From NCBI RefSeq assembly GCF_012271765.1, contig NZ_VRKO01000016.1, positions 372,001-436,000 on the forward strand: 64,000 bases of DNA, read 5' to 3'. Position numbers and translations under genes: made by a program. The notes below the pieces were generated by a model, which was not told where the DNA came from, did no database searches, and saw only the letters and a program-made list of their open reading frames with translations. Positions 1 through 64,000 of the stretch are shown one piece after another. The stretch comes from Erwinia rhapontici (GTDB lineage Bacteria > Pseudomonadota > Gammaproteobacteria > Enterobacterales > Enterobacteriaceae). Positions within the stretch are counted from its first letter, which is position 1. Each line of letters begins with the position of its first letter.

Positions 1-812
1 TGGCAACACTGGAAAACGAACTTGACCAGCAGTTGCTGATCCGCACCAAACGCGGCGTTACGCCGACCGACGCGGGTAAGATCCTCTATGCCCACGCCCG
101 CACTATCCTGCGTCAGTGTGAACAGGCGCAGACGGCGGTGATCAACGCCGGGCAGGCACTGGCAGGGCAGGTTTCCATCGGCCTGGCGCCGGGGACCGCC
201 GCCTCTTCGCTGACCATGCCTTTGCTGCAAACCGTGCGCGAACAATTTCCGGATGTGCTGGTGTATCTGCATGAGAACAGCGGCGCGTCATTAAACGAAA
301 AAGTGATGAGTGGTCAACTGGATATGGCGGTGTTGTATGACCGTTCACCGGCCGCGGGCATCACCAGCATTCCCCTGATGAAAGAAGAACTGTATCTGGT
401 GGGTGCCAGCGCCTGTCCGGGGCAGACAATCGACCTGACCGATGTGGCAGAGATGAATCTGTTCCTGCCGCGTGATTACAGCGCCGTACGTAAACGTGTG
501 GACGAAGCATTCTCTCTGCGTCGCCTCAGCGCACGCATCATCGGTGAAATTGAATCTATCGCTACGCTGACCGCCGCCGTCTCCAGCGGCATGGGGGCGA
601 CCGTGCTGCCAGAGTCTGCTGCGCGTGCGCTGGTGAGTTCAACCAATGCCTGGATGGCGCGCATCACCAGCCCTGCGCTGAACCTGCCGCTGTCATTAAA
701 TGTCTCTGCCACGCTGCCCATGTCACCGTCTGCGCAGGCGGTCAAAAACATTCTATTGTCGCTGCTGAATAATCCAGTGACAGAAGATCGCGAACTGATG
801 CTGGTCAGTTAA
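1..812 (+). CDS. nac: Nitrogen assimilation control protein Nac (LysR family), 5' truncated by window edge
   Basis: The frame is open from base 3 to the stop at 812. It gives about 269 residues that match my memory of Klebsiella/E. coli Nac closely, including the linker DQQLLIRTKRGVTP, the core GTAASSLTMPLLQTV and the MNLFLPRDYSAVR / GATVLPESAAR segments. Nac is a sigma54/NtrC-induced LysR regulator that couples sigma70 genes to nitrogen limitation. The first ~35 residues, with most of the helix-turn-helix, lie outside the window; what remains is the co-effector/oligomerisation region. The neighbour cbl supports the call, since nac-cbl adjacency is conserved in enterobacteria. Nac is relevant to the nitrogen-scavenging cluster further right. 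Confidence 0.93.
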   Translation, partial: ATLENELDQQLLIRTKRGVTPTDAGKILYAHARTILRQCEQAQTAVINAGQALAGQVSIGLAPGTAASSLTMPLLQTVREQFPDVLVYLHENSGASLNEKVMSGQLDMAVLYDRSPAAGITSIPLMKEELYLVGASACPGQTIDLTDVAEMNLFLPRDYSAVRKRVDEAFSLRRLSARIIGEIESIATLTAAVSSGMGATVLPESAARALVSSTNAWMARITSPALNLPLSLNVSATLPMSPSAQAVKNILLSLLNNPVTEDRELMLVS

Positions 813-970
813 ATGCCTTTGTGCCGGGCGCGCCATCGCGCGCCTCACTTCCTGCCGCTTCGCCTCCCTTATCGCTAAAAAGCATATAAAACCTCTTTTT
901 ATTATTTGTTGCTATCAATGTGCGTCCTTAACATGAAGGAAACCAACAGATAACAGAGGGAGGAGCGCGC

Positions 971-1927
971 GTGAATTTTCAGCAACTTAAAATCATTAAG
1001 GAAGCAGCACGCTGCGAGTTTAATCTTACCGAAGTGGCGAATGCGCTGTTTACCTCCCAGTCTGGGGTCAGCCGCCATATACGGGATTTGGAAGATGAAC
1101 TTGGGGTCGAGATTTTTATCCGCCGGGGTAAACGCCTGCTGGGGATGACCGAACCGGGCAAAGCGCTGCTGACCATTGCAGAACGTATTCTTGATGAAGC
1201 GGGTAAAGTGCGTCGCCTGGCCGATGTGTTCACCAACGAATCCAGCGGCGTGCTGACGATAGCCACCACCCATACTCAGGCGCGCTACAGCCTGCCGAAA
1301 GTGATTAAAGCGTTCCGTTCGCTCTATCCGAATGTGCGTCTGGAGCTGAATCAGGGATCCCCCCAGGAGATTGTCTCCATGCTGGTGGCGGGCGAGGCCG
1401 ATATCGGCATCGCCAGTGAGCAGGTGGTTAACAATCCGGCGCTGGCTGCCTTCCCGTGGTTCAGCTGGCACCATGCGCTGCTGGTGCCGAAAGGGCACGA
1501 GCTGGAGCAGCAGCAACCGCTGACGCTGGCGGCGCTGAGCCGTTATCCGCTGATTACCTATCGACAGGGGATCACCGGGCGTTCGAAAGTTGACCGTGCG
1601 TTCCACGCCGCCAGTCTGAAGCCGGATATCGTACTGAGTGCGCAGGACTCGGACGTGGTGAAAACCTACGTTGAGCTGGGCCTCGGTGTGGGTGTGCTGG
1701 CTGATCAGGCCTGCCAGCTGGATGAGCATTCGCCGTTGACGCGGCTCGAAGCGCGCCATTTGTTCGAGTCTAATACCGTCTGGCTGGGGCTGAAACGCGG
1801 GCAGTTGCAGCGTAATTTTGTCTGGCAGTTCCTGGAGCTCTGTAATGCGAACCTGTCGCTGGAAGAGATCAAACGCCAGGCATTGTCGCTGAACGAAGAA
1901 GAACCGGTGATCGACTTCCAGATCTGA
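971..1927 (+). CDS. cbl: LysR-type regulator Cbl (CysB-like, sulfate-starvation/sulfonate gene activator)
   Basis: The 318-aa product begins MNFQQLKIIKEAARCEFNLT, nearly the E. coli Cbl N-terminus, followed by the winged HTH (VANALFTSQSGVSRHIRDLE, about residues 20-43) and the CysB-type effector domain with ATTHTQARYSLP, QDSDVVKTYVELGLG and LGLKRGQLQRNF. Cbl activates sulfonate/taurine and other sulfate-starvation genes in E. coli. The start is a GTG preceded by a strong GGGAGGAG. The C-terminus EEPVIDFQI matches the short tail that separates Cbl from the slightly longer CysB. It lies 158 bp downstream of nac in the same direction. CysB itself is the only real alternative and fits less well. 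Confidence 0.93.
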   Translation: MNFQQLKIIKEAARCEFNLTEVANALFTSQSGVSRHIRDLEDELGVEIFIRRGKRLLGMTEPGKALLTIAERILDEAGKVRRLADVFTNESSGVLTIATTHTQARYSLPKVIKAFRSLYPNVRLELNQGSPQEIVSMLVAGEADIGIASEQVVNNPALAAFPWFSWHHALLVPKGHELEQQQPLTLAALSRYPLITYRQGITGRSKVDRAFHAASLKPDIVLSAQDSDVVKTYVELGLGVGVLADQACQLDEHSPLTRLEARHLFESNTVWLGLKRGQLQRNFVWQFLELCNANLSLEEIKRQALSLNEEEPVIDFQI

Positions 1928-2032
1928 TTCTGACATGGCGTTGGGTGCAGCTATATACTGACACCCCTGCGTCTTCCGCCTTATCGGCTGACGGCCTAAG
2001 CTCCGGGTACATTCTATCCGCGAGCTTAAGCC

Positions 2033-3259
2033 ATGACCTCATCTCTTCCCCGTTCTTCCTCCGGCCCGCTTTATGCGTTGGCCTTCAGTATGTTGATCTC
2101 CTCAATGGGCAGCAGTATTGCCAATGTCGGCCTGCCGACGCTGGCTGTGGCGTTTGCTGCCTCTTTTTCACAAATACAGTGGGTGGTGCTGGCGTATCTG
2201 CTGGCGGTGACGGCTTCCGTGCTGGCGATGGGGTGGCTGGGCGATCGTTTTGGTCGCCAGCGGCTGCTGGGCTACGGCGTGCTGCTGTTCAGTGTGGCAT
2301 CGCTGAGCTGTGGGTTGGCAACGCATATCGGCTGGCTGATTGCTGCCCGCATTCTGCAAGGCCTGGGCGGCGCGATGATGATGGCGAATACGCTGGCGCT
2401 GGCGATCCAGGTGTTGCCCGCTGAACGCACCGGGCGGGCAATGGGGCTGCTGGGGACCGTCTCTGCCATCGGCACGGCGCTGGGGCCTGCGCTGGGTGGC
2501 CTGCTGATTACGGGTTTCGGCTGGCAGGCGCTGTTTGTGATCAACCTGCCGCTTGGGCTGATCGCATGGGGAATGGTGCAGCATTTCCTGCCGTCTTTTG
2601 GCGCGCCGGATGCCGCCATGCCCCGTGGATCACTGCTGTCGCTGCTGCGTCAGGCGGCGCTGGTACGCGGCCTGCTGCTGAGTATGGCAGTTGCCATGGT
2701 GATGATGACGACCTTTGTCGTCGGGCCATTCTATCTGAGCCATGGATTGCAGCTTTCCCCGCGCCAGACCGGGCTGGTGATGGCGGTGGGGCCGCTGGTG
2801 GCCGCCTTCAGCGGTGTACCTGCCGGGCGTCTGGTGGATCGTCTTGGGGCGCAGTCCACGACGTTAATCGGTTTAGTCGCGGTGGCGGGGGGCTGCCTGT
2901 TACTGGCTTTGTTGCCGCCCGGCGCCGGTATTGCGGGTTATGTGGCGGGCCTGATGCTGCTGACGGCGGGTTATGCGCTGTTTCAGGCGGCGAATAATAC
3001 GGCCTTACTGAAAGGGGCCGACCCGGCACGGCGCGGTCTGGTGTCCGGGTTGATGAATCTGGGCCGAAACCTGGGGTTTATTGCTGGTGCGGCCTTGATG
3101 GCGGCGGTATATGCCGCAGCCACACGGTACGGTGATTTTGCTCCTCATCTCGCATCATCCCACGGGATGCGACTGACGTTCGGGCTGGCGGGCGGAATGG
3201 TGTTGATCGCCCAGCTTGTCTTGTACGGGCACGGCCTGCGCCATCCTCAACGGCAGTAA
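2033..3259 (+). CDS. Major facilitator superfamily transporter (DHA-type drug/solute exporter)
   Basis: This is a 408-residue, strongly hydrophobic protein with about 12 predicted helices. Loop 2-3 carries the MFS motif A (GWLGDRFGRQRLLG, about residues 67-80), and helix 5 the antiporter-type pattern GTALGPALGGLL (about 147-158). The first helix begins near residue 12 (LYALAFSMLISSMGSSIANV). The family moves drugs or metabolites out in exchange for protons; the substrate cannot be read from sequence. The ATG at 2033 has no convincing ribosome site, but motif positions fit this start. It stands alone between cbl and the AT-rich DUF3289 island. Confidence 0.85.
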   Translation: MTSSLPRSSSGPLYALAFSMLISSMGSSIANVGLPTLAVAFAASFSQIQWVVLAYLLAVTASVLAMGWLGDRFGRQRLLGYGVLLFSVASLSCGLATHIGWLIAARILQGLGGAMMMANTLALAIQVLPAERTGRAMGLLGTVSAIGTALGPALGGLLITGFGWQALFVINLPLGLIAWGMVQHFLPSFGAPDAAMPRGSLLSLLRQAALVRGLLLSMAVAMVMMTTFVVGPFYLSHGLQLSPRQTGLVMAVGPLVAAFSGVPAGRLVDRLGAQSTTLIGLVAVAGGCLLLALLPPGAGIAGYVAGLMLLTAGYALFQAANNTALLKGADPARRGLVSGLMNLGRNLGFIAGAALMAAVYAAATRYGDFAPHLASSHGMRLTFGLAGGMVLIAQLVLYGHGLRHPQRQ

Positions 3260-3383
3260 GAATTCCGACTGGTGTAAAATCTGATTTATTGTGCAGCATG
3301 AAAATTCAGGGAAAAACCAGGCTATATTAGGCGCTTCTCTATTCCCCTACATGATGAAGGGGTAAAGCAAAAGGAGTTGCTCT

Positions 3384-4259
3384 GTGTCAGAACAATCGTT
3401 TGATCCCAACTCGCTGTTTAAGCAGCCTGCCATTTCTCTTCCCTGTCGTCTGTTTGAGACGATGAACCGCATGGATGAATACAGTGCCGATGATATGCGC
3501 TATGGCGACGTATCAGAATCTCGTCTGAAAACCGATTTCAAGCTAAGGGACGTTTCCGCAAGGGTAAATCCTTACACGGGTGAGAGGATTACCGCATCGC
3601 GTTTCACTCTCTTTAATCAGTGGGCATCACAACCGCTTTCAGTGAAAGAACGATCGGATATTTTATTTGATGAGTTTCGCGAGTTATCGCGTATATTCTC
3701 ATTTGTTGGCCCTTATCGCGATCTGATCGAGAAGTTAATTACCCATATGCAGACAGGTAATGGCAAGGTATTTAGTAGCCACTTGTTAGATAGTGCGTAT
3801 AAGGAGCAGATAGTAAGCGACTTATCAAGAGGTAGTTCTCTCCTGAAAATCAAGAAAACATTATCTGAGTCTATTAACTGGGAGATAGGACGTTACGATA
3901 GTAAAAACAAGTCTAAGTTTTCAGAAAATATTCTGGACTCAGTGCTTCCAAAATTCAATAAGTGGGTAGATCGAGTCAACTCACTCACGATCAGCGTTCA
4001 TGATGTGTGGGCAACTACGATTACGTTAAAATCACTTGTCATCAAAGGGGATAACTATTCTGCTACCATTCACTATCGAGCCCAGGATCATTTTGGGCTG
4101 GATTCCAAAGATGTTTTGAACCCGGTTTACAGGCAGTTTAGAATTTTTCGCATCTGGTTTTTACTGCAATATTATGAAAAGTATTCATTTAAGCCATTCA
4201 TTACGGAAATGAATGCCAGTATATCAGTAAAGGGAAATCGATATGACCAAGTCAAATAA
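3384..4259 (+). CDS. DUF3289-family protein of unknown function
   Basis: The product is 291 aa, starting at GTG 3384 with AAGGAG eight bases upstream. It shows the features I associate with DUF3289 (YPO3983-like): an N-terminal CRLFETMNRMDEYSADDMRYGD segment (residues ~25-46) and a C-terminal region rich in aromatic residues (HYRAQDHFGLDSKDVL, FRIFRIWFLLQYYE). No signal peptide or membrane helix is evident. Base composition is AT-richer than cbl and the MFS gene to the left, suggesting transfer. It overlaps the next gene by 17 bases and precedes three DUF943-type membrane proteins, so it probably works with them. A toxin/effector role with DUF943 as partner or immunity protein is only an inference from gene order. 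Confidence 0.75.
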   Translation: MSEQSFDPNSLFKQPAISLPCRLFETMNRMDEYSADDMRYGDVSESRLKTDFKLRDVSARVNPYTGERITASRFTLFNQWASQPLSVKERSDILFDEFRELSRIFSFVGPYRDLIEKLITHMQTGNGKVFSSHLLDSAYKEQIVSDLSRGSSLLKIKKTLSESINWEIGRYDSKNKSKFSENILDSVLPKFNKWVDRVNSLTISVHDVWATTITLKSLVIKGDNYSATIHYRAQDHFGLDSKDVLNPVYRQFRIFRIWFLLQYYEKYSFKPFITEMNASISVKGNRYDQVK

Positions 4260-4737
4260 AAATAATGAGATAAGATCGTTTAAAAAAACAATTTTATTTG
4301 TATTGATTTTTTTTGGTTTTATTTATTTTTTATATATTTCTCTGGTTCCCGTGAAAATAATCAGTTTTGTACGGGAGGGAAGCCGAATTTATCTATTTGT
4401 GGAAAATTTTCCAATAACTGATAAAGCGAGAATTGCATGGTGGCTGGATAATAAAGAGTTATTGAAAGAAAAATATAACTTGCCCTTTATTGGCAGTAAA
4501 TACCCGTGGACCGTGTTAGTTAGCGAAGTAGGTGATGGGTTTCAGTTTCTGCAGCACAGGGCCAGCGACAATGATTTACGCTGTTTTGACAGTCTAAAGC
4601 CTGGCGCCAATTGTGTCGAAAAAAAATGGCTGCTATGGATATCGCACTTCAATCAAGTCGACACCAGATACACTACGGATGATAGTGAATATATTCAGCG
4701 TGGTGAGAATGCTGAAATTAAGCGTGTTGCTGATTAA
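4243..4737 (+). CDS. DUF943-family inner-membrane-anchored protein, copy 1
   Basis: A 164-aa protein with a single N-terminal helix (residues ~14-33, IDE KTILFVLIFFGFIYFLYI-like) followed by a non-cytoplasmic domain containing VKIISFVREGSRIYLFVE, RIAWWLDNKE, FIGSKYPWTVL, DGFQFLQHRASDNDLRCF, and a conserved Cys pair (DLRCFDSLKPGANCVEKKW). These are the features I know from the enterobacterial DUF943 family, whose function is unknown. The gene overlaps the DUF3289 gene, implying translational coupling. It is the first of three tandem paralogues. Copies 1 and 3 are closer to each other than either is to copy 2. Confidence 0.8.
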   Translation: MTKSNKNNEIRSFKKTILFVLIFFGFIYFLYISLVPVKIISFVREGSRIYLFVENFPITDKARIAWWLDNKELLKEKYNLPFIGSKYPWTVLVSEVGDGFQFLQHRASDNDLRCFDSLKPGANCVEKKWLLWISHFNQVDTRYTTDDSEYIQRGENAEIKRVAD

Positions 4738-4803
4738 ATTTATCTTTGTTAGCCGACTGATAGCAAGGCTATGTCGGTCGGTTAAGAAATAACAGGAATC
4801 GCT

Positions 4804-5298
4804 ATGATTAATTCAAAAATAAAGACGAGTCGGCAACGTTTTGAAAAAGTCGTGCCGGCTACTGTCATTTTGGTCACCACTGTTATCATACTGTATTTTT
4901 TTCTCAGGCCAGTGAAAATTGTCAGTACTGTCCGCGAATGGAATGAGGGTTATTTTTTTGTGGCTAACTTCCCAAGTACCGCTAAAGCGAGAATTGCATG
5001 GTGGGAAGAGAATAAAGACGTGTTAAAGGAAAAGTACAACATGCCCTTTATCGGCGGTAAATATCCGTGGCAGGTGTTAATTGGTGAAGCCGGTGATGGG
5101 TTTCAGTTTCTGAGCAACAGGGCCAGCGACAACGACCTTATTTGTTTTGACAGCCTGAAACCTGCTGCTAATTGTATCGAGAAAAAATGGCTGTTATGGA
5201 TATCACACTATAACGAAACCGATACCAGCTACCATACGGATGACGAAAGATATATCCAGTGTGGCGTTAATGCTGAAATTAGACGTGTTAAGAAATAA
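4804..5298 (+). CDS. DUF943-family membrane-anchored protein, copy 2
   Basis: Again 164 aa with one N-terminal membrane helix (about residues 18-36) and the same domain: VKIVSTVREW, RIAWWEENKDVLKEKYN, FIGGKYPWQVL, DGFQFLSNRASDNDLICF, AANCIEKKWLLWISHYNETD. The second half is well conserved with copies 1 and 3, while the region after the helix (EWNEGYFFVANFPST) is the most divergent part. AGGA lies about 8 bases before the ATG. The spacer to copy 1 is 66 bp. Duplication with divergence in one patch is compatible with partner-specific recognition, but that is inference. Confidence 0.8.
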   Translation: MINSKIKTSRQRFEKVVPATVILVTTVIILYFFLRPVKIVSTVREWNEGYFFVANFPSTAKARIAWWEENKDVLKEKYNMPFIGGKYPWQVLIGEAGDGFQFLSNRASDNDLICFDSLKPAANCIEKKWLLWISHYNETDTSYHTDDERYIQCGVNAEIRRVKK

Positions 5299-5412
5299 AG
5301 CGGTCTTGTCTGGATAGCAGAAAGCAGCTATTCGGTTGATATTATAACTGGCCTGATATGACGATTTTCGTCGTTGGGCCATTTTCGTGCATCCTGTCAG
5401 AAGGAAACAGAT

Positions 5413-5907
5413 ATGGGCATAGTAGAGAAAATGGGGAAAAATCAGCGAGTAATAAAATCGGTTTTAGTGATCTCGTTGCTTATCATTTTCTTTCTCCTGT
5501 TGTTCCTGTTTCTCAGGCCAGTGAAAATTGTCAGTTTCGTACGGGAAGGAAGTCGTATTTACCTTTTTGTGGAGCATTTCCCCATGACGGATAAAGGTCG
5601 GATTGCATGGTGGTTGGATAATAAAGCGTTGTTGATAGAAAAGTATAACGTGCCATTTATTGGCGGTAAATACTACTGGTCGGTATTGATTGGTGAGGCA
5701 GGCGATGGTTTTCAGTTTCTGCAACACAGGGCCAGCGACAACGACCTTATTTGTTTTGATAGTCTTAAGCCTGGCGCTAATTGTGCCGAAAAAAAATGGC
5801 TGTTATGGATATCGCACTATAGCCAAACCGATATCAGTTACACGACGGATGATAGTGAATATATTCAGCGTGGCGATAACGCTAAAATTAAGCGTGTTGC
5901 TGATTAA
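5413..5907 (+). CDS. DUF943-family membrane-anchored protein, copy 3
   Basis: I place the start at ATG 5413, which has AAGGA upstream and gives 164 aa, the same length as copies 1 and 2. An in-frame ATG at 5374 would add 13 unsupported residues. There is one membrane helix (VISLLIIFFLLLFLFL, about residues 21-36), then VKIVSFVREGSRIYLFVE, RIAWWLDNKALLIEKYN, FIGGKYYWSVL, DGFQFLQHRASDNDLICF and the conserved Cys pair. Function is unknown. It closes the DUF3289/DUF943 island; beyond it the sequence changes abruptly to GC-rich stem-loop DNA. Confidence 0.8.
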   Translation: MGIVEKMGKNQRVIKSVLVISLLIIFFLLLFLFLRPVKIVSFVREGSRIYLFVEHFPMTDKGRIAWWLDNKALLIEKYNVPFIGGKYYWSVLIGEAGDGFQFLQHRASDNDLICFDSLKPGANCAEKKWLLWISHYSQTDISYTTDDSEYIQRGDNAKIKRVAD

Positions 5908-5994
5908 TCGATAATGCTGAGATTAATCCGTAGTGGCGGACTCTCTTTTTCGGTCGTCCTGTAAGGGGCTTAACGGCCAGGTCAACGTCAAGGG

Positions 5995-6215
5995 CGTTTC
6001 GCTTTCCCGCTGCGCGGGCTGAGCGCCCCAGGGTGGGCAGTCGCCCCCACCCTGGGGACCCGGGCTTTGCGGCAGGCGCTGCGTCCACTGCGTGGATGCC
6101 TTCGCAAGCGTCGTTCACCGACGCACCGGTCGTGACGGCACATCCCTGTGCCGGCTCTCCCTCTCACCGCCGTCCTGGCGGTTCGTCCTGGTTCTCTGCG
6201 CTTCCTCAGCGCTGC
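5995..6215. repeat. Gene-free cluster of consecutive perfect stem-loops
   Basis: No credible gene lies in 5908-6730. Within about 220 bp I can read at least six hairpins in series: CCCGC/GCGGG near 6006; a perfect 12-bp stem CCCCAGGGTGGG (6026-6037) with its complement at 6046-6057; GCGTCCAC/GTGGATGC near 6081; GCGTCG/CGACGC near 6108; GGCACA/TGTGCC near 6137; and ACCGCC/GGCGGT near 6167, followed by GCGCT/AGCGC. The open frames here are low-complexity by-products of high GC. It may be a dispersed enterobacterial intergenic element or a structured RNA. Confidence 0.6.
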
Positions 6216-6257
6216 TGAATGCCGCCTCAACGTCAAAATCCAGGTCAAAACCTAAAA

Positions 6258-6305
6258 ATTCTGATTCGAATCAATCCGCATATTCTGATTCGAATCAATC
6301 CGCAT
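6258..6305. repeat. Two perfect 24-bp direct repeats, each with a 12-bp palindrome
   Basis: The units at 6258-6281 and 6282-6305 are identical and adjacent. Each contains the perfect palindrome TGATTCGAATCA. The sites are exactly 24 bp apart, a geometry often seen for dimeric regulators, but no regulator can be assigned. The nearest gene downstream in this direction is the GabD-like dehydrogenase at 6731. Confidence 0.8.
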
Positions 6306-6323
6306 AGATTGTCACGTGGTGGT

Positions 6324-6560
6324 GGTTTTAAAACCTACAGCGAGCAGACGTTCTGCGGGGATGGGGCCAGTTTGAGGTAAGCCGGACGTCACGCGACAGG
6401 ACGTCGCGTGCCGAGGCCCGCAGGGATGCGGTCGTTGCCGATCCGGCGTGCTCAAACTGGCCCCGGACCTGAAGCCAGACTGCCAGCCATTCATTTTTGT
6501 GGGGATCCTTCAGTGATCGCCTCCTGGATCAGACCTGGACGCCGTTGAGGTTTTAAAACC
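6324..6560. repeat. Intergenic element with terminal GGTTTTAAAACC palindromes and long inverted repeat
   Basis: The perfect palindrome GGTTTTAAAACC occurs at 6324-6335 and again at 6549-6560. Between them GGGGCCAGTTTGAG (6363-6376) pairs perfectly with CTCAAACTGGCCCC (6451-6464). The loop holds secondary stems (GCCGG/CCGGC; the direct near-repeat GACGTCACGCGAC / GACGTCGCGTGCC). There is no transposase and no coding signal. It could be a MITE-like or other non-autonomous intergenic repeat; other copies in the genome would settle this. Confidence 0.6.
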
Positions 6561-6730
6561 GAGCGCATCAGCAGTGACGGAAGATCATAAAATCAGCCCC
6601 CAATACCCCAACGGCATAAAATTTCGTTTCCCGCAGCAAAACACGCGCCACCACGCATCGGCCCAAACGATAACGCAGCATTGCCTGCGCCTCCTCCGCT
6701 AAAGTGAAATGAACTTATTAAGGAGACGCT

Positions 6731-8191
6731 ATGCTCGCACAACGTTTACAGGATGCCACTCTGCTGCGCCAGCAGGCTTATTTCAACGGACAGTGGCAGG
6801 ACGCATTTAATGGCGAAACCCTGCCGGTGATCAACCCGTCTACCGGAGATGTGCTCTGTACCATTCCGTCGCTCGGTGCTGAGGAAACCGAACAGGCGAT
6901 TGCCTTTGCCGATGCGGCGCGCAAAAGCTGGGCAAAAACACCGAATGCGCAGCGCGCACTGCTGTTGGAAAAATGGCACCAGCTGATCCTCGACAACGCC
7001 GACGACCTGGCGATTATCATGACCGCCGAGCAGGGTAAACCGCTGGCAGAAGCCAAAGGGGAAGTGCTGTACGGTGCAGGGTTTGTTAAATGGTTTGCTG
7101 AAGAAGCCCGCCGCATCTACGGCGATACCATCCCGGCACCGAGCGACGACCGCCGTATCCTCGTGCTGAAGCAGCCTGTTGGCGTGGCGGCGGCGATTAC
7201 GCCGTGGAATTTCCCGATTGCGATGATCACCCGCAAAGTGGCCCCGGCGCTGGCCGCAGGCTGCCCGATCATTGTTAAACCCTCAGAGCTGACGCCGCTC
7301 TCGGCGCTTGCCCTGGTGGAACTGGCCCAGCGAGCAGGTATTCCCGCAGGCGTATTGCAGATTGTCACCGGGCTGCCGAAAGCCATCGGTGAAACCCTGA
7401 CAGGCAGCCGCACGGTACGTAAGATCTCCTTCACCGGCTCAACCCGTATTGGTCAGCTGCTGATGCAGCAGAGCGCCGACAGCATTAAACGTCTGAGCCT
7501 GGAGCTGGGGGGCAATGCCCCGCTGATCGTCTTTGATGATGCGGATCTGGATATCGCCATCAGCGGCGTAATGATGAGTAAATTCCGCAATGCCGGGCAG
7601 ACCTGCGTCTGCGCCAACCGTATCCTGGTGCAGCGCAATATCTACCCGCGCTTTGCCGAGCGTCTGCTGACCGAGGTGGCGAAACTGAAAGTCGCCGACG
7701 GATTCACAGAAGGCAGCACCATCGGGCCGCTGATCAACCAGGCTGCGGTGACTAAGGTGAACAGCCATATTGAAGATGCCCTCAGCCACGGTGCAGAACT
7801 GCTGGCGGGTGGCATCAGCAACGGGAACGGCACGTTTGTGATGCCAACGGTACTGGGTGACGTCACCAGCGCCATGCGTATTGCCCATGAAGAGACCTTT
7901 GGCCCGGTCGCACCGCTGTTTATCTTCGATACTGAAGAGGAAGCGATTGCGATGGCGAATGACACCCCCTTCGGTCTGGGGGCTTATTTCTTCACCGAAG
8001 ATATTCGCCGTGCCTGGCGCGTAGGAGAGGCGCTGGAGTTTGGCATGGTTGGGTTTAATACCGGATCGGTTTCGCTGGAAGTGGCACCGTTTGGTGGGAT
8101 TAAATTATCGGGTGTTGGCCGCGAAGGGTCACGCTACGGCATCGAAGAATATCTGGAATCTAAGGCCTTCCATTTCGGCAGCCTACAGTAA
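6731..8191 (+). CDS. gabD: NAD(P)+-dependent succinate-semialdehyde dehydrogenase family protein (GabD-like)
   Basis: A full-length aldehyde dehydrogenase of 486 aa. The Rossmann/active-site motifs are in place: ITPWNFP (~156-162), FTGST (~234-238), general base E258 in LELGG, and nucleophile C292 in NAGQTCVCANR. The double-cysteine CVC and overall sequence are typical of GabD-type enzymes, which oxidise succinate semialdehyde to succinate as the last step of GABA breakdown. AAGGAG lies 7 bases before ATG 6731. It is transcribed alone and ends before a strong terminator, with gabT 14 kb downstream in the same cluster. The exact aldehyde is inferred from the family and the gabT neighbour; the gene symbol is therefore less certain than the family. 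Confidence 0.8.
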   Translation: MLAQRLQDATLLRQQAYFNGQWQDAFNGETLPVINPSTGDVLCTIPSLGAEETEQAIAFADAARKSWAKTPNAQRALLLEKWHQLILDNADDLAIIMTAEQGKPLAEAKGEVLYGAGFVKWFAEEARRIYGDTIPAPSDDRRILVLKQPVGVAAAITPWNFPIAMITRKVAPALAAGCPIIVKPSELTPLSALALVELAQRAGIPAGVLQIVTGLPKAIGETLTGSRTVRKISFTGSTRIGQLLMQQSADSIKRLSLELGGNAPLIVFDDADLDIAISGVMMSKFRNAGQTCVCANRILVQRNIYPRFAERLLTEVAKLKVADGFTEGSTIGPLINQAAVTKVNSHIEDALSHGAELLAGGISNGNGTFVMPTVLGDVTSAMRIAHEETFGPVAPLFIFDTEEEAIAMANDTPFGLGAYFFTEDIRRAWRVGEALEFGMVGFNTGSVSLEVAPFGGIKLSGVGREGSRYGIEEYLESKAFHFGSLQ

Positions 8192-8203
8192 CTTACCCGT
8201 CAT

Positions 8204-8312
8204 ACTTCAAGCCGCAGATGCGTTGGCTGCATTCATTCACCCCAGTCACTTAGTTATCTAAGCGCCTGGGGATTCATTCTCTTGCCGCCTGCCTGCAGCT
8301 CGAATTATTTAG
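8204..8312. repeat. Imperfect palindromic intergenic repeat (enterobacterial ERIC/YPAL-like type)
   Basis: The stretch starts CTTCAAGCCGCAGATGCGTT and ends with the rough complement (CTGCAGCTCGAATTATTT), with an internal inverted pair CCCCAGTCACTTA / TAAGCGCCTGGGG around 8240-8270. I recognise this general layout as a dispersed intergenic palindrome common in Serratia, Yersinia and Erwinia relatives; the family name is uncertain. It sits between the gabD-like stop and its terminator. Confidence 0.6.
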
Positions 8313-8342
8313 GGTAAGGATTAAGGTTAATCTTTAAAAAAC

Positions 8343-8376
8343 GGCCCGCGACCCATAAAGGTGCGGGCCTTTTTTT
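8343..8376 (+). terminator. Rho-independent terminator after the GabD-like gene
   Basis: GGCCCGC (8343-8349) pairs with GCGGGCC (8363-8369) and is followed by seven T. A-rich bases upstream make it potentially bidirectional. It separates the GabD-like gene from the sigma54-type promoter region to the right. Confidence 0.85.
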
Positions 8377-8417
8377 ATCTTTAATACCTGCACTTAACGG
8401 AAAACTAACACATTCAC

Positions 8418-8494
8418 CGCTCTTATTTGGTGCAAGTTTAGTACCGAGTTCACCGCAGTGGTGCATCTTTTTTGTGATGAAAATCATCTATTTA
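8418..8494 (+). promoter_or_regulatory. Two NtrC-type enhancer sites and an IHF-like site
   Basis: TTCACCGCAGTGGTGCA at 8449-8465 matches the NtrC consensus TGCACC-N5-GGTGCA with one mismatch in the arms. A second, weaker site at 8418-8434 keeps a perfect right arm (TTGGTGCA) and half of the left. Centres are 31 bp apart, three helical turns, as in NtrC tandem enhancers. AATCATCTATTTA at 8482-8494 fits the IHF consensus WATCAA-N4-TTR except for one base and lies between these sites and the -24/-12 element. Confidence 0.7.
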
Positions 8495-8585
8495 ATCACT
8501 CGGTTTATCTGGAAAAAAATACCCTTCATTACGGCAGAAAATTTTTTTGCACCCGCTTTTACGCATTATTATTTTTTTGCGTGAG

Positions 8586-8601
8586 TGGCATACTTTCTGC
8601 A
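8586..8601 (+). promoter_or_regulatory. Sigma54 (-24/-12) promoter
   Basis: TGGCATACTTTCTGCA has the invariant GG (8587-8588) and GC (8599-8600) separated by exactly 10 bases, as in the sigma54 consensus TGGCAC-N5-TTGCA. Transcription would start near 8612, about 50 bp before the start codon at 8664. The enhancer sites would then be centred near -155 and -186. Some bases between the blocks deviate from consensus. Confidence 0.65.
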
Positions 8602-8663
8602 TTGCTTAATACAAATGAAATAACTAAGACCAAAAAGTTCTGGTCTCCATTAAGGGTCTATTC

Positions 8664-10133
8664 ATGCTCAGTTTCGATCCCGACAAAATAGCGTTACCGG
8701 CAGGACACTTCATTAATGGTCAGCATCTGACCGGTAAAGGTGAGGCATTAACCGTAAACCGTCCTTCTGATGGTTTACGTGCCGCAGAACTGTTTGAGGC
8801 CGATGCCGCGCTGGTCGATGACGCCGTGAGCAACGCTGATCGTGCGGTGCGCGACAGTGGCTGGGCATCCTGCCCGCCACGCCAGCGCGGCGCGGTACTG
8901 AAGCGCTGGGCCGATCTGATTGCTGCTGACTCGCTGCTGGCACAGTTAGAGTCTCTCGGCTCCACCCGCCCGATTCATGACGTGGTGAACCACGAAATTC
9001 CCTTTACTGCTGAAGCGATCCGCTTTTATGCCGAGTGCGCCGACAAATACAGCGGCGATGTGCTGCCGACCCGTGATGCCAGCCTGGGCATGCTGGTGCC
9101 GGAACCTTACGGCGTGATCGGTGCGATTACGCCGTGGAACTTCCCGCTGTCGATGGCCTCCTGGAAATGTGGCCCGGCGCTGGCAGCAGGAAATGCCGTG
9201 GTGCTGAAGCCTTCCGAGCTGACCCCGTTTTCAACCGTACGTATGGCCGAACTGGCCATCCAGGCGGGTCTGCCTGCGGGCGTGCTGAACATCATCCAGG
9301 GCGGCGGGGCGGTGACGGGCAGCTCGCTGGTGGCCCATCCGCTGGTGCGTAAAGTCTCCTTCACCGGGTCAACCGCTACCGGGGCACGCATTATGAGCGA
9401 TGCCGCGTTTAACGGTATGAAACCGGTCACGCTGGAACTGGGTGGCAAAAGCCCGCAGCTGGTGTTTGACGACTGTGGGGATATTGATGAAGTGGCCGGA
9501 CGTATCCTGCGCGGCTTCACCGCCAACGGTGGGCAGGCCTGCGTGGCGGGCACCCGTCTGATTGTCCAGCGCGGCATCCACGATGCGCTGATTAGCAAAC
9601 TGATTGAGCTGTGCCAGGGCTTCCGCGCTGGTGTGACCTGGAACGACACCAGCCGCTATGCGCCGATGATTGACCGCCGTCAGGCGGAAAAAGTGGCCTC
9701 TGTGGTGAGCAGCGCTCGTCAGCAGGGGGCTGAAGTGCTGGTCGGCGGCGAGCGCTTTGCGGATACCGGTGAAGGCTACTTCTGGCAGCCCACGCTGCTG
9801 GCCGTCAGCGGCAACGATAACCCGGCGGTACAGGAAGAGATCTTTGGCCCGGTACTGACGGTGCAGATCTTCGACGACGAAGCCGAAGGCCTGGCACTTG
9901 CCTCCCATCCGACCTACGGCCTGTGCGCCGGGGTGCATACCAAAAATATCGACCGCGCCCTGCGCGCGATGCGCGGTATTGCTGCCGGGACAGTATGGAT
10001 CAACCGTTATGGCCGCTCCGGCGACTTCATTATTCCTACCGGGGGCTTCCATGGCTCCGGCATCGGCAAGGATCTGGGCCGTCAGGCTTTTGAGGCCTGC
10101 CAGCGCTATAAAAGCGTGCTGATCGATTTCTGA
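8664..10133 (+). CDS. Aldehyde dehydrogenase of the (gamma-glutamyl)aminobutyraldehyde dehydrogenase type
   Basis: A 489-aa aldehyde dehydrogenase resembling PuuC-type enzymes. ITPWNFP lies at ~155-161, FTGST at ~233-237, general base E258 (LELGGKSP) and nucleophile C293 (NGGQACVAGTR). The C-terminal GGFHGSGIGKDLG is typical of aminoaldehyde dehydrogenases. It would oxidise an omega-amino (or gamma-glutamyl) aldehyde to the acid with NAD+. AAGGG precedes ATG 8664. It is the first gene after the NtrC/sigma54 regulatory region and leads an operon with a HAD hydrolase, an FAD oxidoreductase and an ABC importer, which fits oxidation of an imported amine. The true substrate is unknown. Confidence 0.82.
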   Translation: MLSFDPDKIALPAGHFINGQHLTGKGEALTVNRPSDGLRAAELFEADAALVDDAVSNADRAVRDSGWASCPPRQRGAVLKRWADLIAADSLLAQLESLGSTRPIHDVVNHEIPFTAEAIRFYAECADKYSGDVLPTRDASLGMLVPEPYGVIGAITPWNFPLSMASWKCGPALAAGNAVVLKPSELTPFSTVRMAELAIQAGLPAGVLNIIQGGGAVTGSSLVAHPLVRKVSFTGSTATGARIMSDAAFNGMKPVTLELGGKSPQLVFDDCGDIDEVAGRILRGFTANGGQACVAGTRLIVQRGIHDALISKLIELCQGFRAGVTWNDTSRYAPMIDRRQAEKVASVVSSARQQGAEVLVGGERFADTGEGYFWQPTLLAVSGNDNPAVQEEIFGPVLTVQIFDDEAEGLALASHPTYGLCAGVHTKNIDRALRAMRGIAAGTVWINRYGRSGDFIIPTGGFHGSGIGKDLGRQAFEACQRYKSVLIDF

Positions 10134-10174
10134 ATCCGTTCCACCCTTAAATTCCACTCTGTAGAGGTAGCATA

Positions 10175-10843
10175 ATGGCCGTGTTTAAACCGAAATACAT
10201 CACCTTCGATTGCTATGGCACGCTGATCAACTTCGATATGGCCGGTGCCGCCGCCGCCATCTTCGCCGATCGCGTCAGCCCGGCTCAGATGGTGGCGTTT
10301 ACCACCGACTTCTCGAACTATCGCATGGATGAAGTGCTGGGTGCCTTTAAGCTTTACCCGCTGGTGGTGGCCAATGCGCTGTACCGCACCTGTAACAAAT
10401 GGGGCGTGGAGTGTACGGATCAGGATTGCGCCGACGTGATGACCGCCTGTGCTACCTGGGGCCCGCATCCTGATGTGCCTGCCGGCCTGGCCATTGTGGC
10501 GAAAGAGTTCCCGCTGGTGCTGCTGACCAACTCCACCGATGCGCTGATCAAGAACCATATTCCGCGCCTGGGCGCGCCGATCCATATGACCATCACCGCC
10601 GAAGAAGTCGGTGCCTATAAGCCGCAGATGAAAGGCTTTGAGTACATGCTCAACAAGCTGAACTGTGGGCCGGAAGAGATCCTGCACGTTTCCAGCAGCC
10701 TGCGTTATGACCTGATGACCGCCTACGACCTCGGCATCAAAAACAAAGTGTTTGTTAATCGCGGTCACGGCCCGGGCAACCCGGCCTATGAGTACAGCGA
10801 AATCACAGATATTGGTGGTCTTCCGGGCGTCGTCGGGCTGTAA
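10175..10843 (+). CDS. HAD-superfamily hydrolase, haloacid dehalogenase type II-like
   Basis: A 222-aa protein with HAD motif I ITFDCYGTLINFD (nucleophile D12), motif II LLTNST (~residues 114-119), the motif III lysine in AYKPQMKGFEYML, and motif IV region HVSSSLRYDLMTAYDLG. This layout is that of type II 2-haloacid dehalogenase-like proteins, which are often found beside FAD oxidases and aldehyde dehydrogenases in catabolic clusters without acting on halogenated compounds. GAGGTAGC precedes the ATG. It lies 41 bp after the aldehyde dehydrogenase and 19 bp before the FAD oxidoreductase. A phosphatase or dehalogenase-like hydrolase is likely; the substrate cannot be named. Confidence 0.8.
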   Translation: MAVFKPKYITFDCYGTLINFDMAGAAAAIFADRVSPAQMVAFTTDFSNYRMDEVLGAFKLYPLVVANALYRTCNKWGVECTDQDCADVMTACATWGPHPDVPAGLAIVAKEFPLVLLTNSTDALIKNHIPRLGAPIHMTITAEEVGAYKPQMKGFEYMLNKLNCGPEEILHVSSSLRYDLMTAYDLGIKNKVFVNRGHGPGNPAYEYSEITDIGGLPGVVGL

Positions 10844-10862
10844 GCCTCAGAGGAGCAGGGCA

Positions 10863-12140
10863 ATGAAACTGGAATCATTCTGGCAGGCAACGGCACCCGC
10901 TTTCACCGGTGCGGCAACGGGCGACCTGCCAGCCACTGCCGATGTGGTGGTGATTGGCGGCGGCTTTACCGGCATCTCAGCAGCACTCAACCTCGCCCGC
11001 AGTGGCGTGAAAGTGGTGGTACTGGAAGCGGGTGAAGTAATGAGCCAGGCCTCCGGCCGTAACGGCGGCCACTGTAATACCGGCGTCGCGCAGAACTTCT
11101 CAGCCCTGGTGGAGAGCCAGGGCGTGGAGCAGGCCACCCGCTATTACCGCGCTTTTGCGGATGCGGTGGACTATGTACAGAGCGTGGTGACGAATGAGCA
11201 GATCGATTGTGATTTCCGCCGTTGCGGCAAGCTGAAGCTGGCAAGCAAAGCGTCGCACCTGCCGTCACTGGTCGCCGCGTGCGAAATGATGAAACGCCAC
11301 GTTGACCCGGATGTGGAAATCCTGAGTGCTGACGAGGTGAAGCGCGAAATCGATTCGCCGCAGTTCCATGGTGCGCTGTTACAGCGCCACGGCGGCCAGA
11401 TGCATATGGGCAAGTTTGGCGTCGGCCTGGCAGAAGCTGCCGCCCGCGCCGGAGCAGCGATTTACCCGCACAGTGCGGTCACCGGCCTGACGCGTCTGAG
11501 CGGGTACCGCCACCGTGTGAGCACCGCTAAGGGCGATATTATCGCGGACAAAGTGCTGATGGCGACCGGTTGTTCGAACATGGGCCCGTTTGACTGGTTC
11601 CAGCGCCGCATTATCCCCGTGGGCAGCTTTGTCGTGGTCACCGAGCCTCTGGAGGAAAGCCTGCTTAACCGTTTACTGCCGGGTGACCGTACCTACGTCA
11701 CCTCACTTAACCTCGGCAATTACATGCGTACCACCGTCGACCGTCGTCTGGTGTTTGGTGGACGCGCCCGCTTTGCCATCAGCAGCCCGACATCGGATGC
11801 AAAAAGTGGCGACGTGCTGAAAGCCGGAATGCAGAAGATGTTCCCGGCGCTGGGCAATGTGGCGATTGATTACTGCTGGGGTGGACTGGTGGATATGACC
11901 GCCGACCGTCTGCCGCATGCGGGCGAACAGGACGGGGTGTTTTACTCGCTGGGCTACAGCGGGCATGGCACTCAGATGTCAGTGTGGATGGGCCGTGTTA
12001 TGGCCGATCTGATAGCAGAGAAAAGCAACGAAAATCCGTGGCAGCGCAACAGCTGGCCAGCGGTACCCGGTTACTTCGGGAAGCCCTGGTTCCTGCCGGT
12101 AGCAGGACTGTATTACAAAGTTAAAGACAAAATGTCCTAA
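10863..12140 (+). CDS. FAD-dependent oxidoreductase (DAO/PuuB-like amine or amino-acid oxidase)
   Basis: Start chosen at ATG 10863, preceded by AGAGGAGCAGGG; the open frame extends further upstream but overlaps the HAD gene. The 425-aa product has the FAD dinucleotide-binding motif GGGFTG (32-37), the ASGRNGGHCNTG signature of PuuB/OrdL-type flavin oxidoreductases (~65-76), and a C-terminal YSLGYSGHGTQMS FAD-contact segment. Such enzymes oxidise amines (gamma-glutamylputrescine in PuuB) or N-substituted amino acids to imines, yielding aldehydes for the dehydrogenase encoded two genes upstream. It is part of the same operon and is followed by the importer genes. Confidence 0.83.
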   Translation: MKLESFWQATAPAFTGAATGDLPATADVVVIGGGFTGISAALNLARSGVKVVVLEAGEVMSQASGRNGGHCNTGVAQNFSALVESQGVEQATRYYRAFADAVDYVQSVVTNEQIDCDFRRCGKLKLASKASHLPSLVAACEMMKRHVDPDVEILSADEVKREIDSPQFHGALLQRHGGQMHMGKFGVGLAEAAARAGAAIYPHSAVTGLTRLSGYRHRVSTAKGDIIADKVLMATGCSNMGPFDWFQRRIIPVGSFVVVTEPLEESLLNRLLPGDRTYVTSLNLGNYMRTTVDRRLVFGGRARFAISSPTSDAKSGDVLKAGMQKMFPALGNVAIDYCWGGLVDMTADRLPHAGEQDGVFYSLGYSGHGTQMSVWMGRVMADLIAEKSNENPWQRNSWPAVPGYFGKPWFLPVAGLYYKVKDKMS

Positions 12141-12197
12141 ATAAGAACATATCCGTTCAGGGTAAACGTTACTAACAACGATTTTGAGGGTGTGCAA

Positions 12198-13802
12198 ATG
12201 AGTAAATTTCGCAAAGAATTTAGCCGTGTTAACCCGAATTTGACCCAGGCGATTACGGATGTCGCAATATCCCGACGCGGCATGATGAAGCTGCTGTCAG
12301 CAGGCGCGGTGATGAGCACCGGTCTGATTGGTTTTCCGGAATTCAGCTTTGCCGCTGAAGCCCCGGTGAAGGGCGGCAAACTGCGTGCGGCTGTCGCCAA
12401 CGCCTCCGCCAGCGATACGCTTGACCCGGCGAAAGGCAGCAACAGCGGCGACTACTGCCGTCAGTTTATGTTTTATAGCGGTCTGACCGAACTGGATAAA
12501 GAACTGAAAGCGCAGCCTGCGCTGGCGGAATCCATTACCAGCAGTGATGGCCTGAACTGGAACGTGAAGCTGCGTACGGGTGTCACCTTCCATGACGGTA
12601 AAACGCTGACTGCCACCGACGTGGTTTACTCCCTCAGCCGCCATAAAGATCCGGCGGTGGCATCAACGGTGATCACCCTCGCCAGCCAGATGAAAGAGAT
12701 TAAGGCCGTCAGCCCGTCTGAAGTGCAGATCACGCTTGAGCAGCCAAACTTCGACCTGCCGTCGATTCTGGCGACCAGCTCCTTCCTGATTGTGCAGGAC
12801 GGCACCAAAGACTTCAGCAAAGGAATGGGGACCGGGCCGTTTGTTCTCACCTCGTTCCAGCCGGGTGTACGTACCGTCGGCACAAAAAACAAAAACTACT
12901 ACAAACCGGGCCTGCCTCACCTCGACGAAGTGGAGCTGATGGGAGTGACCGATCCGGCAGCACGTGTCAACGCACTGATGTCGGGCGACCTGCATATCGT
13001 CTCTACGCTGGGCGCAAATGATGTGAAACGCCTGCGTCAGAACGGTAAGTTCAACATTCTGGAAAGTAAGTCCGGTATGTACAGTGACCTGATTATCCGT
13101 ACTGACCGTACCCCGGGCAGCAATCCTGACTTCGTGCTGGCAATGAAGTATCTGCAACCGCGTGAAATGATTGTGAAAACCGTGCTGCAGGGCTTTGGCG
13201 ATGTGGGTAACGACACCCCGGTTCCGCCCTGGCATCCGATGTTCAACAAGGATCTGCCGCAGCGTCCGTTGGATCTCGATAAAGCCAAATTCCACCTCAA
13301 AAAGGCCAATATGGTCGGTGCGAAAATCGAGATCATCACTACCCCGAATATCGAAGGGGCAGTGGAAGGCGGCCAGCTGTTACAGCAGATCGCGCGTTCA
13401 GCCGGACTGAATGTGGCCGTACGCCGTGTGCCGTATGACGGTTACTGGTCAGCCCACTGGATGAAAGATCCTATCGGTTACGGCTCGGTCAACCCGCGCC
13501 CCACGCTGGATATGCTGTTCTCCCAGTTCTACTTCTCCTCCGCCCCGTGGAACGAGTCTGGCTGGAAAAATGCACAGTTCGACCAGTTGGTTACCGCCGC
13601 CCGTGGCGAAAGCGACCAGGGCAAACGCAAGCAGATGTATGGCGACATGCAGAAACTGGTGTACGACAACTGCGGCACGCTGATCCCGGCCTTCATCAGT
13701 TCGATGGACGGCTGTAGCAACAAAGTGAAAGGGGTTGAAGCGATGCCGTCAGGCATGATGATGGGCTATCGCTTCCACGAGTATGCCTGGCTGACGTCGT
13801 AA
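12198..13802 (+). CDS. ABC transporter periplasmic solute-binding protein (peptide/nickel family 5), Tat-exported
   Basis: ATG 12198 has GAGGG 7 bases upstream; a GTG two codons earlier is less likely. The 534-aa product starts with an extended N-region followed by a twin-arginine signal (SRRGMMKLLSAGAVMSTGL, ~residues 27-45) and a likely cleavage after SFA. The mature part shows SBP_bac_5 features: LDPAKGSNSGDYCRQFMF, LAESITSSDGLNWNVKLR, GVTFHDGKTLTATDVVYS. It delivers a peptide or other small solute to the two permeases encoded next. Tat export of this family is less common than Sec export, though known. It probably captures the amine- or amide-bearing substrate of this cluster. Confidence 0.87.
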   Translation: MSKFRKEFSRVNPNLTQAITDVAISRRGMMKLLSAGAVMSTGLIGFPEFSFAAEAPVKGGKLRAAVANASASDTLDPAKGSNSGDYCRQFMFYSGLTELDKELKAQPALAESITSSDGLNWNVKLRTGVTFHDGKTLTATDVVYSLSRHKDPAVASTVITLASQMKEIKAVSPSEVQITLEQPNFDLPSILATSSFLIVQDGTKDFSKGMGTGPFVLTSFQPGVRTVGTKNKNYYKPGLPHLDEVELMGVTDPAARVNALMSGDLHIVSTLGANDVKRLRQNGKFNILESKSGMYSDLIIRTDRTPGSNPDFVLAMKYLQPREMIVKTVLQGFGDVGNDTPVPPWHPMFNKDLPQRPLDLDKAKFHLKKANMVGAKIEIITTPNIEGAVEGGQLLQQIARSAGLNVAVRRVPYDGYWSAHWMKDPIGYGSVNPRPTLDMLFSQFYFSSAPWNESGWKNAQFDQLVTAARGESDQGKRKQMYGDMQKLVYDNCGTLIPAFISSMDGCSNKVKGVEAMPSGMMMGYRFHEYAWLTS

Positions 13803-13831
13803 ATCTTTCATCTTTCACCAGGAGAATGGCG

Positions 13832-14785
13832 ATGAACAGGTACATTTTCACACTGATATTCCGGCGCATAGGGTCGGGTTTACTTACGCTTCTCATTGTT
13901 TCGGCGCTGGTGTTCTTTATCACCAGCATGCTGCCGGGCGATGCGGCGCAGATGATCCTTGGCCAGTCCGCGACGCCTGAAACGGTCGCGGCACTGCGCC
14001 AGCAGCTTGGACTGGATCAACCGCTGATCATGCGTTACTTCAGCTGGCTGGCCGGCATGTTTCAGGGCGACTTTGGCACCTCCTTCGCCAGTAATCTTCC
14101 GGTGACGCAACTGGTGGCGCAACGTATTCCGGCCACCTTCCAGCTCGCCGTCACCACGACCCTGGTGTCGGTGCCGCTGGCGCTGTTTATCGGTATCACC
14201 GCCGCCATGAAGCGCGGGTCGTTCCTTGACCGCGCGCTGGTGGTCAGCACCATGGCCGTGGTGGCCGTACCCGAGTTTCTGGTGGCTACCGTGGCGGTGA
14301 TTATCTTTGCCGTCAAACTGCACTGGGTGCCCGCCATGTCGCTGGGTTCCACCCATCAGGATTTCCTCGGTTTCCTGCGCACCTTCGCTCTGCCTGTGAT
14401 GACACTGTGCTGCGTGGTGGTGGCGCAGATGGCAAGGATGACGCGTGCCGCTATCGTCAACCAGATGGACAGCCCGTATCTGGAAATGACGCTGCTGAAA
14501 GGTGTTTCACCGCTGCGCGCCATGCTACGCCATGCGCTGCCGAATGCGGTGGGGCCGATTGCCAATGCTATCTCACTCAGCCTCTCTTACCTGTTTGGCG
14601 GGGTGATTATTATCGAAAGTATCTTCAGCTATCCGGGGCTGGCCAGCCAGATGGTGGATGCGGTCAGCAACCGCGACCTGCCGGTGGTGCAGCTTTGCGT
14701 GATGTTCTTCGCCGTCTGCTATCTGGTGCTGTTACTGGCCGCTGACATTCTGACTATCGCGTTCAATCCTAAGTGGAGGGGCTGA
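13832..14785 (+). CDS. Peptide-type ABC transporter permease (DppB/OppB-like)
   Basis: I choose ATG 13832 (317 aa) because AGGAG at 13820-13824 lies 7 bases upstream; an in-frame ATG two codons earlier is possible. The protein has about six membrane helices, the N-terminal DppB signature (RIGSGLLTLLIVSALVFFI, PGDAAQMILG, LGLDQPLIMRYFSWL) and the EAA loop LEMTLLKGVSPLRAMLRHALPNA that contacts the ATPase. It sits in the inner membrane as one half of the pore. It overlaps the next permease gene by one base, so the two are co-translated. Confidence 0.88.
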   Translation: MNRYIFTLIFRRIGSGLLTLLIVSALVFFITSMLPGDAAQMILGQSATPETVAALRQQLGLDQPLIMRYFSWLAGMFQGDFGTSFASNLPVTQLVAQRIPATFQLAVTTTLVSVPLALFIGITAAMKRGSFLDRALVVSTMAVVAVPEFLVATVAVIIFAVKLHWVPAMSLGSTHQDFLGFLRTFALPVMTLCCVVVAQMARMTRAAIVNQMDSPYLEMTLLKGVSPLRAMLRHALPNAVGPIANAISLSLSYLFGGVIIIESIFSYPGLASQMVDAVSNRDLPVVQLCVMFFAVCYLVLLLAADILTIAFNPKWRG

Positions 14786-15639
14786 TGAACACATTGACGC
14801 TGCCGTGGCGCTTCTTTCAATCTCTCACTATCAGCGGCCGAATCGGCCTGCTGATCACCCTGTTCTGGATCTTTATGGCGGTGTTTGGCACCGCGCTGGC
14901 GCCGCACAATCTGGAAGATATCGGTGGCGGTCCGCTGTTCGGTGACTTCAGCCGTGAGTTCTGGTTCGGCACCGATTATCTGGGCCGTGACATCTTCAGC
15001 CGTATTCTGTTTGGTGCCCGCTATTCGATTGGCCTGGCGCTGACCGCCGCACTGCTGGCCAGCCTGGTCGGTACGCTGCTGGCGCTGCTGGCGGCCGTGG
15101 CCGGGCGCTGGCTGGAGGAGGTGCTGGGGCGCATCAACGATGCCATGCTGGTGCTGCCGGGGAAAATCCTTGCGCTGATGATTGTCGCTGTATTTGGCTC
15201 ATCGCTGCCGATGTTGATTATTACCGCGGTGTTTACCTACTGGCCGGGGGCGTATCGCATCGCCTATGCGATGGCATCGAGCCTGCGTTCGATGGACTAT
15301 GTTCAGGCATCCCGTCTGCGCGGTGAAAGCCGTCTGTATGTGGCTATCCATGACATTCTGCCGAATATGCTGCACCCGATGCTGACCGACTTCGGTCTGC
15401 GTTTTGTCTACATCGTTCTGCTGCTCAGCGGCCTGAGTTTCCTCGGCCTGGGCGTGCAGCCGCCGTATGCCGACTGGGGCACGCTGGTACGCGAAAACCT
15501 GCAAGGGCTGTTTGATGGTTCGCCTGCGGTCCTGATGCCGGCGGTGGCGATCGCCAGTCTGACCATCGGCGCCAACCTGTTTATCGACAGCCTGCAATCG
15601 ATGCGCTCATTAACTGTTGTTGCTAAGGGGACCGCATGA
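14785..15639 (+). CDS. Peptide-type ABC transporter permease (DppC/OppC-like)
   Basis: Start at ATG 14785, one base into the preceding stop (TGATG) with GGAGGGG just upstream, gives 284 aa. It has a first helix at ~22-40, the DppC motif FGTDYLGRDIFSRILFGARY (~61-80), then five helices and the EAA loop YVQASRLRGESRLYVAIHDILPNM. The C-terminal SFLGLGVQPPYADWG is typical. It pairs with the preceding permease to form the import channel. Its stop overlaps the ATPase start by four bases (ATGA). Confidence 0.88.
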   Translation: MNTLTLPWRFFQSLTISGRIGLLITLFWIFMAVFGTALAPHNLEDIGGGPLFGDFSREFWFGTDYLGRDIFSRILFGARYSIGLALTAALLASLVGTLLALLAAVAGRWLEEVLGRINDAMLVLPGKILALMIVAVFGSSLPMLIITAVFTYWPGAYRIAYAMASSLRSMDYVQASRLRGESRLYVAIHDILPNMLHPMLTDFGLRFVYIVLLLSGLSFLGLGVQPPYADWGTLVRENLQGLFDGSPAVLMPAVAIASLTIGANLFIDSLQSMRSLTVVAKGTA

Positions 15640-17300
15640 ATATTACGCCACATGCCTCAACGCCGATGGTGTCTGTCGACAATCTGCGTGTGACCGCCCA
15701 GGCCGATGATGGCCACGAGATTTCCCTAGTAGCGGATATCCATTTCACCGTGCAGAAAGGCGAAGTGCTGGCCCTGATTGGTGAATCAGGCTCGGGTAAA
15801 ACCACGATTGCACTGGCGCTGATGGGCTATGCCCGACACGGCTGTAAGATCGCCGGAGGTACCGTGCACGTGGCGGGCACCGACGTGACCTCGCTAACGC
15901 CCGGCCAGCTGTGTCAGTTCCGTGGCAACAAAGTCGCGTACATCGCACAAAGTGCTGCTGCCTCGTTTAACCCGGCGATGAAAATCATGGACCAGGTGGT
16001 GGAGCCGGTGGTGATCCACGGGGTGATGAGCCGCGCCGATGCCGAAACCAAAGCCATCGAACTGTTCCGTGAGCTGGCACTGCCGAACCCGGAAACCATC
16101 GGTGACCGCTATCCGCATCAGGTCTCCGGCGGCCAGTTACAGCGCCTGATGACGGCGATGGCGCTGATCAGCGACCCGGAAGTGGTGATCCTCGATGAAC
16201 CCACCACGGCACTGGATGTGACCACGCAGGTGGAAGTACTGAAAGCCTTCCGCCGCGTGGTGCGCCAGCGTGGTACCACCGCTATCTACGTCAGCCACGA
16301 TCTGGCGGTGGTAGCGCAGATGGCCGACAAAATTCTGGTGCTGTTGAAAGGGGCGATTGCCGAATACGGCACCACTGAGCAGTTGCTGCGCGCACCTCAG
16401 GCGGAATACAGCCATTTGCTGCTGGAAGCCGCGAAGCAGAAGCCGCGTCCCAGCCCGTGGGAAGCGCAGGATGAGAGCGTGCAACCGCTGTTGCAGGTGC
16501 GCGATCTCTCCGCCGGTTATGGCCCACTGGACAGCAACGGCCAGCCGAAGATTAAGATCCTCGAAGACATTAATTTCAAACTGTACCGCGGCCAGGCCAT
16601 CGGCATTATCGGTGAGTCCGGGTCGGGTAAAACCACCCTGGCACACGCTATCGCCGGGATGAACAAACCCAGCGGCGGCCATATTCTGTTTAACGGCCAC
16701 TACATCGCCGGAGATATGCATAAGCGCCCGGAGAACGAGCTGCGCCGCATTCAGTATGTGTTCCAGATGGCGGACACCGCGCTTAACCCGGCGCACAGCA
16801 TTGAAACGATCCTCAAGCGCCCGCTGAAGCTGTTCCACGGGCTGCGCGGTGCGGCGCTGGAAAGACGGATGCTGCAGCTGCTCGACCTGGTGCGCCTGCC
16901 GCGCAGCGTGCTGTGGCGTAAGCCCTGGTCGCTCTCTGGCGGGCAGAAGCAGCGTGTGAACCTGGCGCGTGCGCTGGCAGCAGAGCCGGATCTGATTCTC
17001 TGTGATGAGGTGACCTCGGCGCTGGATACCGTGGTGGCCGCTGCGGTGCTGGATTTGATCACCGAGTTACGGCGTGAGCTGGGTCTGTCGGTGCTGTTTA
17101 TCAGCCATGATCTGCACGCGGTACGTTCGGTGTGTGATGAGATTATCGTGGTGAAAAATGGCCGTATGGTCACCCAGGTGGCGCGTGCCGACTACGACAA
17201 ACCGTCGACCGAGCTGTACTATGAGCGCCTGAAACGCGCGGTGCCAGAGCTGCGTCAGGGCTGGCTTGACGAGCACGAAGAGAGTGATATCGCCTTGTGA
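15636..17300 (+). CDS. Fused dual ATP-binding subunit of the peptide-type ABC importer (DppD-DppF/GsiA-like)
   Basis: A 554-aa tandem ATPase. The first domain has Walker A GESGSGKTT (~49-57), signature VSGGQLQRL and Walker B VVILDEPTTALD. The second has its own GESGSGKTT (~327-335), LSGGQKQRV and LILCDEVTSALD. One polypeptide thus supplies both nucleotide-binding domains, as in GsiA. It is the last gene of the SBP-permease-permease-ATPase set and overlaps the upstream permease by ATGA. The importer is complete, so this cluster brings in its own substrate. Confidence 0.88.
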   Translation: MNITPHASTPMVSVDNLRVTAQADDGHEISLVADIHFTVQKGEVLALIGESGSGKTTIALALMGYARHGCKIAGGTVHVAGTDVTSLTPGQLCQFRGNKVAYIAQSAAASFNPAMKIMDQVVEPVVIHGVMSRADAETKAIELFRELALPNPETIGDRYPHQVSGGQLQRLMTAMALISDPEVVILDEPTTALDVTTQVEVLKAFRRVVRQRGTTAIYVSHDLAVVAQMADKILVLLKGAIAEYGTTEQLLRAPQAEYSHLLLEAAKQKPRPSPWEAQDESVQPLLQVRDLSAGYGPLDSNGQPKIKILEDINFKLYRGQAIGIIGESGSGKTTLAHAIAGMNKPSGGHILFNGHYIAGDMHKRPENELRRIQYVFQMADTALNPAHSIETILKRPLKLFHGLRGAALERRMLQLLDLVRLPRSVLWRKPWSLSGGQKQRVNLARALAAEPDLILCDEVTSALDTVVAAAVLDLITELRRELGLSVLFISHDLHAVRSVCDEIIVVKNGRMVTQVARADYDKPSTELYYERLKRAVPELRQGWLDEHEESDIAL

Positions 17301-17307
17301 TGTTATA

Positions 17308-17472
17308 CCGGGTGAGGCATGCCTGACCCCTACGTTCACCGGGGATGCCCGGCGACAATATCAATGCCCGTAGGGGTGAGGCACGCCTCACCCATAAAAC
17401 ATATTTACGCAGGGGTGAGGCACGCCTTGCGCATAAAAACCTATTTTCGTAGGGGTGAGGCACGCCTCACCC
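17308..17472. repeat. Cluster of REP-like palindromic units
   Basis: Four related units separate the ATPase gene from the next oxidoreductase. Clear copies of the pattern GTAGGGGTGAGGC-ACGCCTCACCC begin at 17370, near 17409 (diverged 3' half) and at 17449; a unit in the opposite orientation lies at 17308-17332. Each core is a near-perfect palindrome (GGTGAGGC / GCCTCACC). Similar units occur at 23.9-24.1 kb. They may attenuate transcription between the importer and the downstream genes. Confidence 0.75.
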
Positions 17473-17507
17473 ACAGATGAAGACACTATTTTCAGGTAAG
17501 GAATAAC

Positions 17508-18839
17508 ATGCCCGCACCGATTCGATACGTACAGGACAGCCCTCATTTTCCGCCCGCAGCGGATGTGGTGGTGATCGGCGCCGGCATTGCCGGAGCGGCC
17601 GCCGCCTATGAGCTGGCCAAAAAAGGCGTCAGCGTAGTGCTGATTGAAAAGGGTCTGGTGAGCGGCGAACAGTCGAGCCGTAACTGGGGCTGGTGCCGCC
17701 AGCAGAACCGCGACGAGCGCGAACTGCCCTTAATTCAATATGCGCTGCAACGCTGGGAAGAACTGGGTGTGGAAACCGGTGAAGAGCTGGGCTTTCGTCG
17801 CAGCGGGCTGGTGTACGCCACCAAAAACCAGGAGGACATTAATGCCTGGGAAGCCTGGAACACCATGGCGAAAGGGTATGGCTTCCACAGCGAAATTCTG
17901 ACCGCTGAACGCGCCAGAGCGATGACGCCGGGGAGTTCCAGCGCCTGGCTGGGTGGTGTTTCTTCACCGACTGACGGCCACGCTGAACCTTCACTTGCGG
18001 CACCCGGTCTGGCGATTGCGGCTCAGCGCCTGGGCGCAATGGTCTTTCAGCAGTGCGCGGTGCGCGGGCTGGATATCTCGGCGGGACGCGTCAGCGGTGT
18101 GCTGACTGAACGCGGCTTAATTAAAACCAGCAGCGTGATCTGCGCCGGTGGGGCCTGGACATCGATGTTCTGCCGCCGCCACGGCATCGATCTGCCGCTG
18201 GGTAATGTGATTGGTACGGCATTCCGTACCGCACCTATCGAACAGAAAATTGCTTTGCCGCTGTATACCCCGGGCTTCGCCTGCCGTCCGCAGCTGGATG
18301 GCAGCTATACCGTTTCCGTCTCAGGCCGCGGGCGTCTTGAACCCGGTTTTCAGGGGCTGCGCTATGCACGCCAGTTCTACCCGACCTTTAAAGCGCGGCG
18401 CAAAAACCTGACCATTAATCTTGGCCTTGGCCCGTTCCTCAACGGCCCGGAATCGCTGGCACGCTGGCAGATGGATGGCATCTCGCCGTTCGAAAAAGTG
18501 CGCATTCTTGACCCGGCACCGGATATGGCGATGGTGCAGGAAGGGCTGAGTGCGATGCGCAAAGAGTTCCCGTCTATGGAAAACGTGCGTCTGGAGCAGG
18601 CCTGGGGCGGGATGATCGACAGCACCGCCGATGCGGTACCGGTGATCTCCCCGGTGGGTAAACTGCCGGGTCTGATTCTCTCGGCGGGTTACAGCGCCCA
18701 CGGTTTCGGCATTGGCCCCGGTGCCGGTCGCCTGGCGGCCGATCTCGCCACCAAAGATACCCCGATTGTTGACCCGACGCCGTTCCGCTATGAGCGTCTG
18801 ATCGACGGTTCCGGCCTTGATGCGCCGGGCATGATGTAA
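17508..18839 (+). CDS. FAD-dependent oxidoreductase (DAO family), second copy type
   Basis: The product is 443 aa, with AAGGAAT upstream of the ATG. N-terminal FAD motif VVVIGAGIAGAAAAYELAKKG (GAGIAG at 24-29) and EKG at the end of the second strand; SSRNWGWCRQQNRD (~62-75) marks the DAO family active-site edge. The C-terminal SAGYSAHGFGIGPGAGRLAADL closes the FAD site. It differs clearly from the PuuB-like enzyme at 10.9 kb, so it probably acts on a different intermediate, for example an amino acid or N-alkyl amino acid. It is followed within 10 bases by the GNAT gene, in one operon with the reductase and amidohydrolase. Confidence 0.82.
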   Translation: MPAPIRYVQDSPHFPPAADVVVIGAGIAGAAAAYELAKKGVSVVLIEKGLVSGEQSSRNWGWCRQQNRDERELPLIQYALQRWEELGVETGEELGFRRSGLVYATKNQEDINAWEAWNTMAKGYGFHSEILTAERARAMTPGSSSAWLGGVSSPTDGHAEPSLAAPGLAIAAQRLGAMVFQQCAVRGLDISAGRVSGVLTERGLIKTSSVICAGGAWTSMFCRRHGIDLPLGNVIGTAFRTAPIEQKIALPLYTPGFACRPQLDGSYTVSVSGRGRLEPGFQGLRYARQFYPTFKARRKNLTINLGLGPFLNGPESLARWQMDGISPFEKVRILDPAPDMAMVQEGLSAMRKEFPSMENVRLEQAWGGMIDSTADAVPVISPVGKLPGLILSAGYSAHGFGIGPGAGRLAADLATKDTPIVDPTPFRYERLIDGSGLDAPGMM

Positions 18840-18848
18840 GGAGCTGAA

Positions 18849-19697
18849 ATGACTATTGAATTCGTTGCAATGAATGAAAATCATCTGGATGCGGCATTTG
18901 CCCTGACGCAGCAGATGAAGTGGCCACACCGCCGCGCTGACTGGCAGCAGGCTCTTCTGCTGGGGGAAGGCCTGGTGGCGCAGGAAAATGGTGAGGTGAT
19001 TGGCACCGCGCTGCGCTGGCGCTGGGGGCGTGACTACGCCACCCTCGGACTGGTGATTGTCGATGGCGCACAGCAGGGGCGCGGCATTGGTAAACAGCTG
19101 ATGCAGCAGACGCTGGCGGCGCTTGAGGGCAGCAATGTGCGTCTGCACGCCACGGAGGCGGGGCAGCCGCTGTATGAAAAACTGGGTTTTGTCGCCACCG
19201 GACATGTCGAGCAGCATCAGTGCCGCGAACTGCCTGCCATCAAGGCAATTGCCTGTGGCCCGCAGCAGCGCTTACGTGTTGCCGGGGGACAGGATGCAGC
19301 GCTGCTGACGGCGCTGGATCGTCAGGCGCTGGGACAGCATCGCCCCCTGTTGATCGCCAACCTGATCGACAGCGCGGAGCGTTTCCTGGTGCTGGAAGAG
19401 AATGGCACGGCGGCGGGTTTTGCCTGCCTGCGTCGTTTTGGTCATGGCTATGCTATCGGCCCGGTGATCGCACGCACGCTGTCGAATGCGAAATTACTGG
19501 TCAGCCAGCTGTTAAGCGGTGTCAGTGGGGAGTTTGTGCGTATTGATACCGACCGTTCAGCGGGGCTGGGCCCGTGGCTGAATGACGTGGGGATGGTGGA
19601 AGTGGATGCACCGACCACCATGTACAAAGGCGTGCCGTGGCAGCCAGAAGCGGGCGGGATGCAGGCGTATGGGCTGATGAGCCAGGCGCTGGCCTGA
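18849..19697 (+). CDS. GNAT N-acetyltransferase with two GNAT-like domains
   Basis: A 282-aa protein. The first GNAT domain (about 3-140) has an acetyl-CoA pyrophosphate loop VIVDGAQQGRGIGKQLM (Q-x-x-G-x-G) and a C-terminal YEKLGFVATGHVE. The second half (about 145-275) has GNAT secondary-structure cues (FLVLEENGTAAGFACLRRFG, YAIGPVIARTLSNAKLLVSQL) but a weaker CoA loop, as in double-GNAT proteins. It may acetylate an amine intermediate or protect against it. AAGGAG is present upstream; the stop overlaps the next start by one base. Confidence 0.75.
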   Translation: MTIEFVAMNENHLDAAFALTQQMKWPHRRADWQQALLLGEGLVAQENGEVIGTALRWRWGRDYATLGLVIVDGAQQGRGIGKQLMQQTLAALEGSNVRLHATEAGQPLYEKLGFVATGHVEQHQCRELPAIKAIACGPQQRLRVAGGQDAALLTALDRQALGQHRPLLIANLIDSAERFLVLEENGTAAGFACLRRFGHGYAIGPVIARTLSNAKLLVSQLLSGVSGEFVRIDTDRSAGLGPWLNDVGMVEVDAPTTMYKGVPWQPEAGGMQAYGLMSQALA

Positions 19698-20623
19698 TGA
19701 ACATTGTCTATAAGTCAGAACCCGAACGCGGGAATAAATGGGCCGCCCTGGTAGCAAAACTGGCCCCCGCCGCCAGCTTCCGCCTGTGGCCGGATATCGG
19801 TAACCCGGAAGACGTTGAATACCTGGTCGCCTGGGTGCCGCCGGACAATATTATGCAGCAGTTTCCGAATCTGAAAGTGCTGTTTTCCGTGGGAGCAGGG
19901 GCCGATCAGTTCGACTATGCCAGCCTGCCGCCTGGGCTGCCGGTGGTGCGGATGATTGAACCCGGCCTCACCAGCGGGATGGTGGAATACGTGACTTTTG
20001 CCGTGCTGGGCCTGCATCGTGATATGCCGCGCTACCTGCAACAGCAGCGCGATGGCCTCTGGCAGGTGCACAGTGTGCATACCGCAGCCAGCCGGCGTAT
20101 TGGCGTGATGGGCCTGGGCACGCTGGGCGAGGCGGTACTGAAGCCGCTGGTGGCGATGGGCTTTGACTGTGGTGGCTGGAGCCGTACGCCGCGCGATCTG
20201 CCGGGTGTACGCTGCTGGGCCGGTAACGAACAGTTGACTGAATTCCTGGCGCGCACGGACATTCTGATCTGCCTGCTGCCGCTGACGGCCAGCACGGAAG
20301 GGATGCTGAATGCCGATCTGTTCAGCCAGCTGCCCGCTGGTGCCGCGCTGGTGCAGGTTGGGCGCGGTGCGCAGCTTAATCACGAGGATTTAGTCAGTGC
20401 GCTCGACAGCCAGCAGATGAGTGCCGCCGTGGTGGATGTCACCGCGCCGGAGCCGCTGCCCGCCGGGCATGCCTTCTGGCAGCATCCGGCGATCTGGCTG
20501 ACGCCCCATATTGCCAGCCAGACGCAGCCAGAAAGTGCAGTGAAGGCACTGCTGGAGAATATTCGCCGCTATGAACGCGGAGAATCCATGATCGGCGTGG
20601 TCGATCGCGACAAAGGATATTGA
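19697..20623 (+). CDS. D-2-hydroxyacid dehydrogenase, glyoxylate/hydroxypyruvate reductase A-like
   Basis: Start ATG 19697 within the previous stop (TGATG) gives 308 aa, the usual GhrA length. The NAD(P)-binding segment is IGVMGLGTLGEAVLKPL (~134-150). The catalytic triad of the family is visible: Arg in LVQVGRGAQLN, Glu in VTAPEPLP and His in WLTPHIAS. GhrA-type enzymes reduce glyoxylate or hydroxypyruvate with NADPH. In this cluster it may remove a keto-acid or glyoxylate by-product of the flavin oxidases; that link is inference. It is tightly coupled to the GNAT gene and ends two bases before the amidohydrolase. Confidence 0.83.
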   Translation: MNIVYKSEPERGNKWAALVAKLAPAASFRLWPDIGNPEDVEYLVAWVPPDNIMQQFPNLKVLFSVGAGADQFDYASLPPGLPVVRMIEPGLTSGMVEYVTFAVLGLHRDMPRYLQQQRDGLWQVHSVHTAASRRIGVMGLGTLGEAVLKPLVAMGFDCGGWSRTPRDLPGVRCWAGNEQLTEFLARTDILICLLPLTASTEGMLNADLFSQLPAGAALVQVGRGAQLNHEDLVSALDSQQMSAAVVDVTAPEPLPAGHAFWQHPAIWLTPHIASQTQPESAVKALLENIRRYERGESMIGVVDRDKGY

Positions 20624-20624
20624 T

Positions 20625-21758
20625 ATGGATAGGGCGCATTTAGTCGCACTGCGGCGAGATCTGCATCAGCATCCCGAACTGGGTTATCACGAGCACCGTA
20701 CCAGCGGCCTGGTGGCTGACTTTCTCACTGCGTTGGGATTGGAAGTCCATCGCGGTATCGGGAAAACCGGCGTGGTGGGGGTGCTGAAACGCGGCACCAG
20801 CACGCGGGCAATCGGTCTGCGTGCCGACATGGATGCGCTGCCGATGGAAGATAACGGAAGCCAGCCGTGGAAAAGCCAGCAGCCCGGCAGATGCCATGCC
20901 TGTGGCCATGACGGACATACCGTGATGCTGCTGGGGGCCGCCGAACAGCTGGCTGCCGACCCGGATTTTGACGGGACGGTGAATTTTATCTTCCAGCCTG
21001 CGGAAGAGGGGCTGGCCGGGGCGCAGGCGATGATCGACGACGGCCTGTTTACCCGCTTCCCCTGTGATGCAGTTTACGCCATTCACAACTGGCCACAGCT
21101 CCCGCTGGGCACCGTGCAGACGCGGCCGGGGCCGATTATGGCGGCGGGCGATGCGTTCAGCATCACGGTCGAAGGTGGCGGCGGCCATGCCGCACAGCCA
21201 CAGCTGACGCCGGATACCCTGCTGGCGACCAGTGAGCTGGTGGTGGCGCTGCACACTATCATCAGCCGCGATCTTGACCCCTGCGATCCGGCGGTGTTGA
21301 CGGTGACGCGTATTAACGGCGGCTTCTCACACAATATGATCCCGGCACAGGCAACCCTGACCGGTACTGTACGCACCTTCGACAGCGCGGTGCAGGACCG
21401 CATTGAACAGCGAATGCGCGAACTGGCGCAGCATGTGACGGCAGCGCACGGGCTGACGGCCAGCGTAACCTATGACCGTTACTATCCGGCCACCCTCAAT
21501 AGCGAATATGAAGCAGGTGTTGCACTGAATGCCGCACGCCGTGCCGGGCTTGAGCACGGCACCGCACCGAAACCGGCGATGACCTCGGAAGATTTCTCCT
21601 TCATGTTGCAGGCAAAACCGGGCGCTTATGTCTGGCTGGGCTCTGCGGAAAGCCGCCCGCTGCATCACTCTGAATACGACTTTAACGATGCGCTGATCCC
21701 GTACGGCATCCGCTGGTTTTGTGCGGTGGTGCAGGAAACGCTGGCGGTAAAAATTTAA
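20625..21758 (+). CDS. M20 family metallo-amidohydrolase (hippurate hydrolase/N-acyl-amino-acid hydrolase type)
   Basis: A 377-aa protein with full M20D architecture: LRRDLHQHPELGYHEHRTS near the N-terminus; metal-site motifs LRADMDALPM, CHACGHDGHTVMLLG (Cys-His cluster), FQPAEEGLAGAQ and HNWPQLPLG; and a lid/dimerisation domain from GDAFSITVEGGGGHAAQP onward. Such enzymes split amide bonds of N-acyl amino acids, hippurate or indole conjugates. Here it could release an amine or amino acid from an imported conjugate, filling the role that PuuD has in the classical Puu pathway. AAAGGATAT lies before ATG 20625. It is the last gene before a weak terminator and gabT. Confidence 0.84.
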   Translation: MDRAHLVALRRDLHQHPELGYHEHRTSGLVADFLTALGLEVHRGIGKTGVVGVLKRGTSTRAIGLRADMDALPMEDNGSQPWKSQQPGRCHACGHDGHTVMLLGAAEQLAADPDFDGTVNFIFQPAEEGLAGAQAMIDDGLFTRFPCDAVYAIHNWPQLPLGTVQTRPGPIMAAGDAFSITVEGGGGHAAQPQLTPDTLLATSELVVALHTIISRDLDPCDPAVLTVTRINGGFSHNMIPAQATLTGTVRTFDSAVQDRIEQRMRELAQHVTAAHGLTASVTYDRYYPATLNSEYEAGVALNAARRAGLEHGTAPKPAMTSEDFSFMLQAKPGAYVWLGSAESRPLHHSEYDFNDALIPYGIRWFCAVVQETLAVKI

Positions 21759-21790
21759 TCCAACGTTTAGGACGAATTACGAAAGTTAAT

Positions 21791-21823
21791 GCTGCCGCCG
21801 CCCGTTGAACGGCAGCTTTCCCT
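21791..21823 (+). terminator. Weak stem-loop terminator before gabT
   Basis: GCTGCCG (21791-21797) pairs with CGGCAGC (21810-21816), followed by TTTCCCTT. The T tract is interrupted, so termination is probably partial. Confidence 0.5.
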
Positions 21824-21841
21824 TACGGCTTATTGCGATAC

Positions 21842-21870
21842 TTGACCCATGCCCGCTAAGGGCAACTATT
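21842..21870 (+). promoter_or_regulatory. Possible sigma70 promoter for gabT
   Basis: TTGACC (21842-21847), a 17-base spacer and ACTATT (21865-21870) lie 27 bp before the gabT start. The -10 is poor, so this is tentative. Confidence 0.35.
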
Positions 21871-21896
21871 CATCTTCACGTCAATGAGGCAAATAA

Positions 21897-23213
21897 ATGC
21901 ACAATTTACTGGCTGAACAGCAGACATTCTCTGATAACGCCCTGTTTCTGGACGCTCGTGCAGAAAATGTTCCCCGTGGCGTAGTGACCGCACACCCGAT
22001 CGTTATTGCCAAAGGCAAAGGTTCTGAAGTCTGGGATGTGGAAGGGAATCGTTATTTAGATTTTGTCGGCGGGATTGGCGTATTAAACGTTGGCCACAGT
22101 CATCCGGCGGTGATCAATGCCGTTACCGAGCAGCTGCAGCTGGTGACCCACGCCTGTTTCCAGGTGGCGGCCTACCCGGGCTATATCGAGCTGGCAAAAC
22201 GCCTGAATAAGCTGGTTGGCGCGGGCGAAGAATTTAAAAGTGTCTTTTTCACCAGCGGCGCGGAAGCCGTAGAAAATGCGGTGAAAATTGCGCGTGCACA
22301 TACTAACCGTCCCGGCATTATTGCTTTCGATGGTGCGTTCCACGGACGTACCTTATTAGGTGTGACCTTAACCGGCATGAGCCAGCCTTATAAGCAGAAC
22401 TTCGGCCCGTTCCCGGGGGATATTTACCGTGTGCCCTTCCCGAATGCGTTCCACGATATTTCTGAAGAAGATTGCTTAAAAGCGCTGAATACCCTGTTTG
22501 CCGTGCAAATCCTGCCTGAGCGTGTGGCGGCGATCATTATCGAGCCGGTGCAGGGCGATGGTGGCTTCCTGACGGCATCTCCGGCGTTTATGCAGGCACT
22601 GCGCGACATCACTGAACGTCACGGCATTCTGCTGATCTGCGATGAAGTGCAGACCGGCTTTGGCCGTACCGGCAAGATGTTTGGCTTCCAGCACACCGGC
22701 ATTGTGCCGGATCTGGTCACCGTGGCGAAAAGCCTCGGCGGCGGCCTGCCGATATCTGGCGTGGTGGGGAAAGCGGCCATTATGGATGCACCGACCCCGG
22801 GCGGGCTGGGCGGCACCTATGGCGGTAACGCGCTGGGCTGCGCGGCTGCGCTGGCGGTGCTTGATCTGTTTGAGCAGGGTAATCTGCTGGAGCGTTCTAA
22901 CCAGCTCGGTGAGCAGTTGAATGCACGTCTGCAACAGCTGGCCGACAAATACGCCTGTATTGGTGAAGTGCGCGGCATTGGTTTTATGCAGGCGGTGGAG
23001 ATTATCGACTTCGAAACCAAACAGCCGGATGCGGCATTGACGCAGAAAATCCTCGATTGCGCCTGCCAGGAAGGATTGTTACTGATTAAATGTGGTCTGC
23101 ATCGCAATACCGTGCGTTTCCTGGCACCGCTGGTCACCAGTGATTCCCAGCTGGAAGAGGCGCTGCATATTTTTGATATCGCACTGGCGCGTGCAACGGG
23201 GCGTTTAGGCTAA
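21897..23213 (+). CDS. gabT: 4-aminobutyrate aminotransferase (class III, PLP)
   Basis: A 438-aa class III aminotransferase. PLP-site features are in order: phosphate-binding SGAEAVENAVKIAR (~120-133), FDGAFHGRT (~144-152), IEPVQGDGG (~215-223), ICDEVQTGFGRTG (~247-259) and the Schiff-base lysine K278 in VTVAKSLGGG. Overall it reads as GabT/GoaG, moving the amino group of GABA to 2-oxoglutarate and giving succinate semialdehyde, the substrate of the GabD-like enzyme encoded at 6.7 kb. It has its own upstream spacer and is followed by an Lrp-type regulator. Other omega-amino acids are possible substrates. Confidence 0.85.
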   Translation: MHNLLAEQQTFSDNALFLDARAENVPRGVVTAHPIVIAKGKGSEVWDVEGNRYLDFVGGIGVLNVGHSHPAVINAVTEQLQLVTHACFQVAAYPGYIELAKRLNKLVGAGEEFKSVFFTSGAEAVENAVKIARAHTNRPGIIAFDGAFHGRTLLGVTLTGMSQPYKQNFGPFPGDIYRVPFPNAFHDISEEDCLKALNTLFAVQILPERVAAIIIEPVQGDGGFLTASPAFMQALRDITERHGILLICDEVQTGFGRTGKMFGFQHTGIVPDLVTVAKSLGGGLPISGVVGKAAIMDAPTPGGLGGTYGGNALGCAAALAVLDLFEQGNLLERSNQLGEQLNARLQQLADKYACIGEVRGIGFMQAVEIIDFETKQPDAALTQKILDCACQEGLLLIKCGLHRNTVRFLAPLVTSDSQLEEALHIFDIALARATGRLG

Positions 23214-23351
23214 TCATAAAGATGCTTCCTCATTGATATTATTGCAGTTATTGATGATAACGCTCGAAGGGTATAGCGCGGTAAAACACTGGCGTAAGTT
23301 GTTGAAAGCGTGTTATACCATTTGAGTGATGTAAAACAATGAAGGGGTTCT

Positions 23352-23858
23352 ATGAACGGCTTAATGAAACTGGACCGTATCGATATTAATATTCTGGTGC
23401 AGCTACAGAAAGATGGCCGTATCAGCAATGTGAACCTTGCCGATGCCGTTGGGCTTTCGCCCAGCCCCTGCCTCCAACGCGTGAAGCGCCTTGAAACCGC
23501 GGGTTTTATTACCGGTTATGAGGCCCACATCAATCTGACGAAAATCACCGACTCGGTCACTGTTTTCACTGAAGTGACGCTTTCCGGCCATCGCCGCGAA
23601 GATTTTATGAAGTTTGAGAACGCCATCCGCGAGGTGGATGAACTGATGGAATGCCACCTGATTACCGGTGGTTATGACTATCTGCTGCGCTTTATTACCC
23701 GCAGTATTGAGCATTATCAGGAAGTGATTGAGGGACTGCTGGATGCCAAAGTGGGCATCGACAAATACTTCAGTTATATCGTGATTAAATCGCCGATTAT
23801 GAAAAGCAGTGTGCCTCTGCGCTCGCTGATTACGCGCCATACCCAGGTTGAGTTTTAA
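23352..23858 (+). CDS. Lrp/AsnC-family transcriptional regulator
   Basis: A 168-aa protein with the Lrp layout: N-terminal HTH (LDRIDINILVQLQKDGRISNVNLADAVGLSPSPCLQRVKRLE, about residues 6-47) and a C-terminal RAM domain with the gated-sensor segment MECHLITGGYDYLLRF. The sequence is not Lrp or AsnC itself. Its place directly after gabT suggests that it senses an amino acid or GABA-like ligand and controls gabT or the whole cluster. AAGGGG precedes ATG 23352. The 20-bp perfect palindrome just after the stop may end its transcript. Confidence 0.83.
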   Translation: MNGLMKLDRIDINILVQLQKDGRISNVNLADAVGLSPSPCLQRVKRLETAGFITGYEAHINLTKITDSVTVFTEVTLSGHRREDFMKFENAIREVDELMECHLITGGYDYLLRFITRSIEHYQEVIEGLLDAKVGIDKYFSYIVIKSPIMKSSVPLRSLITRHTQVEF

Positions 23859-23862
23859 CCGC

Positions 23863-24090
23863 GGGGCGGGCATGCCCGCCCCCTACAGCGACTTACTCCC
23901 ATAGGGGCATCGCATGCCCATCCGCCTTAAGCGACTCACTCCCACAGGGGCGAGCATGTCCGCCCCCTACAGCGACTGACACCCACAGTGACATCGCATG
24001 CCCATCCGCCTTAAACGACTGACTCCCGCAGGGGCATCGCATGCCCATCCGCCTGTAGCTACTCCCTCCCGTAGGGGCGTGGCATGCCGC
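23863..24090. repeat. Array of diverged REP-like palindromic units filling the gene-free gap 23859-24242
   Basis: The array begins with the perfect 20-bp palindrome GGGGCGGGCATGCCCGCCCC (23863-23882). It continues with about five diverged units of the form (ccc)-ATAGGGGCATCGCATGCCC-ATCCGCCTTAAGCGACT, the last near 24072-24092 (TAGGGGCGTGGCATGCC). These resemble the units at 17.3 kb. Bases 24093-24242 hold no further repeat or convincing promoter. Confidence 0.75.
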
Positions 24091-24242
24091 GCCCGGGATG
24101 GCTGAACTCCCCCGGCAGAATATTTCCCCACTTCCCACCAATTCCCCACAAAACGCCGTCTTACCCGCTATGAACCAAAAAACTCCTGCCGCTAAAGGCC
24201 TTACACTCTTTTTATCCGCTAAAAAAAGAGTCAGGAATCCTT

Positions 24243-24713
24243 ATGCTGAAGCCGCTTGTGCCCGCCATTGCCGAATGGCAGCGCGATGACTATCTGTTAA
24301 GCAGTGACCCGCAAAAACTCGATATTGACTGGGTTCATCGTCAGATCGCCGAAAAGAGTTACTGGGCGCAGGGGCAGACGCGGGAGATGACCGAACGCTC
24401 TCTCGCTGCTTCCCTGACATTCGGTATTTATCATCATCAGCAGCAGGTGGGCTTTGGGAGGCTGATCACCGACTACAGCCGCTTTGCTTACCTCAGTGAT
24501 GTGATGATTGATGATGCGCATCGCGGCAAAGGCCTCGGCGGCTGGTTTGCCGCGACCATCCTGACCCACCCGGAATTACACACGATAAAACGCTGGATGC
24601 TGGCCACCGACGATGCCCACGAGGTCTATCGCCGTGCAGGATGGCAGCCGGTAGAAAAGCCACAACGATTGATGGAATTTGTTCCCACCCCACCAGAGGA
24701 AAACACCCCATGA
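24243..24713 (+). CDS. GNAT family N-acetyltransferase
   Basis: A 156-aa single GNAT domain. The acetyl-CoA loop is DVMIDDAHRGKGLGGWFAATIL (R-G-K-G-L-G, ~residues 91-96), preceded by GFGRLITDYSRFAYLSDV, and ends with HEVYRRAGWQPVEKPQRLME. The start ATG 24243 has AGGAATCC upstream. Its stop overlaps the hydantoinase start (ATGA), so the two are co-translated. Possible roles are acetylation of the amine released by the hydantoinase/oxoprolinase-type enzyme, or of a toxic analogue. Confidence 0.8.
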   Translation: MLKPLVPAIAEWQRDDYLLSSDPQKLDIDWVHRQIAEKSYWAQGQTREMTERSLAASLTFGIYHHQQQVGFGRLITDYSRFAYLSDVMIDDAHRGKGLGGWFAATILTHPELHTIKRWMLATDDAHEVYRRAGWQPVEKPQRLMEFVPTPPEENTP

Positions 24714-26770
24714 GTTACCGCGTTGGCGTCGATATTGGCGGATCGTTTACGGATTTTGCGCTGCTGGACGAGCGTGATAATAGCATCCGTACCCTGAAAG
24801 TGCTGTCCCGCCCTGACAGTCCGGGCAGCGAAATCACGACCGGGCTGGCGGCGTTTACGCAGCGCGACGGCATTGATCCGACAGAGATTACCTATTTTAC
24901 TCACGGCACCACCGTTGGCGTGAACGCGGTGATCCAGCGTAAAGGGGTCAGGCTGGCGCTGTTCACCACGGAGGGGTTCTGCGATGTCCTGGAACTGGCC
25001 CGGCTTAAAATTCCCCATATTCACGATCTGTTCTCGCGCCGGCCGACGCCGTTAATCTCCCGTGACCGGGTCTTTGCGATTACCGAACGTACTGACCGTG
25101 ATGGCAAAGTGCTACAGCCTGTTGACCGCCAGAGCGTGGTCAATGCGGTTGACGCTGCCCGTGCGGCAGGCTGTGAAGGCATCGTGGTTTCGCTGCTGCA
25201 CAGCTATCGCAACGGCAGCAATGAAGCATTGGTGCGTGAGATTGTGGCCGAACTGGCTCCCGATCTGCTGACCTCCTGTTCGGCAGAGATCTGGCCGATT
25301 ATCCGTGAATACGAGCGTACCATTACCGCCGTGATTAACGCCTATGTGCAGCCGAAAGTGATCCACTATCTGGACTCTTTCGAGCGGGCGTTAAAGGAGA
25401 TGGGGGTGCCGGTGCCGCCGCGTATTACCAAATCCAACGGTGGGGTGATGGGGCTGGCGCAGGCCAAAGCCGAATGCGTACAGATGGTGCTGTCCGGCAC
25501 TGCCTCCGGGGTGATGGGGGCCAGCTATATTGCGGAAAGCTGCGGCTTCGACCGACTGTTGAGCCTGGATATCGGCGGTACCAGCGCCGATGTGGCGGTG
25601 ATTATCAATGGCCGCCCGGAATACGGCAGCGGTGAAATTATCGGGGACTTCCCCATTTATATTCCCTCTGTTTCTGTCACCTCGGTCGGTCAGGGCGGGG
25701 GGTCTATCGCCTGGATTGACAGCCTCGGCGTGTTGCAGGTTGGCCCGGACAGCGCCGGTTCCCTGCCTGGCCCGGTGTGCTTCCGTCGTGGCGGCACTGA
25801 AGCCACCGCCACGGATGCCTTTGCTGCCTGTGGCCTGATTGGTCACGGCGATCTGGGTTATAACGCGGTGCAGGTGGATGTGGCCGGGGCGCGTGCAGCG
25901 GTCGGTAAACTGGCAGAACCGCTGGGGATCAGCATTGAAGAGACGGCAGAAAATATTATCGCACTGGCCATCTCCAGTATGTACAGCGACACCAGCGGAC
26001 TGATCTCACGCTTTGGCCTCGACCCGCGCGAGTTCTATTTCCTCGCCTTCGGCGGTGCCGGGCCGATGATGGGCTGCTTCCTGGCGCGTGAGCTGAAACT
26101 GAAAGGCGTGGTGGTGCCGCCGACACCGGGCGTACTGTCTGCGCTCGGTGGGCTGGTCGCCGACATCAAAAACGACTTTATCCGCACGCTGTACTGCGAT
26201 CTGACGGCGGCGGTCAGCGACCGCCTGCAACAGAATGCCCAACAGCTTCGCACCGAAGCCGAAGGCTGGCTGGCGCGTGAATATGGTGCAGATTTGCCAT
26301 ACGAACTCAGCTTCTCGGCCGATATGCGTTATCGCGGCCAGTCTTTTGAGATCGATGTGGTGCTGCAACCGTCATGGTTGCTGGAGGGCGATCTGGCGGC
26401 GATCCGCAGTGCCTTCGATGCGCATCATACCCGGTTGTTTGGTCATCATGATGCAGAGGCCGCGGTGCAGTTGATCAACCTGCGGCTGGTGCTGTCATCG
26501 CCCACCCCAAAACCGCGCCTGACAACGCTGGCGGCGGCTGAGGGGCCGGTGCCGGTCGTGCGCCAGGTTGAAGCCTGGATTGACGGAGGCTGGTGGCAGG
26601 TGGATGTGGTGTCACGCGGTGCGCTGTTCGCCGGGCACCAGCTCACCGGCCCGGTGATCATTGCACAGGATGACTGCACCACCTGTGTTCCCCCGCAAAT
26701 GCAGGTCGATGTTGACCACTTTGGCAACCTGATTATCACCCCGCAAACCGGAGCACATCATGGCAATTGA
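24710..26770 (+). CDS. Hydantoinase/oxoprolinase subunit A (HyuA-type ATPase)
   Basis: ATG 24710 overlaps the GNAT stop by four bases and gives 686 aa; the frame is open further upstream inside the GNAT gene but lacks support. The product starts MSYRVGVDIGGSFTDFALLD, the ASKHA phosphate-1 loop, followed by YFTHGTTVGVNAVIQRKG (~64-81) and a second nucleotide-site motif LSLDIGGTSADVAVI (~287-301). This is the ATP-hydrolysing subunit of N-methylhydantoinase / 5-oxoprolinase / acetone-carboxylase-like enzymes. It overlaps the B-subunit gene by 11 bases. The cyclic amide or ketone substrate cannot be read from sequence. Confidence 0.87.
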   Translation: MSYRVGVDIGGSFTDFALLDERDNSIRTLKVLSRPDSPGSEITTGLAAFTQRDGIDPTEITYFTHGTTVGVNAVIQRKGVRLALFTTEGFCDVLELARLKIPHIHDLFSRRPTPLISRDRVFAITERTDRDGKVLQPVDRQSVVNAVDAARAAGCEGIVVSLLHSYRNGSNEALVREIVAELAPDLLTSCSAEIWPIIREYERTITAVINAYVQPKVIHYLDSFERALKEMGVPVPPRITKSNGGVMGLAQAKAECVQMVLSGTASGVMGASYIAESCGFDRLLSLDIGGTSADVAVIINGRPEYGSGEIIGDFPIYIPSVSVTSVGQGGGSIAWIDSLGVLQVGPDSAGSLPGPVCFRRGGTEATATDAFAACGLIGHGDLGYNAVQVDVAGARAAVGKLAEPLGISIEETAENIIALAISSMYSDTSGLISRFGLDPREFYFLAFGGAGPMMGCFLARELKLKGVVVPPTPGVLSALGGLVADIKNDFIRTLYCDLTAAVSDRLQQNAQQLRTEAEGWLAREYGADLPYELSFSADMRYRGQSFEIDVVLQPSWLLEGDLAAIRSAFDAHHTRLFGHHDAEAAVQLINLRLVLSSPTPKPRLTTLAAAEGPVPVVRQVEAWIDGGWWQVDVVSRGALFAGHQLTGPVIIAQDDCTTCVPPQMQVDVDHFGNLIITPQTGAHHGN

Positions 26771-28739
26771 TGGTCGTAACCTGCAAATTCTCGCCAACTA
26801 CTGCGCGGCGGCGGCCGATGCGATGGCGTTTACCCTGATGCGCACCGCGCACTCGACGTTTGTTAAAGAGACGGAAGATTTCTCCTGTCAGATTGTCAGC
26901 CGTGACGGCCTGGCATTTGCATCGCCGCGCAGCTTTGGCGCCCCCTGGTACAGCGGTATTGATTATGGCCCGGTGCTGGAGCTGATTGATGGCTACCAGG
27001 AAGGGGATATCTGCATCACCAATGATTCCTACGCGGGCAATGTCGCCACGCATTCGCCGGATATTCATATCTGGAAGCCGGTATTTCATGAAGGAGAAAT
27101 TACCTGTTTTGTGGTGGGGCATATTCACAACACCGACGTGGGCGGTGCGGTACCGGCTTCCCTGTCGCGTTCGCTGACGGAAATCGTGCAGGAAGGCATC
27201 CGCATCCCGCCGCTGAAAATCATCAGCGGCGGCGTGCTGAACCATGAAGTGGCACGCATTATGCGGCTTAACGTGCGTGCGCCGGATCAGAACTGGGGCG
27301 ACTTTAATGCCCAGATCGCGTCCGTGAATATTGGTGAACGTAAGGTACAGGAGATTATCGCCCGCTTTGGTATTGATGATTTCCTCACCGGGATTGACGG
27401 TATTCTTGATTATGCCGAACAACAGGCACGCGGCATTATCAGCACCATTCCGGACGGTGACTACTTCTATGCCGATTACGCGGATGAAGATGGCGAAGGC
27501 GGTTATCCGTGCCGCATTGCCGTGACACTGCGTGTAAAAGGTGACAGCCTGGTGCTGGATTATACCGGCAGCGATCCGCAATTGATGTCCTCGCTGAATA
27601 TGCCAACCGGCGGGCGCGAACGTCATCCGCTGGCACTGGTTGGCGTGACCTATGTCCTCTCGACGCTGGACCGTTCGCTCCTGCTGAATGCCGGTACGCT
27701 GCGTCCAACGCGGGCAATCCTGCCGCTGGGCACCATCATGAACTGTGAAGCCCCGGCCGCTGTCGGCATGCGCTCTCTGACCTGCGCCATGTCGCAGATT
27801 GCCACCGTCGGTGCTTTCTCGCTGGCGATGCCGGAGCGCCTGCCGGCGAACTCACCGGGCGGTAACTCGATTATCAATATTCGTACCGTGGATGGGCTAA
27901 ATCGCAGCGTGGTGGCCTCGCTCGGCCCGGTCGGCGGCGGTGCGGGCGGTACACCGAAACATGATGGCCCGGACGGTTCCGGCGGTCTGTCAGCCTTCCT
28001 GAAAAACACACCGATTGAGATCAATGAAGCCGAGGTCCCGGTGCGTTTTCTGCGTTATGGTCTGGCGGCAGACAGCGCAGGGGCCGGAGAGTATCGCGGT
28101 GGGCTGGCGACGGAAATGGCCTTTGAGGTATTTGCACCGAACACCACCATTACGGCGCGTAACCGCAACCGCTCCGTCTTCTCTTCTGCGGGGGCGGCCG
28201 GTGGGCGGGCCGGAAGTACCTCATGGTTCCGTACTGAACATGCGGATGGCCGGGTGACGGAACACGGAAATACCGATGTGATCCACTGTGGTCCTGGCGA
28301 TGTGGTGGCCATCAAAGGCCCGGGCGCGGGTGGCTACGGACTGGCGAAACACCGCCGGGTGCAGGCTGTTCTGCAGGATGTGCAGTGTGGTTTCCTGACG
28401 GAGCAGGCGGCGCGTGAGCAGTACGGTGTGGCGTTGCAGTGCGGTGAGATCGACGAGATCGGTACAGCCCGTCTGCGTGCCGTTATGCCGGAGGGGAACG
28501 GCGAACACTTTGATGTGGGCGAAGCCCGTCGCACCTTTGAAGCGGTCTGGACCCCGGAACGTTATCAACTGCTGACTGCATTTCTGGCGCAGCAACCGGT
28601 CGTGTGGCGTCACTTCCTTAAGCACCAGGTTTTTGCGGCGGTGAAAGCGGGTGAGGGCAATGAGCTGACGCTGGATGAACAGATGTCGCAGTTGTTTGCG
28701 GAGCTTAAGCTGCGGTTCCCGGCGCTGGGCGCGGTGTAA
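26760..28739 (+). CDS. Hydantoinase/oxoprolinase subunit B (HyuB-type)
   Basis: A 659-aa protein with the HyuB signature: LANYCAAAADAMAFTLMRTAHSTFVKE near the N-terminus, TNDSYAGNVATHSPDIHIWKPVF (substrate/metal region), VVGHIHNTDVGG, and the glycine-rich LGPVGGGAGGTPKHDGPDGSGG (~386-407). It forms the amidohydrolase complex with the preceding HyuA. The overlap ensures stoichiometric synthesis. Together with the importer-oxidase cluster to the left it suits use of cyclic amide nitrogen sources. A strong stem-loop follows the stop. Confidence 0.87.
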   Translation: MAIDGRNLQILANYCAAAADAMAFTLMRTAHSTFVKETEDFSCQIVSRDGLAFASPRSFGAPWYSGIDYGPVLELIDGYQEGDICITNDSYAGNVATHSPDIHIWKPVFHEGEITCFVVGHIHNTDVGGAVPASLSRSLTEIVQEGIRIPPLKIISGGVLNHEVARIMRLNVRAPDQNWGDFNAQIASVNIGERKVQEIIARFGIDDFLTGIDGILDYAEQQARGIISTIPDGDYFYADYADEDGEGGYPCRIAVTLRVKGDSLVLDYTGSDPQLMSSLNMPTGGRERHPLALVGVTYVLSTLDRSLLLNAGTLRPTRAILPLGTIMNCEAPAAVGMRSLTCAMSQIATVGAFSLAMPERLPANSPGGNSIINIRTVDGLNRSVVASLGPVGGGAGGTPKHDGPDGSGGLSAFLKNTPIEINEAEVPVRFLRYGLAADSAGAGEYRGGLATEMAFEVFAPNTTITARNRNRSVFSSAGAAGGRAGSTSWFRTEHADGRVTEHGNTDVIHCGPGDVVAIKGPGAGGYGLAKHRRVQAVLQDVQCGFLTEQAAREQYGVALQCGEIDEIGTARLRAVMPEGNGEHFDVGEARRTFEAVWTPERYQLLTAFLAQQPVVWRHFLKHQVFAAVKAGEGNELTLDEQMSQLFAELKLRFPALGAV

Positions 28740-28745
28740 TGATTT

Positions 28746-28800
28746 CCCCACACAAATTCTGCGAGACGTCCCGAATAACGGGATTTGTGTGGGGATTGTT
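28746..28800. terminator. Strong stem-loop terminator after the hydantoinase operon
   Basis: A perfect 12-bp stem CCCCACACAAAT (28746-28757) / ATTTGTGTGGGG (28783-28794) is followed by ATTGTTTTGT, with a small inner stem CCCG/CGGG. It separates the rightward operon from the leftward methyltransferase gene and may work in both directions. A further CCCGGA/TCCGGG hairpin lies near 28876-28896. Confidence 0.75.
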
Positions 28801-28901
28801 TTGTATTTTAAATATTTTTAATTTTTTCCTGCAGTCATAGTATCCGGGATGATGATTTCGCTGGCCAATATCGTCCCGGAACCTTCTGGTCCGGGATAAT
28901 A

Positions 28902-29561
28902 TTACTTCACCAGCGCCAGCGAGAACCCATCCCAGCCTTTGGCACCCACGGTCTGAATGGCGGTGGCATCCAGGCGTGGATCGTGGCCCATCTGCGAAAG
29001 AAAATCACGTACTCCCTGGATGTTCCAGTCGCTGGTATCCCCATCGGCAACCCGTCCGTTACGCACGACGTTATCACCAATAATCAGGGTGCCTGAACGT
29101 GAGTACTGTATTGCCCACTCCAGATAGGCCGGATTATTGCGTTTGTCGGCATCAATAAAGATCATATCAAAAGGCGCTGCGTCAGCCAGTGTGGGCAGGG
29201 TATCCAGTGCGGCACCCACGCGGATCGTGACCTTGCTCTCCAGCCCGGCACGTCGAATATTCTGCGCGGCAATCTCTGCGTGATGCGCTTCATACTCCAG
29301 GGTAATCACTTTTCCGTCTTCCGGCAGCGCCCGCGCCAGCCACAGTGTGCTGTAGCCGCCCAGCGTTCCGATTTCCAGAATGCGTTTTGCGCCGACCATT
29401 TTCGCCAACAGATTAAGCAGTTTTCCCTGATTCGGGGCCACATCAATGGCAGGTAACCCGGCGGCCTGGTTGTTTTCCAGCGCGGCCAGCAGTGCCGCAT
29501 CCTGTGGCACCAGTTGTTCCACCAGATATTGGTCGACCTGTGTCCAGCGTGGCTGATTCAT
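28902..29561 (-). CDS. Class I SAM-dependent O-methyltransferase (caffeoyl-CoA/catechol type)
   Basis: The start codon at 29561-29559 (product begins MNQPRWTQVDQYLVEQ) has GGAAA in front and gives 219 aa, standard for this family; longer open frames upstream lack support. The SAM-binding motif I is RILEIGTLGGYSTLWLARAL (~60-79), and FDMIFIDADKRNNPAYLEWA (~131-150) carries the metal-binding Asp residues. Family members methylate catechol-type hydroxyls with Mg2+. It stands alone between the hydantoinase operon and roxA; the substrate is unknown. Confidence 0.87.
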   Translation of the reverse strand: MNQPRWTQVDQYLVEQLVPQDAALLAALENNQAAGLPAIDVAPNQGKLLNLLAKMVGAKRILEIGTLGGYSTLWLARALPEDGKVITLEYEAHHAEIAAQNIRRAGLESKVTIRVGAALDTLPTLADAAPFDMIFIDADKRNNPAYLEWAIQYSRSGTLIIGDNVVRNGRVADGDTSDWNIQGVRDFLSQMGHDPRLDATAIQTVGAKGWDGFSLALVK

Positions 29562-29667
29562 GGGGTTTCCTTTCACATAATTGACGGGATCATTGTCGCC
29601 GGGGCAGCCTGGAAGGTGTCGGCCTGAAGGGAACGGGGCGACTTTTTCTGGCCGCCCCGTGCAGGGA

Positions 29668-30795
29668 TTACTCTTCGTCAGCAAAATACCAGTAGCCGCT
29701 GTTGACCAGCGCGGCCAGCTGGGCGAGGAAGGACGGGTCGTCCAGCGCATCGCCGAACTGATCCTGCCCCAGCGTTAAATCGTTCGCCAGTGCGGTCAGG
29801 GCTGCACGGTGCGGCGATTCCACCTGCTCACCGTTAATAAATACGGCCTGACCAATCGAGACCACGCGCAGGCCGCCAAGGCGTGACAGCCTGTCACCCT
29901 GTTGCAGCGCATCATAGATCTCATCCGGTTGATAAGGCGGTTCCGGCGGGGCGACATCCAGTTCGTGGCGCGACTGCGAAACAAACTCACCGAACCACTG
30001 GTTAAAGTGTTCAGGCTGGTTGATGACGTCCATCATCATGGCGCGAATACCATCGAGTTCGTCAGGCAGGATCTCTGCATTATGTTCGCGTGGCTGCACA
30101 TCCGGATCGCTGAAGCGACGGCTGCCCAGCTCACGTGCCAGCACGTAATCAGCAAAGCCGCTGATCAGTTCACGTCCGCTTGGCGCACGGAAACCGACTG
30201 AATAGTTAATCGCGTTTTCCAGTGAGTAGCCTTCGTGCGGGAATCCTGGCGGGATGTAAAGAATATCGCCCGGCTCCATCTCTTCATCGATAATCGCGTC
30301 AAAGGGTTCAACCTGGAGCAGGTCCGGGTGCGGACAGTGCTGTTTCAGCTCCGTTTTTTCACCCACACGCCAGCGACGACGGCCGGTTCCCTGAATGATA
30401 AACACATCATACTGATCGAAGTGTGGGCCAACGCCACCGCCCGGCACCGAGAAGGAAATCATCAGATCGTCAACGCGCCAGTCGGGGATCATCCGGAAGG
30501 GATGCATCAGGGCGGCAGAAGGTTCATGCCAGTGGTCTACGGCCTGTACCAGCAGTGACCAGTTATTTTCGCCAAGATGATCAAAGCTCTCAAACGGGCC
30601 ATGGCTGACTTCCCATTTACCCTCCTGGTGACTCACCAGACGGCTGTCGACTTCATTCTCCATCGCCAGACCCGCCAGTTCGTCGGGTGAAATAGGGTCT
30701 ACGAAGTTTTTGAAACCGCGCTTGAGGACTACCGGGCGTTTCTGCCAGTAGCGCTGAATAAAATCGGGCCAGTTGAGATCGAGCTGATAATCCAT
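29668..30795 (-). CDS. roxA: Ribosomal protein uL16 3-hydroxylase (JmjC-type oxygenase RoxA/YcfD)
   Basis: Start at 30795 gives 375 aa, close to E. coli YcfD (373). The JmjC-like iron site is visible as HFDQYD (H-x-D) in GGGVGPHFDQYDVFIIQG, with the distal His in IPPGFPHEGYS. The N-terminus MDYQLDLNWPDFIQRYWQKR matches the family. The enzyme hydroxylates an arginine of ribosomal protein L16 using 2-oxoglutarate, oxygen and Fe(II). It follows phoQ, the conserved E. coli order. Confidence 0.93.
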   Translation of the reverse strand: MDYQLDLNWPDFIQRYWQKRPVVLKRGFKNFVDPISPDELAGLAMENEVDSRLVSHQEGKWEVSHGPFESFDHLGENNWSLLVQAVDHWHEPSAALMHPFRMIPDWRVDDLMISFSVPGGGVGPHFDQYDVFIIQGTGRRRWRVGEKTELKQHCPHPDLLQVEPFDAIIDEEMEPGDILYIPPGFPHEGYSLENAINYSVGFRAPSGRELISGFADYVLARELGSRRFSDPDVQPREHNAEILPDELDGIRAMMMDVINQPEHFNQWFGEFVSQSRHELDVAPPEPPYQPDEIYDALQQGDRLSRLGGLRVVSIGQAVFINGEQVESPHRAALTALANDLTLGQDQFGDALDDPSFLAQLAALVNSGYWYFADEE

Positions 30796-30873
30796 GATGG
30801 TTTCCTGAAACGCGTAAGTGGAAAGATTATAACAGCGCACGGCCACTGTGTAATGTCATGGCCGGGGGGAAAA

Positions 30874-32334
30874 TTACTCGTGCTTGTGCAGCATTTCCTG
30901 GCGCTGGAATTCGACTTCCATACGTGCGCCGCCAAGCTCGCTGGTGCTGGCACGAATATCCCCCGCGTACTGTTCGAGGATATCGCGTGCCAGTGACAGG
31001 CCCAGCCCCTGGCCGGGGCGCAGTGTATCGGCACGCTGACCGCGAATAAACACCAGGTCACGCTTGTTCTCCGGAATGCCAGGACCGTCATCCTCAACGA
31101 TAAGCAGCAGTGTTTTTTCCGTCTGTTGCACGCTGACCTCAACGAACTCCAGGCAGTATTTGCAGGCGTTATCCAGTACGTTGCCCATCACTTCCATAAA
31201 ATCGTTCTGCTCACCGACGAAAATCACCTCCGGTGAAATATCCAGCGTCAGAACAACGCCTTTTCGCTGATAGACTTTATTCAGTGCCGAGCACAGCCCG
31301 TCGAGCAGGGCCGGCACCGAATGCACATCGCGCTTCAGTGCATGGTGATCGGCCTGCATGCTGGCGCGATGCAGGTAATAGCCAATCTGCTGGGAGATAC
31401 GGCTGATCTGCTCCAGCATGATCGGTTCGGCCTGTTCGATGGAGAGATTGCGTTCACCGCGCAGCGAACGCAGCGTAGTTTGCAGCACCGCCAGCGGGGT
31501 TTTCAGGCTGTGCGTCAGATCGCTCAACGTTGTGCGGTAACGGGTGTAGCGCTGGCGTTCGTTATCCAGCAGCAGGTTCAGATTTCGCACCAGCCCTTTT
31601 AGCTCCTGGGGCGGGGCGGGATCAAGCGTGTCGCGATTGCCACCTTCCAGCTCACGGACCTGGGCCGCCAGTGCGCCAATCGGACGCAGACTCCAGTGGG
31701 CTGCCAGCCACAGCAACGGGATAATCAGCAGCAGATTGGCCAGCAAGACATAGCTGAACCACGACCACACCACGTCAGAGTGTTGTAGCTCTTGCGGAAT
31801 GGAGTCGACCACTACAATGGTCAGCGCCGGCAGGTTGGGCGTGGCATCATAACGGTTCACCGCCACCGAGTGGGTGAAGGTATCGTTGCCATCATCGTCA
31901 TAGGCGCTGAGTTTACTTTGTGCATCCCGATCGTTGCCCAGCACTTCGCGGCTGGTGTGATTATTGGTGTCGATCTCATAAAAATCCGACTTATTCAGCC
32001 ATTCGCGGCGGATCTTGCTGCGAATATCGGGGACGTCGCGCTGTTGCCACAGCAGTTTGCCGTTATTGTCGTAAATAAACACCAGCGCAGGAAAATTGAG
32101 CGTCATGCGCTCAGGCTGCACGATAGTCAGCTTATTGTCCTGCCACTGGGAGAGAGTGAAAAACAGATTACTTTCGCTGCGCAGCACGCGGTAGGTGTTT
32201 TTATCGAAGCTCACCACATAACCGATGACCGCCACCATGCCGTAGGAGAGCGACATGGTTAACACGACCGCTGCGGTAGCGAGTAAGAAACGGACCCGCA
32301 GCGAAAGCGGTTTTTTGCGGCGCCAGTTAAACAT
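30874..32334 (-). CDS. phoQ: Sensor histidine kinase PhoQ
   Basis: The product is 486 aa, the same length as E. coli PhoQ. It has TM1 at ~18-38, a periplasmic sensor domain (~40-190), TM2 at ~193-213, HAMP, the phosphoacceptor H275 in [16 protein letters not shown], and N/G boxes ([37 protein letters not shown]). PhoQ phosphorylates PhoP under low Mg2+, antimicrobial peptides or low pH. The membrane-facing acidic patch of E. coli (EDDDDAE) is here reduced to DDDGND at about residues 146-151, which could alter divalent-cation sensing. It starts two bases after phoP ends. Confidence 0.95.
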
Positions 32335-32336
32335 GC

Positions 32337-33005
32337 TCAGAGATCGAAGCGGTAGCCCTGACCGCGCACCGTAGTGATGACGTCCTGAGCGTGCTCTGCC
32401 AGGATTTTTTTGCGTAAGCGGCCCATCAGCACATCAATCGTGTGACTCTCGCGCAGTTCGGCATCGGGGTAGAGTTGCAGCATCAGCGAGTCTTTGCTGA
32501 CCACTTTGCCTGCATTGCGTATCAGCGTTTCAATAATGGTGTACTCGAAGGCGGTCAGTTTGATCTGCTGCTCATTGATCGTCAGCTCACGGCGTGAGAG
32601 ATCCACCTGAAAAGGGTGCAGGGTGATAATTTGCGAGGCTAACCCGCTGTTGCGGCGCATCAACGCCTGCATCCGGGCCACGACCTCTTCAATATGAAAG
32701 GGCTTGGTCACGTAATCATCGGCACCGGCTTCCAGTGCTTCAACTTTAGCCTGCCAGCCGTCACGCGCGGTGAGGACCAGAATCGGCTGACGGACTTCCT
32801 GGCTGCGCCAGCGGCGGATCAGCGCCATGCCGTCTTCATCCGGCAGCCCGAGATCGACCAGGGTAATATCCGGTGTGTGTTCATTGAGGAAATAGTCGGC
32901 TTCTTTCGCGTCTTCGGCGGCATCAACCTGGTGGCCCATCTCACGCAACTGCACCGCCAGATGATGACGCAGCAGCGGATTATCTTCCACAACTAACACT
33001 CGCAT
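32337..33005 (-). CDS. phoP: Response regulator PhoP
   Basis: An OmpR-type regulator of 222 aa. The receiver domain starts [20 protein letters not shown], with phosphoacceptor D51 in [13 protein letters not shown] and the switch residues LVLTAR and YVTKPFH. The C-terminal winged helix carries [13 protein letters not shown] and [15 protein letters not shown]. It controls Mg2+ homeostasis, envelope and virulence genes. The gene has its own PhoP-box promoter upstream, so it is autoregulated, and is translationally close to phoQ. Confidence 0.96.
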
Positions 33006-33119
33006 AACCGAATCCTTAATAAGATCAAATAACCAGAATTAACAACATAGCCCCAGGAGACCTGAAGGTGCAATAGCCCGAACGGTGGCTCGCTTTTTTT
33101 GGGGGCACAACAGGCGTTA

Positions 33120-33154
33120 AGTATAGGGGAGATCAGATAAACAAGAGGTTAACA
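33120..33154 (-). promoter_or_regulatory. PhoP-box promoter of phoPQ
   Basis: Read on the minus strand, TGTTAA-N5-TGTTTA (33154 to 33138) is a PhoP direct repeat with one mismatch. Exactly 12 bases later stands TATACT (33125 to 33120), a good -10. This box-to-(-10) distance is that of classical PhoP-activated promoters, indicating positive autoregulation. Confidence 0.8.
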
Positions 33155-33186
33155 CGGGCCGACTGAGCCGGCCCGGTGGGGCGAGA

Positions 33187-35230
<2,044 letters not shown>

Positions 35231-35313
35231 GGTAACTCCTGTATACGCCAGACTTCAGGCTGCTGGTACGTTGGCTGCTGTTCTGCGGCCCGACTGTTGA
35301 TGTGTTAACCCGC

Positions 35314-36432
35314 TTATGCGTTAACCAGCGGCTGACGCTGCTCGATGATGCCACCACCCAGGCAGACTTCATCGATATAGAAAACCGCCGACTGCCCAGG
35401 CGTCACGGCTGCCACCGGCTGGTCAAAACGTACTTCAATACGTTCAGCATCCAGCGGGGTGACAGTGCAGGGGATATCTTCCTGACGATAACGGGTTTTC
35501 ACCATGCAGCGCAGCGGTGCGGTCAGCGTTTCGCGATCCACCCAGTGCAACTGCTGAGCAATCAGGCCCGTGGACATCAGACGCGGATGGTCGTGGCCCT
35601 GAGCAACCACCAGTACATTGTTCGCTACGTCTTTATCGACCACGTACCAGGGCTCTTCGTTACCGTCTTTGGTACCGCCGATGCCCAGCCCTTTACGCTG
35701 GCCCAGCGTGTGGTACATCAGACCCTGATGCTGCCCGACGGTGTCACCGTCAACGGACACAATCGGCCCCGGCTGAGCGGGCAGATAACGGCCCAGGAAC
35801 TCGGTAAATTTGCGCTCACCAATAAAGCAGATGCCGGTGGAGTCTTTTTTCTTCGCGGTGATCAAATCAAGCTGTTCTGCAATACGGCGGACTTCGGGTT
35901 TCTCTAATTCGCCCACCGGGAACAGGCTTTGTGCAATCTGTTCATGACCGAGGGTGTAGAGGAAGTAGCTCTGATCTTTATTGCCATCCAGACCGCGCAG
36001 CAGGCGGCTTTTACCGTCCACATCCTGGCGACGCACGTAGTGACCGGTGGCGATGTAGTCGGCCCCCAGATCTTCGGCGGCAAATTCCAGGAAGGCTTTA
36101 AATTTGATCTCTTTATTGCAGAGAATATCAGGATTGGGCGTACGGCCCGCTTTGTATTCCGCCAGGAAGTGTTCAAACACGTTGTCCCAGTATTCGGCGG
36201 CAAAATTGACCGTATGCAGATAGATACCGAGCTTGTCACAGACTGCCTGCGCATCGGCTAAATCTTCCGCTGCGGTGCAATACTCCTCACCATCATCCTC
36301 CTCCCAGTTTTTCATAAACAGGCCTTCAACCTGATAACCCTGTTGCTGGAGCAACCAGGCGGAAACGGAGGAGTCAACGCCGCCGGACATCCCGACGATC
36401 ACTTTTTTCTGGCTGTTAGAACTGTTCAACAT
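35314..36432 (-). CDS. mnmA: tRNA-specific 2-thiouridylase MnmA
   Basis: A 372-aa protein with the PP-loop [20 protein letters not shown] near residues 14-33 and the catalytic cysteines in [12 protein letters not shown] (~C102) and [13 protein letters not shown] (~C199). MnmA adds sulfur to U34 of tRNA Lys, Glu and Gln using sulfur relayed by IscS and TusBCDE. Length and motifs match E. coli. It lies 60 bp after nudJ. Confidence 0.96.
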
Positions 36433-36492
36433 TGCTTGTCCGACTTTAAGGAGCCGTTAAAGGCGACTCTGATAAAATTGCGCGGCATTCTA

Positions 36493-36966
36493 TCACGCGT
36501 CGGCGACCTGCGCACTCTCGCTAAACGGCCACTGGAAGGCACTGAGGATCTCCAGCGGATAGCGCGGCCCGGTCTGATAAATGTGCAGGCTTTCTGCGAC
36601 CAGTGGTGAGCGCAGTTTTTTTGACGTCATGATCTCCTGCGGCGGCAGCCACCAGCAGCGATCAATATCGCGGTCCTGTGGGTAGGTGTCGATCGCTTCA
36701 GGCAGATCCAGGGCGAACAGGAAACGCAGGAACGGGGTGTTATCCGGGGCAATCCACTGGTGCAGACGTAAAAAGGCCTGGGGAATCGCATCAATGCCGG
36801 TCTCTTCCGACAGTTCACGCACCGCTGCCTGAAGCAGCGTTTCATCCGCTTCCAGATGGCCCGCAGGCTGGTTCCAAGTTGTGCGTCCACGCACACGTTC
36901 TTCTACTACCAGAAACTGTCCTTCAGCCTGTACCACCGTGGCTACGGTGACGTGCGGTTTAAACAT
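36493..36966 (-). CDS. nudJ: Nudix phosphatase NudJ (HMP-PP/nucleoside-phosphate hydrolase)
   Basis: Start at 36966 ([18 protein letters not shown]) gives 157 aa and aligns with the E. coli NudJ N-terminus; a further in-frame Met four codons upstream is unlikely. The Nudix box is [23 protein letters not shown] (~residues 37-59, with REL-x-EE), and [11 protein letters not shown] follows. NudJ hydrolyses pyrophosphate bonds of thiamine precursors and nucleotides. It is between rluE and mnmA, the conserved order. Confidence 0.94.
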
Positions 36967-37014
36967 AATGTCCTCCATTCGGTTAAGACGCGCAGCGTGC
37001 CACGCGTTAAAAAG

Positions 37015-37671
37015 TCAGATTTCGTTGCTGATATCACGCCATTCGCCTGGCGCCAGACCCTGTAACTGTAACGCACCCATGGAGAAACGGATCAGCCGCA
37101 GGGTGGGAAAGCCAATATGCGCCGTCATTCGACGTACCTGACGGTTACGCCCTTCAAACAGGGTGATTTTCAGCCAGCAGGTCGGAATCGCTTTGCGCTC
37201 ACGAATCGGAGGTTGACGATCCCACAACCAGTCGGGGGCGGCCACTTTTTCTACCCCGGCGGGCAGGGTGGGGCCATCTTTCAGATTTACGCCAGTGCGT
37301 AACGGTTGCAGGTCACTCTCCTGCGGATCGCCCTCGACCTGTACAAAATAGATTTTTCCGGTGCGTTTACCGGGCTGGGTCAGCGTGGCCTGGAGTGCGC
37401 CGTCATTGGTCAGCACCATCAGCCCTTCGCTGTCACGGTCAAGGCGCCCGGCAGCATAAATACCCGGCTGGGGAACATAATCTTTTAGCGTGCGGCGCCC
37501 GGCTTCATCGCTGAACTGGGGCAACACATCAAAGGGCTTATTAAACAGCACCACGCAACGTGGGCCTTTAACGGCTGGTTTGGCGGCGCGGCGCGGGCCG
37601 GAACGCCCAGGGTGATGATTCGTCAAGGAAGATTTTCGCATGGTCTTTGCACTGAGTAACAATGAGTGCAT
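37015..37671 (-). CDS. rluE: 23S rRNA pseudouridine(2457) synthase RluE
   Basis: I choose the start at 37671 ([15 protein letters not shown]), because E. coli RluE has a similar leader and is 217 aa against 218 here; a start at 37641 ([10 protein letters not shown]) is also possible and neither has a strong ribosome site. RsuA-family motifs: [14 protein letters not shown], the catalytic Asp in [28 protein letters not shown], and [17 protein letters not shown]. It modifies U2457 of 23S rRNA. It is divergent from icd and upstream of nudJ. Confidence 0.93.
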
Positions 37672-37774
37672 TATACCGCAATCCCGAGATGATTGGCGCG
37701 GAGTCAATATTCAAGTAGTATTGACGCGCATCTTACAAGTCATTAACAAAAAAAAGCGCTCGAAGGAGAGGTTA

Positions 37775-39025
37775 ATGGAAAGCAAAGTAGTTGTTCCGGC
37801 GGAAGGTCAGAAAATCACCCTGGATCAGGGAAAACTCAACGTACCTAACAATCCAATCATCCCGTTCATCGAAGGTGATGGCATTGGCGTTGACGTGTCT
37901 CCAGTGATGATCAAAGTTGTTGATGCCGCTGTGCAGAAAGCTTACAACGGTGAGCGTAAAATTTCCTGGATGGAAATTTACACCGGTGAGAAATCGGTAG
38001 AGCTTTACGGCCAGGATGTCTGGTTACCAGAAGAAACCCTCGACCTGATTAAAGAATATCGCGTTGCCATCAAAGGCCCACTGACCACCCCGGTCGGCGG
38101 CGGTATTCGTTCCCTGAACGTTGCCCTGCGTCAGCAGCTTGATCTGTACATCTGCCTGCGTCCTGTCCGTTACTACACCGGCACACCAAGCCCGGTGAAA
38201 CGCCCGGAAGACACCGATATGGTGATTTTCCGTGAGAACTCCGAAGATATCTATGCGGGTATCGAGTGGAAAGCGGGTACGCCGGAAGCAGATAAAGTCA
38301 TCAAGTTCCTGCGTGATGAAATGGGCGTGAAGAAAATTCGCTTCCCTGAGCAGTGCGGTATCGGCGTTAAGCCATGTTCAGAAGCGGGCACCCAGCGTCT
38401 GGTGCGTGCAGCCATCGAATACGCAATCACTAACGACCGTGATTCTGTAACGCTGGTTCACAAAGGCAACATCATGAAATTCACCGAAGGCGCTTTCAAA
38501 GACTGGGGTTACCAGTTGGCGAAAGAAGAATTCGGCGGTGAGCTGATCGATGGTGGTCCGTGGATGACGGTGAAGAACCCGAACACCGGCAAAGAGATCG
38601 TCATTAAAGACGTGATCGCCGATGCCTTCCTGCAGCAGATCCTGCTGCGTCCGGCTGAGTATGACGTAATTGCCTGTATGAACCTGAACGGTGACTACAT
38701 CTCTGACGCCCTGGCGGCGCAGGTGGGCGGTATCGGTATTGCTCCGGGTGCTAACATCGGTGACGAATGTGCACTGTTTGAAGCCACCCACGGTACTGCA
38801 CCTAAGTATGCTGGCCAGGATAAAGTGAACCCAGGTTCTATCATCCTGTCTGCAGAAATGATGCTGCGTCATATGGAATGGTTCGAAGCCGCTGACCTGA
38901 TTGTTAAAGGCATGGAAGGCGCAATCGCTGCCAAAACCGTGACCTATGACTTCGAACGTCAGATGGACGGCGCTAAGTTGCTGAAAGCGTCAGAGTTTGG
39001 CGACGCGATGATTAAACACATGTAA
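37775..39025 (+). CDS. icd: NADP-dependent isocitrate dehydrogenase
   Basis: Start at 37775 ([20 protein letters not shown]) with AAGGAGAGG upstream gives 416 aa, as in E. coli. S113 in [13 protein letters not shown] is the AceK phosphorylation site, with substrate Arg residues in LRPVRYYTG. The TCA-cycle enzyme oxidises isocitrate to 2-oxoglutarate. The gene is intact to its normal C-terminus ([11 protein letters not shown]) and has its own terminator. The 3' end of icd is the attachment site of e14/phage 21 in E. coli, and a prophage with e14-like order begins downstream here, so the last codons may have been supplied by the phage. Confidence 0.96.
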
Positions 39026-39047
39026 TCAGCTTGATGATGCTGTGCTG

Positions 39048-39074
39048 ACGGGAACCTGATGGTTCCCGTTTTTT
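39048..39074 (+). terminator. icd terminator
   Basis: A perfect 9-bp stem ACGGGAACC / GGTTCCCGT (39048-39056, 39061-39069) with loop TGAT, followed by a T tract. Confidence 0.9.
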
Positions 39075-39188
39075 ATTATTAGCATTCTAACGGTTATCAA
39101 AATATTATCAAAATAATTTATCAAAACGTAAACCTACTGATAGAATGTTAAATACAAATATTGAACTTGGGATTGATGGAACCTCCAT

Positions 39189-40271
39189 ATGCCTCACAAC
39201 TTACTCATTGAAAGTGTTAATTTAGACTCAAAGTGCTGGGTTGTTCGTTCTGGTGTTCGTTATAGATATATATCGCAATTCTTCGATGGTGATTTTATCG
39301 CAACTGGACACCTTGATGATTATGAATTAGAACCCGGGGTGTTTGATGAGGAATTAAGCCATGCTAATTTTTCTCATTTTTTTCCTGAAATAGATGGTGC
39401 AATAACGAGAAATATAAAAACCCAAATTGAAAATTTCGTACTTGATATGAGTGTCGGGGATGTCGTTTTTACGATGGATTCAATGAATGTTATCCCTGGT
39501 GTTATTAAGTCAGGTCCTTTTATTAGTTTGGATGCAATTTCTCAGAACGAAGGTTTTTATGTTCGTAGAAGTGTAGAATGGGGGGAGCCTATTTCTAGAC
39601 GGTCTATACCTATAACTATTCAAAGATGTTTTAATGCTTATCAAGCAATTTTTTCGCTAGGTGACAGTTCAAAAGAAATATTCCATTGGTTGATGGCATT
39701 TTTTATTTCGGATAATAGTTATTACGGTAGTTTACGAGTTGAGCAGCCGAATGCTATAAAACACCATACCTTAAAGCAATTAAATGAACTAATCGATCGT
39801 ATACAAGTACTTTCATTGTTAATTGGCGAGCATTTAGATAATAACATTCAGGAAGACTTTGTTTTAACCTTCGAAGACATTCGAGATGGAATGGAACGAT
39901 TTTCTGAGTCAGGTGAGCTTAATCTCACAGTTCAGCAAATGTTGATGTCGCCAGGCGATCTTTGGTTAAAATTCACAAGTACGTCTAACATTGCTGGTAC
40001 TGCCTTCCTTTGTGCACTTTTATCGTTTTCTTCACCGGCTTCGTCTTTAACATTTGTAAACAATGACTTTAATGGTAAAATTGATCAGATTACACAAATG
40101 ATCAACACAAGCCGTGATGTCATTTATCAAGATATAAATGTTGAGGCAGTTAAAAGACAGTTAATCTTGGAGGCTGCTGACCAAAACGTTGAGTTTGTGA
40201 CGTCTGAGCCAACTAAGACTCAAGACGATGATTTCCCAGAGGATGGTGACCCAAGGCATGTTGGGGGATAA
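39189..40271 (+). CDS. Unknown prophage cargo protein with N-terminal PUA/EVE-like sensor-type domain
   Basis: An AT-rich gene encoding 360 aa. The N-terminal ~150 residues follow the pattern of the PUA/EVE-like domain found at the front of Mrr-type and other restriction proteins: CWVVRSGVRYRYISQFF, DFIATGHLDD, the helix ITRNIKTQIENFVLDM, then VGDVVFTMDSMNVIPGVIKSG and RRSVEWG. The rest is helical and unrecognised, with a hydrophobic stretch near 262-285 (NIAGTAFLCALLSFSSPASS) and an acidic tail. No nuclease or HExxH protease motif is visible. It sits between icd and int, where e14 carries the exclusion gene lit, and is followed after two bases by a membrane protein gene. A defence role is inferred. 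Confidence 0.7.
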   Translation: MPHNLLIESVNLDSKCWVVRSGVRYRYISQFFDGDFIATGHLDDYELEPGVFDEELSHANFSHFFPEIDGAITRNIKTQIENFVLDMSVGDVVFTMDSMNVIPGVIKSGPFISLDAISQNEGFYVRRSVEWGEPISRRSIPITIQRCFNAYQAIFSLGDSSKEIFHWLMAFFISDNSYYGSLRVEQPNAIKHHTLKQLNELIDRIQVLSLLIGEHLDNNIQEDFVLTFEDIRDGMERFSESGELNLTVQQMLMSPGDLWLKFTSTSNIAGTAFLCALLSFSSPASSLTFVNNDFNGKIDQITQMINTSRDVIYQDINVEAVKRQLILEAADQNVEFVTSEPTKTQDDDFPEDGDPRHVGG

Positions 40272-40273
40272 TT

Positions 40274-40918
40274 ATGATTATTGTGGGATGGGTATTATTA
40301 GCACTGCTAATTATTGTTCTTTTTTGGCAAGCTAAGAATATATGGAGGAACCATAATAACTTCAACAATATTTCTATATCTTTATGCGCAATCCTGACAT
40401 TGGCTTGGGGAGCATATACTTTTGATGCTTTGAACCAGAAAGACAAAGCCAATGCTGAATATGCAGAGCTTCAGCAGAAAATAAGAAATACTGAATCAAC
40501 ATTTTTTAATATTGATGCATCCATCACTAAGTCTTCTGATGGATATTATATCACTCCAGTTATAAGCATAAAAAATAGTGGCTCGGAACCAATATTTATA
40601 AAGTTAAGGGGCGACTCCGTATCTATAGATGCTATTGAGGTGCGTGGTGATAAGGTTAAATCAATAAAGACATATACTCCAAATATATATGAAGAAATCT
40701 CATCGAGTGCAAAAGGTAAAAATATACCCATCTATGATTGGAAAATACCAATTTCAGCAGAGCGGAAACTCAACTACGTAGCAAAGGTTGATTCGCCGGG
40801 TATGTATTTCATTACTTTTTCAGCAAGGGAGGCTGATAAGGATTTTAATGAAAAAAATAATAATGTAAACGGAAAGCCTATGATTTGGTTCGTTTCTAAA
40901 TATGTTTATGTTGAATGA
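40274..40918 (+). CDS. Unknown membrane protein with two N-terminal helices, partner of the preceding gene
   Basis: A 214-aa protein. Two predicted membrane helices (residues ~2-19, IIVGWVLLALLIIVLFW, and ~33-48, ISISLCAILTLAWGAY) are followed by a short coiled-coil-like segment (QKDKANAEYAELQQKIRN) and a beta-rich domain (FFNIDASITKSSDGYYITPVISIKN onwards). The helix arrangement would place both the N-terminus and the C-terminal domain on the same side of the membrane. The gene starts two bases after the preceding stop with GGGGG as ribosome site, so the pair form one operon. AT-rich like its partner. Function unknown; a membrane effector paired with a sensor is a reasonable guess. Confidence 0.72.
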   Translation: MIIVGWVLLALLIIVLFWQAKNIWRNHNNFNNISISLCAILTLAWGAYTFDALNQKDKANAEYAELQQKIRNTESTFFNIDASITKSSDGYYITPVISIKNSGSEPIFIKLRGDSVSIDAIEVRGDKVKSIKTYTPNIYEEISSSAKGKNIPIYDWKIPISAERKLNYVAKVDSPGMYFITFSAREADKDFNEKNNNVNGKPMIWFVSKYVYVE

Positions 40919-40972
40919 ATAACTTGGCTTTTTTTAGTGGCGTTCTAAATGGTTGTTATCATTTAATGATTT

Positions 40973-42097
40973 TTAAAGTCCAACCATGGTCCATCCTTTT
41001 CCTCGATCGTCGTGATATTTCGCTGTCTGATGGGCTGATTTATGCCCCAACAGTTTTTGGGTGTTGATACCCTCAATTTTATAAAGACGTTCCGCCAGAG
41101 AGCGCTGTTCGTGAAATGTTGCAGGTGTGCCTTCTTTCCAGTCAATCGCTGCTTTGTCTCTCGCTTTGCTGAAGTTCATCGTCAGGGTATTGGACTTAAC
41201 CTGAGCGCCACGTTCCGCCTGAGACGTAGCCCTGAAAAAGTGAATCAAGTAAGGACTCACCACATAATCGCGACAGCGTGCCACGACATCTCGGAGGCTC
41301 CAGTCTATTGCATTCAGGCGAAGCGAGAGAGGAATGGCTATCTTGCTCCCGGTTTTTTCCTGAATTACATGTAGGTGATCGTCCCAGATATCACTGAACT
41401 TCATATTTGAGATGTCACCCAGTCGCTGGCCAGTAACGAGCGCCAGAAGCATCGCGTTACCCAAATACTGATGGTGGGTATCTGCAATAGTGAAAATTTT
41501 CTGCCACTCTTCCAGGTTTAGACGCTGCCGGGTAATCCGGATCCTGGGCTGCTTGGTAGCCAATGCAGGGTTGTAACCAGGCGGAACTTCGCCATAGTGC
41601 TGCGCTTCTTTAAAGACATCGATTAACACCGAACGGATCACCTGCGCCATTCGAGGCTGCCCCTCTGAAATGTACCCTTCAAGAATCTCCGCAATATCAC
41701 GAACATCCACTAATGAAATAAGCTTCATACCAACCCGTTCCCGAAGCAGGGCGACAGGCTTGACTTTTTGTTTATGGGTATTTGGTCTTATCTCTCCATT
41801 GGTCAATCTTTCATCCTGAATTTTCCAGTAACGATCCAGCCAGGTCGCGGTAGAAATTGCTTTCCCCTTACTGGTAGCAATCCTGTCGCTGAGCGTCAGT
41901 ATCTGCCTCGAACGTTGTTCCGCCATACGTGCGTTGGCTTCGGTTGCTATAGCGACAGCTTCTGCTTCATTCGTTCCAAGACTGTGAAATTTACCAGTGG
42001 CAGGATGTTTGTAGCGCCAGTAGATTTTATTCACTTTCCTGTTATAAAGCGCATATAAATTTGGAATCTGGATATTATTTTTACGTGGTCTCGCCAT
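40973..42097 (-). CDS. int: Phage integrase, tyrosine recombinase (lambda Int type)
   Basis: A 374-aa protein resembling lambda Int along its length: an N-terminal arm-binding domain (PNLYALYNRKVNKIYWRYKHPATGKFHSLG), a core-binding domain (WLDRYWKIQDERL, IRSVLIDVFKEAQHYGEVPPG), and a catalytic domain with Arg in VTGQRLGDI, Lys in IQEKTGSKIAIPL, H-x-x-R in FHEQRSLAERLY, His in LLGHKSAHQTA and the nucleophile Tyr in KYHDDRGKGW. It recombines attP with the host site, here probably at icd. It overlaps xis by 17 bases or more, as in lambda. Confidence 0.94.
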   Translation of the reverse strand: MARPRKNNIQIPNLYALYNRKVNKIYWRYKHPATGKFHSLGTNEAEAVAIATEANARMAEQRSRQILTLSDRIATSKGKAISTATWLDRYWKIQDERLTNGEIRPNTHKQKVKPVALLRERVGMKLISLVDVRDIAEILEGYISEGQPRMAQVIRSVLIDVFKEAQHYGEVPPGYNPALATKQPRIRITRQRLNLEEWQKIFTIADTHHQYLGNAMLLALVTGQRLGDISNMKFSDIWDDHLHVIQEKTGSKIAIPLSLRLNAIDWSLRDVVARCRDYVVSPYLIHFFRATSQAERGAQVKSNTLTMNFSKARDKAAIDWKEGTPATFHEQRSLAERLYKIEGINTQKLLGHKSAHQTAKYHDDRGKGWTMVGL

Positions 42098-42323
42098 CTT
42101 GAAGAATCCTTTTTAAACGCGGATCGTCGGCTTTATTAATAACCGGCTTAACTGTCATTCCTACAAATCTTGCAGTTCTGTCTACTCTCCAACATCTCCC
42201 TGCCTTCACAGGAAGGGGTTGTATCATGCCATTTTTAGCATACTTCACCAGGGAGGCCTGGCTGGGTACAGGTTCGTCGAATTCCTCTTTCGCCCAATCA
42301 TTTAACTTCATTGTTCTGCTCAT
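42081..42323 (-). CDS. xis: Phage excisionase (Xis-type)
   Basis: I choose the start at 42323 (MSRTMKLNDWAKEEFDEPVP), preceded by GCGGAGAC, giving 80 aa. The winged-helix Xis pattern is clear: LNDWAKEEFDEPVPSQASLVKYAKNGMI, then PLPVKAGRCWRVDRTARFVG and a basic tail (DPRLKRIL). It directs Int towards excision. It overlaps the integrase start and is the second last gene of the leftward operon. Confidence 0.85.
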   Translation of the reverse strand: MSRTMKLNDWAKEEFDEPVPSQASLVKYAKNGMIQPLPVKAGRCWRVDRTARFVGMTVKPVINKADDPRLKRILQDGETT

Positions 42324-42371
42324 TAATGTCTCCGCAACCCGCTGCATCGGGTAGTTAAAGGCCGTGACATG

Positions 42372-42722
42372 TCACGGCGTTAATTTCACGTCATACCATC
42401 CATTACGCACCCAGCACGCCACTTCCTTCTGTAATGGGCAACTCTGCACCGGCAACTGATCACCACATCGCCCACAGCGTTTCTTGCTGAGTGATTTGAA
42501 CCTAGCTCTAACCCGCGCATCATCCTGGCGAATGAGAAGGGCTACATACTCAGTTAGCTCGTAAGGGTCCCGACCCGGGCGACGAGCAACGCGGTTACGT
42601 TCCAGCATCTCCAGTTCCTGCATATCTAGAACCATGGTCAACGTGCCCTCACCATTAGAAGCATTGTGCAATGCCTCTCGCATACGCTGCGCGGCTTTAC
42701 GTTCTGCTGCTGACTTAGCCAT
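42372..42722 (-). CDS. Conserved phage protein with C-terminal zinc-finger-like cysteines
   Basis: Start at 42722 (MAKSAAERKAAQRMREALHN) gives 116 aa. The N-terminal basic helix, the middle LDMQELEMLERNRVARRPGRDPYELTEYVALLIRQDD, and a CGRCGDQLPVQSC segment with two further residues (C in EVACWV) recall a small protein common in lambdoid left operons. The CxxC and C pattern suggests metal binding. The start overlaps the end of the upstream gene by 8 bases. Function unknown. Confidence 0.72.
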   Translation of the reverse strand: MAKSAAERKAAQRMREALHNASNGEGTLTMVLDMQELEMLERNRVARRPGRDPYELTEYVALLIRQDDARVRARFKSLSKKRCGRCGDQLPVQSCPLQKEVACWVRNGWYDVKLTP

Positions 42723-42924
42723 CACCACCTCGTTGCAGGACTTCATAAAATGCGTCATTGATGGCTTCGTGCATGTCGCACGCCGGGCCAGCTGACTCGA
42801 AGTAATTCCCATTCTTATGGGCGGATATGGCGTAACTGTCACGCACTAGGTGGAATTCGAACTGCTCGCAACTCTCAGCCATCCATGACAGGCGCTCGCC
42901 AGAAGTAATCGGGGCATCTTTCAC
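42715..42924 (-). CDS. Small phage protein of unknown function
   Basis: A 69-aa product (MKDAPITSGERLSWMAESCE...). It has no membrane helix and no recognised motif. The start overlaps the upstream gene (ATGA-like coupling at 42921-42924) and its stop overlaps the downstream start, so it is embedded in the coupled left operon. Confidence 0.65.
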   Translation of the reverse strand: MKDAPITSGERLSWMAESCEQFEFHLVRDSYAISAHKNGNYFESAGPACDMHEAINDAFYEVLQRGGDG

Positions 42925-43739
42925 TTCGCCACCTCATAAGGCACATTGGCCGCGTCGAGAGAGGTGGCACATGCATATATCGCTTTATTCCACACCTCTG
43001 TTTCTGTCCACAAAAGACTACCGGCATGCTCAGCGGCGCAGAATCTCTCAGCAGGAAGAACAACAGGCTTCTGCTGCTGTGCGCCCAGTTCTTTGGCTGC
43101 CCATCGCGCCCCGTTACGGAAACCATCTGAAAGCTGACTGTGACCATCTACCGCTGTCCGCAAACCGTGTAACTTCAAAGCGCCTTCAATAAGCGGTTCA
43201 ATATCACGCAACACGGCTGGCGGTGCGGCGGCGTAGAGTTCACGGAAAATAGTGAACCCATGTGACTCTGCGACTTCTCGCGATGCGCAGTCTTGCCACT
43301 TTCCGTTGTCGCCCATGCACTGCAACCCAACAGGCTCACCCGCAGCAGCATCGCGCCGGGCAAGTTCAGCCTCTGCCCTGGTAAAGCGTTCGTGCATCGC
43401 CTGCTTAATTTTAAGGTTCAGCTCTTGATTGCGTTTCAGCTCGTCGCGCTCACGCTCAACAGCACTGAGCCGTTTTATTTCGATATCTTTTGCGACATTC
43501 CGATCAATGGCTCTGGTCAGCTTCTCCCGCGTGCCGCGCAACAGCTGCTTCGTTTCTTCCAGTTCGTGTTCAGTCGTGGCACAGGCTACAGCCACTTCAT
43601 GCAGCCGGGACTCTGCTGCTTCCAGTTGCTCAATAGCAGCAATAACTGTTGCGAAAAAATCATAGTTATCTTTGTCTGCCGGATCGCTGTAGTGCTCCTG
43701 CCATCCCTGAAGCTCTTCTTTTAACTGTTGTGTTTTCAC
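42921..43739 (-). CDS. Ead/Ea22-like phage early protein
   Basis: The likely start is GTG 43739 with AGAGGTGAAGCA ahead (product VKTQQLKEELQG...), 272 aa. Residues ~25-135 are a long charged coiled coil (IEQLEAAESRLHEVAVACAT, KQLLRGTREKLTRAIDRN, ERERDELKRNQEL), followed by the domain EPVGLQCMGDNGKWQDC and AAAPPAVLRDIEPLIEGALK, which I associate with Ead/Ea22-like proteins. Function is unknown. It overlaps the upstream gene by four bases (GTGA). Confidence 0.7.
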   Translation of the reverse strand: MKTQQLKEELQGWQEHYSDPADKDNYDFFATVIAAIEQLEAAESRLHEVAVACATTEHELEETKQLLRGTREKLTRAIDRNVAKDIEIKRLSAVERERDELKRNQELNLKIKQAMHERFTRAEAELARRDAAAGEPVGLQCMGDNGKWQDCASREVAESHGFTIFRELYAAAPPAVLRDIEPLIEGALKLHGLRTAVDGHSQLSDGFRNGARWAAKELGAQQQKPVVLPAERFCAAEHAGSLLWTETEVWNKAIYACATSLDAANVPYEVAK

Positions 43740-43927
43740 TGCTTCACCTCTTTGCAATAAGAGCCATCCGGTGCGCTCGGGAAATCATCTCCCCAGCCTC
43801 CATGTGAGCGAACATCCGCCAGAACTTGCTGGCAGACGGCCATCGACGGCATTGGCGTGATGCTCCAGGCGCTGCCGTCGCGCACCTGAGAGGCCATGAT
43901 CAGGAAAACAAAGGTGATGGTGCTCAT
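43736..43927 (-). CDS. Small secreted or membrane-anchored phage protein
   Basis: The start at 43927 gives 63 aa: MSTITFVFLIMASQVRDGSA begins with a short hydrophobic signal-like stretch (residues ~3-13), followed by a polar domain with two cysteines (MAVCQQVLADV, GSYCKEV). The ribosome site is poor and a TTG five codons upstream is an alternative. Its stop overlaps the Ead-like GTG start. Unknown function. Confidence 0.6.
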   Translation of the reverse strand: MSTITFVFLIMASQVRDGSAWSITPMPSMAVCQQVLADVRSHGGWGDDFPSAPDGSYCKEVKQ

Positions 43928-43929
43928 GG

Positions 43930-44157
43930 TTAAGGTGTCCAATAAGTCAGTTCTTCAGCAACGTTCCAGCAGGCATCCCCGATGTCTTCAAAATCAGGCT
44001 CTTCGCTGCACTGGCGTGAGTCGATAGTGATTTCGGCATTACGGCGGCAGAATTCTTTCCACTGCTTGCGGCCTTTTTTCCATCCCCGGTGCCAGCCCAG
44101 CGCTTTCGTTTCTATACGCCAGGCGCGGTTGGCCAGCTGCATTTGAGACTTAGCCAT
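43930..44157 (-). CDS. Small basic phage protein
   Basis: Start at 44157 is set by a near-perfect AAGGAGG six bases upstream. The 75-aa product (MAKSQMQLANRAWRIETKAL...) has a basic first half (GWHRGWKKGRKQWKEFCRRN) and an acidic second half (EEPDFEDIGDACWNVAEE). Possibly nucleic-acid binding. It overlaps the preceding gene by 8 bases. No family recognised. Confidence 0.68.
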   Translation of the reverse strand: MAKSQMQLANRAWRIETKALGWHRGWKKGRKQWKEFCRRNAEITIDSRQCSEEPDFEDIGDACWNVAEELTYWTP

Positions 44158-44440
44158 TGGAAACCTCCTTGGACACAGTGCCGGTGCGTGTGATAGCAAA
44201 CGCAGTGCATGAAGGACCGATACGAATTGCACGTAACGCCATTACGAAAGGCGCATGAAATCTTCCATCAAAACTGTTCAACAGGGTCGTACAGTCACCA
44301 ACACCCAAATCGGCATCATTATGGAAAGCAAAAGAGCAAAGCATTGGCATCTGATGCTGATTGCAGATTTCAATAATCTTCTGCATTAACGGGCTGATTT
44401 GTTCGTCGTAGACAGCCTCAAGGTCATAGAGCTCTTTCAT
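44150..44440 (-). CDS. Phage protein of unknown function (96 aa)
   Basis: MKELYDLEAVYDEQISPLMQ begins an acidic helix, followed by a mixed alpha/beta segment (MPMLCSFAFHNDADLGVGDC, HAPFVMALRAIRIGPSCTAF). No known motif is seen. It is coupled upstream to the HD-hydrolase gene by an ATGA overlap and downstream to the 75-aa protein. Confidence 0.68.
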   Translation of the reverse strand: MKELYDLEAVYDEQISPLMQKIIEICNQHQMPMLCSFAFHNDADLGVGDCTTLLNSFDGRFHAPFVMALRAIRIGPSCTAFAITRTGTVSKEVSNG

Positions 44441-44961
44441 GACGTCACCTTTAACTGGTTCCAGCGGTTAATGAACATCGCCTGTGCGGTTTTTGGAGGA
44501 AGAGGAGTTATCAGAAAGGGATCGAGTTCAATGCCATCAAGGCAGGGCCAGCGAATGCCATCATCCAACCCCAAATCCCGGCGTTCTGTACCGAGCATCA
44601 CTAAATCAGCGTGTTTAACTTCTGGTGACATAGCTGGTGGAAGCCCGAACTTAGCCCGGATCACTGCATCTGCGCGCCCTTCGATTGCCTGATAGTCAGG
44701 TAACAGGGCTTTCAGCGGAGAATTGATATCACTGCAATACGCTTCAGTGGCATCGTGCAACAGACCTTCCAGGGCGAATTCAACAGGAACCAGATAGCTG
44801 ACGCGAACGGAGTGCTGTGCAACGCTGTAGAACTCAGACACATGACCAGTGAACCGGCAGATGTTCGAAAGCGCCCCTGCAATATCTTCAATACAGATCG
44901 TATCTGCCTGCGGATTGATGAAGTCAAAGTGCTTTCCTGTGAGGGTAGTAATCCAGGACAT
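44437..44961 (-). CDS. HD-domain phosphohydrolase (YfbR/5'-deoxynucleotidase-like)
   Basis: A 174-aa protein with the HD-domain metal ligands: the first His in FTGHVSEFYSVAQHSVRVS, the HD pair in LEGLLHDATEAYCSDI and a distal Asp in VKHADLVML. It resembles YfbR-type phage hydrolases that act on deoxynucleoside monophosphates. It may adjust nucleotide pools during early phage growth. The start overlaps the end of the upstream gene by one base. Confidence 0.8.
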   Translation of the reverse strand: MSWITTLTGKHFDFINPQADTICIEDIAGALSNICRFTGHVSEFYSVAQHSVRVSYLVPVEFALEGLLHDATEAYCSDINSPLKALLPDYQAIEGRADAVIRAKFGLPPAMSPEVKHADLVMLGTERRDLGLDDGIRWPCLDGIELDPFLITPLPPKTAQAMFINRWNQLKVTS

Positions 44962-45377
44962 TAGCTTGCCTCCCCAACCAGTACGGCATTGGTTCCCACA
45001 ACGCGCTCGATCACTTCGGCAGAGAAATTACGCTGACCGGGAAGATTAAGAGCCAGGGCAATGGTTGTCTGAATCAGATGAAGGTGTGCGTTCTGCTCAA
45101 CTAGGTCGGCCAGCACATCAAACTGAACGTAACGACCAGCAGGGCATTCACGCATGAAAGCGAGCTCATGGTTCATCTGCATCTGGTAATCAGGCTCAAA
45201 GCGTTTGACGTTGCTCTTACATACGGCTGCGGCCAGAACGTTGCGAACGTCGAGGCGTGTAGCCAGAGCGCGAAGCAGCTGGCTGATATCTGGGAATGAG
45301 TGTTCCAGTTCACGTGCTTTGCCGTAAGCCTCTTTGACGAGTTCCGGCGTTGTCAGAGTTCCGACTTCATGTGCCAT
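44961..45377 (-). CDS. Phage early protein of unknown function (138 aa)
   Basis: Start at 45377 (MAHEVGTLTTPELVKEAYGK) has AAAGG upstream; an extension of 11 residues is open but unsupported. The protein is largely helical (ELEHSFPDISQLLRALATRL, VLADLVEQNAHLHLIQTTIA) with no motif that I can name. It is the first protein gene after the tRNA in the leftward operon. Confidence 0.7.
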   Translation of the reverse strand: MAHEVGTLTTPELVKEAYGKARELEHSFPDISQLLRALATRLDVRNVLAAAVCKSNVKRFEPDYQMQMNHELAFMRECPAGRYVQFDVLADLVEQNAHLHLIQTTIALALNLPGQRNFSAEVIERVVGTNAVLVGEAS

Positions 45378-45764
45378 CGAAATAACCTTTTCGCTGTATT
45401 CAGGTTGCACGAAGCCCTAACCGGGGTTGGTTATATTTCGTGAGCCTGATGATTTTTATTAAATGGCTGGTGGATCACTGCATTAATCCACAGCCGTCTC
45501 CGCTGAGTAACACATCGAAAAGAGCACTATCTCCGGTTCACTCGCCAGCCTGCTAAGCAGCGCCGTCCCCTAAATACTCTTACCTGTTGTGTTCGCGGGG
45601 TCTACTTCCCTCCTGTCACGGTTCTTTCCCCGCGTCATCATGTGTTCATTCGGTACATGAAACCCTTTTGGCGGGCTTCCACCGACTCCCATCTGTTTTT
45701 TAAGTCACTCAGATATCGTCTGGACTTTTAAAGCGGCAGTGTGATTTTTCACTAATGCCCACTT
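45378..45764. other. Gene-free stretch between the 138-aa gene and the tRNA
   Basis: I see no convincing gene. A 40-codon minus-strand frame near 45570-45690 has no ribosome site. A hairpin TGGATCACTGCATTAATCCA near 45472-45491 and GC-rich patches (CGCGGGG / CCCCGCG, 45595 and 45629) could form RNA structure in the left transcript. Confidence 0.5.
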
Positions 45765-45841
45765 TGGTGACCCTTACTGGACTTGAACCAGTGACCAGGC
45801 GGTTATGAGCCGCATGCTCTGACCGACTGAGCTAAAGGGCC
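45765..45841 (-). tRNA. tRNA with CAU anticodon (Ile2/lysidine type or Met), prophage-encoded
   Basis: On the minus strand a full 77-nt cloverleaf with encoded CCA can be folded. The acceptor is GGCCCTT / AAGGGTC with one G-U pair, D arm GCTC...GAGC, anticodon arm GCGG-CTCATAA-CCGC with one mismatch at the stem base, T arm ACTGG-TTCAAGT-CCAGT, discriminator A. It resembles E. coli ileX (tRNA-Ile2), whose CAU is modified by TilS to read AUA; Met is the alternative. Phage tRNAs often offset codon-usage differences. Confidence 0.9.
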
Positions 45842-46005
45842 GAAATATGTGTGGTGCCAGATGCTTATCTTCTGGTTGTCTCTGAGGACTGCAATTCACC
45901 ACATCGGCAAGGGCATTCGCTTCACGTCTCTAAAGCGTTCGAAAACACCCGTGTTACAAAAGCCCTTGCCGATGTGACCAGTGCCGCCGCAGCGTCGCGG
46001 ATTGG

Positions 46006-46158
46006 TTATTCAATAACTTCAGCCAAGCGATAACTACCTGGGAATTGCTTAACTTTTTCGAGGTAATTACGTGCATCGTGCTCATCAGAGAATTCTCTCG
46101 AAACAAGCCACTTCCCTCGGATTTCGCCACCCTCGACTTTAAAAAGAACAAGAAACAT
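46006..46158 (-). CDS. Small phage protein (50 aa)
   Basis: A short frame too small for usual gene finding: it begins MFLVLFKVEGGEIRGKWLVS and ends YRLAEVIE. The ATG shares its A with the last base of the preceding stop (TAATG), a coupled start. The sequence is balanced alpha/beta (VSREFSDEHDARNYLEKVKQ) and looks coding. Function unknown. Confidence 0.6.
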   Translation of the reverse strand: MFLVLFKVEGGEIRGKWLVSREFSDEHDARNYLEKVKQFPGSYRLAEVIE

Positions 46159-46379
46159 TAAGCCTCCATCCATTTTCGGAACTTTGCTGCCTGGTTGGCA
46201 GATGAAATTAAACCTGGTTCCTGCATTGTGCTGGCGCGATAAATCTCAACTTCAGGTGCGTGGGTGCTAAAGCGCGGACCGTCAATGAGATAGACTGAAC
46301 CCTGACTACTGAAAACGTTAGGGTTTTTCATTCCCACAATCATCTTGGCGAAATCTATTTTTTTCGTGTTGAAAGCCAT
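46158..46379 (-). CDS. Small phage protein, first gene of the pL operon (73 aa)
   Basis: MAFNTKKIDFAKMIVGMKNP starts a 73-aa product with beta-like middle (VYLIDGPRFSTHAPEVEIYR) and helical end (ANQAAKFRKWMEA). It is the first gene after pL and its leader hairpin. The position is that of N or cIII in lambda, but it shows neither arginine-rich N-type motif nor cIII-like amphipathic helix. Unknown. Confidence 0.68.
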   Translation of the reverse strand: MAFNTKKIDFAKMIVGMKNPNVFSSQGSVYLIDGPRFSTHAPEVEIYRASTMQEPGLISSANQAAKFRKWMEA

Positions 46380-46423
46380 CTTCTCTACTCCGCTAAGTGG
46401 CAGACCATGTATGCATTAAAAAG

Positions 46424-46480
46424 GACGGTCAAACAGGGCGGGACCTACTTACCCTGGATGGTAAAACCCTGCTGACCGTC
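46424..46480 (-). other. Long hairpin in the pL leader RNA
   Basis: In the leftward transcript GACGGTCA...CAGGG pairs with CCCTG...TGACCGTC (8 plus 5 bp with a small bulge; outer arms 46424-46438 and 46466-46480). It lies just downstream of pL and before the first gene. Candidate roles are a put-like antitermination RNA (HK022 type) or an attenuator. No boxA/boxB pair is evident. Confidence 0.5.
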
Positions 46481-46517
46481 AAGACTACACACAGCGTTTA
46501 ACTCTTTGCTGAAATCA

Positions 46518-46557
46518 ATTAAACAATAGCTTTATTGCTGTGTCAACTAAATGTTTA
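46518..46557 (-). promoter_or_regulatory. Leftward early promoter pL with two repressor operators (OL)
   Basis: On the minus strand TTGACA (46546-46541), a 17-base spacer and TTTAAT (46523-46518) form a strong sigma70 promoter. TAAAG-N5-GTTTA (46534-46520) covers the -10 and TAAAC-N5-GTTGA (46557-46543) covers the -35; they are 23 bp apart, the same arrangement as at pR. Confidence 0.75.
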
Positions 46558-46587
46558 TATCTGGGTTTTCGAGGCGCAGCGAAAGGC

Positions 46588-46613
46588 ATACGCCCAGCAT
46601 GAGCTGGGCATAC
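46588..46613 (-). terminator. Stem-loop after the repressor gene
   Basis: GCCCAGC / GCTGGGC with loop TCAT and further weaker pairs follows the repressor stop. The T tract is poor (GCCTTTCG), so it may be an inefficient terminator or overlap pL. Confidence 0.4.
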
Positions 46614-46630
46614 ATACAGGAAGAGGGGGA

Positions 46631-47299
46631 TTAGTCTTTGGAAACGTCTTCGGCTGATATAAAGCGAGTTGCTTTGATAATTCCCGAAACAAAATGGATT
46701 TTTACAACGTTGGATGGGGGCATTGTGATCGGCTTGTGGTCATTGTTGATGCTAGTGAATTGATAGTCACCATCACGAGTAAAATTAAGTATTTTTATCA
46801 TGTTGTGTCCATCTGCTGTGCGGATAAAAACCTCATCGCCCGGATGCACTTTCGTGTTGGGTTCAATAACGACAAACTCACCAGACTGGATTCGTGGCCA
46901 CATGCTATCTCCGCGAACACGAACGCCATAAGCACGGTTGTCGCTGCTGTAAATTTGCAGCCACCCGGCGTGGAACTCCATCATATCAATCAAGCCATCC
47001 ATACCCAGCACTGCATCACCTATTACAGGGATAACTCCATCCCTTGCACCACCAACAAGCTCAATGCTGTCTGAGCCATTATCTTCGCCCAGTATCCATG
47101 ACAGACTTAAGCCAGTTGAAGCCGCTATTTTGATAGCTGCCGTCTTCCCAATTTCACCACGCTTGAACCAGTTATTCACAGCCTGAGGGCTAACTTCAGC
47201 CAGCCTGGCTAAACCAGCCTTCGTCACATTCGCTGCTTTAAGTAGTTCCTCTGGGCGACTGAGCTTGACCATCTCTCTTTCCACGCTTTTATCTTTCAT
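46631..47299 (-). CDS. Phage CI-type repressor (HTH plus S24 peptidase-like domain)
   Basis: The product is 222 aa from 47299; a start at 47272 (MVKLSRPEELLKAAN) has a better GGAAAGAGAG and is quite possible. The HTH is AGLARLAEVSPQAVNNWFKRG (~28-48). The S24 domain has nucleophile S132 (GDSMWPRI) and K169 (GHNMIKIL), 37 apart as in LexA. At the expected cleavage position, ~35 residues before S132, the sequence is VLGM, with no Ala-Gly or Cys-Gly, so RecA-stimulated self-cleavage may be lost. It lies between OL and OR, divergent from the Cro-like gene, as a lambdoid master repressor. Confidence 0.88.
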   Translation of the reverse strand: MKDKSVEREMVKLSRPEELLKAANVTKAGLARLAEVSPQAVNNWFKRGEIGKTAAIKIAASTGLSLSWILGEDNGSDSIELVGGARDGVIPVIGDAVLGMDGLIDMMEFHAGWLQIYSSDNRAYGVRVRGDSMWPRIQSGEFVVIEPNTKVHPGDEVFIRTADGHNMIKILNFTRDGDYQFTSINNDHKPITMPPSNVVKIHFVSGIIKATRFISAEDVSKD

Positions 47300-47309
47300 C
47301 CCTTAATAA

Positions 47310-47374
47310 TAAACCTTTTGTTTACACGCAGGAATAAACAAAAGATTGACGTTTATATAAACTTATTGTTTAAT
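47310..47374 (+). promoter_or_regulatory. pR promoter with three repressor operators (OR)
   Basis: Three 15-bp sites share TAAAC-N5-GTTTA: a perfect copy at 47310-47324, a half-conserved copy at 47335-47349 (TAAAC-N5-ATTGA) and a perfect copy at 47358-47372, spaced 25 and 23 bp. TTGACG (47346-47351), 17 bases, TTTAAT (47369-47374) make pR. The -10 is inside the right operator and the -35 inside the middle one. The left operator overlaps the likely repressor promoter (TATTAT read leftward near 47311-47306). Confidence 0.8.
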
Positions 47375-47404
47375 CTCACCATCAACAAAAACTGGAGATT
47401 TTTC

Positions 47405-47647
47405 ATGACCCCATTAGGCAAGGCGATCAAGGCAGCAGGTTCGGCAAGAGCTTTAGCAGAGAAGCTCGGAGTATCTGCAATGAGCATCAGCTATTGGCAG
47501 CATCGCTCATCAGGGATGGTTCCGGCAGAGCGAGTGATCCGCGTTTTTGAGGTTACAGGTGTAACCCCTCATGAGCTTCGCCCTGACCTTTATCCAAACC
47601 CAACAGACGGAATGACAGAGATTAGTCGTTCAGCTGGCGCACGTTAA
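47405..47647 (+). CDS. Cro-like regulator (YdaS-type HTH)
   Basis: Start at 47405 with CTGGAG upstream gives 80 aa: MTPLGKAIKAAGSARALAEK. The HTH reads SARALAEKLGVSAMSISYWQ, as in YdaS/Cro-like proteins, followed by VPAERVIRVFEVTGVTPHEL. The upstream open frame runs through the operator region and is not used. It is the first gene from pR, about 30 bases after the -10, and should repress the repressor promoter. Confidence 0.85.
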   Translation: MTPLGKAIKAAGSARALAEKLGVSAMSISYWQHRSSGMVPAERVIRVFEVTGVTPHELRPDLYPNPTDGMTEISRSAGAR

Positions 47648-47666
47648 CTACCAAAAGGACAGGGAA

Positions 47667-48191
47667 ATGGTGGAATTACAGCAGATCGTGATTCAGGCAT
47701 GTAAGGGCTACGAAGGTACTAACGCTCAGATAGCTGAACTGATGGGGTTGAAATACAGCGAGTTTAACAACCGCCTGCACATGAAGAACGGCACACGCTT
47801 CTTCGACATGGACCAGCTGGCCTACATGCAACACGTGGTGGGTTATCCGTTCCTGGCTGATTACTTTGCATCACAGTTTGGAATGTTGGTCGTTGATAAC
47901 CCGACTCCAGAGCTGGTGGACAATGTGGATTTATTAACTCTTCAGATGCGCGCTGATGCAGCGAGAGGCCTTGCAGCTCAAGGCAAGCTGGATGCTGAGG
48001 AGGATGGAGTAGTTGAGTACCACGAACTGAAATCAGTAACACAGAGCTTCATGAAGTCCATTCGTTATATGAAGCAGGGTGTACTGATGTGGGCAGCGTT
48101 GCACGGCATGCAGGCCGAAGCAGCGGATTTACTGGTGGGCAGAAAAGTTGATGCCCAGGAGATTGCAGCCCCTGGGCATCGGCGCACTTAA
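47667..48191 (+). CDS. YmfL-family putative phage regulator (CII-position protein)
   Basis: A 174-aa protein I associate with e14 YmfL: MVELQQIVIQACKGYEGTNA, an HTH-like NAQIAELMGLKYSEFNNRLHMK, then FDMDQLAYMQHVVGYPFLADYFASQFGM and a C-terminal helical part. In e14 ymfL follows croE, as here. It occupies the place of lambda cII and may set the lysis-lysogeny decision. AAGGACAGGG precedes the ATG. Confidence 0.75.
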   Translation: MVELQQIVIQACKGYEGTNAQIAELMGLKYSEFNNRLHMKNGTRFFDMDQLAYMQHVVGYPFLADYFASQFGMLVVDNPTPELVDNVDLLTLQMRADAARGLAAQGKLDAEEDGVVEYHELKSVTQSFMKSIRYMKQGVLMWAALHGMQAEAADLLVGRKVDAQEIAAPGHRRT

Positions 48192-48216
48192 GTCACTTCG
48201 CGGAGACAATAAGCAC

Positions 48217-48414
48217 ATGAACACTTTACTAAAAAAATCGGGTATACAGCAAATGCGTTGTAAGGCGATGACGGGAGGTAAGTCCCCGGCCTCGTTCTCG
48301 TATGAAGCAAGATTACCTGGCCAGATGGATTTCAACAACTACCAATACGTTCTGCCACGGGTAGACGTGGAGTCGTTCTGGAAGCGCGTAAACGCGATGG
48401 GGGGGGGCTTATGA
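48217..48414 (+). CDS. Small phage protein (65 aa)
   Basis: ATG 48217 follows GCGGAGACAATAAGC; the product begins MNTLLKKSGIQQMRCKAMTG and is basic with RLPGQMDFNNYQYVLPRVDV in the middle. No motif recognised. It overlaps the next gene by four bases (ATGA) after a run of nine G (GGGGGGGGG) that could be slippage-prone. Confidence 0.6.
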   Translation: MNTLLKKSGIQQMRCKAMTGGKSPASFSYEARLPGQMDFNNYQYVLPRVDVESFWKRVNAMGGGL

Positions 48415-48665
48415 ACCCTGTCGATTTTATCCAGACAAACCTCGTTAAAAAGCTTCTGGAGGAAGGATTCCCGGCTGACGTTGCCAACAGTGGCGCACTG
48501 GTCGGCGTTGATCACTACAGACGTTGCAGCCAGGCATCAAAGAAGGGTGCGATGTTTGACGACTGTCTGCATTACGCACGCTTACACGCGACCTACAGCA
48601 CTCCAAAAGCTAATCGCCCTAAGCGCACGCGTAAATCTAAATCAGCTGGGGGTGCACGTGCATGA
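48411..48665 (+). CDS. Small phage protein (84 aa)
   Basis: MNPVDFIQTNLVKKLLEEGF begins an amphipathic helical protein with a basic C-terminus (KANRPKRTRKSKSAGGARA), suggesting DNA or RNA contact. It is coupled upstream by ATGA and overlaps the next start by 8 bases. Function unknown; similar small genes precede replication genes in lambdoid phages. Confidence 0.65.
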   Translation: MNPVDFIQTNLVKKLLEEGFPADVANSGALVGVDHYRRCSQASKKGAMFDDCLHYARLHATYSTPKANRPKRTRKSKSAGGARA

Positions 48666-48834
48666 AGACAGCCAAAACCTCAATCGCAAATATCGCGACC
48701 CACGTGGCGTTCTCGTCAAAGTCATTCGTTGGGACAAAGTTAATCAGCAGGTCATCTTCCTGCGCGAAGGATATCCGCACGAGTGCATGCAGCCGCTTGA
48801 GCGCTTCGTTAAGAAATTCACGAGGGTTCTATGA
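48658..48834 (+). CDS. DUF4222-like small phage protein (58 aa)
   Basis: The likely start is GTG 48658 (or GTG 48652), after GCTGGGGG, overlapping the previous stop. The product VHEDSQNLNRKYRDPRGVLV...VIFLREGYPHECMQPLERF...FTRV has the R-x-GY-x-EC-x-QP-x-x-x-F pattern I associate with DUF4222 phage proteins. Unknown function. Its stop overlaps the replication gene by four bases. Confidence 0.65.
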   Translation: MHEDSQNLNRKYRDPRGVLVKVIRWDKVNQQVIFLREGYPHECMQPLERFVKKFTRVL

Positions 48835-49865
48835 GCGTTAAGTTATCCGCATACGTCTGGGATGGCTGCGCACTGTCTGGCATGAAGCTGACAGAGGTGG
48901 TCATCATGGCTCGTCTTGCTGACTGGTGTAACGACGAGGGTGTTTGCTGGCCTAGCGTAGGGACTATTGCCCGTCAGATTGGCGCGGGTGAAAGCACTGT
49001 CCGTACTGCTATTGGCAAGCTTCAGAAAGAGGGCTGGTTAAGCCGCCGTCAGCGCCGCCAGGGGAACCGTAACGCATCCAATGTTTATCATCTGAACGTG
49101 GCAAAACTGCGTGAAGCGGCCAACAAAGTTCATACGCCAGAATCTGACACATCAAAATCTGATGCATCAAAATCTGACGCGTCGAAATCTGAGGCCTCAA
49201 ATTCTGACCCGTCGAATAACTGCCGCGAAACAGGTTTTCACCCGTCAGCATCTGGGGGCGATCCGTTAGTAAATTCAAAACAAGAACCATCAGATAAAAA
49301 CACTTCTGTCCAACCGCCTTCAGCGGCAGGACTGGATGACAAAATTTCTGAAGAAATCCACGTAACAGACCAGGCGATTCTTGTGCTGAAGCATCTGAAC
49401 CTGATGACCGGTGCAAAATACACAACGGCCAAAGCCACTCTGGAGAACATCAGGGCGCGTCTGGTCGATGGTCACACAGTCGACGAGCTGAAAACTGTTG
49501 TTGAGTACATGTCCGACCGCTGGCTGGGAACTGAGTGGTCAAAGCACCTGACCCCGCCGACGATATTTCATCCGGCTAAATTCCCGGCGAACCTCCTTGG
49601 AGCGCAGGCATGGGAGAAATCAGGACGTGCAGCAGCGGCACAACGAGCGGAGCCAGTGAACACCGCTGAACGTGACGATGCCTTCAAGCGCCTGGTGGCA
49701 AACCCTGGCAAACCCCGTAACCGTATCGAGGAACTGGCTAAACGCGCAGCTGGCAAGGCTGGCCTTGGCCGGATGAACGAATCGATCGCTCGTAACTCGT
49801 GGAAAAGCATCTGGACAGAAGCGGTGAAGAACGCGGCAGAAGAAAACCAGCAGGAGTCAGCATGA
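48831..49865 (+). CDS. Phage replication initiator-type protein (O-like, HTH plus conserved phage C-terminal domain)
   Basis: A 344-aa protein. The N-terminal winged helix (KLTEVVIMARLADWCNDEGV, CWPSVGTIARQIGAGESTVRTAIGKLQKEGWL, ~residues 20-70) is typical of phage replication proteins. A low-complexity linker of SDASK-like repeats (~104-128) is encoded by DNA iterons. The C-terminal domain (TGAKYTTAKATLENIRARLV, EWSKHLTPPTIFHPAKFPANL) is the conserved phage C-terminal replisome module. It probably binds the origin inside its own gene, as lambda O does, and loads the host helicase, since no phage helicase gene follows. Confidence 0.82.
   Translation: MSVKLSAYVWDGCALSGMKLTEVVIMARLADWCNDEGVCWPSVGTIARQIGAGESTVRTAIGKLQKEGWLSRRQRRQGNRNASNVYHLNVAKLREAANKVHTPESDTSKSDASKSDASKSEASNSDPSNNCRETGFHPSASGGDPLVNSKQEPSDKNTSVQPPSAAGLDDKISEEIHVTDQAILVLKHLNLMTGAKYTTAKATLENIRARLVDGHTVDELKTVVEYMSDRWLGTEWSKHLTPPTIFHPAKFPANLLGAQAWEKSGRAAAAQRAEPVNTAERDDAFKRLVANPGKPRNRIEELAKRAAGKAGLGRMNESIARNSWKSIWTEAVKNAAEENQQESA
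49141..49215 (+). repeat. Five 15-bp iterons inside the replication gene (predicted origin)
   Basis: Five contiguous 15-bp units begin at 49141, 49156, 49171, 49186 and 49201 with the pattern AATCTGA-N3-TC(A/G)A. Three have perfect palindromic centres that differ from one another: TGATGCATCA, GACGCGTC and TGAGGCCTCA. They encode SD(T/A/E/P)SK-like repeats. Placement within the initiator gene mirrors the lambda origin. Confidence 0.8.
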
Positions 49866-50308
49866 ATATTCGTGAGATGGCTATCGAGTTTGTTCGCAAT
49901 AACCCTGGCTGCACGTCAACGCAGATCGCTAACGGAGCTGGCATCCCGAAGCGACTTATCCAGCCGCTTATGTCGGAGCTTTACATCGAAGAAATCGTTT
50001 CCCGTTACTCGCATTACGCGCACCCGTTTTACTACCGCATCCCCCTGGATTCAGACCAGGAGAGTCTGGGTAAAAAGTATGACCTTCACCGTGCTAAAGC
50101 AATCGATCTGGAGAAGCGCGGCCTGTGGCGTAGAGCTGCCCGTGAATGGCTTCTGGCGATGGATGGTACCGACAACTCCGTAGCCCGCGATAAAGCTACC
50201 GTTCGTCGTGAGCACTGCATCAGTCAGGGCCGGGTAGGGGTCGCATACGACACCCCGGGGATCGGCGTAGCGGTTGTGCCAGAGATTGATCACTGGAGGG
50301 ACTGGTGA
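49862..50308 (+). CDS. Winged-helix/PerC-like phage regulator
   Basis: Start ATG 49862 (ATGA overlap with the replication gene) gives 148 aa. The N-terminus is a winged helix (MNIREMAIEFVRNNPGCTST, QIANGAGIPKRLIQPLMSEL). The C-terminal half (AKAIDLEKRGLWRRAAREWL, TVRREHCISQ) resembles the PerC-type domain of virulence regulators. Phage PerC-like proteins can activate host virulence promoters in pathogenic E. coli; here only the domain resemblance is seen. Confidence 0.72.
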   Translation: MNIREMAIEFVRNNPGCTSTQIANGAGIPKRLIQPLMSELYIEEIVSRYSHYAHPFYYRIPLDSDQESLGKKYDLHRAKAIDLEKRGLWRRAAREWLLAMDGTDNSVARDKATVRREHCISQGRVGVAYDTPGIGVAVVPEIDHWRDW

Positions 50309-50427
50309 TGAAGAAATTGCGGGAGCACTTCACCCGGCACGAAATTTTCTATCACAGCATTCAACTCGCTAGCGTAATGATTTTTCTTCTCTTTTTGGCC
50401 CTGGTATTGGAGATGGTAAGCAAATGA
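50308..50427 (+). CDS. Very small single-helix membrane protein (39 aa)
   Basis: The frame 50308-50427 starts one base into the previous stop (TGATG) with GGAGGG upstream and ends overlapping the next start (ATGA). It encodes MKKLREHFTRHEIFYHSIQL followed by a clear membrane helix (ASVMIFLLFLALVLEMV). Tight coupling on both sides supports it as a real gene. Function unknown. Confidence 0.7.
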   Translation: MKKLREHFTRHEIFYHSIQLASVMIFLLFLALVLEMVSK

Positions 50428-51707
50428 CTTCACTTTCAGTAGTACACAAAAACCGCGACGAATCTGAAACCGATATCGTCCCACGCAAAACCTACTTCGC
50501 AGGGCTGAAAGAGTTCTATGTTGAGCCCGGCTATAACGTTCGCGACATCGATCAGACGCATGTTGAAGAGTTCCGTGATGCTTTTATTCTCGGTGAAGAA
50601 GTCCCGGCGCTGGTGGTTCAGGTCACAGAGCAGGGCTTAAAAATCATCGACGGCCACCATCGTTACTACGGTGCATTGCTGGCGACTGAAGCAGGCACTG
50701 AAGTGGCTCGTCTGGAATGCAAAGACGCCAAAGGCACAGAAGCTGATCGCATTGCACTGATGGTCACCAGTTCCCAAGGACGATCACTGCTGCCGTTGGA
50801 GCGCGCAGGCGCATATCAGCGCTTGATGAATCAGGGCTGGACCGAAGCCGAAATTGCGAAAAAAGTAAAACGTTCTGTGGCTGACATTGAGCATCACCTC
50901 CAGTTGCTCGAAGTAGGCGACACGCTGATCGGTATGGTCCGTTCGGGGGAGGTTGCGGCAACAACAGCAGTATCATTATCACGTGAACACGGCACTAAAG
51001 CTGGCGCAGTAGCAGAAGAGAAGATGGCTGAGGCTAAAGCCGCTGGCAAAAAGAAACTGACCAAAGCCGCTGCTATTCCGCAGTTTAACGCTGGCAAAGC
51101 CCGCCGCCTGGTGGAACTGATGGCCGCATTCGAATTCAGTGATGATGGCTACAAGGCACCGGATGAAATTTATCTTGAGGCGATGGGCATTCTGGCCGAG
51201 TACCGCGAGAAGCATGGCGTGCCAGCGCCAACCATCACAGAAGGTGAAACGCTTGAAACCAAACTGCCCCTTCTGAAAGAAGACATCATCAACCAGAGCG
51301 GTGTAACGACCTGGGCATGTGCAGCGGCCGCGTTCGGCGACAAAGCAGAGTTCACATTCAGCGAATCGAAGTACGCGCACACATGGGCCAGCGACTCTTT
51401 GGAAAATCCTCAAGTCGTCGTTATCCCGGCAGAGACTATCCGCAAAGCCGTTGAGCTGGTGGACGCGTATTCATCAACTGACGAACTGCGGGCATTTGTT
51501 GATAAGCATTACGCCGATGAAACGACACGGGAAGACATGTTCCAGCGCTTCAGCCAGGTGTACAAAGAAAACCGAAACTTCGCCCCAACAGCAGCAGATT
51601 TCCTGAGATTACTGAATTGCACGCTGAGTTCTACCTGGGCAAATGTCAGAGAGTTACGTGCAGCAGTAAAGTCGGCCATCAAAGAGCTATCACCAGAGGT
51701 GGCCTGA
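50424..51707 (+). CDS. ParB/Srx-domain nuclease-like phage protein
   Basis: A 427-aa protein. Residues ~20-110 form a ParB N-terminal domain (EPGYNVRDIDQTHVEEFRDA, VQVTEQGLKIIDGHHRYYGA with the GHHR motif). An HTH follows (QGWTEAEIAKKVKRSVADIE, ~135-155), then a long helical region. Phage proteins of this kind are often annotated as ParB-like nucleases; true partition is unlikely in an integrated phage. It is coupled to the upstream membrane peptide and overlaps the methylase gene by one base. Confidence 0.82.
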   Translation: MTSLSVVHKNRDESETDIVPRKTYFAGLKEFYVEPGYNVRDIDQTHVEEFRDAFILGEEVPALVVQVTEQGLKIIDGHHRYYGALLATEAGTEVARLECKDAKGTEADRIALMVTSSQGRSLLPLERAGAYQRLMNQGWTEAEIAKKVKRSVADIEHHLQLLEVGDTLIGMVRSGEVAATTAVSLSREHGTKAGAVAEEKMAEAKAAGKKKLTKAAAIPQFNAGKARRLVELMAAFEFSDDGYKAPDEIYLEAMGILAEYREKHGVPAPTITEGETLETKLPLLKEDIINQSGVTTWACAAAAFGDKAEFTFSESKYAHTWASDSLENPQVVVIPAETIRKAVELVDAYSSTDELRAFVDKHYADETTREDMFQRFSQVYKENRNFAPTAADFLRLLNCTLSSTWANVRELRAAVKSAIKELSPEVA

Positions 51708-52333
51708 TGAAGTACGGACTGATTTACGCTGATCCTCCCTGGTCATATGGCAACACCATCAGCAACGGCGCAGCCAGCGATCACTACAGCACGATGAACC
51801 TTGCAGATATTAAGAGGCTCCCCGTATGGGAGCTTTCTGCGGACAACTCAGTGTTGGTGATGTGGTACACCGGCACTCATGTTGAAGAGGCCAGAGCCGT
51901 CGCTGAGGCGTGGGGCTTCGACGTTCGCCAGATGTTTCTGTTTACCTGGGTGAAGTTCAACGGCAGGGCAGAGCAGCGCTTCAACGCCGCATTGGAAGAG
52001 CAGACTATTCACGACTTCACCGACCTACTGGAAATGCTGAACGCTGAAACACGGATGAATCCCGGCAATTACACGCGGGGTAATCAGGAATCTGCGCTGG
52101 TGGCTGTCCGGGGAACGGGACTGGAACGCGCCAGCAGATCGGTAAAGCAGGTGATCTACTCCTGCCAGGGCGAGCACAGCACTAAACCAGCGGAGGCACG
52201 TTTTCGACTGGAACAGCTTTACGGTAATGTTTCGCGCATTGAGTTATTTGCACGCCGCCCTTCAGAGGGCTGGGATATCTGGGGCAATGAGTGTGACAGC
52301 AGCGTGCAGATGCTGCCGGGGAGGATTGCATGA
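51707..52333 (+). CDS. MT-A70 family adenine-N6 DNA methyltransferase
   Basis: Start ATG 51707 within the ParB-like stop (TGATG) gives 208 aa. The catalytic motif is YADPPWSYGN (DPPW at 9-12), followed by MNLADIKRLPVWELSADNSV, FLFTWVKFN and the C-terminal ELFARRPSEGWDIWGNE typical of MT-A70. It probably methylates adenine in phage DNA, protecting from host restriction or affecting replication. It overlaps the HNH gene by four bases. Confidence 0.87.
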   Translation: MKYGLIYADPPWSYGNTISNGAASDHYSTMNLADIKRLPVWELSADNSVLVMWYTGTHVEEARAVAEAWGFDVRQMFLFTWVKFNGRAEQRFNAALEEQTIHDFTDLLEMLNAETRMNPGNYTRGNQESALVAVRGTGLERASRSVKQVIYSCQGEHSTKPAEARFRLEQLYGNVSRIELFARRPSEGWDIWGNECDSSVQMLPGRIA

Positions 52334-52755
52334 AATTAACAAAAAAACAGCGTAGCGAGTTGCGAATGAAGTTTGGCGGTCGGTGTGCTTACTGTGGATG
52401 CGAACTACCTGAAAAAGGCTGGCATGCTGATCACGTTGAAGCGGTGCTGCGCGTTTCAGAGCAGGACATGAAAGCGAAAGAAAAGGGCCTGTTTAAGCTC
52501 AAAGCTACCGGGGAAGTATTTAACAAGCACGCTGACTGTGTCGACAACCTCAACCCCGCATGCGCTCCGTGTAATCTGTTCAAAACATCTTACTCCCTTG
52601 AGATGTTCAGGAAACAGGTTTCGCTTCAGGCTGAACGCGCAAGAAAATCCAGCGTTAATTTTCGCACTGCTGAAAGGTTTGGGTTGATTGAATTAACTAA
52701 CGCACCGGTAGTGTTCTGGTATGAAAGGTATCTGAAGCAGGGGGATGTGGCTTGA
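52330..52755 (+). CDS. HNH endonuclease
   Basis: A 141-aa protein with zinc-binding CAYCGCELPEKGWHADHVEA (CxxC then H-x-D-H at ~residues 19-38) and a second CxxC in LNPACAPCNLFKTSYSLE (N-x-x-P-x-x-x-x-C-N). This is the HNH fold in full. It may be a stand-alone nuclease for recombination or packaging, or a homing-type invader between methylase and RusA, but its overlaps with both neighbours argue for a stable module member. Confidence 0.85.
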   Translation: MKLTKKQRSELRMKFGGRCAYCGCELPEKGWHADHVEAVLRVSEQDMKAKEKGLFKLKATGEVFNKHADCVDNLNPACAPCNLFKTSYSLEMFRKQVSLQAERARKSSVNFRTAERFGLIELTNAPVVFWYERYLKQGDVA

Positions 52756-53108
52756 AATTAACCTTGCCATTTCCACCCAGCGTTAACGGCTATTGGCGTT
52801 CCACTCCGAAGGGGATGCTGATCAGTGCAAGAGGGCGAACATACCGGACCAATGCTATAGCGTCAGTATGGGAGCAGCTTAAGCGCCGCCCTCAGCCTAT
52901 CACCCACGAAATTGATATCCACGTCATTCTCTACCCGCCGACCCGCGCAAAGCGGGATTTGGACAACTTCCAGAAAGCATTATTCGATGGGCTGACCCAT
53001 GCCGGAGTATGGGCAGATGACAGCCTGATTAAACGAATGACGGTCGAATGGGGTAGCGTGACATGTCACGGCAAGGTGGAAGTGACGATCAATGAATTTC
53101 ATCGATAA
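52752..53108 (+). CDS. rusA: RusA family Holliday-junction resolvase
   Basis: The start is TTG 52752 overlapping the HNH stop, giving 118 aa close to E. coli RusA (120). Motifs: MKLTLPFPPSVNGYWRSTPK, then catalytic aspartates D69 and D71 in KRDLDNFQKALFDGL and D89/D90 in GVWADDSLI. RusA cuts four-way junctions as a dimer. It ends the replication/recombination block before the SOS-type promoter. Confidence 0.9.
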   Translation: MKLTLPFPPSVNGYWRSTPKGMLISARGRTYRTNAIASVWEQLKRRPQPITHEIDIHVILYPPTRAKRDLDNFQKALFDGLTHAGVWADDSLIKRMTVEWGSVTCHGKVEVTINEFHR

Positions 53109-53123
53109 AACAACGTACTTACG

Positions 53124-53161
53124 TTGCCCTGTCGGTGTCGGGATTGTATATTTATACAGTC
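53124..53161 (+). promoter_or_regulatory. Sigma70 promoter overlapped by a LexA (SOS) box
   Basis: TTGCCC (53124-53129), 17 bases, TATATT (53047+ i.e. 53147-53152) form a promoter. GATTGTATATTTATACAGTC at 53142-53161 matches the LexA consensus TACTG-(TA)5-CAGTA at 16 of 20 bases, with the CTGT-N8-ACAG core differing at one position. The box covers the -10. It lies 55 bp before the KilA-N gene. Confidence 0.7.
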
Positions 53162-53215
53162 ACTTAGTTACGGTCCGCATGCAGGCGGGCGTAACAACAA
53201 CAAGCGGAGACAAGT

Positions 53216-54028
53216 ATGAATCAGTTACTCGTAATTGATGGCGTTTCTGTACGCCAGGATACAACCGGGCGTTATTGCCTGAATGATTTGCACAGAGCAG
53301 CTGGTGGAGAAGAGCGGCATAAGCCAGCTAACTTCTTCCGTCAGGACAACATCAAAACGCTGTGTGCGGAAATTGACCGTTGCTCAGATTTGAGCATCGG
53401 TTGTGTGGAGTCAATTCGCGGCGGTCCTAACCAGGGAACATACGTCAGTAAAGAACTGGTGTACGCGTATGCGATGTGGATCAGCGCTATCTTCAATCTG
53501 AAGGTTATCAGAACGTTTGACGCGGTGATGACCGGGCAACATAACATCCAGCGTTCTGACCAGGTGCAGGCGGGTGTGATACTGCTGGAGTCGGCCGCAC
53601 GAACGCTTAACTTCTCAAATTCATCAAAGCTGGGTGCTTATCAAAAGCTCCAGGAGTTTGCCGGGTTGCCAAACATGATGCCGTCATACGCGATTGATGC
53701 GCCGTCAGACAGTGTTGATGGCTCCAGCCGACCGACACTATCGCTCACGGCGTTGATTCAACAGAACCACGTCCAACTGAGTATCACTGAGGCATTCAGC
53801 CGCCTGGCTACCGCTGGCATCGTAGAGAAGTTATCTCGCGTCAGTAATTCCCGCAGGGCGCGTAACGGCAGAAAAGAATTCTGGTCCGTGACATCGAGAG
53901 GCCTGTTGTTTGGTAAGAACATCACCAGCCCGAACAGCCCCCGCGAAACGCAGCCACACTTCTACATCACAAAGTCTCAGGAACTGATCCGCATAATGGT
54001 TTCGGCCAACAGCGCAGCGGGGTGTTAA
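53216..54028 (+). CDS. KilA-N domain protein, probable antirepressor
   Basis: The product is 270 aa, with AGCGGAGAC before the ATG. The KilA-N domain spans ~1-110 (VDGVSVRQDTT-like start, YCLNDLHRAAGGEERHKPAN, FFRQDNIK, GTYVSKELVYAYAMWISAIF, LKVIRTFDAV). The C-terminal part has a winged-helix look (LSITEAFSRLATAGIVEKLS, RKEFWSVTSRGLLFG). Phage KilA-N/Ant proteins bind and inactivate repressors or act on DNA. With a LexA-box promoter in front and a repressor that seems uncleavable, an SOS-induced antirepressor role is likely. Confidence 0.78.
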   Translation: MNQLLVIDGVSVRQDTTGRYCLNDLHRAAGGEERHKPANFFRQDNIKTLCAEIDRCSDLSIGCVESIRGGPNQGTYVSKELVYAYAMWISAIFNLKVIRTFDAVMTGQHNIQRSDQVQAGVILLESAARTLNFSNSSKLGAYQKLQEFAGLPNMMPSYAIDAPSDSVDGSSRPTLSLTALIQQNHVQLSITEAFSRLATAGIVEKLSRVSNSRRARNGRKEFWSVTSRGLLFGKNITSPNSPRETQPHFYITKSQELIRIMVSANSAAGC

Positions 54029-55053
54029 TGAGAGCGTTACTAAAACCCTGCATACAGCCTGATCTGGGGATTGTACTGTTACGCCCTGGCAGTGAGCTTA
54101 TGTCGCTGTTTCGTTCGCGCAGGGTGCTTATCAGTACTGAGCCGCATCACATGCACAACCTGCCATCGGGAAAACTTGCTGAAGCAGAACAACCGTTACT
54201 GGATCACCCAGGGATGTTGGCGTTCTTCACTCATGAACGCGTTATCAGTTCGGCTGGTGGCATTAACGTACTGGAAGAACACTTGATGCGGAGTAAGGGC
54301 TGTCAGTGGAGTGGGGACTGGCATTCATCGGATCATACAACTCTGCGCACAGGGAACGGTGCTGTACGGCTTTGCTATCACTGCGATAACAAACTGAGGG
54401 AAGTTGAACCTTCGCCACCGATGTTGGATTTAGCGGCACGCAATACGGCCTTGTGGGTGATCGACAAGGCGCGTTCTGCGTTCATGCTGCCGGAAGCGCA
54501 TCAAATAACGTTACCTGAGCTGTGCTGGTGGGCTGCAACAAAGAGCGTCACAGACCTGATGCCAGAGAACGCGGCGCGTCAGGTGCTGAAACTCCCCGAT
54601 GAAAAGCCATTAAGAGGCACGTTAAAAGAGTCGCGAATCAGGCCAGAGCCCTCAGCGGTCCGCATTCTGGAAGAGCAGGCAAAGCAGGTGCTGGAAATGG
54701 CTATCGACCCTGAGACGCCGGAAACCTACATGCTGCGCCCGAAGCGCCGCCGCTGGAGCAATGAGAAGTACACCCAATGGGTAAAAGCTCAGCCGTGTCT
54801 GTGTTGCGGTAAGCAGGCCGACGACCCGCACCACCTTATCGGTTACGGCCAGGGTGGAATGGGAACTAAAGCGCATGACCTATTCGTGTTGCCGCTATGC
54901 AGAGCGCATCACGATGAGCTTCATGCGGATGCACGTGCGTTTGAATCGAAGTACGGCACACAGCCAGAGCTGATCATTCGCACGCTCGACAGAGCCCTGG
55001 CACTGGGCGTTATTGCCACGGGGAAGAAAAATAGCGGAGACAAAGATGCGTGA
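54028..55053 (+). CDS. DUF968-family phage protein with HNH-like zinc domain
   Basis: Start ATG 54028 overlaps the KilA-N stop (TAATG), giving 341 aa. The C-terminal third (KAQPCLCCGKQADDPHHLIG, KAHDLFVLPLCRAHHDELHA) has CxxC...DPHH...C-x-x-HH, a zinc/HNH-like pattern characteristic of DUF968 proteins of lambdoid phages. An internal CYHCDN (~129-134) is another CxxC element. Probably a nuclease acting in replication or recombination; activity is not proven. It overlaps the Q gene by 8 bases. Confidence 0.78.
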   Translation: MRALLKPCIQPDLGIVLLRPGSELMSLFRSRRVLISTEPHHMHNLPSGKLAEAEQPLLDHPGMLAFFTHERVISSAGGINVLEEHLMRSKGCQWSGDWHSSDHTTLRTGNGAVRLCYHCDNKLREVEPSPPMLDLAARNTALWVIDKARSAFMLPEAHQITLPELCWWAATKSVTDLMPENAARQVLKLPDEKPLRGTLKESRIRPEPSAVRILEEQAKQVLEMAIDPETPETYMLRPKRRRWSNEKYTQWVKAQPCLCCGKQADDPHHLIGYGQGGMGTKAHDLFVLPLCRAHHDELHADARAFESKYGTQPELIIRTLDRALALGVIATGKKNSGDKDA

Positions 55054-55441
55054 TATTCAGATGGTATTAGAGCGCTGGGGCGCATGGTCCCGGCATCGTT
55101 ATGAAATGGGGTATTCGCCAATAGCGGCGGGATTTAAAGGACTACTGCCGGAATCACCGAGCGCGCTTACATGTACAGATTCAGACGCGATGATTGTTGA
55201 TGCCTGCGTAGGACGGCTAAAGGCAAAAAAACCAGATGAGCATGCGCTACTTGAAGATCATTACATCAAAGGGATATCAAAGCGACAGATTGCACGGCAA
55301 TACAGACTATCAGAGGGCATGATCCGCATTCAGATGCAGATGGCAGAAGGTTTTGTAGAAGGCTGCTTGTCGATGCTCGACATTACACTTGAGATGGATT
55401 CTTACACTCAGAAAAAAACAATTCAGGAACCTGTAAAATAA
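55046..55441 (+). CDS. Phage antitermination protein Q
   Basis: ATG 55046 (product MRDIQMVLERWGAWSRHRYE) preceded by AGCGGAGAC gives 131 aa. The sequence matches the short Q family: MGYSPIAAGFKGLLPE, MIVDACVGRLKAKKPDEHAL, HYIKGISKRQIARQYRLSEG (HTH-like) and AEGFVEGCLSMLDITLEM. Q modifies RNA polymerase near the late promoter so that it reads through terminators into lysis and head genes. A terminator lies 80 bp downstream, as expected. Confidence 0.87.
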   Translation: MRDIQMVLERWGAWSRHRYEMGYSPIAAGFKGLLPESPSALTCTDSDAMIVDACVGRLKAKKPDEHALLEDHYIKGISKRQIARQYRLSEGMIRIQMQMAEGFVEGCLSMLDITLEMDSYTQKKTIQEPVK

Positions 55442-55519
55442 TATTCATGCGTTACGCATTTTCTCTTGTAACGTGATAAGAGTGGTCACAACGACAACAA
55501 CTTATCCTAATAAATATCC

Positions 55520-55548
55520 AGCCTCGGCAATCGACGGGGCTTTTTTTT
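55520..55548 (+). terminator. Late-leader terminator (tR'-like) between Q and lysis genes
   Basis: AGCCTCG...CGGGGCT stem with loop GCAATCGA-like, followed by eight T. Its place between Q and the holin-like gene suits a terminator that Q-modified polymerase overrides. The late promoter should lie in 55442-55519 but I cannot fix it. Confidence 0.75.
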
Positions 55549-55599
55549 ATCCCTTTACTCAACCCACACACGGCACCACGGCAATGCCGGAGGTGGAGC

Positions 55600-55950
55600 A
55601 TGTATCGAATGAATCAACGTGCAGACTTTGCAATGAACGGGGGCAGCATCGTGACGTTTATATCCAGCGTCTTGGGCCTGTCCACACTTGAGCTGGTATA
55701 TGTTGTGACAGCGATAGCAGGCGCTCTCATTGCATTGCTCGGCTACCTGGATAAACGGGTTACAGAAAAACTAAAGCGGAAAGCAATTGAGGAGGAACGC
55801 AGTAACGAGAAAGAACGCCTTCGCCTCGACCGCATCCGCGCCCAGGCTGTGATTGATTACCTCAAAGGGAGTGGTGACACTCCTTCAGTTAACAGATCAC
55901 CCGAGGTTATCAAAGGCATCAACCGTGTGCTCGACGAAGCGAAGGATTGA
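55600..55950 (+). CDS. Putative holin-like membrane protein
   Basis: ATG 55600 has GGAGGTGGAGC directly upstream; product 116 aa. A hydrophobic region (~14-50: SIVTFISSVLGLS and LELVYVVTAIAGALIALLGYL) gives one strong and possibly one weak helix, followed by a highly charged helix (DKRVTEKLKRKAIEEERSNE). An alternative start with less N-terminal sequence (ATG 55633) exists; two starts could serve as holin/antiholin. It lies three bases before a SAR endolysin. Holin function is inferred from position and topology. Confidence 0.65.
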   Translation: MYRMNQRADFAMNGGSIVTFISSVLGLSTLELVYVVTAIAGALIALLGYLDKRVTEKLKRKAIEEERSNEKERLRLDRIRAQAVIDYLKGSGDTPSVNRSPEVIKGINRVLDEAKD

Positions 55951-55953
55951 CCA

Positions 55954-56493
55954 ATGGCAAACCTGAAAACAAAGTTGAGTGCTGCTGTTCTGGCGCTTGT
56001 TCTCGGTGGCGCGTCAGCCAATCTGATTCTGGATCAGCTTCTCGACGAGAAGGAAGGCAACAGCCTTAGCGCGTATAAAGATGGCTCCGGCATCTGGACA
56101 ATCTGCCGTGGTGTCACCCGCATTGATGGAAAGCCTGTTAAACCCGGCATGAAGCTGTCAGCTGAGAAGTGCAGTTCCGTGAACGCCATCGAGAACCGTA
56201 AGGCCCTGGCATGGGTTCAGGCTAACGTTCGCGTTCCGCTGACTGAACCACAGAAAGCCGGCATTGCATCTTTCTGCCCGTACAACATCGGCCCCGGAAA
56301 GTGCTTCACGTCGACGTTTTACAAAAAGCTCAATGGCGGGGACAAGCCTGGTGCGTGTGCTGAGATTAAGCGCTGGGTGCATGACCGGGGGCGCGACTGC
56401 CGGCTGACGAAAGGCCAGGAGAATGGCTGCTACGGCCAAGTCGAGCGACGGGATCAGGAATCCGAATTAACGTGCTGGGGGTTAGATAAATGA
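55954..56493 (+). CDS. SAR endolysin (GH24 lysozyme, R21/P1 Lyz type)
   Basis: A 179-aa protein with an N-terminal signal-anchor-release segment rich in Ala/Gly (SAAVLALVLGGASANLIL, ~residues 9-26) and the lysozyme catalytic triad spacing E34-x8-D43-x5-T49 in EGNSLSAYKDGSGIWT. Several cysteines (C51, C68, C88 and others) could form the disulfides that control SAR enzymes. It is exported by Sec, tethered, then released when the holin depolarises the membrane. It overlaps the Rz-like gene by four bases. Confidence 0.88.
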   Translation: MANLKTKLSAAVLALVLGGASANLILDQLLDEKEGNSLSAYKDGSGIWTICRGVTRIDGKPVKPGMKLSAEKCSSVNAIENRKALAWVQANVRVPLTEPQKAGIASFCPYNIGPGKCFTSTFYKKLNGGDKPGACAEIKRWVHDRGRDCRLTKGQENGCYGQVERRDQESELTCWGLDK

Positions 56494-56858
56494 CGTGGCG
56501 AGCTTTCATCATCACCCTGGCAGTAATAGTGGCTATCTCCATCGGATATGGAGAGGTTCGCTACCTGAACGGCTGGTACGCGCATTCAGCGAAGGTTAAT
56601 GCAGATGCCGCTAAGAAGGTTACGAAAGCCAATAAGGCACTTGAACCAGCAGAAGCTAAGGCGGCAACAGCACAGGCCGAGGCCACTGTTATTTACCGGA
56701 CAATAACCCGTGATGTGGTGAAATATGTTCAAGACCCGAATCGCACTGTCTGCAAGTTTGATCCTGATGCTGTCAGCATGCGGCAACGCGCCATCGACGC
56801 TGCCAACAATATCCCAGGATTTGATGCTGGAGCCGTGCAGGCTCAGCCCGGCAGGTAG
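56490..56858 (+). CDS. Inner-membrane spanin subunit (Rz-like)
   Basis: A 122-aa protein with one N-terminal helix (AFIITLAVIVAISIGYG, ~residues 5-21) followed by an alpha-helical periplasmic part (AKVNADAAKKVTKANKALEP, AKAATAQAEATVIYRTIT). This is i-spanin topology. The o-spanin gene starts inside it in another frame, the usual Rz/Rz1 nesting. It spans the periplasm with its partner to fuse the membranes at lysis. Confidence 0.82.
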   Translation: MTWRAFIITLAVIVAISIGYGEVRYLNGWYAHSAKVNADAAKKVTKANKALEPAEAKAATAQAEATVIYRTITRDVVKYVQDPNRTVCKFDPDAVSMRQRAIDAANNIPGFDAGAVQAQPGR

Positions 56859-56964
56859 TGACAGCGATAGTGACGTGCAATCGGACGTCGAGAGCGCTGC
56901 ATGCGTTGCTAAGCTGCGCCTGAACACTTACCGCTGGCAGGAATGGTACAAGGCGGCGAAGTGA
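56725..56964 (+). CDS. Outer-membrane lipoprotein spanin subunit (Rz1-like)
   Basis: A 79-aa frame that begins within the Rz-like gene and runs past its end. It has a lipoprotein signal MFKTRIALSASLILMLSACG with lipobox LSAC (Cys19), a Pro/Ser-rich middle and a C-terminal helix (RLNTYRWQEWYKAAK). Longer than classical Rz1, but lipobox and nesting are decisive. Confidence 0.8.
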   Translation: MFKTRIALSASLILMLSACGNAPSTLPTISQDLMLEPCRLSPAGSDSDSDVQSDVESAACVAKLRLNTYRWQEWYKAAK

Positions 56965-57073
56965 GCATCACAAGGCGCATTTGCGAGTGCGCCTGATGAT
57001 GAATCATAAATTTAGCTTCACTGGGGTTAATCCTAGCGCTAAGGTGTAGCCTCACTTTAAAAAGGAGGTTGTG

Positions 57074-57277
57074 ATGTTAGATAATTATTATACCCCGAGC
57101 GAAGGCGCTGAGAAGAAACAGAGACTTTTAGCTGTTCAAGCAGCACTTGAAATCGCTAAAGCTTCTGTTGGCAGTAGCAACGCAGCAAGTTTATCAAGAG
57201 TTGATGATGATTTAAAAGCTGTAGCTAGCGGAATTAACAGCTTGGCAAATGCAATACAGCATGCATTAAAAAATTAA
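57074..57277 (+). CDS. Small protein of unknown function between lysis and packaging genes (67 aa)
   Basis: ATG 57074 has a perfect AAAGGAGG six bases upstream (the GTG at 57071 is less likely). The product MLDNYYTPSEGAEKKQRLLA is helical and polar (VQAALEIAKASVGSSNAASL, VASGINSLANAIQHALKN), AT-richer than its neighbours, with its own terminator just after the stop. Looks like an independently expressed extra gene (moron). No family recognised. Confidence 0.72.
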   Translation: MLDNYYTPSEGAEKKQRLLAVQAALEIAKASVGSSNAASLSRVDDDLKAVASGINSLANAIQHALKN

Positions 57278-57283
57278 ATCAAG

Positions 57284-57303
57284 CCGCCTCCGGGCGGTTT
57301 TTT
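57284..57303 (+). terminator. Terminator after the 67-aa gene
   Basis: CCGCC (57284-57288) / GGCGG (57293-57297), loop TCCG, followed by TTTTTTATT. Confidence 0.8.
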
Positions 57304-57315
57304 ATTGGAGTAAAT

Positions 57316-57666
57316 ATGCCAGCCAGAACGCCCAGAGCCTGCCGCAAGCGCGGTTGCCGCATGACTACGACCAACGCCAGTGGCTACTGTGATGAGCACA
57401 AAGGGGAAGGATGGGCGGCATACAAACCCGGACAGGACCGACACCAGCGAGGCTATGGTACTGACTGGGAGGCACTCCGGGTCATCGTGCTTCAGCGGGA
57501 TAATCATCTTTGCCAGGAGTGCCTGAAAGAAGGTGTTGCACGTCAGGCTAAGACAGTCGATCACATCATACCCAAGGCACGCGGCGGTGGTGATGACCCG
57601 AGAAATCTCCAGTCCCTCTGCTGGCCGCATCACCATGCGAAGACTGCGAAAGAGAGATGCAAGTAA
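57316..57666 (+). CDS. HNH endonuclease of the HK97-type packaging module
   Basis: A 116-aa protein, MPARTPRACRKRGCRMTTTN, with zinc Cys pairs (CRKRGC, C in GYCDEH) and the HNH core LCQECLKEGVARQAKTVDHI-IPKARGGG-DDPRNLQSLCWPHHHAKT (CxxC, DH, N, CxxHH). Such HNH proteins sit directly before terminase small subunits in HK97-like phages and assist the terminase in DNA cutting. It is followed 180 bp later by the small terminase gene. Confidence 0.88.
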   Translation: MPARTPRACRKRGCRMTTTNASGYCDEHKGEGWAAYKPGQDRHQRGYGTDWEALRVIVLQRDNHLCQECLKEGVARQAKTVDHIIPKARGGGDDPRNLQSLCWPHHHAKTAKERCK

Positions 57667-57846
57667 GAATCGTTATCATTAATGCGAAATTAGCATTATT
57701 TTGGTGCAAAAATTTAACGAATCAGAGGGGAGGGGCGGGTCAAATTTCTGGAGCGCCTTGCCCTCCGTACTGCCCGCCCCGTCGAATTTTTACGCGTGAG
57801 AAATAAGAAATCTTTTTTCGACGTTTTTTAACATTTGAGGCGACCA

Positions 57847-58302
57847 ATGGCGACTGCAATGAGAGCTGCTGGTGGGGGCCGAAAACAGAATCTGCCTGCC
57901 AAAAATAAAAGCAGCCTGACCCGGATCGCCCCTCCTGAAGAATTACTGAGTGATACAGCGATCCGCTTATGGAAAACGCAGAGCAAAATATTAATCGCGC
58001 GTGGCACATTCGAACTTGAAGACGCTCCGCTCCTCCTGGCGTACTGCAACACTTTTCATCTGATGATTACCGCAGAAAAAGTGATAACAAAGCAGGCTGA
58101 AACGGATTTGGAAAACTTCGGCCTAGCTGACATCGGTGGGACTGGTGGGCTAAAAAAACATCCCGCGGTATCCGTTCGTAACGACTGCGTTTCTCAACTG
58201 GCGCGGCTGGGCTCACTGCTCGGCCTTGATCCTCTCAGCCGAATAAGAATGACAGGCGGAGGAGGCCAGGAGGAAGAAGAGAACGAATTTAATGAGTTTT
58301 AG
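57847..58302 (+). CDS. Terminase small subunit (P27 family)
   Basis: Start ATG 57847 (MATAMRAAGGGRKQNLPAKN), after TGAGG, gives 151 aa. The P27/terminase_4 pattern is seen: a basic N-terminus, LSDTAIRLWKTQSKILIARG, LEDAPLLLAYCNTFHLMITA, and NDCVSQLARLGSLLGLDPLSRIRM. It recognises phage DNA for packaging. The large subunit follows after two bases. Confidence 0.87.
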   Translation: MATAMRAAGGGRKQNLPAKNKSSLTRIAPPEELLSDTAIRLWKTQSKILIARGTFELEDAPLLLAYCNTFHLMITAEKVITKQAETDLENFGLADIGGTGGLKKHPAVSVRNDCVSQLARLGSLLGLDPLSRIRMTGGGGQEEEENEFNEF

Positions 58303-58304
58303 AT

Positions 58305-60035
58305 ATGGCGACATACCCGAACGTCAATGCAGCAAATCAGTATGCACGGGATGTGGTCAGCGGAAAGGTTATCGCGGGGCAGTATGTTATCGCGGCATGT
58401 CAGCGGCACTTAAACGATCTGGAATTAGCGAAAGATAAATCCTGGCCGTACCGCTTTGATAAAGATAAAGCGGAGAGAACCTGTAAATTCATTGGGCTGA
58501 TGCCGCACACGAAAGGTGAGTGGGCCCGACGAAAACAGAAAATTAAATTAGAGCCCTGGCAGCAGTTCATTTTTGCCGTGGGCTTCGGCTGGCTGAAGAA
58601 GAAAAACAAGCTTCGCCGTTTTAATGAGATTTATGTTGAGGTTCCCCGTAAGAACGGGAAGTCACTGATTGCCGCTGGCGTGGGCAACTACATGTTCTGT
58701 GCCGATGGTGAGTTTGGTGCAGAAGTCTACTGTGGCGCAGTAACCGAAAAACAGGCATGGAAGGTGTTTGAACCCGCTTTGCTGATGGTTCAGAAGCTTC
58801 CTTCTCTGCGGAAACACTTTTCAATAAAGCCGTGGGCAAAAAAAATGACCCGGCCGGATGGCTCTGTTTTTGAGCCGGTAATTGGGGACCCGGGTGATGG
58901 TGACTCACCATCCTGCGCAATCATTGATGAGTATCATGAGCACGCAACAGACGCGCTCTATACCACGATGACGACAGGGATGGGGTCGCGCACTCAGCCG
59001 ATGACGCTGATTATCACTACAGCCGGTTTTGATATGCAGTCTCCGTGTTACGAGAAGCGCACGCAGATAGTGGAAATACTTGATGGTGTTCGCAGTGGTG
59101 GCGAAAGCGATCACATCTTTGGTGTTATTTATACGCTTGATAAAGACGACGACTGGACAAAGCCTGAAGCACTGGCAAAGGCTAATCCAAATATCGGTAT
59201 TTCCATCGACCCAGATTTTTTGAGGGCAAAGCAGCAGCTGGCTATATCCACACCTAGTCAGACGAACAAGATTAAGACGAAACATTTCAATATTTGGGTA
59301 ACGGCTAAATCCGCTTACTACAACATGGAGAAATGGAAAGCTGCGGCCGATCCCTCTCTCACCCTGGAGCAGTTCTATGGTGAAGAGTGTTATCTGGGTA
59401 TCGACCTTGCATCGAAGCTTGACCTTAACTGTGCCTGCCCTGTTTTCATGCGTGAGATCGATGGGAAAAAACATTATTACTGCGTAGGTGCAAAGTTCTG
59501 GGCCCCCGAAGAAACCATTTATTCGACGGATACCCAGTTAAAACGTACAGCTGAACGCTATCAGAACTTTGTTAATCAGAATCGTTTAGTACCGACTGAA
59601 GGTGCTGAGGTTGATAACCGCCTTATTTTTGAATCGATAGTGTCTTTGAATGAAAAAGTTAAGGTGGTTTCTTCTCCAATCGATCCACATGGCGCCACAA
59701 GCCTGTCCCATCAGCTCAATGATGAAGGCTTGAGCCCGGTCACCATCATCCAGAACTACACAAATATGAGCGATCCTATGCGTGAAATTGAGGCGGCGCT
59801 TGCCGCTGGTCGTTTTCATCACGATGGAAACCCGGTCATGCAGTGGTGTATGACGAACGTGATCGGGAAATATATCCCGGGTAGTGATGATGTGGTGAGG
59901 CCAACAAAGCAGGGGGATGAAAATAAAATCGATGGTGCAGTCGCACTGATCATGGCAATCGGACGGGCAATGCTTAACGACTCAGACAGAACCTTATCCA
60001 ATCATATCGAATCCCACGGCATCCGTTCACTTTAA
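58305..60035 (+). CDS. Terminase large subunit (HK97-like)
   Basis: A 576-aa protein with an N-terminal ATPase: Walker A-like VEVPRKNGKSLIAAG (~108-122) and Walker B AIIDEYHEHATDALY (~204-218). The C-terminal RNase H-like nuclease has the first acidic residue in YLGIDLASKLDLNCA (~364-378) and GAVALIMAIGRAM near the end. It pumps and cuts DNA at the portal. Length is normal for the HK97 family. The start is spaced two bases from the small subunit. Confidence 0.92.
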   Translation: MATYPNVNAANQYARDVVSGKVIAGQYVIAACQRHLNDLELAKDKSWPYRFDKDKAERTCKFIGLMPHTKGEWARRKQKIKLEPWQQFIFAVGFGWLKKKNKLRRFNEIYVEVPRKNGKSLIAAGVGNYMFCADGEFGAEVYCGAVTEKQAWKVFEPALLMVQKLPSLRKHFSIKPWAKKMTRPDGSVFEPVIGDPGDGDSPSCAIIDEYHEHATDALYTTMTTGMGSRTQPMTLIITTAGFDMQSPCYEKRTQIVEILDGVRSGGESDHIFGVIYTLDKDDDWTKPEALAKANPNIGISIDPDFLRAKQQLAISTPSQTNKIKTKHFNIWVTAKSAYYNMEKWKAAADPSLTLEQFYGEECYLGIDLASKLDLNCACPVFMREIDGKKHYYCVGAKFWAPEETIYSTDTQLKRTAERYQNFVNQNRLVPTEGAEVDNRLIFESIVSLNEKVKVVSSPIDPHGATSLSHQLNDEGLSPVTIIQNYTNMSDPMREIEAALAAGRFHHDGNPVMQWCMTNVIGKYIPGSDDVVRPTKQGDENKIDGAVALIMAIGRAMLNDSDRTLSNHIESHGIRSL

Positions 60036-60046
60036 CTGAGGCAATT

Positions 60047-60229
60047 ATGCTCATGATGATAATCACCCCACTGATCGGGGTGCTGGGGGCTATTTTGCTC
60101 TCTTCCGGTGTGTGGATGATCTATCACCCTGCCGGATATATCGCGGGAGGTCTGCTGTGCCTATTGTGGTCATGGCTCGCAGCACGATTTTTATCTACGC
60201 AGAAAAAAAACGTCGCAGGGGGTAACTGA
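60047..60229 (+). CDS. Small two-helix membrane protein between terminase and portal (60 aa)
   Basis: MLMMIITPLIGVLGAILLSS and HPAGYIAGGLLCLLWSWLAA form two hydrophobic helices. Its stop overlaps the portal start by one base. Small membrane proteins at this place are frequent in HK97-like phages of enterobacteria, without known function. Superinfection exclusion is a possibility, not shown here. Confidence 0.7.
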   Translation: MLMMIITPLIGVLGAILLSSGVWMIYHPAGYIAGGLLCLLWSWLAARFLSTQKKNVAGGN

Positions 60230-61455
60230 TGTTTTTCCCCGGAATGTTCAGAAAAAACGATACACCAGTAACAACGGCTGCCGAACTGGCTCATGAAATA
60301 GGTCTCACCTATGACACCTACACTGGCAAGCGTGTGAATAGCCAGAGAGCAATGCGCCTTACTGCTGTATTCGGTTGTATCAGGGTATTGTCGGAATCCA
60401 TAGGAATGCTTCCGTGCAGCCTTTATAAATCAACAGGGAAAGGCAAAGAGAAAGCAACAGGAGAGCGCCTGTATAAGCTCCTCTCACTGAAGCCTAATGA
60501 CTATATGACTCCTCAGGAGTTTTGGGAGCTGGTCACTGTTTGCCTTTGCCTGCGCGGCAACTTTTACGCCTATAAAGTCAAGGCGCTGGGCGAGGTTGTA
60601 GAACTGTTGCCGCTTGATCCCGGATGCGTGTCGCCATCCCTAAACAGCCAGTGGAAGCCCGTATACCGGGTGACGTTCCCAGATGGTTCTACGGATGTTC
60701 TGGGGCAAGACGATATCTGGCATGTCCGCATTCTGACCCTTGACGGACTGGTAGGGCTTAATCCGATAGCCTATGCGAGAGAGGCGATTTCTCTTGGTCT
60801 TGCAACAGAAGAGCACGGCGCACGCCTTTTCGGTAATGGTGCTGTAACTTCCGGCGTTCTTCGGACAGATCAGACACTCAGCGACACGGCATTCAATCGC
60901 CTCAAAGCCGATTTTGAAGAAAGGCACACTGGGCTGGGTAACGCGCACAAACCGATGATCCTTGAGATGGGGCTCGACTGGAAGTCTATGGCGTTGAGCG
61001 CTGAAGATAGCCAGTTTCTTGAAACAAGAAAATTCCAGCTTGAGGAGATTTGCCGACTGTTTCGCGTGCCAATGCACCTTGTGCAGAACACTGACCGCGC
61101 GACATTCAGTAACATCGAAAGTCTGGGTATTGGTTTCATAAATTATTCACTGGTTCCTTATCTGACTAGGATAGAACAGCGAATTAATATCGGGCTTGTG
61201 AGGGAAAATAAGCAGGGGACCTATTACGCAAAATTTAATGCCGGTGCATTACTGCGTGGAGATATGAAGTCCCGCTTTGAATCGTATGCCACAGGAATTA
61301 ACTGGGGAATGTTTTCTCCGAATGACTGCCTTGAGCTTGAGGACCGAAACCCTAGACCTGGAGGAGATATTTACCTCACTCCGTTAAATATGACAACCAA
61401 GCCTTCAGACGGCAGCAAACATAAACAGGAAAATATCGATGAGCATACTGACTAA
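60229..61455 (+). CDS. Portal protein (HK97 family)
   Basis: A 408-aa protein with portal features: MRLTAVFGCIRVLSESIGML, ELVTVCLCLRGNFYAYKVKA, VLGQDDIWHVRILTLDGLVG, SLGLATEEHGARLFGNGAVT, EEICRLFRVPMHLVQNTDRA. It forms the dodecameric ring at the capsid vertex. It overlaps the protease gene by 17 bases. Confidence 0.92.
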   Translation: MFFPGMFRKNDTPVTTAAELAHEIGLTYDTYTGKRVNSQRAMRLTAVFGCIRVLSESIGMLPCSLYKSTGKGKEKATGERLYKLLSLKPNDYMTPQEFWELVTVCLCLRGNFYAYKVKALGEVVELLPLDPGCVSPSLNSQWKPVYRVTFPDGSTDVLGQDDIWHVRILTLDGLVGLNPIAYAREAISLGLATEEHGARLFGNGAVTSGVLRTDQTLSDTAFNRLKADFEERHTGLGNAHKPMILEMGLDWKSMALSAEDSQFLETRKFQLEEICRLFRVPMHLVQNTDRATFSNIESLGIGFINYSLVPYLTRIEQRINIGLVRENKQGTYYAKFNAGALLRGDMKSRFESYATGINWGMFSPNDCLELEDRNPRPGGDIYLTPLNMTTKPSDGSKHKQENIDEHTD

Positions 61456-62095
61456 ACAACGCCTGGATGTACCGCTGAAACTGAAGTCAGTCAGTGACTC
61501 CGGTGAGTTTGAAGGCTATGGCTCGGTATTTGGCGTGAAGGATAGTCATGACGACATTATTTTGCCGGGTGCCTTCGCAACATCGTTGGCTGCATGGAAA
61601 TCAAAAGGCGGAATGCCTGCGATGCTCTGGCAGCACCAAATGGCCGAGCCCATAGGTGTTTATACCGAAATGAAAGAGGACGAGGTGGGCCTTTTCGTAA
61701 AAGGGCGATTGTTGATAGATGACGACCCGTTAGCAAAGCGCGCACATGCACATATGAAGGCCGGTTCTTTAACCGGCCTTTCTATTGGCTACGTATTAAA
61801 AGACTGGGAATACGACCGGGATAAAGATGCTTTTATCCTCAAGACCATAGAGCTATGGGAGGTTAGCCCGGTTACTTTCCCGTCCAACGATGAAGCCCGC
61901 GTCAGCGATGTTAAATCCGCTTTCGCCCGTGGAGATACACCCGCTCCAAAGAATATTGAACGAGTCCTGCGCGACGTTGGACTTTCCCGCACCCAGGCTA
62001 AAGCGTTTATGGCCTCGGGATATAGCGCCCTTTCTCAGCGTGATGCTGCCGATCTGGGCGTTGCCTTACATGCACTTAAGTCCCTTAAATTTTAA
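61439..62095 (+). CDS. Prohead protease (HK97 family, S78)
   Basis: A 218-aa protein. The catalytic His is in MLWQHQMAEPIGVY (~residue 62) and the Ser in GSLTGLSIGYVLKDWEY (~118); ELWEVSPVTFPSNDEARV is the usual third motif. It removes the capsid delta domain during maturation. The C-terminal quarter (ERVLRDVGLSRTQAKAFMAS) is a tail found in this family. Confidence 0.92.
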   Translation: MSILTKQRLDVPLKLKSVSDSGEFEGYGSVFGVKDSHDDIILPGAFATSLAAWKSKGGMPAMLWQHQMAEPIGVYTEMKEDEVGLFVKGRLLIDDDPLAKRAHAHMKAGSLTGLSIGYVLKDWEYDRDKDAFILKTIELWEVSPVTFPSNDEARVSDVKSAFARGDTPAPKNIERVLRDVGLSRTQAKAFMASGYSALSQRDAADLGVALHALKSLKF

Positions 62096-62109
62096 TCTGG
62101 AGTACGAAA

Positions 62110-63318
62110 ATGGCTGTAGACATTAAAGATGTTGAAGACGTCGCGAAAAATTTGCAGAAAAGCTTTGATGAGTTCCGCGAAAAAAACGACAAACGCCTTG
62201 AAGCTGTAGAGCAGGAAAAAGGCAAACTCGCCGGGGAAGTTGAAACCCTTAACGGCAAGCTAACTGAGCTGGACCAACTTAAGTCCGATCTTGAAGCTGA
62301 ACTTAAATCCATTAAACGCCCAGGTGGTGGCACAGTCAGCAAAGAGGCAGGTGAGCATAAAGCTGCTTTCATGGATTTCATGCGCAAGGGCAAAGATGAC
62401 GGCCTACGCGACCTGGAACGCAAAGCGTTGCAAGTGGGCGTGGATGAAGACGGTGGTTATGCAGTTCCGGAAGAATTGGATCGCGCCATTATTGAACTTC
62501 TGAACGATGAAGTCGTGATGCGCCAAGAGGCTACCACCATTACCGTGGGCGGGGCGAATTATAAGAAATTGGTAAACCTCGGCGGCACTAATTCTGGGTG
62601 GGTTGGTGAAACTGATGCCCGTCCTGCAACAGACGCCTCAAAGCTCGGTCAGATTGAACCTTTTATGGGGGAAATCTACGGCAATCCGCAGGCCACGCAG
62701 ACCATGTTAGATGATGTATTCTTCAATGTTGAAGACTGGATCAATAGCGAACTGGCAATTGAGTTTGCTGAAAAGGAAGAAGTTGCCTTCACCAGCGGTA
62801 ATGGCACCAAAAAGCCAAAAGGGTTTCTGGCTTATGCCTCCAGCCTGGCTGATGACAAAACCCGCGCATTTGGCACGTTGCAGCACCTCCTTTCAGGTGC
62901 CGCTGGTGGCGTGACGGCTGATGCCATCATTAAGCTCGTTTACACGTTGCGTAAAGTTCACCGCAGTGGCGCTAAGTTCATGATGAACAACAACAGCCTG
63001 TTCCAGGTACGCATCCTTAAAGATGGGGAGGGTAATTACCTGTGGCGTCCTGGTCTTGAACTGGGTCAGCCTTCAACTCTGGCCGGTTATGGTGTAGCAG
63101 AGAATGAGCAGATGCCTGACATTGTGGCAGATGCAAAAGCTATTGCATTCGGTAACTTCAAACGCGGCTACACCATCGTTGATCGCATCGGTACTCGCAT
63201 TCTGCGTGACCCGTATACCAATAAGCCATACGTTGGCTTCTACACCACCAAACGCACTGGCGGAATGCTGGCTGATTCCCAGGCAATTAAATTGCTTCAA
63301 ATCGGCACGGCTGCTTAA
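62110..63318 (+). CDS. Major capsid protein (HK97 fold)
   Basis: A 402-aa protein. Residues ~1-75 are a charged coiled coil (the scaffolding delta domain: DVAKNLQKSFDEFREKNDKR, LNGKLTELDQLKSDLEAELK) that the protease should remove, probably just before the folded domain (~residue 95-115). The HK97 fold segments follow: VDEDGGYAVPEELDRAIIEL, VNLGGTNSGWVGETDARP, PQATQTMLDDVFFNVEDWIN, and YTNKPYVGFYTTKRTGGML. Confidence 0.93.
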   Translation: MAVDIKDVEDVAKNLQKSFDEFREKNDKRLEAVEQEKGKLAGEVETLNGKLTELDQLKSDLEAELKSIKRPGGGTVSKEAGEHKAAFMDFMRKGKDDGLRDLERKALQVGVDEDGGYAVPEELDRAIIELLNDEVVMRQEATTITVGGANYKKLVNLGGTNSGWVGETDARPATDASKLGQIEPFMGEIYGNPQATQTMLDDVFFNVEDWINSELAIEFAEKEEVAFTSGNGTKKPKGFLAYASSLADDKTRAFGTLQHLLSGAAGGVTADAIIKLVYTLRKVHRSGAKFMMNNNSLFQVRILKDGEGNYLWRPGLELGQPSTLAGYGVAENEQMPDIVADAKAIAFGNFKRGYTIVDRIGTRILRDPYTNKPYVGFYTTKRTGGMLADSQAIKLLQIGTAA

Positions 63319-63323
63319 CATCC

Positions 63324-63337
63324 GGGGCTTCGGCCCC
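63324..63337 (+). other. TTCG-tetraloop hairpin just after the capsid gene
   Basis: GGGGC-TTCG-GCCCC, an unusually stable hairpin, stands six bases after the capsid stop without a T tract. It may protect the 3' end of the abundant capsid message rather than end transcription. Confidence 0.6.
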
Positions 63338-63354
63338 ATCCTTTGAGGTCACTC

Positions 63355-63624
63355 ATGATCAAATTACTTAAAGAACTTAAGTGGTCACCAGATGGCTGCG
63401 CTGTAGAAACCATTTCGGCAGGTGAGTATCAGGTAGGAATCCTGCCGCCTCGTGCCGTAGCCATTGCCCTGGAGCTGGGTTTTTTGGAAGATTCAGAATC
63501 CAGCGACACTCAGCCACCACTGGGAACAATTGTAGTCACTGACTCTCCAGTCGTTACTGACCCTGTTGTAGTCACTGACCCTGTTGTTGTCACTGAAACG
63601 GAAGTTAAAAAAGTCAAAAAATAA
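63355..63624 (+). CDS. Small head-region protein with VVTDP repeats
   Basis: ATG 63355 (GAGG seven bases upstream) gives 89 aa. The first ~50 residues look folded (MIKLLKELKWSPDGCAVETI, QVGILPPRAVAIALELGF); residues ~60-82 consist of VVTDSPVVTDPVVVTDPVVVTET repeats from 18-bp DNA repeats; the end is lysine-rich (EVKKVKK). Position between capsid and connector suggests a head-associated or regulatory role. No family is certain. Confidence 0.68.
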   Translation: MIKLLKELKWSPDGCAVETISAGEYQVGILPPRAVAIALELGFLEDSESSDTQPPLGTIVVTDSPVVTDPVVVTDPVVVTETEVKKVKK

Positions 63625-63643
63625 CGCGCCTCGGCGCGTTTTT
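63623..63643 (+). terminator. Stem-loop after the VVTDP-repeat gene
   Basis: A perfect AACGCGCC / GGCGCGTT inverted repeat followed by TTTTT overlaps the stop of the gene. It may reduce expression of the head-tail genes relative to capsid. Confidence 0.65.
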
Positions 63644-63656
63644 AATGGGTGGAATC

Positions 63657-63980
63657 ATGATTCTGACAATAGCCTCAATAAAGCAGCAACTCAGGCTGGA
63701 GGAAGATGACACCAATGAGGATTCATTGCTTGAGGCTATCGGCATGGCTGCGGAATCAAGAACCGCAACTTTGCTGAATAGGCCAATTTACGCCAGTGAG
63801 TCCGAAAGGCCAGATGGGGATGATGTGGGTATGGTTGCAACTGCTGATCTTCGTCTCGCCATGCTGATGCTGGTTTCTCACTTTTATGAGCACCGGTCAT
63901 CTGTTTCTGATTTTGAACAGACAGCAACGCCGATGGCATATGAGTGGATTGTCAGGCCTTACAGGTTTATCCCGCTATGA
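63657..63980 (+). CDS. Head-tail connector protein (HK97 gp6-like)
   Basis: Start ATG 63657 (MILTIASIKQQLRLEEDDTN), 107 aa; an earlier ATG at 63645 is less likely. The DNA-packaging/gp6 adaptor pattern is clear: LRLEEDDTNEDSLLEAIGMA, AAESRTATLLNRPIYA, LRLAMLMLVSHFYEHRSSVS, PMAYEWIVRPYRFIPL. It forms the ring below the portal. Its stop overlaps the next start by four bases. Confidence 0.87.
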   Translation: MILTIASIKQQLRLEEDDTNEDSLLEAIGMAAESRTATLLNRPIYASESERPDGDDVGMVATADLRLAMLMLVSHFYEHRSSVSDFEQTATPMAYEWIVRPYRFIPL

Positions 63981-64000
63981 GAGAACGACTATCCCAGACC
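63977..64000 (+). CDS. Start of the next head gene (probable head closure/head-tail adaptor), cut by window edge
   Basis: ATG 63977 overlaps the connector stop (ATGA). Only MRERLSQT is visible. In HK97-like phages the next gene encodes the head closure protein, which often starts in this way; the assignment rests on order alone. Confidence 0.5.

Follow-up and report, generated by a model that had tools for sequence, protein, structure and literature searches.

Two small AT-rich genes, here called A and B, lie between icd and a prophage integrase gene in Erwinia rhapontici (Table 1), and the question raised by this locus is what such a pair does for the prophage that carries it. The answer that we favor, to which we give about an even chance, is that A and B form a superinfection-exclusion module carried as prophage cargo, in which A would act as a nucleic-acid sensor and B as its membrane partner or effector.

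Table 1. Features of the icd-integrase region; positions are those of the window, which is the whole stretch of 64,000 nucleotides that was analyzed.
Feature	Position	Strand	Basis
Host gene icd, in the 3' end of which the prophage attaches (attL side)	37775..39025	+	ORF list; second copy of 3' end
Intrinsic terminator-like hairpin 3' of icd, between icd and A	39047..39070	+	Consensus match only
Possible A-B promoter, TTATCA-17-TAGAAT, with TG before the second hexamer	39118..39146	+	Weak
Gene A, 360 amino acids	39189..40271	+	ORF, profiles, structure model
Gene B, 214 amino acids	40274..40918	+	ORF, structure model
Integrase gene of the prophage (e14/lambda type), transcribed toward B	40973..42097	-	Pfam

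The integrase matches the Pfam families Arm-DNA-bind_1 (E 4.7e-31) and Phage_integrase (E 4e-16), and a second copy of the icd 3' end, with 97% identity, is found approximately 38.6 kb downstream (G000 C4:449428-449591). Because the icd 3' end is repeated at this distance, A and B can be placed immediately inward of attL in a prophage that has integrated at icd. They are the cargo predicted to lie farthest toward icd in this element of about 38.6 kb, which extends beyond the end of the window. Both ORFs have the coordinates reported in the initial annotation, with a gap of 2 bp, and their GC content is 0.37 (A) and 0.34 (B), whereas icd has a GC content of 0.52, int of 0.48 and the whole window of 0.54; these values uphold the earlier description of two tightly linked AT-rich genes between icd and int. 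The pair is also AT-rich relative to its own surroundings in all nine other loci that were measured. Terminator-like sites in the region number 4, versus 1.0 expected, and promoter-like sites number 10, which is not above chance (8.2 expected).

The initial annotation also equated this position with the slot that holds ymfD, ymfE and lit in e14, and in K-12 the same icd-integrase slot of e14 does hold ymfD and ymfE together with lit, a gene for phage exclusion. A shares this slot with lit, but its translation contains no HExxH motif, which is present in Lit, a protease of the zinc type. Nine further slots (L058-L066) were taken from the best 40 of 503 E. coli records with a K-12-like intE, a sample without K-12-type strains, laboratory strains or near duplicates. 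Their contents are three genes alongside a KwaB-like piece; AAA and HNH proteins; macro and DarT proteins; a DUF262 protein with an unnamed gene; AAA and Dam proteins; a TPR protein; an AAA protein with an unnamed gene; and, in two records, unnamed proteins with an integrase remnant. When 10 proteins from 8 of these records were scanned with PADLOC, clear matches were obtained to KwaB (2e-49, C-terminal part only), PtuA and PDC-M01, DarT, and NsnA (DUF262). Two ATPases gave weaker matches to several defense ATPase models, the match of the TPR protein was partial, and no PADLOC match was obtained for one protein of L058 and one of L064. Because its genes are varied and often defense-like, the icd-int slot behaves as a defense-rich cargo position in this small sample, and it looks productive for finding further systems. 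The main text of a survey of E. coli defense islands contains no mention of icd, isocitrate or e14 (PMC10121019). The KwaB-like protein, of 135 amino acids (L058:7095-7502), corresponds to profile positions 210-337 of 339 and may be what is left of a Kiwa-like system.

The A protein comprises an EVE/PUA-like domain (residues ~13-161), an alpha/beta domain (~165-345) that contains a hydrophobic helix and a hairpin of conserved sequence S-P-G-D-x-W, and an acidic tail with an F-P-x-D-G motif. Two tryptophans of the first domain, W17 and W131, are invariant. Residues 13-161 match the EVE-like N-terminal domain of Mrr-type enzymes with an E value of 2.9e-15 (the best of 2000 shuffles reached 0.97), in a comparison with an HMM built from 4 proteins that A's own profile had found and retained among 6 Mrr-type candidates (L045, L046, L053-L056). 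The corresponding hhalign value is 98.7%, and the modeled fold of the domain is of the EVE/PUA-like type; no curated EVE model in Pfam matched A. The first ~160 residues of A are thus assigned by profile and fold to the EVE/PUA-like domain found in front of Mrr-type nucleases, as had been proposed from the pattern of residues in the initial annotation.

In A, another alpha/beta domain replaces the Mrr nuclease. Neither Mrr_cat nor any other Pfam domain, HNH and AAA included, was detected in A at E values up to 10. The conserved residues of the second domain, among which are H166, R183 and D257, include no nuclease-type pattern in 11 relatives. The most hydrophobic 19-residue stretch of the protein is located in the second domain in 17 of 18 members of a tentative alignment that includes the Gram-positive homologues (means 1.12-2.16), and in the L. 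brevis homologue the second-domain stretch ranks second (1.19). In the structure model the hydrophobic helix sits within the folded domain. The second half of A had been described as a helical region with a hydrophobic patch, of which the hydrophobic helix stands, but the domain is predicted to be alpha/beta rather than purely helical. A fold search, which the initial annotation had posed as a possible refutation, placed A in no metabolic family.

The B protein is predicted to consist of two membrane helices, a helical stalk and an Ig-like beta sandwich (residues 76-213; pLDDT 79.5, pTM 0.55). This structure model, together with hydrophobicity, agrees with the initial view of B as two membrane helices and a beta-rich domain, and two hydrophobic peaks are seen in 14 of 16 members when our own threshold is applied. 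In these 14 proteins the net charge of the loop between the helices is zero or positive, and that of the stretch past the second helix is zero or negative. This distribution of charge mildly favors a periplasmic location for the beta sandwich, although the argument is weak. Because the sandwich resembles many unrelated Ig-like proteins in a structure search, no function can be derived from it. B has no library match above the curated cut-off and no PADLOC match, two of its relatives likewise have no PADLOC match, and a search of the PDB with the B profile found nothing.

A and B behave as real genes and are under purifying selection. Each protein is 83% identical to its E. coli homologue, and the dN/dS ratios of these comparisons are 0.074 for A (dS 1.33) and 0.105 for B (dS 0.91). 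The pair is rare and patchy, as would be expected for mobile cargo: it is found by megablast in 6 of 5426 E. coli genomes, A is present in 1 of 36 other genomes of the genus (where B follows it), and A was absent from 391 other genomes sampled from the family. The genome that contains the window has a single copy of each gene. All four of the six E. coli loci that were examined carry the pair in the same icd-intE slot.

Twenty loci contain A. In 19 of them B comes immediately after it, and the remaining one, L009, breaks off at the stop codon of A. This count includes duplicates, namely the window with L005, L006 with L007, L010 with L011, the trio L014, L016 and L017 (equal B scores), and the four E. 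coli loci. L036, a thirteenth viral locus with A, also ends at the A stop codon. A search that started from B yielded 17 viral loci, of which 11 are contigs already known to contain A. The other six (L021-L025 and L028, all IMG/VR proviruses) begin at B, so the presence of A cannot be judged there, and in our reading of the ORFs an integrase-like frame follows B convergently. Provirus calling has probably cut A off these contigs, and cargo genes at contig edges, such as A, may be under-counted in provirus collections. Pairwise distances for A and for B over ten loci are correlated (r 0.957; none of 5000 permutations was as high), a result that joint inheritance alone would also yield. No matches were found when A of the window or of L014 was searched against phages and plasmids, when the window's B was searched against phages, when A alone was searched against genome contigs, or when the L018 pair or the window's integrase was used in a megablast of E. 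coli. The analysis excludes the weak matches L039 (a frame with a stop) and L047, as well as the neighbors of L016, L017 and L019.

Most relatives of the pair are found in phage or defense-type contexts, which accords with the mobile or defensive setting that the initial annotation had supposed; however, 28 loci were drawn from a collection of viral contigs only, so they are not an unbiased census of surroundings. In L014 the genes on either side of the pair are identified by Pfam as a P2 gpA replication gene and a portal gene, and our reading of ORF lists suggests the same placement in L013, L015 and L018. This gpA-portal (gpA-gpQ) position is described, in the available text of two studies, as a hotspot that contains tested defense systems (PMC9122126; PMC9519451). 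A type II-A retron pair ends 216 bp before A in Pseudomonas grimontii (L008), with an HEC-07 match further on, a GmrSD/Orf5 protein is encoded 1.7 kb from the pair in L013, and an RT-Toprim retron is 4.4 kb away in L020. In L010 and L012, by our own reading, the pair is among tail genes of other prophages. Beside A-B in L018, and within the P2-type hotspot, is a gene for a 525-amino-acid protein (L018:10301-11878) that has no Pfam match at E values up to 0.01 and no PADLOC match at E values up to 0.001; it is possibly another cargo gene.

More-distant homologues of A are found in other settings, and the B profile detected nothing in three loci of this kind. In one of these (L043/L048), a gene for a Tle1-like phospholipase is located 69 bp behind A, with an integrase about 4 kb away; the segment L048:4270-7592 encodes the A homologue, the phospholipase-domain protein and then a 246-amino-acid protein without a Pfam match. 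The phospholipase might represent a second type of partner for A. In another (L038/L052), the A homologue is near a PLD-family gene (with weak matches to DrmC and ZacB), a TOTE primase-helicase and an integrase. In the third (L044/L049), A is downstream of ribonucleotide-reductase-like genes, and the next gene encodes a small protein that has, by our own reading, a single hydrophobic stretch. A Schlafen-type helicase lies beyond, and no integrase was seen there. A tblastn search with L043 retrieved 14 phage records and one plasmid, although 10 of the phage records cover only 46-58% of the query and only 4 cover 80%. Seven of the 14 records were examined together with the plasmid; six of the seven are from phages or satellites, and one is a Salmonella contig. 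All seven Gram-positive records (L070-L076), from Staphylococcus, Streptococcus and Lactobacillus phages, a Streptococcus satellite and a Levilactobacillus plasmid, contain an A homologue of 356-395 amino acids between a repressor- or HTH-type gene and an integrase. Toward the repressor, 8 annotated genes intervene in phage G2-Guo and 0-2 in the other records; toward the integrase there are 0-2. No gene annotated like B was seen in these records. In the Salmonella contig the homologue carries the annotation of an Mrr-like restriction enzyme.

The initial annotation had called the locus a candidate new system, and this novelty is reduced for A by itself, which matches the existing PADLOC candidate PDC-S02 (E 3.7e-13; the best stretch covers profile positions 3-185 of 324, the N-terminal half). 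Models of PDC-S02 match A and all 10 relatives scanned with it, as well as five of five scanned homologues from Gram-positive phages, satellites and plasmids (seven were fetched), but they also match domains in McrB-like proteins. The "S" presumably marks single-gene candidates, and hence B is not included. What is already known is therefore the EVE-like domain, the candidate status of A alone and the slot logic from P2, whereas for the pairing of A with B neither a description nor an assay of phage plating was found in the literature searched. A term search of the main text of the DefensePredictor paper found no mention of the pair (PMC13092281), and the available text of PMC12724215 and PMC11514479 holds nothing bearing on it.

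Among characterized systems, Mrr-type enzymes share the homologous N-terminal domain over A residues 13-161, but A has the other alpha/beta domain in place of Mrr_cat and, in addition, a membrane partner. VcaM4I-type EVE-HNH proteins and McrB proteins with an EVE-type N-terminal domain differ from A, in which no HNH or AAA domain was detected. Kiwa resembles A-B in having two genes, for an inner-membrane protein and a predicted nucleic-acid-domain protein, but A and B do not match the KwaA or KwaB (DUF4868) models at E values up to 10. KwaA has four helices, whereas B has two. According to the available text of one report, KwaA senses infection at the membrane, and KwaB binds DNA without cleaving it (PMC12904381).

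In the reading that we favor, A would be a soluble sensor whose EVE/PUA-like domain docks on incoming phage nucleic acid, probably by way of a modified or otherwise unusual base, and whose second domain, presumably non-enzymatic, would relay the signal together with the acidic tail. B would be the inner-membrane partner that executes the response through its two helices, stalk and Ig-like domain, most likely as a membrane disturbance that halts the infected cell. The order from A to B is most likely, given that no nuclease domain was found in A, that the membrane partner is closely linked, and that a phospholipase gene next to one distant A suggests that the partner of A is the effector. Distant homologues without an evident B count against this order, as does the hint of a periplasmic domain in B, which also fits the opposite order of Kiwa. 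By analogy with Kiwa, the periplasmic Ig-like domain of B would sense infection at the envelope and B would anchor A, which would bind the entering DNA and block its use without cutting it. We regard this arrangement as unlikely. It would explain the combination of a membrane protein with a DNA-domain protein, the charges around the B helices, and a second domain in A without a recognizable nuclease family or nuclease-type pattern, and the KwaB piece in the icd-int slot of another strain is in keeping with it. Neither protein matches a Kiwa model, however, the charge argument is weak, and the phospholipase points to the partner of A as effector.

The occurrence of distant homologues without an evident B, between repressor-type genes and integrases in Gram-positive phages, raises the alternative that A excludes phages alone, by means of its sensor domain and a membrane-active helix in the second domain, with B in an accessory, anchoring or immunity-like regulatory role. 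The position of the most hydrophobic stretch in nearly all aligned members is consistent with this. However, the helix is part of a folded domain in the model, and A is closely paired and co-divergent with B in the enterobacterial and Pseudomonas branch; we consider A acting alone very improbable. It is also improbable, in our judgment, that the pair is lysogenic cargo with a role other than defense against phages, such as prophage regulation, plasmid exclusion or host fitness. Phage hotspots do carry non-defense genes, for example partition systems, according to the available text of PMC9122126, and the literature searched contained no functional test of the pair. Two observations speak against such a role: the pair recurs in prophage slots that are unrelated to one another, as well as close to retrons and GmrSD, and the A domain is akin to modification-dependent restriction.

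A broader proposal, which we hold tentatively, is that A represents a nuclease-free offshoot of the sensors of modification-dependent restriction, in which an EVE-like reader of marked nucleic acid is wired to the membrane instead of to the cutting of DNA. This widespread phage-borne family would have a two-helix Ig-domain protein as partner in Enterobacteria and Pseudomonas, and elsewhere possibly a Tle1-like phospholipase, or A alone. If true, the family would be a modular class of immune systems that connects a base reader to the membrane. Phages modify their own DNA to escape restriction. The known sensors of such marks that are named here feed nucleases, and the coupling of a reader to a membrane protein would give the same cue another output. 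Prophages would carry the reader-membrane pair to exclude rivals, and the pair is small and recurs in several phage types.

Two other features of the window are apart from the pair. An AT-rich block at 3384-5907 encodes a 291-amino-acid protein followed by three tandem, similar proteins of 164-177 amino acids with an N-terminal hydrophobic stretch, an arrangement reminiscent of an effector accompanied by a series of immunity-like genes. Within the prophage gene at 48831-49865, a 15-bp tandem repeat of 4.5 copies (49141-49216) encodes a run of S-K-S-D/E-A type units.
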